A stretch of DNA of 35,983 nucleotides from Candidatus Saccharimonadota bacterium (GTDB lineage: Bacteria > Patescibacteriota > Saccharimonadia > Saccharimonadales > Saccharimonadaceae), in contig JAFWHT010000010.1 of the NCBI GenBank assembly GCA_017511965.1, positions 1 to 35,983 on the forward strand. The letters run 5' to 3'. The notes beneath the pieces were generated by a model, which was not told the origin of the DNA, did not search any database, and saw nothing but the letters and a program-made list of their open reading frames with translations. This document shows, in pieces, positions 1 to 35,983 of the stretch. Positions within the stretch are counted from its first letter, which is position 1; each line of letters starts with the position of its first letter. Position numbers and translations under genes: made by a program.

Positions 1-1
1 A

Positions 2-952
2 AAGACCATTGATACTATGCAAGAAATGACTAGTGAAATCTGTGATGCAACTCCAGTAGGTACAGAAAGACAATTAACAGACATTCGTGATAATAAAGTC
101 TATTGGGTAGCAAAGCTAGCAGACAATCATTGTTGGATGACGCAGAATTTAGATTTAAACCTAGACTCTTCAGTTGCTTTAACTTCCGATACGACAGACC
201 TTAATACCGTCTCTTCATGGACGCCAATTCGTTCTACTATAAATGCAGTTACCAACGAATCTACTTCGGGGAGTATTACTGGCTGGAGTAATGATGCTAA
301 TACTCCATACTCAGTAGACACTGGAAATTATTACTGGAAAAATACTCCTTTTTATAATTCTAGCTTATGTGATAAAACGTTAAATGGGCTGCCTCTTCAG
401 GGCTGCAACTACCTTACTAAAGCTGCCGGTACTGGTCCCGATTGGGCTACCTATTTCGCGACCACGCCATATGCTTCTAACGGCACCCACGGTCACGTCG
501 GTAACTATTACAACTGGTCTGCAGCTGTGGCTAGCAACGATACATCTAGTTATACCGCATCTACTTTTGCCAACCCAGCCAACAACCCACCCAACTCTAT
601 CTGTCCGAAAGGCTGGCGACTCCCGACTATTACCAGTGCCGCTCCAGACTACACTCAAGCCGGCTCAAAAGACGAATTTTCTAGATTAGCTTATCTTTAT
701 GCCAATTATGCAGGTAATACTAGCATCAGTAGCGAAGGCTTAGAAAAAGCGCCACTTTATTACCCGCGCTCGGGCAACGTCAACAGCTCGATACTCCTCC
801 GCGCCGGCGATAGCGGCTTCGGATGGTCTAGTACGGTTGGTATTAGTACTGGCGCGCACTACTTAGGCTTCTTTTCTAGCACGATTTACCCTCAGGGCGT
901 CGCCTCTAACAATCGGACGGCCGGCTTTCCGGTTAGGTGCGTCGCCCGCTAA
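2..952 (+). CDS. FISUMP-domain surface protein, 5' end cut by window
   Basis: The frame is open to the left edge, so the real start lies outside; the first ATG (17) is internal, because the residues before and after it align with the second FISUMP domain of the protein ending at 12260. The visible part is one FISUMP domain (Fibrobacter succinogenes major paralogous domain, C-type-lectin-like fold): an entry motif DNKVYWVAKLADNHCWMTQN, a central block with SICPKGWRLPT, then WSST and a C-terminal VRCVAR. The family is secreted and usually treated as adhesin-like; the ligand is unknown. The middle of the domain is nearly the same as the paralogue, while the last 60 residues (about 766-949) differ strongly and are poor in adenine. 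Coding-strand base use is C/A-rich, unlike the G-rich neighbours. Confidence is high for the domain, low for function. Confidence 0.85.
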   Translation, partial: KTIDTMQEMTSEICDATPVGTERQLTDIRDNKVYWVAKLADNHCWMTQNLDLNLDSSVALTSDTTDLNTVSSWTPIRSTINAVTNESTSGSITGWSNDANTPYSVDTGNYYWKNTPFYNSSLCDKTLNGLPLQGCNYLTKAAGTGPDWATYFATTPYASNGTHGHVGNYYNWSAAVASNDTSSYTASTFANPANNPPNSICPKGWRLPTITSAAPDYTQAGSKDEFSRLAYLYANYAGNTSISSEGLEKAPLYYPRSGNVNSSILLRAGDSGFGWSSTVGISTGAHYLGFFSSTIYPQGVASNNRTAGFPVRCVAR

Positions 953-980
953 CCCTTACTGCTTAGCGTAACATTGTCTG

Positions 981-989
981 TGATATACT
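981..989 (+). promoter_or_regulatory. Extended -10 promoter TGaTATACT for acyltransferase
   Basis: TGA followed by TATACT (984-989), then exactly six bases to the ATG at 996. Initiation about seven bases after the -10 would fall on the start codon, giving a leaderless mRNA. The same grammar recurs through the window. Confidence 0.6.
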
Positions 990-995
990 TATACT

Positions 996-1820
996 ATGGC
1001 AAAAGCGAGTTTATTCCAGAAAGATATTCCAAAAGAGGAACGGATTTTTTATTATGAAAACGAGACGGATGATCCGATAAAAACAAAAGAACAAGAACGA
1101 AAAGAAAAAGTTTTGCTTCCTGAAGGATATGAGTTTATTCCAAAAAATCCACTGGTTAGGATTTATTCTGCGATTTTGTTTAGAGCATTTTGGGTGTTTG
1201 GACAATGGTATGAAAGATGTTATTGGCAAACGAAATTTTATGGACAAGAAAAATTGAAAAAAGCTAAAAAAACAGGGTTTGTGCTTTATGCTAACCATAC
1301 GAATCCGTTTCATGACGTTTTTGGGCCGGCGATTTTAGTAAAGCGAAGAATTTTTACGGTGATTAGCCCGGTGAATTTAAAATTACCTGGTATCGGGAAG
1401 TATTTGCCGATGATCGGTGGGATTCCACTGGGGACAAATGAAGCAGAAAAAAAGGCGATGAACGAAGCAGTTGATAAGCGCCTTAAAAAGCAGAAAAAAG
1501 TTTTGGTAATTTATCCGGAAGCGCATGTTTGGCCGTATGCGACAAAAATTCGGAAATTTCCAGCGGGCGACAAATCGTTTAAATATGCAGTACGAAACAA
1601 TTTGCCAATTTTTACGATGACGACGACTTTTCATAAGCGAAAAAAAGGAGAGTTGCCACGAATGGATGTATATCTTGACGGGCCGTTTTATCCGGACGCA
1701 AAAAAGACCGAAGCGGAAAATCGGGCGAAATTGGCTAAAGAAGCTTATGATTCTATGGTAAAATATAGCAAGAGGAATAGTTATGAGTATTTTCGATACA
1801 GGCGTAAATCCGCTAAGTAA
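996..1820 (+). CDS. PlsC-like 1-acyl-glycerophosphate acyltransferase family protein
   Basis: This 274-aa protein has the lysophospholipid acyltransferase blocks: NHTNPFHD near residues 100-107, GGIPLGTNEAE after it, and YPEAHVWPY near 174 in the place of the PEG block. It should transfer an acyl chain to a glycerophospho- or glycolipid at the cytoplasmic membrane. One oddity is that H101 and D107 are separated by five residues rather than the usual four of HX4D, so the catalytic pair may be shifted (H106-D107 is adjacent). The N-terminal 40 residues are charged and carry no signal peptide. The start at 996 is supported by a promoter six bases upstream. The next gene overlaps by 38 bp and is a glycosyltransferase, so the pair probably makes or decorates an envelope glycolipid. 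Substrate cannot be told from sequence. Confidence 0.75.
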   Translation: MAKASLFQKDIPKEERIFYYENETDDPIKTKEQERKEKVLLPEGYEFIPKNPLVRIYSAILFRAFWVFGQWYERCYWQTKFYGQEKLKKAKKTGFVLYANHTNPFHDVFGPAILVKRRIFTVISPVNLKLPGIGKYLPMIGGIPLGTNEAEKKAMNEAVDKRLKKQKKVLVIYPEAHVWPYATKIRKFPAGDKSFKYAVRNNLPIFTMTTTFHKRKKGELPRMDVYLDGPFYPDAKKTEAENRAKLAKEAYDSMVKYSKRNSYEYFRYRRKSAK

Positions 1821-2760
1821 ATTTAAAGTTGTGCCGGTTTTTCTGGCGATTAATAGTGCGTATGCGCCATATGCAGCAACAGCAATTAATTCATTAGTGA
1901 AAAAAACTGATCCAAAAAGGTATTACCGAGTGATTATTTTGCACGATGGATTAAACTGGGCCAACCGAATTAGGCTACGAAATTTAGTAACAAAAAATTG
2001 TGCAATTCAATTTAAAAAAATCGATCGGAATTTATATTTAAAGGCGGTGATTTCGTATTGTGCGAAACGAAAAGGTGCAGGCGATTTTTTTAGTGCGGCG
2101 GTTTATTATTATCGGTTCTTTATTCCACGACTTTTTCCACAGTACAATAAATGTGTTTATATTGATAGCGATACGATTTTGCTCGGCGATATTGGCGAGT
2201 TGTTTGATACTGAGCTTGGCGAAAATGTTGTCGCGGCGATGGTGGATCCGAAAGTTGATGTAATCCCAGAGTTTAAAGCATACGTTAATAATGCGGTAGG
2301 AGTGCCACATACGGAATACGTAAATGACGGAGTGATGGTGATGGATCTTAAAAAAATGCGAAAAATGCATTATTTATCGACACTAGTTTCGATGATTGAA
2401 AAATATGATGCAGATTTGGTGGCGCCGGATCAAGATTATTTGAATGTGATTTGTCGGGGAAAGATAAAGCATTTAGAGCCGATTTGGAACGCTGAGCCTT
2501 CGAAAAAATTACCAAAAGATACAAAATTGGTACATTTTAATTTGTTTAATAAACCGTGGCATTATAAAAATGTGCCAGCAGAAGAGATTTTTTGGAAAGC
2601 GGCTAAGGGGACGGGATTTTATAAAGATTTAAAGCGCCAGCAAGAAAAGTTCGGAAAAGAAAAACAAAAGGCAGAACAAGAAAAAGTTGGGGCGTTAATT
2701 AAAAAAGCCGGGAAACTCGGGAAATTAAAAAAGCCGATAATGAAATTACCGGAAAAATAA
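1783..2760 (+). CDS. Glycosyltransferase family 8 protein
   Basis: This 325-aa protein has the GT8 layout: an N-terminal Rossmann-like part with LAINSAYAPYAATAINSL, the metal-binding DSD at 128-130 within YIDSDTILLGDI, NDGVMVMDL, APDQDYLN and a late HFNLFNKPWHYKN matching the family's HxxxxxKPW block. GT8 enzymes move galactose or glucose from a UDP-sugar with retention of configuration. The last 45 residues are very lysine-rich (KEKQKAEQEK, KKAGKLGKLKK), which suggests docking on the membrane surface. The ATG lies inside the preceding acyltransferase gene, 38 bp before its end, with AGAGGA upstream as ribosome-binding site. The overlap implies translational coupling. The acceptor may be a membrane lipid, but this is inferred only from the neighbour. 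Confidence 0.85.
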   Translation: MSIFDTGVNPLSKFKVVPVFLAINSAYAPYAATAINSLVKKTDPKRYYRVIILHDGLNWANRIRLRNLVTKNCAIQFKKIDRNLYLKAVISYCAKRKGAGDFFSAAVYYYRFFIPRLFPQYNKCVYIDSDTILLGDIGELFDTELGENVVAAMVDPKVDVIPEFKAYVNNAVGVPHTEYVNDGVMVMDLKKMRKMHYLSTLVSMIEKYDADLVAPDQDYLNVICRGKIKHLEPIWNAEPSKKLPKDTKLVHFNLFNKPWHYKNVPAEEIFWKAAKGTGFYKDLKRQQEKFGKEKQKAEQEKVGALIKKAGKLGKLKKPIMKLPEK

Positions 2761-2771
2761 AATTTTAAATT

Positions 2772-2845
2772 TGGAGGTGCCTACCGGAATTGAACCGGTG
2801 TACGCGGTTTTGCAGACCGCTGCGTAACCACTCCGCCAAAGCACC
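2772..2845 (-). tRNA. tRNA-Cys (GCA)
   Basis: The reverse complement folds as a cloverleaf: acceptor GGTGCTT/AGGCACC, anticodon loop CTGCAAA (GCA), T-loop TTCAATT, discriminator U and encoded CCA. U73 and GCA are the identity elements of cysteine tRNA. Confidence 0.95.
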
Positions 2846-2855
2846 AGGTGTTTTA

Positions 2856-2864
2856 ATTATATCA
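2856..2864 (-). promoter_or_regulatory. Extended -10 promoter for tRNA-Cys, sharing the upstream stop codon
   Basis: Reading the minus strand, TGA-TATAAT lies 10 bases before the tRNA. The TGA (2864-2862) is also the stop codon of the EamA transporter gene, so promoter and gene end are fused. Confidence 0.6.
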
Positions 2865-3788
2865 TACTTGAAGGATTGTGATGCCAATTACGACGAGGAT
2901 AGTGGCAACGAAATGAACAAAGACGGATTTTTTGTTTAATTTTTCGCGACCGAATTTTGGCCAAATGAGAGTAAGGACTAAACCCATGAAGAAAATTACA
3001 ATTGGCTCAATCGCATCTGATGCGGCGGAAGCCATAGCAACAGCCGGAGCCATAACTAGGGCGCCACGATAACCGATGTCTTTTAAAAAACCAACACCGT
3101 AATTTATGATGAGAGGGCGCAAAACTTTTTTGCGACTCTTTTTCAAAACCACCTTAAAGCGAGTGCGCCATTTTTTGACTTCACCGATAATAAAAATATC
3201 GGCGATGCCACGACCAATAAATACTAGCGCTAATTCTTGGATTAAGGTCCAATCGGCGATTTCGTCGCCTTTGACGAAAATAAGGTTACCGATAACAGCA
3301 ATGAAGACGTACATAAAGGCGTAAAAAACTGCACGGAGTTTGACTTTGCGACTACGTTTTCGGGTGGTTAAAACGATCATGATTGGTGCGGCGATAATGG
3401 CGATAAAGGCGGCGAGTTGGGTTGGAGAAAATTGTTCGCCGAGAAAAATCCAGCCAAAGATTAAATATAAAACTGGGGAAAGTTGAGTAAAAATGCCGAG
3501 ATTGGTTGAGTCATCGATTTCGAGAGCTTTACAATAAGGAATGCCGGCGATGCCACTAAAAACACCTGATACTATAATAAATAATAGGGCAGATAAATTA
3601 TCGGAAGTAATAGTAAGGCCGAGAATAATGAGAAGAATAAAGCCAAAGAGAAGATTGCACCAGCCGTAGAAAAATTTTTGAGCAACAGCATCGCGACCTT
3701 TGAAATAAACATCTGATACGTAGTTGTCGATAAAAATTCGAAGTGAATCGAATACTACGGCGATAGCAACAAAAACTAACCAGTTCAA
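2862..3788 (-). CDS. EamA/DMT-family membrane transporter
   Basis: This 308-aa protein is almost wholly hydrophobic, with about ten membrane spans in two halves, as in drug/metabolite transporters. The first half contains GIFTQLSPVLYLIFGWIFLGE, a typical EamA span ending in the GE pair; a basic loop (RKRSRKVK) separates the halves. It starts with TTG at 3788, supported by GGAG eight bases upstream, and that TTG overlaps the TGA of the antiporter gene before it (TTGA). The two genes therefore form one transcription unit. The substrate is not predictable. The second half has an unusual basic cytoplasmic stretch (KKWRTRFKVVLKKSRKK), but the protein looks intact. Confidence 0.75.
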   Translation of the reverse strand: MNWLVFVAIAVVFDSLRIFIDNYVSDVYFKGRDAVAQKFFYGWCNLLFGFILLIILGLTITSDNLSALLFIIVSGVFSGIAGIPYCKALEIDDSTNLGIFTQLSPVLYLIFGWIFLGEQFSPTQLAAFIAIIAAPIMIVLTTRKRSRKVKLRAVFYAFMYVFIAVIGNLIFVKGDEIADWTLIQELALVFIGRGIADIFIIGEVKKWRTRFKVVLKKSRKKVLRPLIINYGVGFLKDIGYRGALVMAPAVAMASAASDAIEPIVIFFMGLVLTLIWPKFGREKLNKKSVFVHFVATILVVIGITILQV

Positions 3789-4771
3789 GCGAGAGCTCCG
3801 TAAACTATATAGCTGTAATATATAGCAAAAATGATTAACATCAGGGCCCCTTCCATGCGAAGAATTTTGCCGTCTTTGCCATTACTACCACGTTTTGCGA
3901 CGGCCCAAAGAATAGCGGCAGAGCCGATTAACATAATAATATCGAGCATTTCGAAGCTGGTTGGTTTAATGGCGCCAAATATGGCAACCGGAAGACCAAG
4001 CACGATGCAGATGTTAAAGATGTTGCTACCGATAATGTTGCCGACGAGAAGCTCGTTTTCATTTTTGCGAGCGGCAGTAATGGTTGTAACGAGTTCGGGA
4101 AGTGAAGTGCCGAAGGCGACGATGGTAAGAGCAATGATACGATCAGAAACGCCAACCATGGCGGCAAGAGTTGAAGCAGAATCGACGACAAAATTACTGC
4201 CAAAAATAACACCAGCGAGACCGACGCCAGTAATAAGGAAGGATTTGCCAAGTTTCCATTTTGGTTTTTCGACTTCTTTTTTCGAATTGCGGCTTTTCTT
4301 GACCATATTTATGATGTAGTAAATAAAAATTAAGAAGAGAAGAATGCAAATTACGGCATCGCTACGTGTGATGATGTTTTCGGCGGCACCAGAGATGCCT
4401 TCGTCTAGAAAGAGAACGACCATGGCGGTAGAAATAAGTAAAAGCATGGGAAGTTCTTTTGAAATGGTGGATTTTTGGATGCGAACCGGTTTAATGAGAG
4501 CGGCGATGCCGATTAGGAGTAGGATATTGATGATATTACTACCGATAACGTTGCCAAGTAGCATGTCGGTGTTGCCATCGATTAAAGAGGAAATAGAAAC
4601 TGCAAGCTCGGGTGCACCGGTACCGATTGCGACAATAGTGAGGCCGATTAATTGTTTTGATACTTTAAAATTTGAGGCGACACTAGAAGCGCCCGAGACT
4701 AACCAGTCGGCACCTTTGATTAAAAGGATGAAGCCAACGACGAGAATTGTAATTTGTAATGCTATTTCCAT
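3785..4771 (-). CDS. Calcium/sodium antiporter (CaCA family, YrbG-like)
   Basis: This 328-aa integral membrane protein has both alpha repeats of the Ca2+:cation antiporter superfamily in opposite halves. The first is GTGAPELAVSISSL followed by GNVIGSNIINILLLIG; the second is AFGTSLPELVTTITAA followed by GNIIGSNIFNICIVLG. The acidic residues in the PEL motifs are the ion ligands in this family. The length matches bacterial YrbG-type exchangers of about 320-330 aa. A charged loop (KKSRNSKKEVEKPKWK) divides the halves. It is the first gene of a two-gene unit with the EamA transporter. It probably exports Ca2+ or exchanges it with Na+; ion preference is not fixed by sequence. Confidence 0.88.
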   Translation of the reverse strand: MEIALQITILVVGFILLIKGADWLVSGASSVASNFKVSKQLIGLTIVAIGTGAPELAVSISSLIDGNTDMLLGNVIGSNIINILLLIGIAALIKPVRIQKSTISKELPMLLLISTAMVVLFLDEGISGAAENIITRSDAVICILLFLIFIYYIINMVKKSRNSKKEVEKPKWKLGKSFLITGVGLAGVIFGSNFVVDSASTLAAMVGVSDRIIALTIVAFGTSLPELVTTITAARKNENELLVGNIIGSNIFNICIVLGLPVAIFGAIKPTSFEMLDIIMLIGSAAILWAVAKRGSNGKDGKILRMEGALMLIIFAIYYSYIVYGALA

Positions 4772-4838
4772 TTTTTTATTTTTTGATTAAGTTTATGGTT
4801 ATATTGTATATGATTTTTTAAAAAAATGCAAGAGTTTG

Positions 4839-4847
4839 TGTTATAAT
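4839..4847 (+). promoter_or_regulatory. Extended -10 promoter for tRNA-Gly
   Basis: TGt-TATAAT ends eight bases before the tRNA 5' end at 4856. Confidence 0.6.
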
Positions 4848-4855
4848 TATGATAT

Positions 4856-4932
4856 GCGAGCGTAGCTCAGTTGTTTAGAGCGCTTCCTTGCCAAGGAAGA
4901 GGTCGAGAGTTAGAGTCTCTTCGCTCGCACCA
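4856..4932 (+). tRNA. tRNA-Gly (GCC) with U19/A56 in place of G19/C56
   Basis: The cloverleaf is complete: acceptor GCGAGCG/CGCTCGC, anticodon loop TTGCCAA (GCC), encoded CCA. The D-loop reads AGTTGTTTA where AGTTGGTTA is usual, and the T-loop reads TTAGAGT where TTCGAGT is usual. The two changes hit positions 19 and 56, which form a tertiary base pair in normal tRNAs, so the G-C pair has become U-A. The tRNA therefore looks structurally maintained rather than decayed. Confidence 0.92.
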
Positions 4933-4958
4933 TATATAATATATGGTGCATATTTTTT
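4927..4958 (+). terminator. Intrinsic terminator that uses the tRNA-Gly 3' end as its stem
   Basis: GCACCATATA (4927-4936) and TATATGGTGC (4940-4949) form a perfect 10-bp stem with a TAA loop, followed by a T6 run at 4953-4958. The 5' arm contains the last six bases of the tRNA, including CCA. A TATAAT (4935-4940) also sits across the loop and could serve lemA. Confidence 0.75.
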
Positions 4959-4976
4959 ATATAAAAGGAGGAAAAA

Positions 4977-5555
4977 ATGGAGACATGGATAGTTGTGCTA
5001 ATCGTAGTAATCGTGGCGATTGTATTGATTGGCGGGATTATTGCGGGAGTATACAATAGCTTAGTTAAACTAGATGAGCGAGTAAATGAAGCTTGGAGTG
5101 ATATTACAGTTCAACTAAAGTATCGAGCAGATTTGATTCCGAATGTAGTTGAAACAGTAAAGGGTTATGCGAAGCACGAAAAAGACACTTTTGCGATGGT
5201 AACCGAAGCGCGTTCAGCGGTGATGGGTGCAAAAACCGTAAAACAAGCAGCAGAAGCCGAAAAAGAAATGACCGGAGCTTTGGGGCGACTTTTTGCAATC
5301 GCAGAAGCTTATCCAGAACTAAAAGCAAATGCAAATTTCCAAACTTTGCAGGTTCAACTTCAGGATGTTGAAGATAAAATTCAAGCAGCGCGACGCTTTT
5401 ATAATGCAGGTGCAAAAGATTTGAATACAAAAATTAAAACTTTCCCGACAAATATGATTAATAGTATAATTGGTCATTTTAAACAACGTGAGTACTTTGA
5501 GGTGCCGGATGCAGAAAAAGCACAGATTGAAAAAGCTCCGGACGTTAAGTTTTAA
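4977..5555 (+). CDS. lemA: LemA family protein
   Basis: This 192-aa protein has one N-terminal membrane span (about residues 4-27) followed by a long helical domain with the LemA signatures: LVKLDERVNEAWSDI, VQLKYRADLIPNVVETVKGYA, and a C-terminal block with ARRFYNAGAKDLNTKI, TFPTNMI and YFEVPDAEK. The length is typical. A strong ribosome-binding site AAAGGAGG lies five bases before the ATG. HtpX follows after five bases, and lemA-htpX pairing is common in bacteria, where both are linked to membrane-protein quality control. The molecular role of LemA itself is not established. Confidence 0.95.
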   Translation: METWIVVLIVVIVAIVLIGGIIAGVYNSLVKLDERVNEAWSDITVQLKYRADLIPNVVETVKGYAKHEKDTFAMVTEARSAVMGAKTVKQAAEAEKEMTGALGRLFAIAEAYPELKANANFQTLQVQLQDVEDKIQAARRFYNAGAKDLNTKIKTFPTNMINSIIGHFKQREYFEVPDAEKAQIEKAPDVKF

Positions 5556-5560
5556 TTAAG

Positions 5561-6419
5561 ATGTATAAACATATTGCAGAAAATAAGCGTCGAACCATAT
5601 ATATTATTATTGGTTTTGTGATAATGATTGGGGCGATTGCGGGGGTTTTTGCGTGGTATTTTCAGAATTGGTGGGTTGCAGTTTGGACGATTTTGATTTC
5701 GATTTTATATGCGGTATTTCAGTATTTTATGGCGGGCTCGATTGCGGTGGCGATGACGGGGGCGAAAGAAATTACCAAAAAAGATAATCGTAGACTATAT
5801 AATATAGTGGAGAATTTATCGATTACGACAGGGTTGCCGATGCCGAAAGTTTATATTATAAACGATTCGGCGCCAAATGCTTTTGCAACGGGGCGAGACC
5901 CGAAACATGCGGCGGTTGCGGCGACAACGGGACTTTTAGACATTATGGATGATAAAGAGCTGACGGCAGTAATGGCGCACGAGATGTCGCATGTGAAAAA
6001 TTACGATATTAGAGTGTCGATGATTGTGTTTGGGTTGGTTTGCGTGATTGGGCTGATATCAGATTTGTCATTTAGAATGATGTTTTATGGTTCGAGACGG
6101 CGTGATAATGAGGGTAGTCCGGTAGGATATATTTTGATTTTAGTGGTAGCGATTTTGTCGCCGATTATTGCGGCGGTGGCACGGATGGCGGTGTCGAGAC
6201 AGCGAGAATATCTTGCTGATGCATCGGCAGTACATATTACACGATATCCCGAGGGTATGATTTTGGCACTTAAAAAATTACAAGCACATAGTCAGCCAAT
6301 GAGGTCGCAAAATTTGGCTGCGGAGTCGATGTATATTAACGATCCTTTAAGGAAAGGTTTTTTCAATAATTTATTATCGTCGCATCCACCGATTGAAAAA
6401 AGAATTGAAAGATTAGAAC

Positions 6420-6439
<20 letters not shown>
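5561..6439 (+). CDS. htpX: Membrane zinc metalloprotease HtpX (M48)
   Basis: This 292-aa protein has two N-terminal membrane spans (about residues 12-58), then the M48 catalytic domain. HEMSH at 140-144 gives two zinc-binding histidines and the catalytic glutamate, and RQREYLADASAV near 210 supplies the third ligand. Two more spans lie between these motifs. HPPIEKRIERL near the end is characteristic of HtpX. The enzyme degrades misfolded membrane proteins from the cytoplasmic side. It follows lemA after five bases without a visible Shine-Dalgarno sequence and overlaps the next membrane-protein gene by 20 bp, so the three are probably one operon. Confidence 0.95.
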
Positions 6440-9453
<3,014 letters not shown>

Positions 9454-9480
9454 AAAAGATTAGATTTTTAAAACCGCTTG

Positions 9481-9489
9481 TGGTATAAT
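9481..9489 (+). promoter_or_regulatory. Extended -10 promoter for the FISUMP switch gene
   Basis: TGg-TATAAT (9484-9489) is followed by six bases and the ATG at 9496. This fixes 9496 as the true start even though the reading frame from it is interrupted. Confidence 0.65.
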
Positions 9490-9495
9490 AGATAT

Positions 9496-12260
9496 ATGAG
9501 AGTTAAATCACAAAATCGCATATATATATATATATATTAGTTGCTGCCCTAATTAGCTCTACTCTTGTTTCTGGACTGATACTCGCGGGGAATTCCGCTT
9601 CTGCTGTTGATAACGTAGTAGACACCGTCTCCATCACCGTCTCCGAATCATGTAATCTCACTACTACTTCAGGTCCTGGACAAACCTATAATGTTAATAT
9701 GCAAAATGGCCAATATAAAAACGATATAGGCAAAACCAGAATCAATGTCTTTTGTAATACTGAAGACAACTTCTCTATCTATGCCATAGGCTATTCTAAT
9801 AATACACTAGGCAACAATACCATGTTAGCATCGGGAGTGGGGAGTATCCCCACCGGCACCGCCACATCGGGCGACACTTCCCAATGGGCCATGAAACTAG
9901 AAGCAGTCACAGGTACTGGTATAGGCACAGGTCCAAACGCAGGCATCAATAGTTACACTCCTACTATTATATCCCCATTCACTAACTTCACTAATGTACC
10001 AGATAACTGGACCAAAGTAGCAGAAGTAGCTAGTGTCACTGGTACTACTAACCAAGCCGCTATTGATGCTTCTTATGCAGTATATATGTCACTAAGTCAA
10101 CCTAGTGGCAGTTATACTGGCAAAGTCAGATACACAGTACTCCACCCAGCTAGTGCAGTGCCTAACCAACCGATAGCCACATCTCCAGGCAAAATAGGCT
10201 ATGTGCCTAATGCCAATGGTCTAGTCATAGACACTATGGCAGATCAAGAATACACAGGGTACACTAGCACAGTAGATAACTTCACTACACCACTCACACC
10301 AAATAGTGAAGCTACACTCTGGGCATCTAACTTCAAACGCCCAGGATACGGCTTTGCAGGCTGGTCTACTACCTATGACTATTCAGACCCTAATGGCTTC
10401 TATGGTCCTAATCAGACTATCACTACACCAACCAACCTAGACCAAAAAGGCTTAACACTCTATGCTATATGGATACCTAGTGCAGGCACTTTGCAAAACT
10501 GGACTGGCTGTAATTCATTAACTACAGGCCAAGTCACAGCTCTAACAGACACTAGAGACAATAATACATACGCAGTAGCCAAACTCGCAGACAATAAATG
10601 CTGGATGATTGAGAACTTAAGGCTGGGTGGTAATACAGCAATTAACCTAACACCAGACAATACTACTATCTACTCTAATTTAACTCTGCCTGCTTCTACT
10701 GATACATTCACTATCACCAGCTATAATAGTATAGAAATGAATGCAAGCAATACGGTAAATCCAGTCGCTAATATGACTGCCAGTACTGATGCCGCTTATA
10801 GTTATGGTAATTATTACTCATTTGCGGCAGCAGTAGGCACTACTGCAGATTACGGTGTAAATAATACAAGTGTTACCACGAGCATTTGCCCTAAAGGATG
10901 GCGATTACCAATAGGCGGTAACAAAAATAATGAAGCTAATAATGAATATTGGGATCTAGTTGTTGCGAAGCTTAATAATAACACCAGCCCAACCAACTAC
11001 CCAAATAATATAGCGCCATATTATAATGGGGATACTGAATCTAATCCCGTAGATAAATCTCTTCGTACCTATCCTAATAATTTTGTTCACTCAGGCTATG
11101 TGCTTGGTTCGTCGCTTAGGTTTCAAAGTGTTGGTGGATATACATGGTCGTCTACGGTGAGTTCCTCGACTAATGACTACATTTTAGGGTTTAACCGTGA
11201 CTACGTTGCTCCGGGTACAGGCAACGGGAATAAGTCTTTTGGTTATAGCGTGCGCTGCGTCAGTGACCCACCAGTCACCATCTCCGACGCCTACCAAAAA
11301 TCTGGTAAATCTACTCACAACGGCTATTATAAGATGCAAGACATGAGTGATAGTATTTGTGGGATGGTGAATGTGTTAGACGAGCCAGGACAAACCCAGT
11401 TAATAGATACTAGAGACAACAAGGTCTACTGGGCAACTAAATTACAAGACGGGAAATGTTGGATGACGCAGAACTTAGACTTAAACTTAAGCACATCCAC
11501 TGCACTCACTAATGCTGATACAGACCTAAATACAGTTGCTTCTTGGACGCCGATGAGAAGTACCATTAATGCCGTAACTAACGCATCTACTTCAGGCAGT
11601 ATTACTGGTTGGACGAATGATTATAATACGCCATATTCGATAGATACGGGTGACTATTATTGGAAAAATGAACCATTCTACGACTCTAGTTTATGCAACA
11701 AAGTAGTAGGTGGAGTAAATTATCAAGGTTGTAACTACGTCACTAAAGCTGATGCTAGTTGGAAGAATTACTTTGCGACTACACCTTACGCTTCTAACGG
11801 CGCTCACGGTCATGTAGGTAACTATTACAACTGGTCTACTGCAGTAGCCAGCAACGATACTTCTGCCTACACTGCAGATACAATGGCTAATATCGCCAAC
11901 AACCCACCAAATTCCATTTGTCCGAAAGGCTGGAGATTGCCAACTGTCACTAGCGCATCACCAGATTACACTCAAGCAAATTCACGAGACGAATTCTCCA
12001 GATTAGCTTACTTATACGATAATTATACAGGTAATACTAGCATTAGCAGTGAAGGCTTAGAAAAAGCTCCACTCTATATGTCTCGCACCGGTCGCGCTTA
12101 CGCGGGACTCGACAACGTTGGATACTATGGGTACTACTGGTCTTCTACGGCGTCTAGCGGTACGTTCGCGCGGGCCCTAGTATCCTATTCTACGATGGTT
12201 TACCCCCAGCACGAGGGCTACCGCTTCAACGGGGCTTCACTGCGTTGCTTAGCTCGGTAA
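9496..12260 (+). CDS. Large secreted two-FISUMP surface protein, out of frame at an (AT)9 tract
   Basis: From the ATG at 9496 the frame reads MRVKSQNRIYIYIY and stops at 9538. The long frame is open from 9507 to 12260 but has no ATG before 9699. Removing one AT unit joins them into about 920 codons, with a good signal peptide: basic start, hydrophobic core through LVAALISSTLVSGLILAG, and the cleavage site NSASA before VDNVV. The exported part has an N-terminal beta-rich domain, an InlB/Listeria-Bacteroides-type repeat (RPGYGFAGW to LTLYAIW, about 10338-10470), FISUMP domain 1 (about 10490-11265) and FISUMP domain 2 (about 11340-12257). Domain 2 is closely similar to the protein at 2-952 except for the last 55-60 residues. 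The role is probably adhesion. It could instead be a pseudogene or contain a sequencing error in the tract. In the present state a secreted product is not expected. Confidence 0.75.
9520..9537 (+). repeat. (AT)9 dinucleotide tract within signal-peptide codons
   Basis: Nine perfect AT units lie 24 bases after the start codon. (AT)8 or (AT)11 would bring the signal-peptide and mature-protein frames together; (AT)9 and (AT)10 would not. Confidence 0.9.
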
Positions 12261-12295
12261 TTGATATATAAAAATTTGCTTTCTGAATAATTATT

Positions 12296-12304
12296 TGTTA
12301 TAAT
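12296..12304 (+). promoter_or_regulatory. Extended -10 promoter for tRNA-Glu
   Basis: TGt-TATAAT (12299-12304) lies 11 bases before the tRNA. Confidence 0.55.
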
Positions 12305-12315
12305 ATAATAACCGT

Positions 12316-12390
12316 GGTCTCGTAGTATAACGGTTAGTACATCGGGTTTTCATCCCGACAACGCGGGTTCGACTCCCGCCGAGATCACCA
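12316..12390 (+). tRNA. tRNA-Glu (TTC)
   Basis: Acceptor GGTCTCG/CGAGATC with one G-U pair, anticodon loop TTTTCAT (TTC), T-loop TTCGACT and encoded CCA. A run of six T follows CCA directly, so the tRNA's own stems may serve as the terminator hairpin. Confidence 0.95.
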
Positions 12391-12444
12391 TTTTTTGTGT
12401 AAAGCGGAGTCGAATCTTCGATGCGACTCCCGCCGAGATCACCA
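12370..12444. repeat. Direct repeat of the tRNA-Glu 3' end
   Basis: The last 21 bases of the tRNA, 12370-12390, recur exactly at 12424-12444, 54 bp downstream. Between them a 7-bp inverted repeat (GGAGTCG/CGACTCC) overlaps the second copy. This has the form of attachment-site scars left by tRNA-targeting integrases, though only 33 bp now separate the copies. The second copy provides the stop codon of the minus-strand gene. Confidence 0.75.
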
Positions 12445-12861
12445 ATCGCAAGAGTAGGTATAGTCGACGCGATAAGAAGTCTTGGAATAGGGTGGTTCGG
12501 GATAGATTTTGGCAGAAGTTTTGTTTTCGTCGCAGTGTTTTTTGAGGAAGTTAATGGTTTCTGGATTGTTGTCGTAATAAATAAGTTGACGAAGATAGAC
12601 ATGTGCGAAGCCGTAATCTTTATAACGTTCGATGGCTTCTTCGAAATTTGGGACTTGATCGGAATTTTTTAAATTTTCGTAAAGATAAGTTTCGTAATAC
12701 TTGGCGGTGAGTTCGGTAATTTTGTTTTTAATGCGAGTTTCGGGGTTGAGGAAAAATATCGATATACAAAGTATAGTAACCAAGACAAATAAAAATCCGA
12801 TAATGGAGAGAATAATTTTTTGTACTTTTGTAAAAGATTTCTGAGATTTTTTGGTTGCCAT
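12439..12861 (-). CDS. Small membrane-anchored protein, unknown
   Basis: I do not recognise this 140-aa protein. It has a lysine-rich cytoplasmic start (MATKKSQKSFTKVQK), one membrane span (about residues 16-38), then an outside domain rich in Tyr, Asn and Lys with two cysteines (KKHCDENK and YSCDW) that could form a disulfide. The start is supported by TGt-TAATAT six bases upstream. The stop codon lies within the duplicated tRNA-Glu tail, so the original C-terminus may have been replaced by the event that duplicated it. It is divergent from pyk, with the two starts 40 bp apart. Confidence 0.6.
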   Translation of the reverse strand: MATKKSQKSFTKVQKIILSIIGFLFVLVTILCISIFFLNPETRIKNKITELTAKYYETYLYENLKNSDQVPNFEEAIERYKDYGFAHVYLRQLIYYDNNPETINFLKKHCDENKTSAKIYPEPPYSKTSYRVDYTYSCDW

Positions 12862-12867
12862 AGTATT

Positions 12868-12876
12868 ATATTAACA
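12868..12876 (-). promoter_or_regulatory. Extended -10 promoter for small membrane protein
   Basis: On the minus strand TGt-TAATAT is followed by six bases and the ATG at 12861. It faces the pyk promoter. Confidence 0.45.
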
Positions 12877-12885
12877 TAAAAATTA

Positions 12886-12894
12886 TGATAATAT
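12886..12894 (+). promoter_or_regulatory. Extended -10 promoter for pyk
   Basis: TGa-TAATAT (12889-12894) lies seven bases before the pyk ATG at 12902; no Shine-Dalgarno sequence is present. Confidence 0.45.
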
Positions 12895-12901
12895 ATTATA
12901 T

Positions 12902-14335
12902 ATGAGTAAACTTTTTAAACGAACAAAAATTTTAGCTACGATTGGACCAGCAACAAACACAGCAGAAAAGATCGAAGAAGTAATTATGGCGGGGGTAAAT
13001 GGATGTAGATTGAACTGTTCGCATGGTTCAAATGAAGAACGAGATCAGCAAATAAAATGGATTCGTGAAGCGGCAGAGAAAAAGGGGCGCAGTGTAGCGA
13101 TTTTGCAAGATTTGCAAGGGCCAAAAATTAGGCTTGGTATATTAAAAGATAACCATTTAGATTTGAAAAAAGATGACGAAGTTGTTTTAGAAGCTAAAGA
13201 ATTTGAACATGATGGTGGATTGACGGTTCCGGTTCAATATAATTTATCTTCGAAAGTAAAAATCGGCGAGCCGCTTTTTATGTTTGATGGAAAAATTAAA
13301 ACTGAAGTTATTGAAATCGTTTCGGAGACAGCAATTAAGGTACGGATTTTAAATGATGGGTTTATTATGTCGAGAAAAGGATTAAATCTCCCGGATACAG
13401 ATTTTGGTGGTGATATTTTGACCGAAAAAGATTTAGCTGATATTGAATATGGGGCAGGTTGTGATTATGATTATGTGTCGTTGTCGTTTGTACAAAGTGC
13501 GCGAGATATTGAAAAATTAAAGCAGATTTTGCTGTCGCATGGTTCAAGTGCGAAGGTGATTGCTAAGATTGAGACTAAAAAAGCAATTGAAAGTAAAGAG
13601 AATTTGGAAGAAATTGTAAAAGCGGCGGATGGGATAATGGTGGCGCGTGGCGATATGGCAGTAGAAGCCGGAGCAGAAGTGGTGCCAATTATTCAACGAA
13701 AATTAATTGCGCTTTGTCGGGCACACGCAAAGCTTTGCATTGTGGCGACACAGATGCTTAGTTCGATGGTGGAAAATCCAGAGCCAACACGGGCAGAAGT
13801 TTCAGACGTGGCGACTGCAGTGGTACAAGGTGCGGACGTAGTGATGCTTTCGGACGAAACTGCAAACGGAAAATATCCAGTAGAAACAGTAGAGGAGATG
13901 AAGAAAGTGATTTTGTACACACAAAATCATTCGCGAATCGCACCGATTACAAAGACGCCGGTTGGTGAAAAGTCGGAAGTTTATGATGCGATTTCGAATG
14001 CGGCGTGTAGGTTGGCTGAACACATCGAGGCAGACGTGATTGTGTGTCAGACGGCTTCGGGAGTAACGGCGACGACGACAGCGGCTGGAAGGCCGAACTT
14101 GCCGATTGTTTCGGTAACTTCGAACCGAAAAGTGGCAAATCAACTAGCACTTTGTTATGCGAATTCAGCGTTTGTACGACCATATTCAGAAGATTTTGGT
14201 TTTGATTTGGCACGAGAATTAAAAGAATCTGGATATCTTAAAACTAAAGAAGGCGAAAAAGATTTGTTAGCGGTGATTGTTTCTGGAGACAAAGAAAAAG
14301 TTGGCACCGATACAATAAAAGTGCGGTTGGTTTAA
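12902..14335 (+). CDS. pyk: Pyruvate kinase
   Basis: This 477-aa enzyme converts phosphoenolpyruvate and ADP to pyruvate and ATP. The TIM barrel starts at TKILATIGPATN and contains RLNCSHGSNEERD, the substrate and metal site IAKIETKKAI, VARGDMAVE and TQMLSSMVENPEPTRAE. The B domain is inserted at about residues 70-165, and the C-terminal allosteric-type domain covers about 345-477. Length is normal. It has a leaderless-type start. Its stop codon overlaps that of pgk on the other strand (TTAA at 14332-14335), so two ATP-yielding glycolytic genes converge with no terminator between them. Confidence 0.97.
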   Translation: MSKLFKRTKILATIGPATNTAEKIEEVIMAGVNGCRLNCSHGSNEERDQQIKWIREAAEKKGRSVAILQDLQGPKIRLGILKDNHLDLKKDDEVVLEAKEFEHDGGLTVPVQYNLSSKVKIGEPLFMFDGKIKTEVIEIVSETAIKVRILNDGFIMSRKGLNLPDTDFGGDILTEKDLADIEYGAGCDYDYVSLSFVQSARDIEKLKQILLSHGSSAKVIAKIETKKAIESKENLEEIVKAADGIMVARGDMAVEAGAEVVPIIQRKLIALCRAHAKLCIVATQMLSSMVENPEPTRAEVSDVATAVVQGADVVMLSDETANGKYPVETVEEMKKVILYTQNHSRIAPITKTPVGEKSEVYDAISNAACRLAEHIEADVIVCQTASGVTATTTAAGRPNLPIVSVTSNRKVANQLALCYANSAFVRPYSEDFGFDLARELKESGYLKTKEGEKDLLAVIVSGDKEKVGTDTIKVRLV

Positions 14336-15366
14336 TCTTCGATTGCTTCAATACCTGGTAACTTATTGCCGGTGAGAAATTCGAGGGCGGCACCACCCCC
14401 AGTGGAAATAAGCGAATAAGCTAGGTTTTTGTGGGTTTTGGCGAGATTTTCGACAAAACCGGTAGTATCGCCACCACAGATGATGGTAGTTTTATCGGGA
14501 GTATCACCAAGAATCTCGGCAGTAATAATGGAAGAGGTTGCATAGGCAGGATCTTCGGCATAGCCGAGAAGGCCGTTCCAAATAATAGTCTTAGCATTGG
14601 CGATATGTTCGGCAATTTTGGCGGTAGAAAGCGGGCCGATGTCGAGCTTGGCGCCATTTATGTCTTCGTCAAAATCTTCGGCGACATAGATTTTGGCAGA
14701 GTTTGACTGATAACCATCAGCGGCAATTTTGCCACCAACAATGATTTGGTCGGCAGTTTCTAGAAAAGCATTGATTAAAGGTTCTTTATCTTGAACTTTG
14801 GAGCCACCAAGAATGAGAAGGAGGGGTTTTTCGGGATTTTTGATAGCTTTGGCGAGACTCTCAATTTCTTTTTCGAGTAAAAGACCGGCATAAACTGGGA
14901 GAAAATTTTTGACAGCGTCAGTAGAAGCATGCGCACGATGAACTACGGCAAAACCATCTTGGACGAAAAGATCGGCCGATGTGGCATCGATGATATTTTT
15001 GATAAAATCTTGAGAATTTTCTTCTTCGCCTGGATGGAAACGAAGATTTTCGAGGAGGATGATTTTTTCATCTGAAGCTAGATTATTTGAAAGAGGATAG
15101 AAGCCAACCTTTTGCCCGAGGAGTTTTGCGAGTGATTCTGCAACTGGTTTTAATGAGAATTCAGGGTTTTCTTTGCCGTCTGGGCGCCCGAGATGAGAAA
15201 TTAAAATAATTTTATTGGCGCCATTTTCTAATAAATAATTGATGGTTGGAAGGCTAGCGCGAATACGTAAATCGTCGGTGATTTCACCTTTTTTAATTGG
15301 GACGTTATAATCAACGCGAACTAGAATGTTTTTATTTTTGATGTCGATATCTTTAATAGTTTTCAT
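14332..15366 (-). CDS. pgk: Phosphoglycerate kinase, compact form
   Basis: This 344-aa enzyme makes ATP from 1,3-bisphosphoglycerate. The N-terminal domain has VRVDYNVP, the substrate-binding ISHLGRPDGK and LENLRFHPGEEE. The C-terminal domain has LGGSKVQDKEPL, WNGLLGYAEDPAY, CGGDTTGFVE and ISTGGGAALEFLTG. Usual bacterial PGKs have about 390-400 residues. Here the roughly 40 missing residues follow GGKIAADGYQ, where the helix of the nucleotide-binding domain and the segment before VAEDF are cut short. Catalytic landmarks remain, so it is probably active. The start has TGa-TACAAT six bases upstream. Confidence 0.95.
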   Translation of the reverse strand: MKTIKDIDIKNKNILVRVDYNVPIKKGEITDDLRIRASLPTINYLLENGANKIILISHLGRPDGKENPEFSLKPVAESLAKLLGQKVGFYPLSNNLASDEKIILLENLRFHPGEEENSQDFIKNIIDATSADLFVQDGFAVVHRAHASTDAVKNFLPVYAGLLLEKEIESLAKAIKNPEKPLLLILGGSKVQDKEPLINAFLETADQIIVGGKIAADGYQSNSAKIYVAEDFDEDINGAKLDIGPLSTAKIAEHIANAKTIIWNGLLGYAEDPAYATSSIITAEILGDTPDKTTIICGGDTTGFVENLAKTHKNLAYSLISTGGGAALEFLTGNKLPGIEAIED

Positions 15367-15372
15367 AAAATA

Positions 15373-15381
15373 ATTGTATCA
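15373..15381 (-). promoter_or_regulatory. Extended -10 promoter for pgk
   Basis: On the minus strand TGa-TACAAT is followed by six bases and the pgk ATG. Its -10 lies 14 bp from the TGn of the divergent murA promoter. Confidence 0.6.
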
Positions 15382-15394
15382 TATATTCATCCTG

Positions 15395-15403
15395 TGATAT
15401 AAT
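15395..15403 (+). promoter_or_regulatory. Extended -10 promoter for HTH-murA
   Basis: TGa-TATAAT (15398-15403) then six T bases and ATG at 15410; leaderless geometry. Confidence 0.65.
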
Positions 15404-15409
15404 TTTTTT

Positions 15410-16960
15410 ATGAAAAAGCAGCGAAGATACCAAGAAGTAATCGGGGAATTAATTGAACAACTTCGACTAGAAAAAGGGTGGACGCAAGATGAGCTAGCGC
15501 GAGCAGTGGGGTCGAGTCAGTCGGCAATTCACCGAATTGAAAAGGGTGGTCAAAATGTATCGCTAGAAATGGTTAAAAAATTATCAGAGGCTTTGGGGAG
15601 GCAAATTCTTTCTGTTAACGACTCAGCTTCGCAAAGTTTTCAGATAAATGGCGGTAAAGAATTGGCGGGCGAAATTACGATAAATGCATCAAAAAATGCC
15701 GCAGTAGGGTTGCTATCGGCATCACTTCTTAATGTTGGGAGGACGGTTTTGCATAAGGTGCCAAGGATTGAAGAGGTATTTAGAATTATTGAAGTTTTGG
15801 AATCGGTGGGAGTAAAATGTCATTGGTTTAACCGGCACCGTGACCTAGAAATTATATCACCACGTGAATTGAAATTAGACGAGATGGATATAGAAGCGGC
15901 ACGAAAAACTCGATCAATTATTATGTTTTTGGGGCCATTACTACATCGTTATGAAGAGTTTCGAATTCCTTATGCGGGAGGATGTTCGTTGGGAACACGA
16001 ACAGTCGAGCCACATTTGAAAGCTTTGGAGTCGTTTGGTTTAGAAGTAGATGCGGAATGTCACAGTGGTTTTTATGAAGTTAAAGTCAATCAAAATACGC
16101 TGAAAAAATATAAAGATAGATATATTGTATTAATTGAACGAGGCGATACGGTGACGGAAAATGTATTGATGGCGGCGGCGATGAGTGCTGGTAAAACGAC
16201 GATTGTAGGGGCGTCATCTAATTATATGGTGCAGGATTTGTGTTTCTTTTTGGAAAAATTAGGAGTGAAAATTTCTGGGGTGGGGACGACGACTTTGGTG
16301 GTAGAAGGGCGAGCACGCTTTGAAAAAGACGTAGATTATTATATTTCAGAAGACCCAATCGAAACGATGAGTTTTATTGCGGCGGCACTGGTGACGAATT
16401 CGGAAATTACGATTGTAAAAGCGCCGATTGAATTTTTGGAAATTGAGCTGGAGATATTAAAGAGCATGAATGCGAAAATTACAAAATCTAAGGAGTATTT
16501 GTCGGCAAATGGGCGAACGAGATTGGTAGATTTAGTAGTGAAGAAATCGGAGTTGGTAGCACCAAAAGACAAAATTCATCCGATGCCGTTTCCGGGTCTT
16601 AATATCGATAACTTGCCGTTTTTTTCGGTGATTGCTAGTGTGGCTAAAGGAAGAACTTTGATTCACGATTGGGTATTTGAAAATCGTGCAGTGTATGTGA
16701 CGGAGCTTAGTCGATTGAATGTAAAAGTAGAACTTTTGGATGCGCACCGGGTTTATATTGAAGGGCCAACGAATTTTCATGCGGCGGAATTGGTGGCGCC
16801 AGCGGCTTTGCGTCCGGCAGTAGTAGTGCTAATTGGAATGTTGGCGGCGCCTGGTAAATCGATTCTTAGGAATGTTTATACCATTAATCGCGGATATCAA
16901 GATTTTGCAGTGAGGTTGAGGCATTTAGGAGCGGATATTTCTCCGTTGACTGGTATATGA
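15410..16960 (+). CDS. murA: XRE helix-turn-helix fused to MurA-type enolpyruvyl transferase
   Basis: Residues 8-66 are an XRE/Cro-type DNA-binding domain (LRLEKGWTQDELARAVGSSQ, SAIHRIEKG). Residues 76-516 are a UDP-N-acetylglucosamine 1-carboxyvinyltransferase, which commits UDP-GlcNAc to peptidoglycan synthesis. The substrate-binding lysine is in INASKNAAVG (K95). The active-site cysteine is kept at C192 in AGGCSLGTRTVEPHL, which would make it fosfomycin-sensitive if it folds as in E. coli. The full length of 516 aa equals a normal MurA of about 420 plus the HTH. The fusion suggests an enzyme that also binds DNA, perhaps as a sensor of wall precursors. It overlaps the helicase gene by 4 bp (ATGA). 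Confidence 0.9.
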   Translation: MKKQRRYQEVIGELIEQLRLEKGWTQDELARAVGSSQSAIHRIEKGGQNVSLEMVKKLSEALGRQILSVNDSASQSFQINGGKELAGEITINASKNAAVGLLSASLLNVGRTVLHKVPRIEEVFRIIEVLESVGVKCHWFNRHRDLEIISPRELKLDEMDIEAARKTRSIIMFLGPLLHRYEEFRIPYAGGCSLGTRTVEPHLKALESFGLEVDAECHSGFYEVKVNQNTLKKYKDRYIVLIERGDTVTENVLMAAAMSAGKTTIVGASSNYMVQDLCFFLEKLGVKISGVGTTTLVVEGRARFEKDVDYYISEDPIETMSFIAAALVTNSEITIVKAPIEFLEIELEILKSMNAKITKSKEYLSANGRTRLVDLVVKKSELVAPKDKIHPMPFPGLNIDNLPFFSVIASVAKGRTLIHDWVFENRAVYVTELSRLNVKVELLDAHRVYIEGPTNFHAAELVAPAALRPAVVVLIGMLAAPGKSILRNVYTINRGYQDFAVRLRHLGADISPLTGI

Positions 16961-18912
16961 TTTTAGACGGTTTAAACGACGAGCAGAAAAGAGCGGTAGA
17001 GATTTTGTCGGGGCCGGTGTTGATACTTGCGGGGGCGGGGTCAGGAAAAACGCGAACCTTGACATACAGAATCGCAAATTTGATTTCGCATGGAGTTCCG
17101 CCATCATCAATTTTGGCAGTTACCTTTACGAATAAAGCGGCGAATGAGATGCGAGAACGGATAGAAAAACTTTTAGGAAATGTGCATATGCCATTTATGG
17201 GAACATTTCATGGGATTGCAGTGAGGATATTAAGACAAGAATCGGAAGCGGCGGGACTTTCTCGGAATTTTGTGATTTACGATACGGATGATCAGATTTC
17301 GCTGATTCGAAGAATTATGCGAGAGCTAAAGATGACTGATAGTAAAAATTTAAAACCAAAATCGATCCAGGCTATTATTTCAAATGAAAAAAATCAAGGA
17401 AATGGACCAGATGAATATGAAGCGAAAGCATATTATCCGAATCAGCAACAAATAGCAAAGATTTTTCGAAAATATGAAGAGGAGAAGCAAAAAGCAGGGG
17501 CACTAGATTTTGATGATTTACTTTTGAAGGAATTGGAATTATTGCGAGAAAATCCGGCGGTGCGAGAAAAATGGCGCAAACATTTTAAACATATTTTGAT
17601 TGATGAATATCAGGATACGAATTTAATACAATATAATATAGTGAAATTGTTGGTAAATGAAGAAAGAAACATTTGCGTGGTGGGGGATGATTGGCAATCG
17701 ATATATTCGTGGCGAGGAGCGGATTTTACAAACATTTTGAATTTTGAGCGAGATTTTCCGGGAGCGGCAGTGATTAAGTTGGAACAAAATTATCGTTCGA
17801 CTGGAAATATCTTGGAAGCGGCGCAAAAAATTATTAACGAAAATAAGACACGGACAGAAAAGGAATTATTTACGGTAGAAGGAAAGGGTGAGCCGGTAGA
17901 TATTGAGAGTTTACGCGACGAGACGGAAGAGGCGAATTTTGTGGCGCTTTCGATTTTGAAGATGAGGGAAAATTATTCGGATTATTCGGATTTTGCAGTG
18001 TTGTATCGAACGAACGCACAATCGTATGCATTTGAGAAAGCGCTAATGAACATGAAAATTCCGTACAAGATTGTGGGTGGGGTGAGATTTTATGATCGAA
18101 AAGAAGTGAAAGATGTGCTCGCGATTTTGAAATTAGTTGTAAATCAGCGCGATAGAATCAGCTTTGAACGGATAGTGAAAAATGTTTTGAGTGGGATTGG
18201 CGAAGCGTCTCTTTTGAAGATTTTATCAGCAATGGATAGTATTAGTAGTGATAAGCCACTTTTTGAAGCAGACTTGGTAGAAGTTTTAAAAACAGCAAAA
18301 GCAAAGAATAGTTTTTTGCGCTTGGTTGCGTTTTTGCGAGAGGCAAAAACTAACGAGGATTTGGGCGGATTGGTGCGACGAGTGATTGAACGTTTTAATT
18401 TTAAAGAGTTAACTGATGACGGGACGCCGAGTGCAGATGAGCGAATGGGGAACTTAGAAGTTTTGGCGTCTAATGTAGCAGAATATGAAAATCTAGAAGA
18501 GTTTTTGGCAGATGCGAGTTTGATGTCGAGCGCAGATGAACGTTCGAGCCGAAATTCGGTAACTTTGATGACGCTTCATGCGGCAAAGGGGCTAGAGTTC
18601 CCAGTAGTGTTTATTGTAGGGATGGAAGACGGGTTGTTTCCGAGTTCTAGAGCGTTGGACTCAGAGGCGGATTTGGAAGAAGAACGACGTTTGGCATATG
18701 TAGGGATGACGCGAGCGATGTCTAAACTATTTTTGACTTATGCTACGAGTCGATTTTCGTTTGGAAGTAGAAATTATAATACGCCGTCGAGATTTTTGTT
18801 AGAACTGGGATATAATCCATACGGGGCAAATGAGTATCGAGATAATGATGGTGATGGGTTTACGGATTTTGACCCGTTTCCGGAAGATTTGCCAGTGTGG
18901 GATGGTTTTTAG
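16957..18912 (+). CDS. pcrA: UvrD/PcrA-type superfamily 1 DNA helicase
   Basis: This 651-aa 3'-5' helicase acts in nucleotide excision repair and replication restart. The motifs are in order: Q-motif GLNDEQKRAV, Walker A AGAGSGKT (25-32), TFTNKAANEM, DEYQDTN near 216, VGDDWQSIYSWRGA, LEQNYRST, TLHAAKGLEFP and RRLAYVGMTRA. It is shorter than E. coli UvrD (about 720 aa). The C-terminus ends in an unusual acidic tail, with DNDGDGFTDFDPFPED matching the pattern of a calcium-binding DxDxDG loop; this may be chance or an interaction peptide. ATGA overlap with murA implies coupled translation. pcrA and uvrD cannot be separated by sequence alone. Confidence 0.93.
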   Translation: MILDGLNDEQKRAVEILSGPVLILAGAGSGKTRTLTYRIANLISHGVPPSSILAVTFTNKAANEMRERIEKLLGNVHMPFMGTFHGIAVRILRQESEAAGLSRNFVIYDTDDQISLIRRIMRELKMTDSKNLKPKSIQAIISNEKNQGNGPDEYEAKAYYPNQQQIAKIFRKYEEEKQKAGALDFDDLLLKELELLRENPAVREKWRKHFKHILIDEYQDTNLIQYNIVKLLVNEERNICVVGDDWQSIYSWRGADFTNILNFERDFPGAAVIKLEQNYRSTGNILEAAQKIINENKTRTEKELFTVEGKGEPVDIESLRDETEEANFVALSILKMRENYSDYSDFAVLYRTNAQSYAFEKALMNMKIPYKIVGGVRFYDRKEVKDVLAILKLVVNQRDRISFERIVKNVLSGIGEASLLKILSAMDSISSDKPLFEADLVEVLKTAKAKNSFLRLVAFLREAKTNEDLGGLVRRVIERFNFKELTDDGTPSADERMGNLEVLASNVAEYENLEEFLADASLMSSADERSSRNSVTLMTLHAAKGLEFPVVFIVGMEDGLFPSSRALDSEADLEEERRLAYVGMTRAMSKLFLTYATSRFSFGSRNYNTPSRFLLELGYNPYGANEYRDNDGDGFTDFDPFPEDLPVWDGF

Positions 18913-18922
18913 TAAATGCTTA

Positions 18923-18931
18923 TGTTATAAT
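18923..18931 (+). promoter_or_regulatory. Extended -10 promoter for pilus ATPase
   Basis: TGt-TATAAT (18926-18931), six bases, then ATG at 18938. It decides the start: an upstream ATG at 18830 would overlap the helicase gene and lacks such a site. Confidence 0.65.
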
Positions 18932-18937
18932 ATAAGC

Positions 18938-20560
18938 ATGGACGAAAGTGAGATTCAGTCGAAAAGGCGAGAGAATGAAGAGCAAGCAACTGCGCAAAGG
19001 TCGCAGATTTTGGGATTACCATATTTAGATACGCGTGAATTTGAAAATGAAATTCCGTTGGTAAATGGGTTACTAGATATTTCGCAAATGCACAAGGATT
19101 TTATTTTGCCTTTGCAAAAAGGTGGTGGTGATGAGCATTTTCAATTTATGGTGACGAGTCAGACACCACGTAGTTTGATTGAAAAAATGCGACAGGATTA
19201 TTTAGATCAGGGCGAACGAGCAGACTTTTTCTTGATTTCGTTATCGGCATACAAAGTTTTTATGTTGCGTTATGATCCGCCAAAAGAAATTCAATATGAT
19301 GATATTAAAATTGCTGGTGAGGGTGATTCGGAGACGATTGCAAGTGTGTCGCAAACACTTGCGACTGTATCAACCGAAAAAGTTTTTGACTTTTTAATTG
19401 ATCAGGCTGATAAGCTAGGGGCTTCAGATATTCACATTGAAAATCTTAGAGGCGAGATTCGGATTCGAATGAGGGTGGATGGGCTTTTACATCCGGTGGC
19501 GACGATCGATAGAGATAGGTACCGAGTTTTTATGGGCGAGCTTAGTTCGCGGGCGAATGTTTCAACGGCGTCAAATAAACCACAATCTGGGCATATGCAA
19601 AAAGACATCACAAGAGATGGAGCGACGCATCTTCTAAACATCCGTGTAGAGACGGTGCCAACGATGTATGGGCAAGATGCAGTGCTTAGGCTTTTTAATT
19701 TTGATGAGAGTTTGCTGAATTTGGATTTGTTAGGATTATCCAAAGAAGAGTTGAAAGAAATTAATGAAGTGATTTCGCATCCACGTGGATTGGTATTGAT
19801 GGTGGGGCCGACTGGTTCGGGTAAGTCAACAACTTTGTACTCGATGCTTAATGCTTTGAATACTTCGGATAAAAAAATTATTACATTGGAGGATCCGATT
19901 GAATATGGTATTACGGGGATTTCGCAAATTCCGATTAATACAAATTCGGGAGAATCGTTTGCGGATGGGCTACGATCGGTTCTTAGGTTAGACCCAGACG
20001 TAGTAATGGTGGGTGAGATTCGTGATGCAGATACAGCAAAAACGGCGATTCAAGCTTCGATTACGGGGCATCTCGTTTTGTCGTCGTTTCATGCTAACTC
20101 TACTTCAGCAGCATTTTCGAGAATGATTGACTTGATTGGCGTAAATCCGATTTTTTCGAGTTCGATTAGGTTAGTGATTGCGCAGAGATTAGTGCGAAAA
20201 TTGGCGAATTCAAAAAAGCAACGCTCGGCGACAGAAGCGGAAGCGCGTTATATTCGCGAGGTAATGAACGGAGTTTCGGAAGAGATTTTGGCGAATTATG
20301 ATTTAGACAATTTAACACTTTACGATCCGGTGGCGACGGAAGCAGAGCCATTTGGATATAATGGGCGAACAGTAATTATGGAACAATTAATTGTTTCGGA
20401 AGATATTCAGGCATTTATTCGTGGAGATGTGGCAGAAATCAATACAGACGTAATTGAAAAAACAGCAAAAGCAAACGGAATGTTGACTTTGGAACAAAAG
20501 GGTGTGTTGGCGGTACTTAGAGGCGAGACAACACTTGAAGAGATTTCCAGAGTTATATAA
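18938..20560 (+). CDS. Type IV pilus / type II secretion assembly ATPase (PilB/GspE family)
   Basis: This 540-aa ATPase powers pilus extension at the cytoplasmic face. Residues 1-130 are the poorly conserved N-terminal domain. The N2 domain has LIDQADKLGASDIHIE and RMRVDGLLHPV. The ATPase core has Walker A GPTGSGKSTT near 290, the Asp box ITLEDPIEYGI, LRLDPDVVMVGEIRDADTA and the His box TGHLVLSSFHANST. The four-cysteine zinc site found in many PilB proteins is absent between LVRKLANSKKQ and the C-terminal domain. The start at 18938 is fixed by a promoter. The matching pilin-like genes lie 9 kb away at 27633-30729; no PilC, PilM or prepilin peptidase is in the window. Confidence 0.93.
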   Translation: MDESEIQSKRRENEEQATAQRSQILGLPYLDTREFENEIPLVNGLLDISQMHKDFILPLQKGGGDEHFQFMVTSQTPRSLIEKMRQDYLDQGERADFFLISLSAYKVFMLRYDPPKEIQYDDIKIAGEGDSETIASVSQTLATVSTEKVFDFLIDQADKLGASDIHIENLRGEIRIRMRVDGLLHPVATIDRDRYRVFMGELSSRANVSTASNKPQSGHMQKDITRDGATHLLNIRVETVPTMYGQDAVLRLFNFDESLLNLDLLGLSKEELKEINEVISHPRGLVLMVGPTGSGKSTTLYSMLNALNTSDKKIITLEDPIEYGITGISQIPINTNSGESFADGLRSVLRLDPDVVMVGEIRDADTAKTAIQASITGHLVLSSFHANSTSAAFSRMIDLIGVNPIFSSSIRLVIAQRLVRKLANSKKQRSATEAEARYIREVMNGVSEEILANYDLDNLTLYDPVATEAEPFGYNGRTVIMEQLIVSEDIQAFIRGDVAEINTDVIEKTAKANGMLTLEQKGVLAVLRGETTLEEISRVI

Positions 20561-20564
20561 TATA

Positions 20565-20573
20565 TGGTATAAT
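20565..20573 (+). promoter_or_regulatory. Extended -10 promoter for tRNA-Arg
   Basis: TGg-TATAAT (20568-20573) lies 22 bases before the tRNA and just after the ATPase stop codon. Confidence 0.5.
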
Positions 20574-20595
20574 AATAAGGGGGATTTATTTATGC

Positions 20596-20670
20596 GGGCC
20601 CGTCGTTCAACGGATAGGACATATCCCCTCTAAGGATACAATGTTGGTTCGATTCCAACCGGGCTCACCA
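20596..20670 (+). tRNA. tRNA-Arg (TCT) with C33
   Basis: Acceptor GGGCCCG/CGGGCTC, D-stem GTTC/GGAC, T-arm GTTGG/CCAAC with TTCGATT, encoded CCA. The anticodon stem TATCC/GGATA encloses CCTCTAA, giving anticodon TCT but with C instead of the near-universal U at position 33. The next gene's GGAG begins directly after CCA, so tRNA and exporter genes are probably one transcript. Confidence 0.88.
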
Positions 20671-20678
20671 GGAGAATT

Positions 20679-21398
20679 ATGAATATCGTAGAAGTAAAGA
20701 ATTTTAAGATGCAGTTTGGGAATAAAACCGTTATTTCTGATTTGTCTTTTAATGTGAAAAAGGGGGAAGTATTTGGACTCCTTGGTGCGAATGGGTCGGG
20801 GAAGACGACGACGGTAAGGGCGCTTCTCGGATTTTATAAGGCGACCAAAGGGGAACTTTTGATTGATGGGAAAGTTTATAATCCGGAAGATTTAGATGTG
20901 ACGGTGGGGTATCTACCGGAAGAGCGCGGGCTTTATAAGAAAGAGACCGTGATTGATAATTTGATGTATTTTGCAGAACTAAAGGGCGTGAAAAATCCTT
21001 TGGAATGGTGTGATAAATATCTGCGTCGAGTTGGTTTGATTGAAAAGATGAACGAGAAATTGGAGAAGCTGTCTGGCGGGCAACAGCAAAAAGTGCAGCT
21101 TGGGGTTTGTATTATGGGAGAGCCGAAACTTTTGATTTTAGATGAGCCGACGAAAGGGTTTGACCCGATGAATCGGAGGCTTCTGATGGAAATTATTGAA
21201 GAATTACACGAGAAAGGCTGTGCGATTATTTTAATTACGCATTATATGGATGAGGTGGAGAGGCTGTGTGATAGGGCGCTTTTATTAAAGGACGGGAAGG
21301 CAATGGTTTATGGGACAATTAGTGAGATTCGGAAGAAGTTTAAAGGAAAATCGCTAGAACAGATATTTATTGATACTTATGGAGAAGAAAATGAGTAA
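20679..21398 (+). CDS. ABC-2 type exporter ATP-binding protein
   Basis: This 239-aa protein is a complete ABC ATPase: Walker A GANGSGKTTT (36-45), Q-loop region YLPEERGLY, signature LSGGQQQK near 128, Walker B LLILDEPTKGFDP and the switch histidine ILITHYMDE. The sequence around EERGLY and the short C-terminal tail resemble NatA/EcsA-type ATPases. GGAG lies four bases before the ATG and directly abuts the tRNA-Arg CCA end. It overlaps its permease gene by 8 bp. The pair probably extrudes an ion, lipid or peptide; the substrate is unknown. Confidence 0.93.
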   Translation: MNIVEVKNFKMQFGNKTVISDLSFNVKKGEVFGLLGANGSGKTTTVRALLGFYKATKGELLIDGKVYNPEDLDVTVGYLPEERGLYKKETVIDNLMYFAELKGVKNPLEWCDKYLRRVGLIEKMNEKLEKLSGGQQQKVQLGVCIMGEPKLLILDEPTKGFDPMNRRLLMEIIEELHEKGCAIILITHYMDEVERLCDRALLLKDGKAMVYGTISEIRKKFKGKSLEQIFIDTYGEENE

Positions 21399-22584
21399 AC
21401 CGCTTTTTATCGTTACAAAGTTCGAGATCATAAGACAACTGAAGAAGCCGGCGTTTTGGCTTTCGGTTTTACTCGTGCCGGCGTTTATAGGGTTAATGAC
21501 GCTAATTGGTTATATTGGTGGAACGTCTGGTGTAGTAGAGGAATTGCCGGAGGATACGAAGCTTGCGATTATGGACGAGGCGGGAATTTTACCAAAGGAT
21601 AATCCGTTTGCACTTTATGCGACTAAAGACGAGGGAATTGAGGCGGTAAAAAACGAACAAATCGACTTGTTTTATTATATTCCGGTGGATTTTGTGGAAA
21701 ATAAAAAGATCGAGTTTTATCAGGTTTCGGAAGGGCTACATCTTTTTGATTATAGTGCCGAAGCGATCAAGGGGATTTTGAGGCAGTTTGTTTCGTCGGC
21801 TTTGCCGGAAAAGGACGTACTTGCGATTACGGGCGAGTACGAAGTAGAAACAACGCAATTTTCTGCTAGTGGCGAAGACGCGAATGTGCTTGGGCGAGCA
21901 ATTGTTCCTGGCATAGTTTTAGTGGCATTTATATTATACTTTGTCTTGGGCGGGAATCGGCTGACAATGACAGTAGTAGAAGAAAAGGAGAATCGAATTT
22001 CCGAAATGATTTTGACGTCAGTATCGGCGAAGACTTTAATTGTAGGAAAAATGTTAGCGATGATTACGCTCGGGTTTATTCAGATTTTAGCGTTTGTGGT
22101 GCCGGTAGTAGCTTTAGTTTATTTTAATCGCGAAAACCCAATGGTGGTGCAAATTTTAGAATCGATTGAAATTAATCCGTTTATGGTAACTACGAGTGTG
22201 ATTTTGTTCCTGTTCTCGATTTTATTTGTAACGGGGATTCTTACGTTTATCGGGTCGTTTACGCCAAATGCGAGAGACGCTTCGAACTTTATGGCGCCGG
22301 CGATTATTGCTACAGTTTTCCCGCTTTATTTTATGTCGCTGTTTTTGTCGGGCGAAGTTAATTTTCTAGTTGAGTTTATTACTTTCTTCCCGCTTTCGGC
22401 GCCGACGGGGTTGATGCTTCGAAATACATTTGGGACTTTAAGTACACTAGAACTTATCATTGGGATTGTTGAAATTACATTAATTTCAGTCTTTATGATT
22501 TATCTAACGGCTCGAACTTTCCAGAAGAATGCGATTAATTTCGAAATCGCCCTGCCGAAATTTTTGAAAAAGAAGAATAAATAA
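21391..22584 (+). CDS. ABC-2 type exporter permease (NatB-like)
   Basis: This 397-aa permease has a first span (about residues 20-42) near the N-terminus, then a long outside domain of about 130 residues, then five more spans with the ABC-2 signature VVEEKENRISEMILTSVSAKTLIVGKML between them. The arrangement matches NatB and related sodium- or drug-efflux subunits. I chose the ATG at 21391 because GGAG lies six bases upstream; TTG at 21370 and ATG at 21379 give less likely longer forms. It overlaps the ATPase gene by 8 bp. Its last codons lie in the left arm of the inverted-repeat element. Confidence 0.9.
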   Translation: MSKPLFIVTKFEIIRQLKKPAFWLSVLLVPAFIGLMTLIGYIGGTSGVVEELPEDTKLAIMDEAGILPKDNPFALYATKDEGIEAVKNEQIDLFYYIPVDFVENKKIEFYQVSEGLHLFDYSAEAIKGILRQFVSSALPEKDVLAITGEYEVETTQFSASGEDANVLGRAIVPGIVLVAFILYFVLGGNRLTMTVVEEKENRISEMILTSVSAKTLIVGKMLAMITLGFIQILAFVVPVVALVYFNRENPMVVQILESIEINPFMVTTSVILFLFSILFVTGILTFIGSFTPNARDASNFMAPAIIATVFPLYFMSLFLSGEVNFLVEFITFFPLSAPTGLMLRNTFGTLSTLELIIGIVEITLISVFMIYLTARTFQKNAINFEIALPKFLKKKNK

Positions 22585-22764
22585 AACACCTTTTTCGAAG
22601 CTGGACTTTTTGTCTTGTAATTTTTGCAACGTAAGGCAAGAAAAAAAGTCCTTATTCGCTCACTGCGTTCGCTATGGGACATTTTTTCTTGTTAAGTTGT
22701 AAAAATTACGACAAAAAATCTGCAAAAAATCTCATTATGCTTCGAAAAAGGTGTTTTATTTATT
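22576..22764. repeat. 189-bp nested inverted repeat with 26-bp perfect terminal arms
   Basis: Bases 22576-22601 are the exact reverse complement of 22739-22764. Inside, two further imperfect arm pairs occur (about 22612-22630 with 22696-22714, and 22636-22651 with 22677-22692), around an apex containing CGCTCACTGCGTTCGC. The element fills the space between the convergent ABC permease and aspS genes and touches both coding ends. It may be a miniature transposable element or a large bidirectional terminator. No target duplication is obvious. Confidence 0.8.
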
Positions 22765-22766
22765 TT

Positions 22767-24536
22767 TTATTCTTCCTCAATAATTGCGAGGTGAGATTCG
22801 TCGAGTTGGATTTTATCAACTTCGGAAGGGGAGTTCATCATGAGGTCGACGCCAGAACCGTTTTTCGGGAAGGCGACGATGTCGCGGATGTTTTCAGTTT
22901 CTTCGAGAATCATAAAGATACGATCGAGTCCGGGAGCGCAGCCAGCGTGAGGCGGAGCGCCAAATTTAAAGGCATTCAACATGCCGTCAAAACGGGATTC
23001 AACATACTCATTATTAAAGCCGAGAATGTTAAAGACTTTATACATAATTTCGGGATTATAATTTCGAACTGCGCCAGAACAAACTTCGTAGCCGTTCATA
23101 ACCATGTCATACTGATCGGCTTTGAGTTCAAGGAAGTTTTGCTTGGCGCAAACTTCTTCTAAGGCTTTAAGGCCGCCTTTTGGCATAGAAAATGGGTTAT
23201 GACCAAAGTCGAGCTTCTTGTTTTTTTCATCCCATTCGTAAAATGGGAAATCGACAATCCAACAATAGGCAACTACTTCCCCATTTTTTAAATTAAAATG
23301 ATCGGCGAAAGCGATACGGAGTGCGCCGAGAACTTTGTTGACTTTGTTTCTTTCGTCAGCACCAAAGAACACGGCGTCGCCATCTTTAGCGCCAGTAAGT
23401 TTTTTAACTGAATCAATTTCTGCTTCGGACATAAATTTCAAGATTGGTGATTTGGCCTCGCCGTCACTATATAATATATATGCTAATCCACCAGCGCCTT
23501 CTGACCTCGCTTTTTCGGTAAATTCGTCGATTTCGCGACGAGTTAAGTTAGCGCCGCCTTTTACGCAAATGGCTTTAATACAAGGAGCCTGAAAAACTTT
23601 AAAATCAGTATTTTTAAAGACGTCGGTTAATTCAACTAACTCCATGCCGTAGCGTAAATCTGGCTTATCAGTCCCGTAAGTTTCCATAGCGAATTCGTAA
23701 GACAAGCGAGGAACTTTGCCGTTTTTGTCTAGAAGAAGTTTTTTATCACTGAACTTAGTAGCGAGATCAATAAATAACGGTTCGATAGTTTCGCGGACGA
23801 TTTCGCCGTCGTCGACAAAAGACATTTCCATATCTAGCTGATAGAAATCACCATATAGCCTATCAGCGCGTGGGTCTTCGTCTCGGAAACAGGGCGCGAT
23901 TTGGAAATATCTATTGACGCCACCGACCATTAATAATTGTTTAAATTGTTGTGGAGCTTGAGGAAGGGCGTAGAACTTACCCGGATGAAGTCTGGAAGGA
24001 ACAAGAAAGTCACGAGCGCCTTCGGGCGAAGAGTTTGCCAGAATTGGTGTTGTGATTTCGGTAAAATCATGATTATACATATATTCACGAATGAAACGAT
24101 AAAATTCCGAACGGCGTTTTAAGATATTTTGCATGCTTGGACGACGAAGATCAAGATAGCGATATTTAAGACGCATTTCTTCAGAAGATTTTTCGCCGTC
24201 GTCATGGGTATTAACCGGAAGAGGCTCGGATTTATTTAAGAGCTCAAGATTTTCGACAACTAATTCGATTTTGCCAGTTTCGATATTTGGGTTAATTAAA
24301 TCGGGTTCGCGTTCGCGGATTTTACCGGTAGCCTGAATAACAAATTCATCGCGCAAGGTTTCAGCGAGTTTGAAATTTTCGGGATTATCGGGAGTGACGA
24401 CTAATTGGATGATTCCGGTGTGGTCACGAAGATCAATAAAAATTAGACCACCATGATCGCGACGGGAATTAACCCAGCCTTCGACCGAAACTTTTTTTTC
24501 TACGTAATTGTTTAATTCATTTGATAAAACGCGCAT
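22767..24536 (-). CDS. aspS: Aspartyl-tRNA synthetase
   Basis: This 589-aa class IIb synthetase charges tRNA with aspartate. The N-terminal OB fold binds the anticodon (SVEGWVNSRRDHGGLIFIDL). Class II motif 1 lies around ITTPILANSSPEGARDFLVP, motif 2 is CFRDEDPRADRLYGDFYQLD, and motif 3 is HAGCAPGLDRIFMIL near the end. The insertion (GAD) domain typical of bacterial AspRS is present in the middle, including KFMSEAEIDSVKKLTGAKDGD. The length is normal. Whether it also charges tRNA-Asn needs knowledge of asnS and gatCAB elsewhere. TGg-TATAAT lies five bases upstream of the start. Confidence 0.97.
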   Translation of the reverse strand: MRVLSNELNNYVEKKVSVEGWVNSRRDHGGLIFIDLRDHTGIIQLVVTPDNPENFKLAETLRDEFVIQATGKIREREPDLINPNIETGKIELVVENLELLNKSEPLPVNTHDDGEKSSEEMRLKYRYLDLRRPSMQNILKRRSEFYRFIREYMYNHDFTEITTPILANSSPEGARDFLVPSRLHPGKFYALPQAPQQFKQLLMVGGVNRYFQIAPCFRDEDPRADRLYGDFYQLDMEMSFVDDGEIVRETIEPLFIDLATKFSDKKLLLDKNGKVPRLSYEFAMETYGTDKPDLRYGMELVELTDVFKNTDFKVFQAPCIKAICVKGGANLTRREIDEFTEKARSEGAGGLAYILYSDGEAKSPILKFMSEAEIDSVKKLTGAKDGDAVFFGADERNKVNKVLGALRIAFADHFNLKNGEVVAYCWIVDFPFYEWDEKNKKLDFGHNPFSMPKGGLKALEEVCAKQNFLELKADQYDMVMNGYEVCSGAVRNYNPEIMYKVFNILGFNNEYVESRFDGMLNAFKFGAPPHAGCAPGLDRIFMILEETENIRDIVAFPKNGSGVDLMMNSPSEVDKIQLDESHLAIIEEE

Positions 24537-24541
24537 ATATT

Positions 24542-24550
24542 ATATTATAC
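24542..24550 (-). promoter_or_regulatory. Extended -10 promoter for aspS
   Basis: On the minus strand TGg-TATAAT is followed by five bases and the ATG at 24536; it overlaps the end region of the CBS-protein gene upstream. Confidence 0.55.
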
Positions 24551-24552
24551 CA

Positions 24553-25128
24553 CTATCCCAAGAGATAATCTAGTAGCATCTGAATTGTAAAAAATCCAGC
24601 GAGAGATTCGTTTTTATCAAGAACGAGAAAATAATAACTATTTGTTCTTTCGATTTCTTCAACGACAAAATTTAAAGAATCGGTTTCGTGTAAATAACAC
24701 ACGTTTTTATCGAGAAATTTTTCGGCGCGGTCGGTTTTTTTGATTTCAAGAGCATTAAGAGCTTCGGTGTGAATGATACCTTTAACATGCTCTTTGTCGT
24801 CGACGACTGGGAAATTTGTAAAACCTGAGCGATAGAGCTTATCGAGAGTTAGAGGGCCGAGAAGATCTTTTTGATGGACAAAGATGATTTTACTTTTATC
24901 GACCATTAAATCGGCGACGGACTTTTCGTCAAAATTCATAATGGCGGCAATACGACTGCGATCATTTGAGCTAAGGATTGATTTGGGGGTGCGCTGTAAG
25001 ACGCCGATAAATTCCTCGAGAGTTTTGGGAGTGTATTTCGGAATAATCTTAGGCGCTTTTTTGGGACGATATCTTTCGAGCTTGGGGTCGATAAATTTGA
25101 CAAATTTTTTCATTAAATCTTCAAACAT
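24553..25128 (-). CDS. CBS-domain pair protein
   Basis: This 191-aa protein resembles the middle part of CorC/HlyC-type proteins, without membrane (DUF21) or C-terminal transporter-associated domains. An N-terminal linker rich in K and P (RPKKAPKIIPKYTPK) leads to a stretch with LSSNDRSRIAAIMNFDEKSVADLMV. Two CBS motifs follow: SGFTNFPVVDDKEHVKGIIH and SYYFLVLDKNESLAGFFT. CBS pairs bind adenine nucleotides and regulate partner proteins. The ATG at 25128 has TGa-TATAAT nine bases upstream on the minus strand. It is divergent from the DsbA-like gene and shares its promoter DNA; aspS lies 16 bp downstream. Confidence 0.75.
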   Translation of the reverse strand: MFEDLMKKFVKFIDPKLERYRPKKAPKIIPKYTPKTLEEFIGVLQRTPKSILSSNDRSRIAAIMNFDEKSVADLMVDKSKIIFVHQKDLLGPLTLDKLYRSGFTNFPVVDDKEHVKGIIHTEALNALEIKKTDRAEKFLDKNVCYLHETDSLNFVVEEIERTNSYYFLVLDKNESLAGFFTIQMLLDYLLG

Positions 25129-25136
25129 GCTATAAT
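25128..25136 (+). promoter_or_regulatory. Extended -10 promoter for DsbA-like gene
   Basis: TGc-TATAAT (25131-25136) lies about 24 bases before the ATG at 25161, leaving a leader with AAAAAGGAG as ribosome-binding site. This is a leadered gene. Confidence 0.55.
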
Positions 25137-25137
25137 C

Positions 25138-25146
25138 ATTATATCA
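25138..25146 (-). promoter_or_regulatory. Extended -10 promoter for CBS protein
   Basis: On the minus strand TGa-TATAAT (25143-25138) lies nine bases before the ATG at 25128. One base separates it from the opposite -10 box. Confidence 0.55.
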
Positions 25147-25160
25147 AAAAAGGAGTTTTT

Positions 25161-25910
25161 ATGAAAAAAGGTTTTTCGGCAGTGGGAATAGTGGTTGGAA
25201 TTATCGTGTTTGCATTGATTGGCCTTGGTGCGTGGGTGGTAATTGATGGAAATAATAAAGCGACGAATTTTAATGATTATGATTTTTATACAGTAATTGA
25301 ACCAACAAAAGACAATGGTAACATTGGTGACCATGTAAAAGGTGACAAACAAGCTCCAGTTTTGATTTTTGAGTATGCAGATTATCAATGTCAAGGTTGT
25401 GCTGCTTATAATCCACGAATAAATAAATTTGTTGAGGAGATGGATGGTAAAGTGGCGGTAATTTATCGAAGCTTTTTGTTGCCTTATCATCAAAATGCGA
25501 CGGCGGCAGCTTCGGCGGCAGAAGCGGCAGGACTCCAGGGATATTGGAAAGAATATACGGACGAATTATTTAGTAACCAAGCGGAATGGTATTCGGCGTC
25601 GAAGTCTAAAAGAACTGAATTATTTGAAAAGTATTTTGAAGTGGCAACTGATGGCGAGGGCGACATGGAGAAATTTAGAACTGATATTAGTAGTGAGGAG
25701 GTTTCAAAGAAAATTAAATTTGACCAAGGGATTGCTAAAAGAGTTGATGTTCAGGGGACGCCAGCGTTTTATGTGGATGGTCAATGGATTAATTTTTCTG
25801 AAGCAGGAAGCGTAACAGTGAATGGAAAAACTATCGCCTGGGAAGAAGGCCGAGTAGGTGATGATTTTGTGGAATTGTTGAAAGAAATAGTAGAAGCTAA
25901 ATCTCAATAA
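25161..25910 (+). CDS. Membrane-anchored DsbA-like thiol-disulfide oxidoreductase
   Basis: This 249-aa protein has a signal anchor (about residues 9-29), then a thioredoxin-like DsbA fold. The redox pair is C77-QG-C80 in EYADYQCQGCAAY, and the cis-proline loop is VQGTPAFYVDG near 194. It probably oxidises or isomerises cysteines in exported proteins. Candidate substrates in the window are cysteine-containing pilin-like proteins, FISUMP proteins and the anchored protein at 33273. No DsbB or VKOR partner is visible here. AAAAAGGAG upstream supports the start. It converges with a tiny minus-strand ORF. Confidence 0.88.
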   Translation: MKKGFSAVGIVVGIIVFALIGLGAWVVIDGNNKATNFNDYDFYTVIEPTKDNGNIGDHVKGDKQAPVLIFEYADYQCQGCAAYNPRINKFVEEMDGKVAVIYRSFLLPYHQNATAAASAAEAAGLQGYWKEYTDELFSNQAEWYSASKSKRTELFEKYFEVATDGEGDMEKFRTDISSEEVSKKIKFDQGIAKRVDVQGTPAFYVDGQWINFSEAGSVTVNGKTIAWEEGRVGDDFVELLKEIVEAKSQ

Positions 25911-25989
25911 ATTTTTGCCATTCGGCAGGTGCAATTTTAGAAGTTTTGTGTTTGCTTTGTTCTGAATTTTTGATTCGTTTAATACGCAT
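25897..25989 (-). CDS. Possible 30-aa basic peptide
   Basis: A 30-codon frame reads MRIKRIKNSEQSKH and onward, lysine-rich and without a recognised domain. Support comes only from TGc-TAAAAT seven bases upstream of its ATG, the same start geometry as larger genes. It overlaps the end of the DsbA-like gene by 14 bp on the other strand. It may be chance. Confidence 0.3.
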   Translation of the reverse strand: MRIKRIKNSEQSKHKTSKIAPAEWQKFIEI

Positions 25990-26034
25990 ACGCGCTATTT
26001 TAGCAAAGGTTTTTATATTATGCAAGCATAAAAA

Positions 26035-26043
26035 TGTTATAAT
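26035..26043 (+). promoter_or_regulatory. Extended -10 promoter for bitopic membrane protein
   Basis: TGt-TATAAT (26038-26043), six bases, ATG at 26050; it supports that start over the internal Met at residue 9. Confidence 0.6.
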
Positions 26044-26049
26044 AGAGAA

Positions 26050-26730
26050 ATGAAGTGGCGTGGGCTGTATAAAATGAAAAAATTTAAAGCAAAGACTTGG
26101 CAATTATTGTTAATGCTAATTCCTTTATTGTTTTTAGACGCAACGTTACTTAGATTAGATCATATAAAAATGACTAAATTGCGAGATGCAGTGTTGGCGG
26201 CAGATGAGGCAGGGGACGACGAAGGTATTTCGCGAGCATTAGAGGAATTGAAGAGATTTGTTTTTTCGAATATAGTGATAAATGTAGTAGAAGATAATGG
26301 GGTGCAAAGGGTGACTTTTGGAACAGGACCGTTTTATCTGGAACATCAGTATAATAGACACGCAAATGCGGCGCTCGCGAAAGCAGAGGCTGAATTATCA
26401 TCATATAGTAATCCAAACGGCAACGTTTATGCACTGGCGTCAAATGTTTGTTCGCCTTTGGCGCAGCAAAACGGATGGACATGGACTGATTCGAGGTTTA
26501 TCGAGTGTATGTTGACAGAGATTAATAAATATCCAGTAACAGAAGAAATACAGGATGAGATTATTGCGGTTTTGCCATCAACGGGGTTGTATCGCAAAAG
26601 CTATGCTTCACCAATGTGGGCATGGAGTTTGACTGGAGTGATGATTTTGTTGACTTTGGTGATAGTTGTTGTAATTTTTATCAGGGGAATTATCTGGATA
26701 ATACTGAGGTTATCTCTATTGTTTATATAA
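26050..26730 (+). CDS. Two-span membrane protein with extracellular domain, unknown
   Basis: I do not recognise this 226-aa protein. A basic start (MKWRGLYKMKKFKAK) leads to a first membrane span at about residues 17-33. An outside domain of about 155 residues follows, with a helical part (AADEAGDDEGISRALEELKRF), a compact region with two cysteines (SNVCSPLAQQNGW and FIECMLTEI), and a second span at about 195-222. The layout suggests a surface-exposed loop held at both ends and stabilised by a disulfide. The start is fixed by the leaderless-type promoter six bases upstream. It stands alone between the DsbA-like gene and the 67-aa protein. Confidence 0.65.
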   Translation: MKWRGLYKMKKFKAKTWQLLLMLIPLLFLDATLLRLDHIKMTKLRDAVLAADEAGDDEGISRALEELKRFVFSNIVINVVEDNGVQRVTFGTGPFYLEHQYNRHANAALAKAEAELSSYSNPNGNVYALASNVCSPLAQQNGWTWTDSRFIECMLTEINKYPVTEEIQDEIIAVLPSTGLYRKSYASPMWAWSLTGVMILLTLVIVVVIFIRGIIWIILRLSLLFI

Positions 26731-26741
26731 AACCTTTAAAA

Positions 26742-26775
26742 ACCTCTTGACAATTGTAACGAGGTGCTTTAAGAT
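26742..26775 (+). promoter_or_regulatory. Strong promoter with 24-bp dyad over the -35
   Basis: TTGACA (26747-26752), 17 bases, TAAGAT (26770-26775). An imperfect palindrome covers 26742-26765, with matching ends ACCTC/GAGGT and core ACAATTGT; 20 of 24 positions are symmetric. It could be an operator. Confidence 0.6.
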
Positions 26776-26807
26776 AAGAATATATTAACTTAAGGAGGAA
26801 AGCTAAA

Positions 26808-27011
26808 ATGGCTTATGAACATACCAACGGTAAGGGTGTGAAATACTATCTACGCAAATCTGAAGTTACGCTTCGTGGTGGCAAACCACAAACGATTTAT
26901 TTCTTTACTAAGAATGAGAGCGGTGGCAAAGGTACTCCTTGTGATATTCCTTCGGATCGTATGGTTGTTGAGAATCCGCGCAATGGTTTCTTGACATTAA
27001 AGAAAAAATAA
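26808..27011 (+). CDS. 67-aa small basic protein, CPR-type, unknown function
   Basis: This short protein has the pattern YYLRKSEVTLRGGKPQTIYF, one cysteine (GTPCDIPSDRM) and a C-terminal VVENPRNGFLTLKKK. I recall similar small proteins in Patescibacteria genomes with no assigned role; this was not checked. Expression should be strong: TTGACA with 17-bp spacing to TAAGAT, AAGGAGG nine bases before the ATG, and a very good terminator directly behind. It is a single-gene unit. The basic charge and expression level would fit a nucleic-acid- or ribosome-associated protein, but this is a guess. Confidence 0.85.
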   Translation: MAYEHTNGKGVKYYLRKSEVTLRGGKPQTIYFFTKNESGGKGTPCDIPSDRMVVENPRNGFLTLKKK

Positions 27012-27016
27012 TTCGC

Positions 27017-27046
27017 AAAAAAATCGCCCTTCGGGGCGATTTTTTT
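27017..27046 (+). terminator. Intrinsic terminator of the 67-aa protein gene
   Basis: ATCGCCC (27023-27029), loop TTCG, GGGCGAT (27034-27040), then a T run to 27046, with a matching A run before the stem. The UUCG tetraloop makes it very stable. Confidence 0.95.
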
Positions 27047-27056
27047 ATGAATTATC

Positions 27057-27065
27057 TGATATAAT
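27057..27065 (+). promoter_or_regulatory. Extended -10 promoter for tRNA-Ile and DivIC-like gene
   Basis: TGa-TATAAT (27060-27065) lies eight bases before the tRNA. Confidence 0.55.
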
Positions 27066-27073
27066 ATAGACAT

Positions 27074-27151
27074 GGGGATGTAGCTCAGTTGGTTTAGAGC
27101 ATGCGTCTTATACACGCAGGGTCCTAGGTTCAAATCCTAGCATCCCTACCA
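27074..27151 (+). tRNA. tRNA-Ile (TAT)
   Basis: Cloverleaf with acceptor GGGGATG/CATCCCT (G1-U72 wobble), anticodon stem TGCGT/ACGCA, loop CTTATAC (anticodon TAT), T-loop TTCAAAT, encoded ACCA. It reads AUA directly, without the lysidine-modified CAU tRNA used by most bacteria. Confidence 0.88.
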
Positions 27152-27164
27152 GATTGTATATTAT

Positions 27165-27593
27165 ATGAATAACATAAAGCACAAAATTCGGAGATGGAAA
27201 TTTAATTTGAAGCGAGATTTTTTGACACTAGAAAACATAGTGTTAGTTCTGGCGATTTTTTTGTGTTTGTTTTTTACTTTTCAGTCAATTAATGCGATGT
27301 CGCGGAGTTGGGAGCTTTCGGAAAAGTTAGCAACCGAGAAAAAAACTTTAGAGCTTTTGGAAGTCGAAGTAGAAACGGCAGAGTTAGAGAATGAATACTA
27401 TCAATCTAATGAGTATCAAGAATTATTAGCAAGAAAGATGTTAGATAAGAAATTGGAGGGGGAAAATATGGTAGTGTTGCCAGAAAATTCAGAAGCTGCA
27501 AAAAATAAATATAAAGAAGTGGTAGCGGAATCTTCTGAAAGAGAATACTCGAATTTTGAAAAGTGGATGATGTATTTATTTTCGAAGTACTAA
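27165..27593 (+). CDS. DivIC/FtsL-like septum protein
   Basis: This 142-aa bitopic protein has a basic cytoplasmic start (IKHKIRRWKFNLKRD), one membrane span (about residues 24-44), then a coiled coil (ELSEKLATEKKTLELLEVEVE, continuing to ENEYYQ). SNEYQELLARKMLDK after the coil matches the segment of DivIC/FtsL proteins before VVLPE. Such proteins link FtsQ/DivIB and FtsW-FtsI in the divisome. The ATG is 13 bases behind tRNA-Ile and lacks a clear ribosome-binding site, so the two may share a transcript that is cut at the tRNA end. Pilin-like genes follow from their own promoter. Confidence 0.7.
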   Translation: MNNIKHKIRRWKFNLKRDFLTLENIVLVLAIFLCLFFTFQSINAMSRSWELSEKLATEKKTLELLEVEVETAELENEYYQSNEYQELLARKMLDKKLEGENMVVLPENSEAAKNKYKEVVAESSEREYSNFEKWMMYLFSKY

Positions 27594-27617
27594 TTTTGGT
27601 TATTTTGATACCACTTA

Positions 27618-27626
27618 TGTTATAAT
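27618..27626 (+). promoter_or_regulatory. Extended -10 promoter for pilin operon
   Basis: TGt-TATAAT (27621-27626), six bases, ATG at 27633. Confidence 0.65.
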
Positions 27627-27632
27627 GGTTGT

Positions 27633-28430
27633 ATGGTTAAGAAACTTAGGCGCGGGTTTACTTTGGTTGAAGTGGGGTTGTTTTTGGGAGTGACCGGAAT
27701 GCTTTTTGTGGGTATTGTGATGGGGGTGCAGGGTTCGATGTTTCAGCAAAGGTATAATGATTCGGTACAAGGCTTTGCAGATTTTTTGAGGACGATTTAT
27801 GCGCAAACCTCAAATGTAGAGGGAGATAAAGCAGCCGGAGGCGGTAGAACAGAAAAAGCGATTTACGGGAAGTTGGTTACCTTTGGCGAGAAGCTTAATT
27901 TGGAGGGAAAAACTAATAGCGATAATTCGATTTTTTCTTATACGATAGTTGGTAACGTAAAAAATGAAAATATCGATTCAAATAATGTATTGGAAGCGCT
28001 TAAAGGTGTTGATGCAAATGTGATTGTAAAAAATGGTAGCAGATTTGATTATGCGGGAATTGCGAGCCAATATGCTCCAAGATGGTCGGCGAAAATCCAA
28101 ACAATCAAAGCGCCTCCGTATGTAGATTTTAAGGGCGCGCTTTTAATTGTGCGACATCCGAGTTCGGGTACGGTATTTACGTATGTATTGGATGGAGAGA
28201 CAATAGAAGTAAACGAGAGAAAGAAAAATATGACAGTGCTTTCGAACCCGCTGAGGGAAAAATTGGATAGGTTCATAATTAGCGAAGTTAATTTTTGCGT
28301 GAATCCAGAGCCAGAGAAAGCAAGTAGTGTGAGAAGAAATGTAAGGATTGCCGAAGGAGCAAGAAATGCGTCGGGAGTGGAAGTACCAGCTCAAGATGAT
28401 CGTTCGGCGGGAGGGAATAAATGCAGGTAA
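27633..28430 (+). CDS. Type IV pilin-like protein with class III-type signal
   Basis: This 265-aa protein begins MVKKLRRGFTLVEVG: the basic leader, the G before F at the cleavage point and the glutamate five residues in are the prepilin peptidase signature. A hydrophobic helix (about residues 9-30) follows, then a 230-residue outside domain rich in Asn and Gly. The role is a pilus or pseudopilus subunit. It is the first of three pilin-like genes and has a leaderless-type start. The last residues lie within the next gene (10-bp overlap). The C-terminal part (NVRIAEGARNASGVEVP) is low-complexity. Confidence 0.85.
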   Translation: MVKKLRRGFTLVEVGLFLGVTGMLFVGIVMGVQGSMFQQRYNDSVQGFADFLRTIYAQTSNVEGDKAAGGGRTEKAIYGKLVTFGEKLNLEGKTNSDNSIFSYTIVGNVKNENIDSNNVLEALKGVDANVIVKNGSRFDYAGIASQYAPRWSAKIQTIKAPPYVDFKGALLIVRHPSSGTVFTYVLDGETIEVNERKKNMTVLSNPLREKLDRFIISEVNFCVNPEPEKASSVRRNVRIAEGARNASGVEVPAQDDRSAGGNKCR

Positions 28431-29359
28431 AAAAAGGTTTTACATTGATTGAATTGTCTTTGTCTTTGGCTTTTATTGCGATTTTGTCTTTGACGATTGC
28501 GTTTATTATTAATGAATCAGTGGTTTCTTATAGAAGAGGGGTGACTTTGAAACGGATAAACACTACGGGTATTGGGTTGGTCGATGATATGCGAGCGGCA
28601 ATTCAGAATTCATCAACTAAGTCGCTAAAAGATGACTGTAAGATAACATACGGATTTAGTGGTATGAATAATGGAGTGATTCAGAGATGCGAGAATGATG
28701 GTGCTAAGAATTTTGTGACTTTGACTAAAACTGCCAATGCGACTGGTAAATCAACCCTAAGAAACATCCCAGTTTACGGGGCGTTTTGTACAGGATCTTA
28801 TACATATATTTGGAATTCGGGATATTTCTTTACGGATGCGACAAGTGCATATAGAGTAAGTGGGGCAAACAAGGCAGAACTAAAATTTAATACTAATACT
28901 TCTGTGGGCAACAATGAAGTTTGTAGAGTAACTGGTAGATCTGGTACCGTAAACAGAATGCAGTGTAGTGATTTTAAATTGTTGAAGGTAAAAGATTCCT
29001 CACGAGCAGTTTGTATGGCGGTGGCGGGTGCTAATTATACAGTGAGTAATGTGAATAATGTTTTTGATATTACTGCGACAAGCGAAATTATTACTGAGAC
29101 ACCAATCGATTTGTTGGCTTCTAATGCGGCGGGTGGAGGATTGGCGATTTATAATTTGTTTGTATCGGGTCCGGCAGAAAGTACAGAAAAAGACGCATTG
29201 TTTTATTCGGTATCTTTTATCTTGGGAACTTTGCAAGGTGGCGCAAACATTACGAAGTCAGGGAACTTTTGTTCTACTCCTGACGATTTTAAGTTTGAGA
29301 ATTTTGACTATTGTGCGATTAATAAATTTAATTTTGCCGCGGAGGCAACTGGAGTATAA
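28421..29359 (+). CDS. Type IV pilin-like protein
   Basis: This 312-aa protein begins MQVKKGFTLIELSLSLAF, a textbook prepilin signature with cleavage after KKG and glutamate at +5. The hydrophobic helix ends near residue 35. The outside domain contains about nine cysteines, some in nearby pairs (CKITYGFSGMNNGVIQRC, SGNFCSTPDDF), which suggests disulfides made by a DsbA-type enzyme. The size is large for a major pilin, so a minor or tip subunit is likely. GGGAGG lies five bases before the ATG, within the preceding gene. The third pilin gene starts two bases after its stop. Confidence 0.85.
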   Translation: MQVKKGFTLIELSLSLAFIAILSLTIAFIINESVVSYRRGVTLKRINTTGIGLVDDMRAAIQNSSTKSLKDDCKITYGFSGMNNGVIQRCENDGAKNFVTLTKTANATGKSTLRNIPVYGAFCTGSYTYIWNSGYFFTDATSAYRVSGANKAELKFNTNTSVGNNEVCRVTGRSGTVNRMQCSDFKLLKVKDSSRAVCMAVAGANYTVSNVNNVFDITATSEIITETPIDLLASNAAGGGLAIYNLFVSGPAESTEKDALFYSVSFILGTLQGGANITKSGNFCSTPDDFKFENFDYCAINKFNFAAEATGV

Positions 29360-29361
29360 AT

Positions 29362-30729
29362 ATGCTTAAAGCTAAAACAAAATTTAAAAAAGGTGCAGCG
29401 TCGTTTTATATTGTGGCGTTTTCGACATTGATTTTGGTGGTGATAGCGGCTAGTTTTACGACTGTGATATTGTCTGAAATGGCGATGAGCGAAAACGATG
29501 AATTGTCTCAGTCGGCTTATGATGCGGCGTTGGCAGGGCTTGAAGATGCAAAAGTGGCTTTTGCTAATTATCAGAAATGTAAGCAGGGTGGAGTTTCTAG
29601 TGGGGCGGTATCTTGTGCTCAAATTGATGCGATGGTCAAAAATCCAGACTGTGGAATGGTGGCGAAGATTTTAGGGCGAAATAGTACAGGAGAGGAAGTT
29701 TTGGTTGAAGAGAAATCGAATTATTCGGGAGGTGTGTCGAATAATATGCAACAAGCCTATACGTGTGTTAAAATTGGCGCAACGCTTAGCAACTATACTT
29801 CTACTTTGACAGAAGAAGATACTACAAGAGTAGTAAGAGTTAAATTGGCAAATGGTGTAAGAGCTAGACAAATTCAGAGAGTTAAAATAAGTTGGTATTC
29901 AACGAAAGAGTATAGCTCGGTGGCTGGATCAAACTACAATTTCCCGATTATTCCTAATGAAAATAAATTAGCATTCCCGCCATTTAGGACGACATCTATT
30001 GCATTGCCGCCGATGCTTTCAGTAGGGTTGGTGCAAACAGCAGATGTTTTTGCGTTGAATGATTTTGCAATAGTTAGCGGTAATAGAACGAATAGAGGAA
30101 CGGTATTCTTAGTACCGACAAAAGATTATGCTTATGCGTCAAAGACACAAACCGATGCATATAATAACGATTTAAGCGTGAATTATATCGGAACTTGTAA
30201 TGGGCGAACCGAAAGTGTTTGTAGAGAAAATGGTGGTTTAATATCGGTACCACAAGTCGTAAAAACTAATGACCAGACTGCTAAGAATTTTCCGTTTGCA
30301 GTACTTTGTTCGAATGGTAGAAATGCGGGCGGTGATTTTGCCTGCTCGACATGGTTAGAATTGCCACAGCCTATCGGTGGCGATCGTAGCGATGAAACAT
30401 TTATGTTTGTGGTTACGTTGCCATATGGTCAACCAAGTACAAGCTTTTCTTTAGAATTTTATTGTGCAGATGGAACGGTTTGTAGTGGAGCTGGTGGTGC
30501 AGCTGGGAGTGGAAGTAATAAAGCTGAGATAAGTGGTACTCAAATAGAGATTGATTCAACAGGGCGAGCGAACAACCTATATCGAAGAATTTTAACAAGA
30601 ATGGAGCCGGCAGATACGAGTTTTCCGTTCCCGCTTTATGCAATTGAGCTTTTGAAACCGAACCCGACACCATCAGAGAGTTTGTTGATAAAACCTGGTA
30701 TTGTAACGAGCGAATATAATTTCTATTAA
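29362..30729 (+). CDS. PilX-like minor pilin / pilus-associated protein
   Basis: This 455-aa protein begins MLKAKTKFKKGAASFYIVAF and continues with a hydrophobic helix to about residue 36 and SEMAMSENDELSQSAYDAALAGLEDA. This matches the PilX N-terminal pattern, in which GAA follows the leader and an alanine-rich amphipathic helix follows the span. The canonical glutamate at +5 is missing, as in some atypical minor pilins. The outside domain is large with several cysteines and a Gly/Ser-rich linker (GAGGAAGSGSN). GGAG upstream supports the start. It ends the three-gene pilin unit; the extension ATPase lies at 18938. Confidence 0.78.
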   Translation: MLKAKTKFKKGAASFYIVAFSTLILVVIAASFTTVILSEMAMSENDELSQSAYDAALAGLEDAKVAFANYQKCKQGGVSSGAVSCAQIDAMVKNPDCGMVAKILGRNSTGEEVLVEEKSNYSGGVSNNMQQAYTCVKIGATLSNYTSTLTEEDTTRVVRVKLANGVRARQIQRVKISWYSTKEYSSVAGSNYNFPIIPNENKLAFPPFRTTSIALPPMLSVGLVQTADVFALNDFAIVSGNRTNRGTVFLVPTKDYAYASKTQTDAYNNDLSVNYIGTCNGRTESVCRENGGLISVPQVVKTNDQTAKNFPFAVLCSNGRNAGGDFACSTWLELPQPIGGDRSDETFMFVVTLPYGQPSTSFSLEFYCADGTVCSGAGGAAGSGSNKAEISGTQIEIDSTGRANNLYRRILTRMEPADTSFPFPLYAIELLKPNPTPSESLLIKPGIVTSEYNFY

Positions 30730-30741
30730 TAATTATAGATA

Positions 30742-30769
30742 TTGACAAAAGGTAAAATTTGTGTATAAT
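30742..30769 (+). promoter_or_regulatory. Promoter for initiator tRNA
   Basis: TTGACA (30742-30747), 16 bases, TATAAT (30764-30769): the best full consensus in the window, 13 bases before the tRNA. Confidence 0.8.
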
Positions 30770-30782
30770 AATATATACACAT

Positions 30783-30859
30783 CGCGGGGTAGAGCAGCCT
30801 GGTAGCTCGTTTGGCTCATAACCAAAAGGTCGCTAGTTCAAATCTAGCCCCCGCAACCA
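30783..30859 (+). tRNA. Initiator tRNA-fMet (CAT), atypical anticodon stem
   Basis: CGCGGGG/CCCCGCA with the C1-A72 mismatch of bacterial initiators, D-arm GAGCAGCCTGGTAGCTC, loop CTCATAA, encoded CCA. The anticodon stem is TTTGG/CCAAA, so only two of the three G-C pairs (30:40 and 31:39) remain and 29:41 is U-A. Confidence 0.95.
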
Positions 30860-30863
30860 AAAC

Positions 30864-30898
30864 CAGCCTAAGTTACCCCCCTAACTTAGGCTGATTTT
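30864..30898. terminator. Bidirectional terminator
   Basis: A perfect 12-bp stem (30864-30875 with 30882-30893) has a C6 loop and ends in ATTTTA on the plus side; AAAA precedes it for the minus strand. It separates tRNA-fMet from the convergent flavoprotein gene. Confidence 0.85.
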
Positions 30899-30902
30899 AG
30901 TT

Positions 30903-32264
30903 TTAGGATTTTAGTTTTTTGGCGGCGAGTTTGAGAGCGTATTGATAATCATTGATAAAGTGGGGAGTGGTGGCGATTTCGGTGATAGTAAGATTGTGAC
31001 GTAGTGGGATAGCAAGTTCGGCGGCGATAAGTTTGGCGTTTGGAGCTACGATACAAGCGCCAAGAAGACGATTGTTTTTATCGGCTAAGAGCTTAATAAA
31101 ACCGTAGTTGAAATCATAGATTTTACTGGCAGTTAGCTCGGAGAGAGGAATAAGGGCTTTGTTGTATTTGCGGTCGCGCTTTAATAGATCATCTTCGCTG
31201 TGACCGATGACGGCGACTTCTGGGAAGGTGTCGATACGTCTAATGAAGCCTTTGTAATTGGGTAGAATTTTGGTTTTGTTGATTAGGTTGATAGCTACGA
31301 GGTTGCCTTCGTATTCGGCGCGTTCGGTGGAAGAATCATTACCGAGACAATCACCAACAGCATAGATGTTTTTGGTGGAAGTTTGGAAGTACTTGTCGAC
31401 TACGATACCGGAGTTGTTAAATTTGACACCGGCGTTTTCGAGGCCATAGTCTAAGATTGGTGCGCTACCTGTAGCAAGGACAATACAATCGGTGCGAACC
31501 ATTTTTTCGGACTTGGCATTGCGGAAAATAACACGTTTGCTGATGTTGTCTTGCTCGAGAGCAACAACTTTAGAATTAGGCAAAACGGTAATTTTGAGCT
31601 CGTTTTTGAAGTATTCAGTTAGGCAATCGCCAACTTCTTGATCCTCGTGAGGGAGAAGGCGACTGGAAGTTTCGAGAATAATAACTTTGATTCCGAGCTC
31701 GGCGTAGTATTCGGCGATTTCACAGCCGGTAGGCCCACCACCAACGACAACGGCTACTTTGGGAGTGCGACGGATTTTGAGAGCAGTTTCGGGAGTTAGG
31801 TAACTAACCTTGTCGGTGCCGGAAATTTCGATAGTTTTGAGTTGACTGCCAGTGGCAAGAATGAAATTAATAGCAGTGAGCTTTTGTTTGCCGATAGCGA
31901 TAGTGTTTTGGTCGAGAAAGTTGGCAGAGCCACGTAGGCAAGTAATGTTATTTGATTCGTAGAGCTTTTGGTGGTCGGCGTTGATTTTGAGAACGGAATT
32001 TAACTGATGAGAAACAGCTGAAGGAAGACTAAAAGTGGGGTCTTGATTTTTGAATTCAGGAAGCGAAAGGAGTTTTTGATAGGCGTGAGAAAAATCGAGT
32101 GCGACAGCATAGGGGATGTCGCGAGTGTTTAAATTAGATCCACCAAAAAATTTACTTTCAATAAGGGCGACTCTTTTTTTGGATTTTGCTAGCATTAAGG
32201 CGGCGGCAGAGCCAGCTGGTCCGCTACCAATAACGATATATTCGTAATCAAATTTAGTACTCAT
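30903..32264 (-). CDS. FAD/NAD(P)-binding oxidoreductase of the disulfide reductase family, cysteines lost
   Basis: This 453-aa protein has the dihydrolipoamide-dehydrogenase fold. The FAD site is IGSGPAG (12-18), the NAD(P) site is VVVGGGPTGCEIAEYY near 172, the second FAD motif is YAVGDCLG near 300, and the C-terminal dimer domain ends TPHFINDYQYALKLA. The redox-active CxxxxC is missing: GGSNLNTRDIP stands where GGTCLNVGCIP is usual, so N44 and D49 replace both cysteines. The HPT(x)xE catalytic histidine region is also not recognisable. It cannot act as a normal disulfide reductase; electron transfer to a quinone, oxygen or another protein is possible. It is the third gene of a minus-strand operon. 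Confidence 0.85.
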   Translation of the reverse strand: MSTKFDYEYIVIGSGPAGSAAALMLAKSKKRVALIESKFFGGSNLNTRDIPYAVALDFSHAYQKLLSLPEFKNQDPTFSLPSAVSHQLNSVLKINADHQKLYESNNITCLRGSANFLDQNTIAIGKQKLTAINFILATGSQLKTIEISGTDKVSYLTPETALKIRRTPKVAVVVGGGPTGCEIAEYYAELGIKVIILETSSRLLPHEDQEVGDCLTEYFKNELKITVLPNSKVVALEQDNISKRVIFRNAKSEKMVRTDCIVLATGSAPILDYGLENAGVKFNNSGIVVDKYFQTSTKNIYAVGDCLGNDSSTERAEYEGNLVAINLINKTKILPNYKGFIRRIDTFPEVAVIGHSEDDLLKRDRKYNKALIPLSELTASKIYDFNYGFIKLLADKNNRLLGACIVAPNAKLIAAELAIPLRHNLTITEIATTPHFINDYQYALKLAAKKLKS

Positions 32265-32266
32265 CT

Positions 32267-32509
32267 TTATATTATTTTATCACGATTTTTGTAAACGTAA
32301 GCCAAATCGGCGTTGTATTTTTTTAGTTCTTTTGCGACCATTCTTTCTAAATCATGATTAGTGATAATGTTTTTAGACTTTAGTTGTTTTTTGACTGATT
32401 TTAAAGTCTCATTAATAAAAGCCTCGGCGGCACTGATAGGTATACCAAGGGCTTTGGCATCGATTTTTAAAGTTTTAATTAAAGCTGTTTCGTTGAAGTG
32501 TTCGATCAT
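32267..32509 (-). CDS. Small helical protein, possibly ATP-cone-like
   Basis: This 80-aa protein is soluble and mostly helical. The segment ETLKSVKKQLKSKNIITNHD followed by LERMVAKELKKYNADLAYVYKN resembles the end of an ATP-cone domain (regulatory nucleotide-binding domain of ribonucleotide reductase and NrdR), including the late AYVY pattern. The N-terminal half lacks the cone's usual VVKRDG start, so the match is weak. GAGGTG lies upstream of the ATG. It overlaps the membrane-protein gene by 4 bp and ends two bases before the flavoprotein gene, so all three are co-expressed. The function is unknown. Confidence 0.6.
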   Translation of the reverse strand: MIEHFNETALIKTLKIDAKALGIPISAAEAFINETLKSVKKQLKSKNIITNHDLERMVAKELKKYNADLAYVYKNRDKII

Positions 32510-33213
32510 AAGGACACCTCAAAGATAATTAGTAAAATTGCAAGAGAAAGATAAAGTGAAGAAACGAAAAAACGAAAGAAAGTTTTGTTTTTGGCACGAA
32601 GGCGAGCGAAATTAGCGAGATTATTGCCTTGTCTGAAATAAGCATAAAGGTAAAAGAGAGGACTGATAGTTAGCAAAATGAAAAATAGTAAAATAGGGGC
32701 GCAGATGGAAGGAAGGATAAAGCTTTCGGAGATTTTGGTGAGAACAATGAAATAAAGTGGAAGAGTAAAAATTAATTCGGGTAGACCGGCGGTAAAGCCA
32801 AGGATAAAAGCGTCAGAACGGAATTTTATTTTTTGAGCATTGGTCATGAAGGTGGTAGCAGTGCTTCGGGGAATGAAAAGTTTAGTGCCTTTGGATTTTT
32901 GGAAATAAAAGAAAAAGAAAGCTATCGCAAGAGCAAACAACAAACCGGCGAGTGGTAGAAGAAAAAGATTGCTGGTGGGGTCGAGGTTGGTGAAAGTAAA
33001 ACTAGAAAAAATAAAATTTAGAATAACAAATATGACGGCGGGCAAAGTTTCGGCGCCAATAATAAAGAAAATACTAAGATCGCTGACTTTGCGTGCAGAA
33101 TACTTACCAGAAGCATAATGGTAAAAATAACCAAAAATGCCCGAGATAGCCTTAAGCGACATAATGATTAAGGCGGAAATAATAAAAATTCCCAAAGAGG
33201 TAAAAACGCTCAT
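32506..33213 (-). CDS. Six-span membrane protein of unknown function
   Basis: This 235-aa protein has about six spans: near residues 4-26, 47-70, 82-104, 138-160, 166-190 and 212-233. A basic loop (FQKSKGTKLFIPRSTATTF) divides it in two halves. GFTAGLPELIFTLPLYF is reminiscent of LysE/CcdA-type half-repeats, but CcdA's cysteines are absent (one Cys only, in SICAP). I cannot assign a family. It leads an operon with the small helical protein and the cysteine-less flavoprotein, suggesting a membrane redox or transport module. TGt-TATAAT six bases upstream fixes the start. Confidence 0.65.
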   Translation of the reverse strand: MSVFTSLGIFIISALIIMSLKAISGIFGYFYHYASGKYSARKVSDLSIFFIIGAETLPAVIFVILNFIFSSFTFTNLDPTSNLFLLPLAGLLFALAIAFFFFYFQKSKGTKLFIPRSTATTFMTNAQKIKFRSDAFILGFTAGLPELIFTLPLYFIVLTKISESFILPSICAPILLFFILLTISPLFYLYAYFRQGNNLANFARLRAKNKTFFRFFVSSLYLSLAILLIIFEVSL

Positions 33214-33219
33214 GCTTTA

Positions 33220-33228
33220 ATTATAACA
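33220..33228 (-). promoter_or_regulatory. Extended -10 promoter for the flavoprotein operon
   Basis: On the minus strand TGt-TATAAT, six bases, ATG at 33213. Confidence 0.65.
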
Positions 33229-33237
33229 CAAAGGGGG

Positions 33238-33266
33238 TTGCAATTCTAGACTATTCATGGTAGGGT
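33238..33266 (+). promoter_or_regulatory. Promoter for anchored surface protein
   Basis: TTGCAA (33238-33243), 17 bases, TAGGGT (33261-33266) preceded by TGg, six bases to the ATG at 33273. The -10 keeps only T1, A2 and T6, suggesting a weaker or regulated promoter. Confidence 0.45.
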
Positions 33267-33272
33267 GACGGC

Positions 33273-34640
33273 ATGAAAAAATTTTTATTAATTTTAATAA
33301 TTTTTGTAAGCACGGTAATTTTGACTTTTTTGGGACTTTACAAAGTTTTTGCCGTGGAAATAAATGCTAAAATTCCAGAAATTTATATTCGGGCAGTAAA
33401 TCCTGGATATACGGTGGATGGAAAAAGCAACGTCGGAGAAATGATTGAGATTTCGCGCCGAAACTCCGACAAACGGATGTCGCTCGCTGGTCTGGTTGTA
33501 GGCTATACAAATTCAAGCGGGAATAAAACAGTATTGTTTGAGTTTCCCGAGAACAGCTGGATGCTTGGCGATAGGGTGCTCCTTCGTTTGGCTAGCTCGC
33601 CTGAGAGTGAGCTAGCCGCCGCAAACTACACAAAAACGTTGGCATTTAAAGGCGGAATTAGTTTGGAGAGAGACGGTTTGATTTTGGATGCAGTATGTTG
33701 GGATGGAAAAGAGGGATGTTTTAAAGAATTTAAATCGGGAGAGGGGGTAAGTTTGGTGAGAAATTTAGAGACTGGAGAGTTTGAAAGAATTTTGGACTAT
33801 GTGCATGAGTATGATGCTGATAGTTATTATGTAGAAGAGGCGGTGGTTGAATCGGTACCGAGTCAATGCAAAGGCTTAGTGTTTTCGGAAGTGTTAAGTT
33901 ATTACGAGACTTCTGCTGTAGAGCAGTTTGTAGAGATTTATAATTCGGGAGTAGAACAAGTATTGATGAATGGTTGCAAAATTAAATATAAGAATAAATT
34001 TTATGGGCTTGAGGGGGTACTGAAGCCGGAAGGGTATATGGCATATTTTCCGACGGAATTTAATTTGACAAAAAATCCGGCAAATGTTTCGGTATTGGAA
34101 TTGGTGGATAGTAATGGGGAAATTTTGGACAAGTTAGAGTACCCAAATGGTCAGAGGAAGGGAACTTCGTATGCGCTGATTGGGTATGATTCGAACGGCA
34201 AAGAAATTTGGCGGACAACTTACAAGGTGACGGCGGGAGAGGCAAACATTTATCAAGAATTTAAAAGTTGTGAGATAGGAAAAGTATTGAATAAGGAGAC
34301 GGGAAATTGTGTGAAAGTGGCAAATGTAACAGAAAAAGTTTGCCAGGAGGGATATTATTTGAATATATTGACGGGGAGATGCAACAAGATAAAGACAGTG
34401 GCAGAAAAAACTTGTAAGGAAGGATATGAAATAAACTTAGAGACGGGGAGATGTAGAAAAATAAAAGAGAATACGGGTGCGGAACATAGTTTGGAATCAG
34501 AAGACTATGAGTCGGGGGCGGAATTTACGGCGCTTTACGCAGTGATTGGGACAGCAGTGGTGGGACTTTTGTATTTAGTGTTTGAGTTTAGGACTGAGAT
34601 ACTAAAGCTTTTCCATAAAGTTTATCGACGATTTCGTTAA
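33273..34640 (+). CDS. Membrane-anchored surface protein with lamin-tail-like domains and Cys repeats
   Basis: This 455-aa protein has an N-terminal signal peptide (hydrophobic to FAVE near residue 29). Two lamin-tail-type (LTD) beta domains follow: residues 35-170 (EIYIRAVNPGY, GEMIEISRRN, GISLERDGLILDAV) and 200-325 (GLVFSEVLSYYETSAVEQFV, LDKLEYPNGQ). Three tandem cysteine repeats lie at about 330-400, each of the form C-x3-6-(V/L)LN-x3-G-x-C (CEIGKVLNKETGNC, CQEGYYLNILTGRC, CKEGYEINLETGRC). An acidic spacer, one membrane span (about 425-443) and a basic tail (KVYRRFR) anchor it with the N-terminal part outside. It is probably an adhesin or a wall-spanning scaffold. The last 53 bp overlap the NMP kinase gene on the other strand. 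An inverted repeat at 33591-33616 encodes SSPESELAAA. Confidence 0.8.
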   Translation: MKKFLLILIIFVSTVILTFLGLYKVFAVEINAKIPEIYIRAVNPGYTVDGKSNVGEMIEISRRNSDKRMSLAGLVVGYTNSSGNKTVLFEFPENSWMLGDRVLLRLASSPESELAAANYTKTLAFKGGISLERDGLILDAVCWDGKEGCFKEFKSGEGVSLVRNLETGEFERILDYVHEYDADSYYVEEAVVESVPSQCKGLVFSEVLSYYETSAVEQFVEIYNSGVEQVLMNGCKIKYKNKFYGLEGVLKPEGYMAYFPTEFNLTKNPANVSVLELVDSNGEILDKLEYPNGQRKGTSYALIGYDSNGKEIWRTTYKVTAGEANIYQEFKSCEIGKVLNKETGNCVKVANVTEKVCQEGYYLNILTGRCNKIKTVAEKTCKEGYEINLETGRCRKIKENTGAEHSLESEDYESGAEFTALYAVIGTAVVGLLYLVFEFRTEILKLFHKVYRRFR

Positions 34641-35211
34641 AGACGTTGTCGCGGAGTTGATCGCCGTTGACTTCGATAAGGAGACCTAGAGATTTATAGT
34701 GCTGGATGACAGGGATGGTTTTTTCGCGAAATTCTTTGACGCGGGTTTTGAAGATGGCAAGGTCTTTGTCGTCTTGACGATCACCACGATCGTTTAAAAT
34801 TTTGGAAGCATTGAAGCGACCTTCAACGTCGGCTTCGGAGATATTTAAGAGTACAACAGCTTTGATTTCGTGATTATTTTCGGCGGCGACTTCTAGAATT
34901 TTTTCTTCTTCACCAGCCCAGCGGCCAATGGAGGAGAGGATTAAAGGATATGCGGCTAAGTCTTCACGGGAAAAGAAAGGTAAAATCCATTCGTAAAAAA
35001 CGTCGGTAGGAATGAGCTCCCCGTTTTTGGAATAATCTTTACGATTTTCTTTTTCTAGGGCGCGAACAATGGCGCCAGAAGAAAGAAATTTTGCGCCTAA
35101 AGATTCGGCGAGGCGGACGCCTTGAGTATCTTTGCCGGACATTGGTAGGCCAAAGATGTTAATAGAGCCGGTACCGAGCCAAGATTTGATTGTAGAGAGC
35201 TTTTCTTCCAT
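34588..35211 (-). CDS. Adenylate kinase-family nucleoside monophosphate kinase
   Basis: This 207-aa protein has the P-loop INIFGLPMSGKDTQGVRLAE (GLPMSGKDT, 21-29), which differs from the usual GGPGAGKGTQ of Adk by a serine and an aspartate. It lacks the AMP-binding signature FPR near PLILSSIGR. The late block NDRGDRQDDKDLAIFKTRVKEF and PVIQHYKSLGLLIEVNGDQ matches the NMP-kinase R/D pattern and C-terminal helix, with a short LID. It should phosphorylate a nucleotide, but AMP preference is uncertain. The gene starts at 35211 with TGc-TATAAT six bases upstream and ends inside the convergent surface-protein gene. Confidence 0.8.
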   Translation of the reverse strand: MEEKLSTIKSWLGTGSINIFGLPMSGKDTQGVRLAESLGAKFLSSGAIVRALEKENRKDYSKNGELIPTDVFYEWILPFFSREDLAAYPLILSSIGRWAGEEEKILEVAAENNHEIKAVVLLNISEADVEGRFNASKILNDRGDRQDDKDLAIFKTRVKEFREKTIPVIQHYKSLGLLIEVNGDQLRDNVFNEIVDKLYGKALVSQS

Positions 35212-35217
35212 AGGTTT

Positions 35218-35226
35218 ATTATAGCA
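35218..35226 (-). promoter_or_regulatory. Extended -10 promoter for NMP kinase
   Basis: On the minus strand TGc-TATAAT, six bases, ATG at 35211; divergent from the hrcA promoter. Confidence 0.65.
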
Positions 35227-35233
35227 TAAAATA

Positions 35234-35242
35234 TGATATAAT
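35234..35242 (+). promoter_or_regulatory. Extended -10 promoter for hrcA
   Basis: TGa-TATAAT (35237-35242), seven bases, ATG at 35250. No CIRCE element (TTAGCACTC-N9-GAGTGCTAA) is seen here. Confidence 0.6.
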
Positions 35243-35249
35243 ATATAGT

Positions 35250-35966
35250 ATGGAAATCACGGAACGACAGAGAGAAATACTTTGTCAAATTATTGAGGAA
35301 TACGCAGAAACAGCGGCGCCGGTTGGGAGTATGACGATGGCGAAGCTGTTTGGAGTTTCGCCGGCAACGGTTCGAGCAGAGATGGCACGATTGGAAGCAT
35401 TGGGCTTAATTGCGCAACCACACACTTCGGCGGGACGAGTGCCAACTGATGCGGGATACCGATTTTATGTAAATGGACTTTCTGGGGCTGAGGAAGAAAG
35501 TGGAGTCTCGGCGTTTGAGCGAGGAGTACATGCGCTTGAGGTTAGGGTTTCTTCGCAATCGCGAGCAGATTCGGCGATTCGTGGGGCAGTCGATGCGTTG
35601 GTTGAACTGACCGGAAATTTAGGGCTGGCGACGATTGATGGACAACTGTATCTTTCGGGAATGTCACGACTTTTTACACAGCCGGAGTTTTCGGATGCTC
35701 GTAGAGTTCAGGCGGTCGCAAAACTACTTGATAATCTAGAGCCGTGGCTTAGAGAGGCGGCGCCTGGTGAAGCATTAAATATCTTTATTGGGCAGGAAAA
35801 TCCGATTGGGCGAAATTCAGAAGTTTCTTTAATTATTTCGAAGTTTAGGTCACCATTTTCGGACCGGAGTTATATTGGAGTTTTGGGGCCAACTCGCCAA
35901 AATTATTCGAAAGTGATGGCGCTAGTTCGATATGCGGGGAGTATGTTAGAGGATTTAATAATTTAA
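35250..35966 (+). CDS. hrcA: Heat-shock repressor HrcA, short form
   Basis: This 238-aa protein begins with a winged helix-turn-helix (ITERQREILCQIIEEYAETA, GVSPATVRAEMARLEALGLI) and the HrcA signature QPHTSAGRVPTDAGYRFYVN. The regulatory part is present but reduced; the C-terminal block IGVLGPTRQNYSKVMALVRY is the characteristic HrcA end. HrcA proteins usually have about 340 residues; here the middle dimerisation and GAF-like region is about 100 residues shorter. It represses groE and dnaK operons by binding CIRCE and depends on GroEL for activity. A further gene starts after 12 bases, probably part of the same operon (grpE or dnaK would be usual). Confidence 0.93.
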   Translation: MEITERQREILCQIIEEYAETAAPVGSMTMAKLFGVSPATVRAEMARLEALGLIAQPHTSAGRVPTDAGYRFYVNGLSGAEEESGVSAFERGVHALEVRVSSQSRADSAIRGAVDALVELTGNLGLATIDGQLYLSGMSRLFTQPEFSDARRVQAVAKLLDNLEPWLREAAPGEALNIFIGQENPIGRNSEVSLIISKFRSPFSDRSYIGVLGPTRQNYSKVMALVRYAGSMLEDLII

Positions 35967-35978
35967 GAGGTAACGATA

Positions 35979-35983
35979 ATGAA
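35979..35983 (+). CDS. Start of a further gene, cut by window end
   Basis: ATG at 35979 has AAGAGG seven bases upstream, 12 bases after the hrcA stop. Only the first codon is visible. By common gene order this may be grpE or dnaK, but the sequence does not show it. Confidence 0.4.

Follow-up and report, generated by a model that had tools for sequence, protein, structure and literature searches.

The end of the first gene in the window analysed here, a stretch of 35,983 nucleotides that makes up contig C27 of a Candidatus Saccharimonadota assembly from base 1, is very probably a remote variable repeat (VR) of a diversity-generating retroelement (DGR), written in trans from a template (TR) located on another contig. 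This repeat, VR1, occupies positions 765..952 of the forward strand, and is homologous, from position 765 up to the stop codon, to the template TR1 (C7:6061-6249). It appears to have drifted since a rewriting from a template of the TR1 type, which took place once its gene had split off, and the leader of the template RNA would carry a guide for the target.

The first gene (2..952, forward strand) is an ORF open to the contig edge, its 5' end being missing because the contig start truncates it. Both this gene and a second one belong to the FISUMP/Fib_succ_major domain family (TIGR02145, PF09603). The first gene product scores 52.2 bits with TIGR02145 (E 1.2e-13), above the curated cut-off of 41.65, and 24.9 with Pfam PF09603, below the cut-off of 33.9. 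The AlphaFold model of this protein, built on a two-row alignment, has a pLDDT of 31, and no relative of the gene was found in viral contigs. The second gene (9699..12260, forward strand) codes for two FISUMP domains, at about residues 299-523 and 540-853, and exceeds the cut-offs of both TIGR02145 and PF09603. The two proteins share 68% identity overall, and their VRs match at 103 of 189 aligned bases, with indels. Elsewhere in the window, a run of genes (27633-30729) encoding prepilin-like leader peptides (GFTLVEV, GFTLIEL) probably corresponds to parts of a type IV pilus or pseudopilus.

The initial annotation had drawn attention to the A-poor composition of the first gene end, estimated by hand at one base in six, and base counts give exactly this value, with an A fraction of 0.166 in 760-952 versus 0.301 in the gene body (2-759). 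Only 0.3% of the 193-nt stretches of the window are equally A-poor on the same strand, and the lowest fraction of any such stretch within the body of the first gene is 0.218. A matching switch, also noticed at the outset, occurs in the second gene, where the A fraction drops from 0.324 to 0.169 at 12084-12260, the region that we refer to as VR2 (forward strand), an old member of the TR2 lineage. As had been described for the first gene, the protein ends keep the WSST, YP and RC(V/L)AR motifs, and the intervening residues are changed. VR1 is A-poor because the A's of its template have been replaced.

The assembly (695 kb, 39 contigs, 97% complete) contains two RT genes and two DGR cassettes, both outside the window, on contigs C7 (TR1) and C8 (TR2). 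Each cassette comprises a TR and an RT gene directed at it, the cognate FISUMP target lying at a distance of about 0.5-1.1 kb from the TR. On C7, the FISUMP gene ends at 5730, TR1 lies at 6061-6249 in non-coding DNA, and the RT gene is located on the opposite strand and oriented towards TR1; the arrangement is the same on C8, with TR2 at about 35,720-35,904 and an intact RT. The latter matches PF00078 above the cut-off, its IGNLTSQ and YVDD motifs can be read directly, and it represents the DGR-type RT of the genome harbouring VR1. The cognate VR differs from its template at 15 of 48 A sites and 0 of 140 other sites on C7, and at 11 of 43 A sites and 1 of 128 other sites on C8. Such differences, almost confined to A, are at the sequence level the signature of a DGR. 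The cDNA made from the TR takes the place of the VR, and it receives random bases wherever the template has an A; the mutated codons are mostly AAC or AAT, so that no stop codon can arise from them.

Several further features of these loci deserve mention. The C7 RT gene (L018 6279-7200) is frameshifted and lacks the part matching approximately residues 73-131 of the C8 RT, and the C7 VR equals TR1 at all non-A sites despite this broken gene. Either TR1 is now served, if at all, by the C8 RT, or the break in C7 is recent, a strain variant or an assembly error. The ORF found upstream of the RT, in search of an accessory protein (Avd), has no Pfam or NCBIfam match. On C7, a homopolymer of 12 G/C (~7951-7962) sets the frame of the upstream ATG of this ORF and could be a phase-variable switch, and the C8 accessory ORF ends at a 22-nt G/C homopolymer, at the contig end. 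Homopolymer runs of at least 8 occur near just 5 of 99 RT loci, and are thus not a general trait. A PF09603 search returned 27 FISUMP matches in this 0.7-Mb genome, and many contigs (C4, C19, C27, C29, C36 and C38) start inside a FISUMP gene, these repeats breaking the assembly.

VR1 shares 79% identity with TR1, and its differences from the template cluster at template A's, the outcome that the initial annotation had proposed as a check: 21 of 47 A sites are changed versus 18 of 138 other sites (Fisher p 1.4e-5; permutation p 5e-5). The A-site changes fall mostly at codon positions 1 and 2, and half of the non-A changes fall at third positions. The differing fractions at A and non-A sites amount to 0.45 and 0.13 with TR1, compared with 0.61 and 0.41 with TR2. 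For VR2, TR2 is the better match (21 of 43 A sites and 27 of 125 non-A sites, that is 0.49 and 0.22, p 9e-4), the fit to TR1 being poorer (0.55 and 0.41, with 18 gap positions). The earlier proposal of two DGR targets fed by one template is hence retained in its first part, since both gene ends are, as far as their sequences tell, DGR variable repeats, and abandoned in its second, the genome having two templates, of which TR1 fits the first gene and TR2 the second one better. One could invoke ordinary positive selection on ligand-binding loops, or lateral exchange of these, with no retroelement involved, given that the ends of FISUMP paralogues diverge generally and that VR1 carries 18 non-A differences. 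With templates and RTs present in the same genome and differences clustering at template A's, we regard this explanation as extremely improbable.

With regard to the age of VR1, the body of its gene diverges from the cognate gene by 26.5% and the non-A sites of the VR by 13.2% (p 9e-4), and divergence climbs just 5' of the TR1 boundary in VR1 as well as in the remote copies on C31 and C29. The lower divergence at non-A sites than in the body, together with the rise at the TR1 boundary, indicates that VR1 was rewritten after gene duplication. A near-perfect match at non-A sites, as expected with a current template, is seen for the VRs of C7, C8, C4 and C36, but not for VR1; because its non-A sites differ as well, VR1 is not a current product of TR1 and its rewriting is not recent. 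Moreover, VR1, C31 and C29 have in common five silent bases that are not those of TR1 (positions 3, 48, 90, 105 and 111), which suggest an earlier version of the template or a putative sister template. These shared bases could also be accounted for by a third template, TR3, lost or unassembled, that would be the current template of VR1, C31 and C29, with VR1 still actively diversified; many contigs indeed break at FISUMP genes, and completeness is 97%, not 100%. However, a search of the whole assembly with VR1 and VR2 found no further template, and the three VRs differ mutually at many non-A sites, so that no single template fits them all. A third template therefore seems rather unlikely to us, and we retain an old rewriting of the TR1 type followed by drift.

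The second gene displays no signal of rewriting since duplication (0.216 for VR2 versus TR2, 0.249 for the body versus the cognate gene, p 0.5). On these comparisons, the two window genes are members of two template lineages, neither of them freshly written. Among the other remote copies of the TR2 family, differences at A sites versus other sites amount to 20 of 43 versus 2 of 128 for C36, 14 of 43 versus 2 of 128 for C4, and 20 of 43 versus 10 of 128 for C28. Body divergence is well above that of the VR non-A sites in C4 (0.165 versus 0.016, p 3e-7) and C36 (10.2% versus 1.6%), and the pattern of body and VR divergence in C31 and C29 resembles that of VR1. In C37, C34, C38, C23 and C19, body and VR non-A divergence are not different, and the notion that the VR is just more conserved than the body was rejected on account of these five paralogues. 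Downstream flanks are common to small groups of remote FISUMP genes from different template lineages: the flank AGAACAAATAAGG..TTGGAGTATAAAATAGATTTGTTATGTTG, located just after the FISUMP stop codon, is common to C29, C34 and C4 (L003, L007 and L012), and other such groups are formed by C28 and C23 (L013, L015) and by C37 and C38 (L008, L006). It looks as if genes or gene ends had been exchanged into common sites.

Spreading of VR1 by ordinary gene conversion among FISUMP paralogues, the DGR acting on its two cognate targets only, would agree with the guide targets described below, which are present solely at cognate VRs, and with C4 and C36, in which the low divergence runs about 90 nt past the 5' boundary of TR2, as would be expected if the cognate gene had been the donor in a conversion. 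In VR1, C31, C29 and C28, on the other hand, divergence rises near the 5' boundary of the TR, which conversion would not respect. Furthermore, where two paralogues are both changed at an A site, they carry the same base in 25 of 65 and 18 of 54 cases; this agreement of about one third is what chance predicts, bears out the early suggestion that the gene ends were altered independently, and means that A-site bases match those of the cognate VRs no more than by chance. We thus consider conversion as the source of VR1 possible but unlikely, and keep to rewriting by the DGR in trans.

Both TRs of the genome have a leader ahead of them, and the C7 and C8 versions are related, with 91% identity over 119 nt. 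The leaders diverge just past this conserved part, where each matches, base for base in reverse complement, the 3' end of its own VR over 13 nt on C7 and 15 nt on C8. In a pattern search of the 695-kb assembly, each of these candidate guides gave two exact hits and no more, one in the leader and one at the end of the cognate VR. The TR end can pair over a shorter length only (10 nt for C7, 6 nt for C8). An IMH-like, VR-specific 3' junction is thus present at the C7 and C8 VRs and absent from VR1: the longest match to either guide at the window VRs is 5-6 nt, leaving no guide target at VR1 or VR2, and none exists at the other remote copies, including C4 and C36. A short inverted repeat (CGCTAA..TTAGCG, 947..968, forward strand) spans the stop codon of the first gene; it holds no guide target and folds no better than shuffles (z 0.61). 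No Rfam family matches the leader, its single-sequence fold is not better than that of shuffles, and at the nhmmer level its sequence is not conserved beyond the two cassettes of this genome, the leader being recognised in relatives by complementarity alone.

About 100 RT loci were fetched for comparison, the relatives found through their RT being named Candidatus Saccharibacteria and originating from ruminant guts. A relaxed cassette finder detected local TR/VR pairs at 23 of 99 RT loci, and in 17 cassettes the longest complement of the VR end upstream of the TR was longer than expected from stretches drawn at random from that locus (combined p 6e-13). The guide-bearing leader lies 88-211 nt upstream of the TR, and its guide is complementary to the VR 3' end over 7-15 nt, several guides being short (7-9 nt) and cassette L153 having none. 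In 14 unrelated cassettes, the mean match reached 9.9 nt with the own leader versus 5.5 nt with cross-paired ones, an excess with a permutation p <=5e-6 (the lowest value that the test can give), both with and without the genome of the window. In Saccharibacteria, 20 of 22 cassettes have a leader that pairs better with the VR end than with the TR end. The guide position is mostly -12..+7 from the end of VR/TR identity, and is not fixed to the stop codon. Other families of the order have the order VR-RT-TR, with the TR after the RT on the same strand (L190, L193, L199-L203), and five of their cassettes carry a complement of 8-9 nt, at VRend-8 or -7, located 117-157 nt upstream of the TR, and none downstream. 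In the genus of the window, TR and RT are mostly convergent, and the position of the guide relative to the TR is about the same in both architectures. A TATAAT-like box is present 62-89 nt ahead of the guide in most cassettes, and in four relatives the segment from box to guide folds as a hairpin with four pairs preserved by two-sided changes; box and hairpin support, but do not prove, a predicted RNA with its own promoter. Among 15 phage DGRs, including BPP-1, there is no group signal (p 0.94 upstream, 0.58 downstream), and BPP-1 taken alone has 9-nt matches on either side that are marginal (p 0.04 and 0.03).

From these patterns of complementarity, we rather favour the idea that the DGRs of Saccharibacteria are RNA-addressed, a guide in the structured TR leader pairing with the VR 3' end and delivering the cDNA. 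Transcription of the TR would begin at a dedicated promoter, the RNA opening with a structured leader; the 7-15 nt guide would pair, where the cognate VR has its 3' end, with the sense strand, and this pairing would address the mutagenised cDNA, complementary to the same strand, to the cognate gene. The guide may tether the cDNA complex to single-stranded DNA, open the duplex, or just tell the VR from the TR. Only the cognate VRs would be addressed today, and the remote copies would be earlier products, retained as a variant archive. VR1 may have lost the guide address or never had it, and would now be a mostly frozen archive copy, whose older rewriting may have come from the TR1 lineage in trans or from gene conversion from a TR1 target. 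C4 and C36 speak against a need for the guide, as they look recently rewritten and have no target; either the guide is not strictly required, or these two copies result from gene conversion. Instead of a retrohoming guide, the leader complementarity might reflect antisense regulation of the target mRNA at its 3' end, as the pairing site lies just past the stop codon, in what is presumably the 3' untranslated region. Its position is nevertheless tied to the end of VR/TR identity, and the preference for VR over TR in nearly all cassettes would also have to be explained, which makes antisense regulation decidedly improbable in our opinion.

The DGR of Bordetella phage BPP-1 (mtd-avd-TR-brt) resembles the system proposed here by its TR/VR pair, A-specific mutagenesis, DGR-type RT, retrohoming into the 3' end of the target gene and a VR-specific 3' junction sequence (IMH versus IMH*); the guide target sits where IMH lies in the phage element. 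The genus of the window differs from BPP-1 by its convergent TR and RT, the apparent TR promoter and leader, and the VR-specific guide. In BPP-1, a 3' spacer serves for self-priming, and IMH and a stem-loop are required for homing; the preference of DGRs for the VR over a near-identical TR, as well as target finding by the cDNA, are incompletely understood (PMC12875486). The DGRs of Patescibacteria (CPR) form clade 2 of Roux et al. 2021, a survey that remote targets escaped (PMC8144416). These clade 2 DGRs are cellular, and those of the window genome probably belong to the same broad lineage. In Thiohalocapsa PB-PSB1, several DGRs coexist in one genome, with remote targets that are apparently trans-diversified and some that are retired (PMC10907252); its RT belongs to clade 5, its targets are others, and no guide has been described. 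In the literature searched, we found no description of FISUMP targets or of a leader guide for CPR DGRs, nor any link between FISUMP and DGRs. No paper on a guide in a DGR context was found either, which is weak evidence as the search was without bioRxiv and included few subscription papers. As a DGR target, the end of the first gene is old and of a familiar, ordinary type; the guide-bearing leader would be new if it is upheld.

If true, the RNA-addressed reading would describe a natural RNA-guided system of targeted hypermutation. With a guide in the TR leader, target choice would become accessible to direct tests, and the selection or retirement of remote targets could be explained. The non-A divergence of each gene provides a clock for its last rewriting. 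For Saccharibacteria, the picture is that of a large FISUMP repertoire written from two templates.

Follow-up and report, generated by a model that had tools for sequence, protein, structure and literature searches.

An AT-repeat tract as a likely slipped-strand switch in a Saccharibacteria family of FISUMP genes with retroelement-rewritten tips

The (AT)9 tract lying in the signal-peptide codons of a large FISUMP gene of Saccharibacteria is very probably an ON/OFF contingency switch driven by slipped-strand mispairing, one of a genome-wide set whose slippage would go uncorrected in a cell without MutS and whose protein tips would be rewritten by retroelements. The gene was found in the window (the whole 35,983-nt stretch of DNA analysed here), which belongs to a 695-kb Saccharibacteria genome in 39 contigs, 97% complete (G000, hereafter the source genome). 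A first-pass annotation had already recognised the form of a contingency locus, a reading supported by the recurrence of the tract, by the mixture of frames, by copies that differ in tract length, by OFF copies that look to be under purifying selection and by the absence of MutS, but too modest, as both the multigene extent of the switch and the targeting by diversity-generating retroelements (DGRs) were missed. The features of the locus, together with a sister gene at the start of the window, are listed below.

2-952, + strand: sister FISUMP gene, C-terminal part, cut by the contig start, with a variable-region-like end at 765-951 (sequence)
9481-9489, + strand: extended -10 promoter element TGGTATAAT, TATAAT core at 9484-9489 (direct sequence reading)
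9496-9519, + strand: start codon and positively charged N-region MRVKSQNR of the predicted signal peptide (sequence, frame reading)
9520-9537, + strand: (AT)9, the tract proposed to switch by slippage, with a TAG directly after it at 9538 that makes the given phase OFF (sequence)
9538-9605, + strand: in the long frame, what remains of the signal-peptide core, then the cleavage site (LVAALISSTLVSGLILAGNSASA; site placed by inspection)
9606-12260, + strand: mature part of the FISUMP protein, an intact run of 884 codons plus a stop, yet out of frame with the ATG at 9496 (frame reading, PF09603, TIGR02145)
10593-11261, + strand: first FISUMP domain (counted in the frame that begins at 9699, residues 299-521)
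11397-12251, + strand: second FISUMP domain (domain search)
12084-12247, + strand: variable-region-like C-terminal stretch of the window gene (differences from the template on contig C8)

The order of the sequence is TGGTATAAT-agatat-ATG AGA GTT AAA TCA CAA AAT CGC (AT)9 TAG, so that the ATG at 9496 opens, as given, a peptide of 14 residues and then a stop, whereas the long FISUMP frame, which runs from the tract to a stop at 12258-12260, holds 912 open codons; the separation of the two by the tract, as claimed in the first-pass annotation, is a matter of direct reading. Its arithmetic was likewise right, as one AT fewer or two more (n = 8 or 11 units, n = 2 mod 3) gives a single uninterrupted frame of 920 residues, and so was its proposal that the restored N-terminus has the form of a complete signal peptide, here read as MRVKSQNR-IYIYI-LVAALISSTLVSGLILAGNSASA with VDN after the cleavage site. 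The tract had also been placed inside the hydrophobic-core codons, where IYIYI was held to be harmless: (AT)n gives Ile and Tyr codons in all frames, and because of this the export signal would tolerate any n that restores the frame. No ATG, GTG or TTG lies upstream of the tract in the long frame of the window, and its earliest ATG, at 9699, is already 3′ of the signal peptide. Only 6 nt separate the -10 element from the ATG at 9496, and the mRNA is therefore probably leaderless.

The window protein scores above the FISUMP cut-offs of both NCBIfam TIGR02145 (90.3 against 41.65 bits) and Pfam PF09603 (42.8 against 33.9 bits), and its signal peptide and surface display are predicted. An AlphaFold model of the second FISUMP domain, built on an alignment of 9 sequences, reached a pLDDT of 34, too low for recognising the C-type-lectin fold that marks DGR variable proteins, and a search of solved structures (PDB) by sequence gave a sole weak match (E = 0.084). 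The tract is not a product of chance, since (AT)9 did not appear in any of 100 shuffled versions of the window with the dinucleotide composition preserved and the whole genome has no (A[C/G])7 tract, as compared with 13 tracts of (AT)8 or longer.

Some neighbouring features of the window are recorded here in their own right. Just 3′ of the FISUMP gene, the 3′ terminus of a tRNA-like gene occurs twice as a direct repeat (CGACTCCCGCCGAGATCACCA, 12370-12390 and 12424-12444), an arrangement like the scar that an integrating element leaves at its attachment site. At 2-2760, the truncated FISUMP gene is followed by acyltransferase-like and glycosyltransferase-like genes, and the same pair lies directly 3′ of an out-of-frame (AT)8 FISUMP-like gene in another genome (L118, G152 contig C5). 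Finally, a row of prepilin-like genes at 27633-30729 (GFTLVEVGLFLG, GFTLIELSLSLAF) probably encodes type IV pilus minor pilins.

When the source genome was searched for the pattern, 13 distinct AT tracts were found, each 8-10 units long. All share one layout, in which an ATG and 4-35 codons are followed by the tract, a hydrophobic core and a sequence like a cleavage site, and in most of them a -10 box stands a few bases 5′ of the ATG; a comparable test of 5′ end and hydrophobicity is passed by 4.2% of random window positions. Judged by sequence, no fewer than twelve sister genes of the genome carry the same proposed switch. The frame is readable at 11 of the 13 tracts, the contig stopping at the tract in the other two, whose bodies are therefore unread, and it is ON (in frame) at three of them (L005, L011, L016) and OFF at eight (the window gene, L006, L007, L008, L010, L012, L013, L014). 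In contrast to these 3 of 11, the four tract-free FISUMP genes of the same genome, which have ordinary signal peptides (L048, L051, L054, L055), are all in frame (Fisher p = 0.026). The comparison of unit counts in related genomes that had been proposed in the first-pass annotation added 20 tract genes elsewhere in the genus, selected visually on the presence of a start codon and of a body like that of a signal peptide, of which 9 are ON and 11 OFF. The pooled count of 12 in frame out of 31 (12:19 genus-wide, source genome included) fits a proportion of 1/3 and not one of 0.95, with a ratio of about 1:2 as expected under free slippage, where both states are seen among paralogues and species rather than strains and the unit counts come from consensus assemblies, one genome per species.

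Within the genus, the (AT)8 pattern occurs in 36 of 174 genomes, leaving 138 without it. The strict promoter-ATG-tract pattern was found in 6 of 394 genomes of the family, all of them in the genus of the source, and its reversed control had no matches in the same 394 genomes. Many AT tracts of relatives are intergenic, among them L017, L020, L022, L024, L042 and others, which are not members of the class, and neither are L041, L093 and L101, where the tract lacks a start like that of a signal peptide. Intergenic tracts of the genus (L042, L017, L024, L030 and others) reach 16 units, some of them near promoters, and it is possible that they act as expression-level switches. A scan of the genome collection returned FISUMP relatives in Saccharibacteria, from ruminant gut and elsewhere, with 35-49% identity and no AT tract above 4 units. 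The related records are Candidatus Saccharibacteria, several from ruminant gut. The species has no close relative in the genome collection: the best match of the LigA C-terminus is 77%, and in none of 29 relatives checked does the window gene adjoin ligA, which leaves the exact locus without an orthologue for comparison.

Evidence of slippage comes from copies that differ in the tract but hardly beside it. Two pairs have near-identical, gap-free flanks on both sides and carry 8 against 9 units (L010/L013 and L019/L023), and two more share the downstream flank, with 8 against 9 units (L005/L012) and 10 against 8 (L007/L016); the flanks compared in these four pairs are 97-100% identical, with no other indel. 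As judged from these alignments, tract length changes faster than the flanks. MutS, searched for with the MutS_V profile, is absent from the source genome and from 29 further relatives, against matches in 11 of 14 genomes used as controls, and it is because of this absence that slippage of the AT units would go uncorrected.

If the switch were a mere artefact of assembly or consensus, the true tract would have 8 units and the gene would always be ON. The data are indeed a consensus assembly, and 10 tracts lie at contig ends or within about 350 nt of them, the weakest zones of an assembly, but such errors would have had to arise independently at 8 of 11 loci here and at 11 of 20 elsewhere, in tracts of 16-20 bp that are far below read length and in assemblies whose frames are otherwise intact, which makes this the most improbable of the alternatives. 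Highly improbable, too, is a permanent inactivation, by which the OFF copies would be dying pseudogenes or silent donor cassettes, as might be suspected from the OFF state of most copies and from the internal stops in the reverse transcriptase of one retroelement (contig C7). Against it, the OFF copies retain long open frames, with dN/dS of 0.13-0.20 at dS 0.6-1.6 when compared to the in-frame tract-free paralogues of the source genome, which are themselves unbroken, and the window frame of 912 codons has no second lesion. In the OFF/OFF pair L010/L013, frames of about 590 codons are intact with dN/dS of 0.16 at dS 0.56, so that the OFF state looks reversible and the OFF copies look to be under purifying selection. 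It is very unlikely, finally, that the unit count is irrelevant, with protein made in every phase from a non-AUG start 3′ of the tract or through slippage of RNA polymerase or the ribosome. In other systems, an OFF state can be leaky owing to slippage on the repeat, and ATT, ATA and CTG codons occur near the tract in the long frame; however, none of the usual starts precedes the signal-peptide core in that frame, a start after the tract would drop the N-region, and the promoter spacing suggests a leaderless mRNA whose 5′ ATG is the sole start.

A further explanation is that the tract serves mainly as a recombination joint, which reshuffles promoter/N-region blocks and bodies and changes the frame as a by-product. 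The tract genes are in fact mosaic: prefix blocks that span the -10 box, the ATG and the N-region up to the tract, about 40 nt in all, are common to loci with unrelated bodies and upstream DNA (L005/L006, L012/L016), and bodies are common to loci with different prefix blocks (L005/L012, L007/L016). The same mosaic extends over L005, L006, L007, L012, L014, L015 and L016, where blocks and bodies are combined differently and the AT tract is the junction. Nevertheless, such shuffling needs no alternating tract of 16-20 bp, and it fails to explain the length differences between copies that are alike on both sides (L010/L013, L019/L023), so that a joint in place of a switch is unlikely; the two roles are compatible, and the tract of a slippage switch may also be a recombination joint. 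About 26 of the 78 contig ends fall inside this gene family, which is therefore probably the main cause of the fragmentation of the draft.

Besides the slippage switch, a second layer of variation was found in the same family. In the source genome, RVT_1 matches adjoin two tract-free FISUMP genes, on contigs C8 (L113) and C7 (L114), and each of these retroelements includes a template that copies the 3′ end of the FISUMP gene. Substitutions between template and variable region in cis fall on template A in 15 of 15 cases on C7 and 12 of 14 on C8 (27 of 29 in total). The C8 reverse transcriptase (RVT_1, 53 bits) has IGNLTSQ, the DGR form of motif 4, (I/V/L)GxxxSQ, and its template reads Asn-rich, as is typical of such elements; the pair on C7 is perfectly A-specific although its reverse transcriptase has internal stops. 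Targets in trans follow the same pattern, with 20 of 21 substitutions at template A on contig C36 and 14 of 16 on C4, and the (AT)9 gene L013 has 20 of 30 differences there. In the case of the window, the sister gene at its start shows 21 of 39 differences at template A, and the switched gene itself 21 of 44 against the C8 template (26% expected, p = 0.0018), a weak, drifted bias that would make it at most an old or indirect target; other FISUMP 3′ ends share such a weaker bias. In a sister genome (G026), an in-frame (AT)10 gene above the FISUMP cut-off (L115, contig C13) is followed downstream by a reverse transcriptase with IGNLTSQ and an inverted template, of which it is the cis target, with 32 of 33 substitutions at template A (p = 2e-18). 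RVT matches were found in 8 of the 15 genomes with such AT tracts. By their sequences, the retroelements of C7 and C8 in the source genome and C13 in G026 bear the defining marks of DGRs, and both layers are likely to be joined in single genes, on contig C13 of G026 and at L013 of the source genome.

The most plausible pathway would start at replication, when the gain or loss of an AT unit in living populations would set the signal peptide in register with the body or out of it, so that one phase in three would export the protein, each ATA and TAT being tolerated within the core. With at least a dozen independent switches, a clone would be a mixture of surface types, each cell showing a different random subset of the family. 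The proteins would be FISUMP-type binders, the C-terminal tips of several of which are rewritten by DGRs, so that switching would pick which tips are displayed and retro-hypermutation would set what they bind. The FISUMP domain says little about the ligand, presumably a phage, an animal target or the surface of the bacterium that serves as host, and a selective agent acting on the display is likewise presumed. On the whole, a two-layer diversification of the Saccharibacteria surface seems probable, with at least a dozen AT-switched FISUMP binders, retroelement-rewritten tips, and promoter/N-region blocks exchanged at the tract.

Each layer has known counterparts. The oipA gene of Helicobacter pylori and related outer-membrane protein genes carry CT repeats in the signal-peptide region, the count of which sets ON or OFF (PMC10564699), and the Neisseria opa genes carry CTCTT repeats in the leader peptide that shift the frame by slipped-strand mispairing across a surface protein family (PMC3960869). 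As with oipA, the unit count of a dinucleotide tract in signal-peptide codons decides the frame of a surface protein, whereas the unit here is AT, the proteins are FISUMP, the phylum is unrelated and the oipA system has no retroelement layer. As with opa, the repeat lies in the leader-coding region of a multigene surface family, but opa has a pentamer, barrel proteins and variation by recombination, in place of a dinucleotide, FISUMP proteins and a retroelement. The likeness is in mechanism alone, as the window protein is not homologous to Opa or OipA and its only Pfam family is Fib_succ_major. On the retroelement side, a clade of DGRs restricted to Patescibacteria/CPR is known (DGR clade 2, Roux et al. 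2021, PMC8144416). The elements described here, likened to those by DGR hallmarks rather than by clade, share a reverse transcriptase with IGNLTSQ, a template/variable-region pair, changes at template A and a C-terminal variable region, and differ in their FISUMP targets, several of them in trans and some with an AT switch in the signal peptide; the main text of that survey does not mention FISUMP. A hypervariable repeat gene of Gracilibacterium BD1-5, which probably encodes a surface protein (PMC6851277), is another case of repeat-driven variation in a CPR bacterium, but its repeats are in-frame 9-mers that keep the protein sequence, with no ON/OFF frame switch. Among open-licence PMC papers, no report was found of slippage phase variation in Saccharibacteria, in line with the novelty suggested in the first-pass annotation, nor of one gene with both slippage and retroelement layers.

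Saccharibacteria live on other bacteria, and the one studied here is a tiny, host-dependent gut bacterium. Cells so reduced must attach to their hosts and escape phages or the resistance of the host, by means that are still debated in the field, and the heavy investment of a 0.7-Mb genome in switched, retro-hypermutated secreted proteins points to molecules that are likely to be important. The phase-OFF frames explain why annotation pipelines would call such genes truncated, and the switch family explains where the draft assembly breaks. If the proposed reading is true, slippage phase variation would be extended to the Patescibacteria, and in the same genes as retroelement hypermutation.
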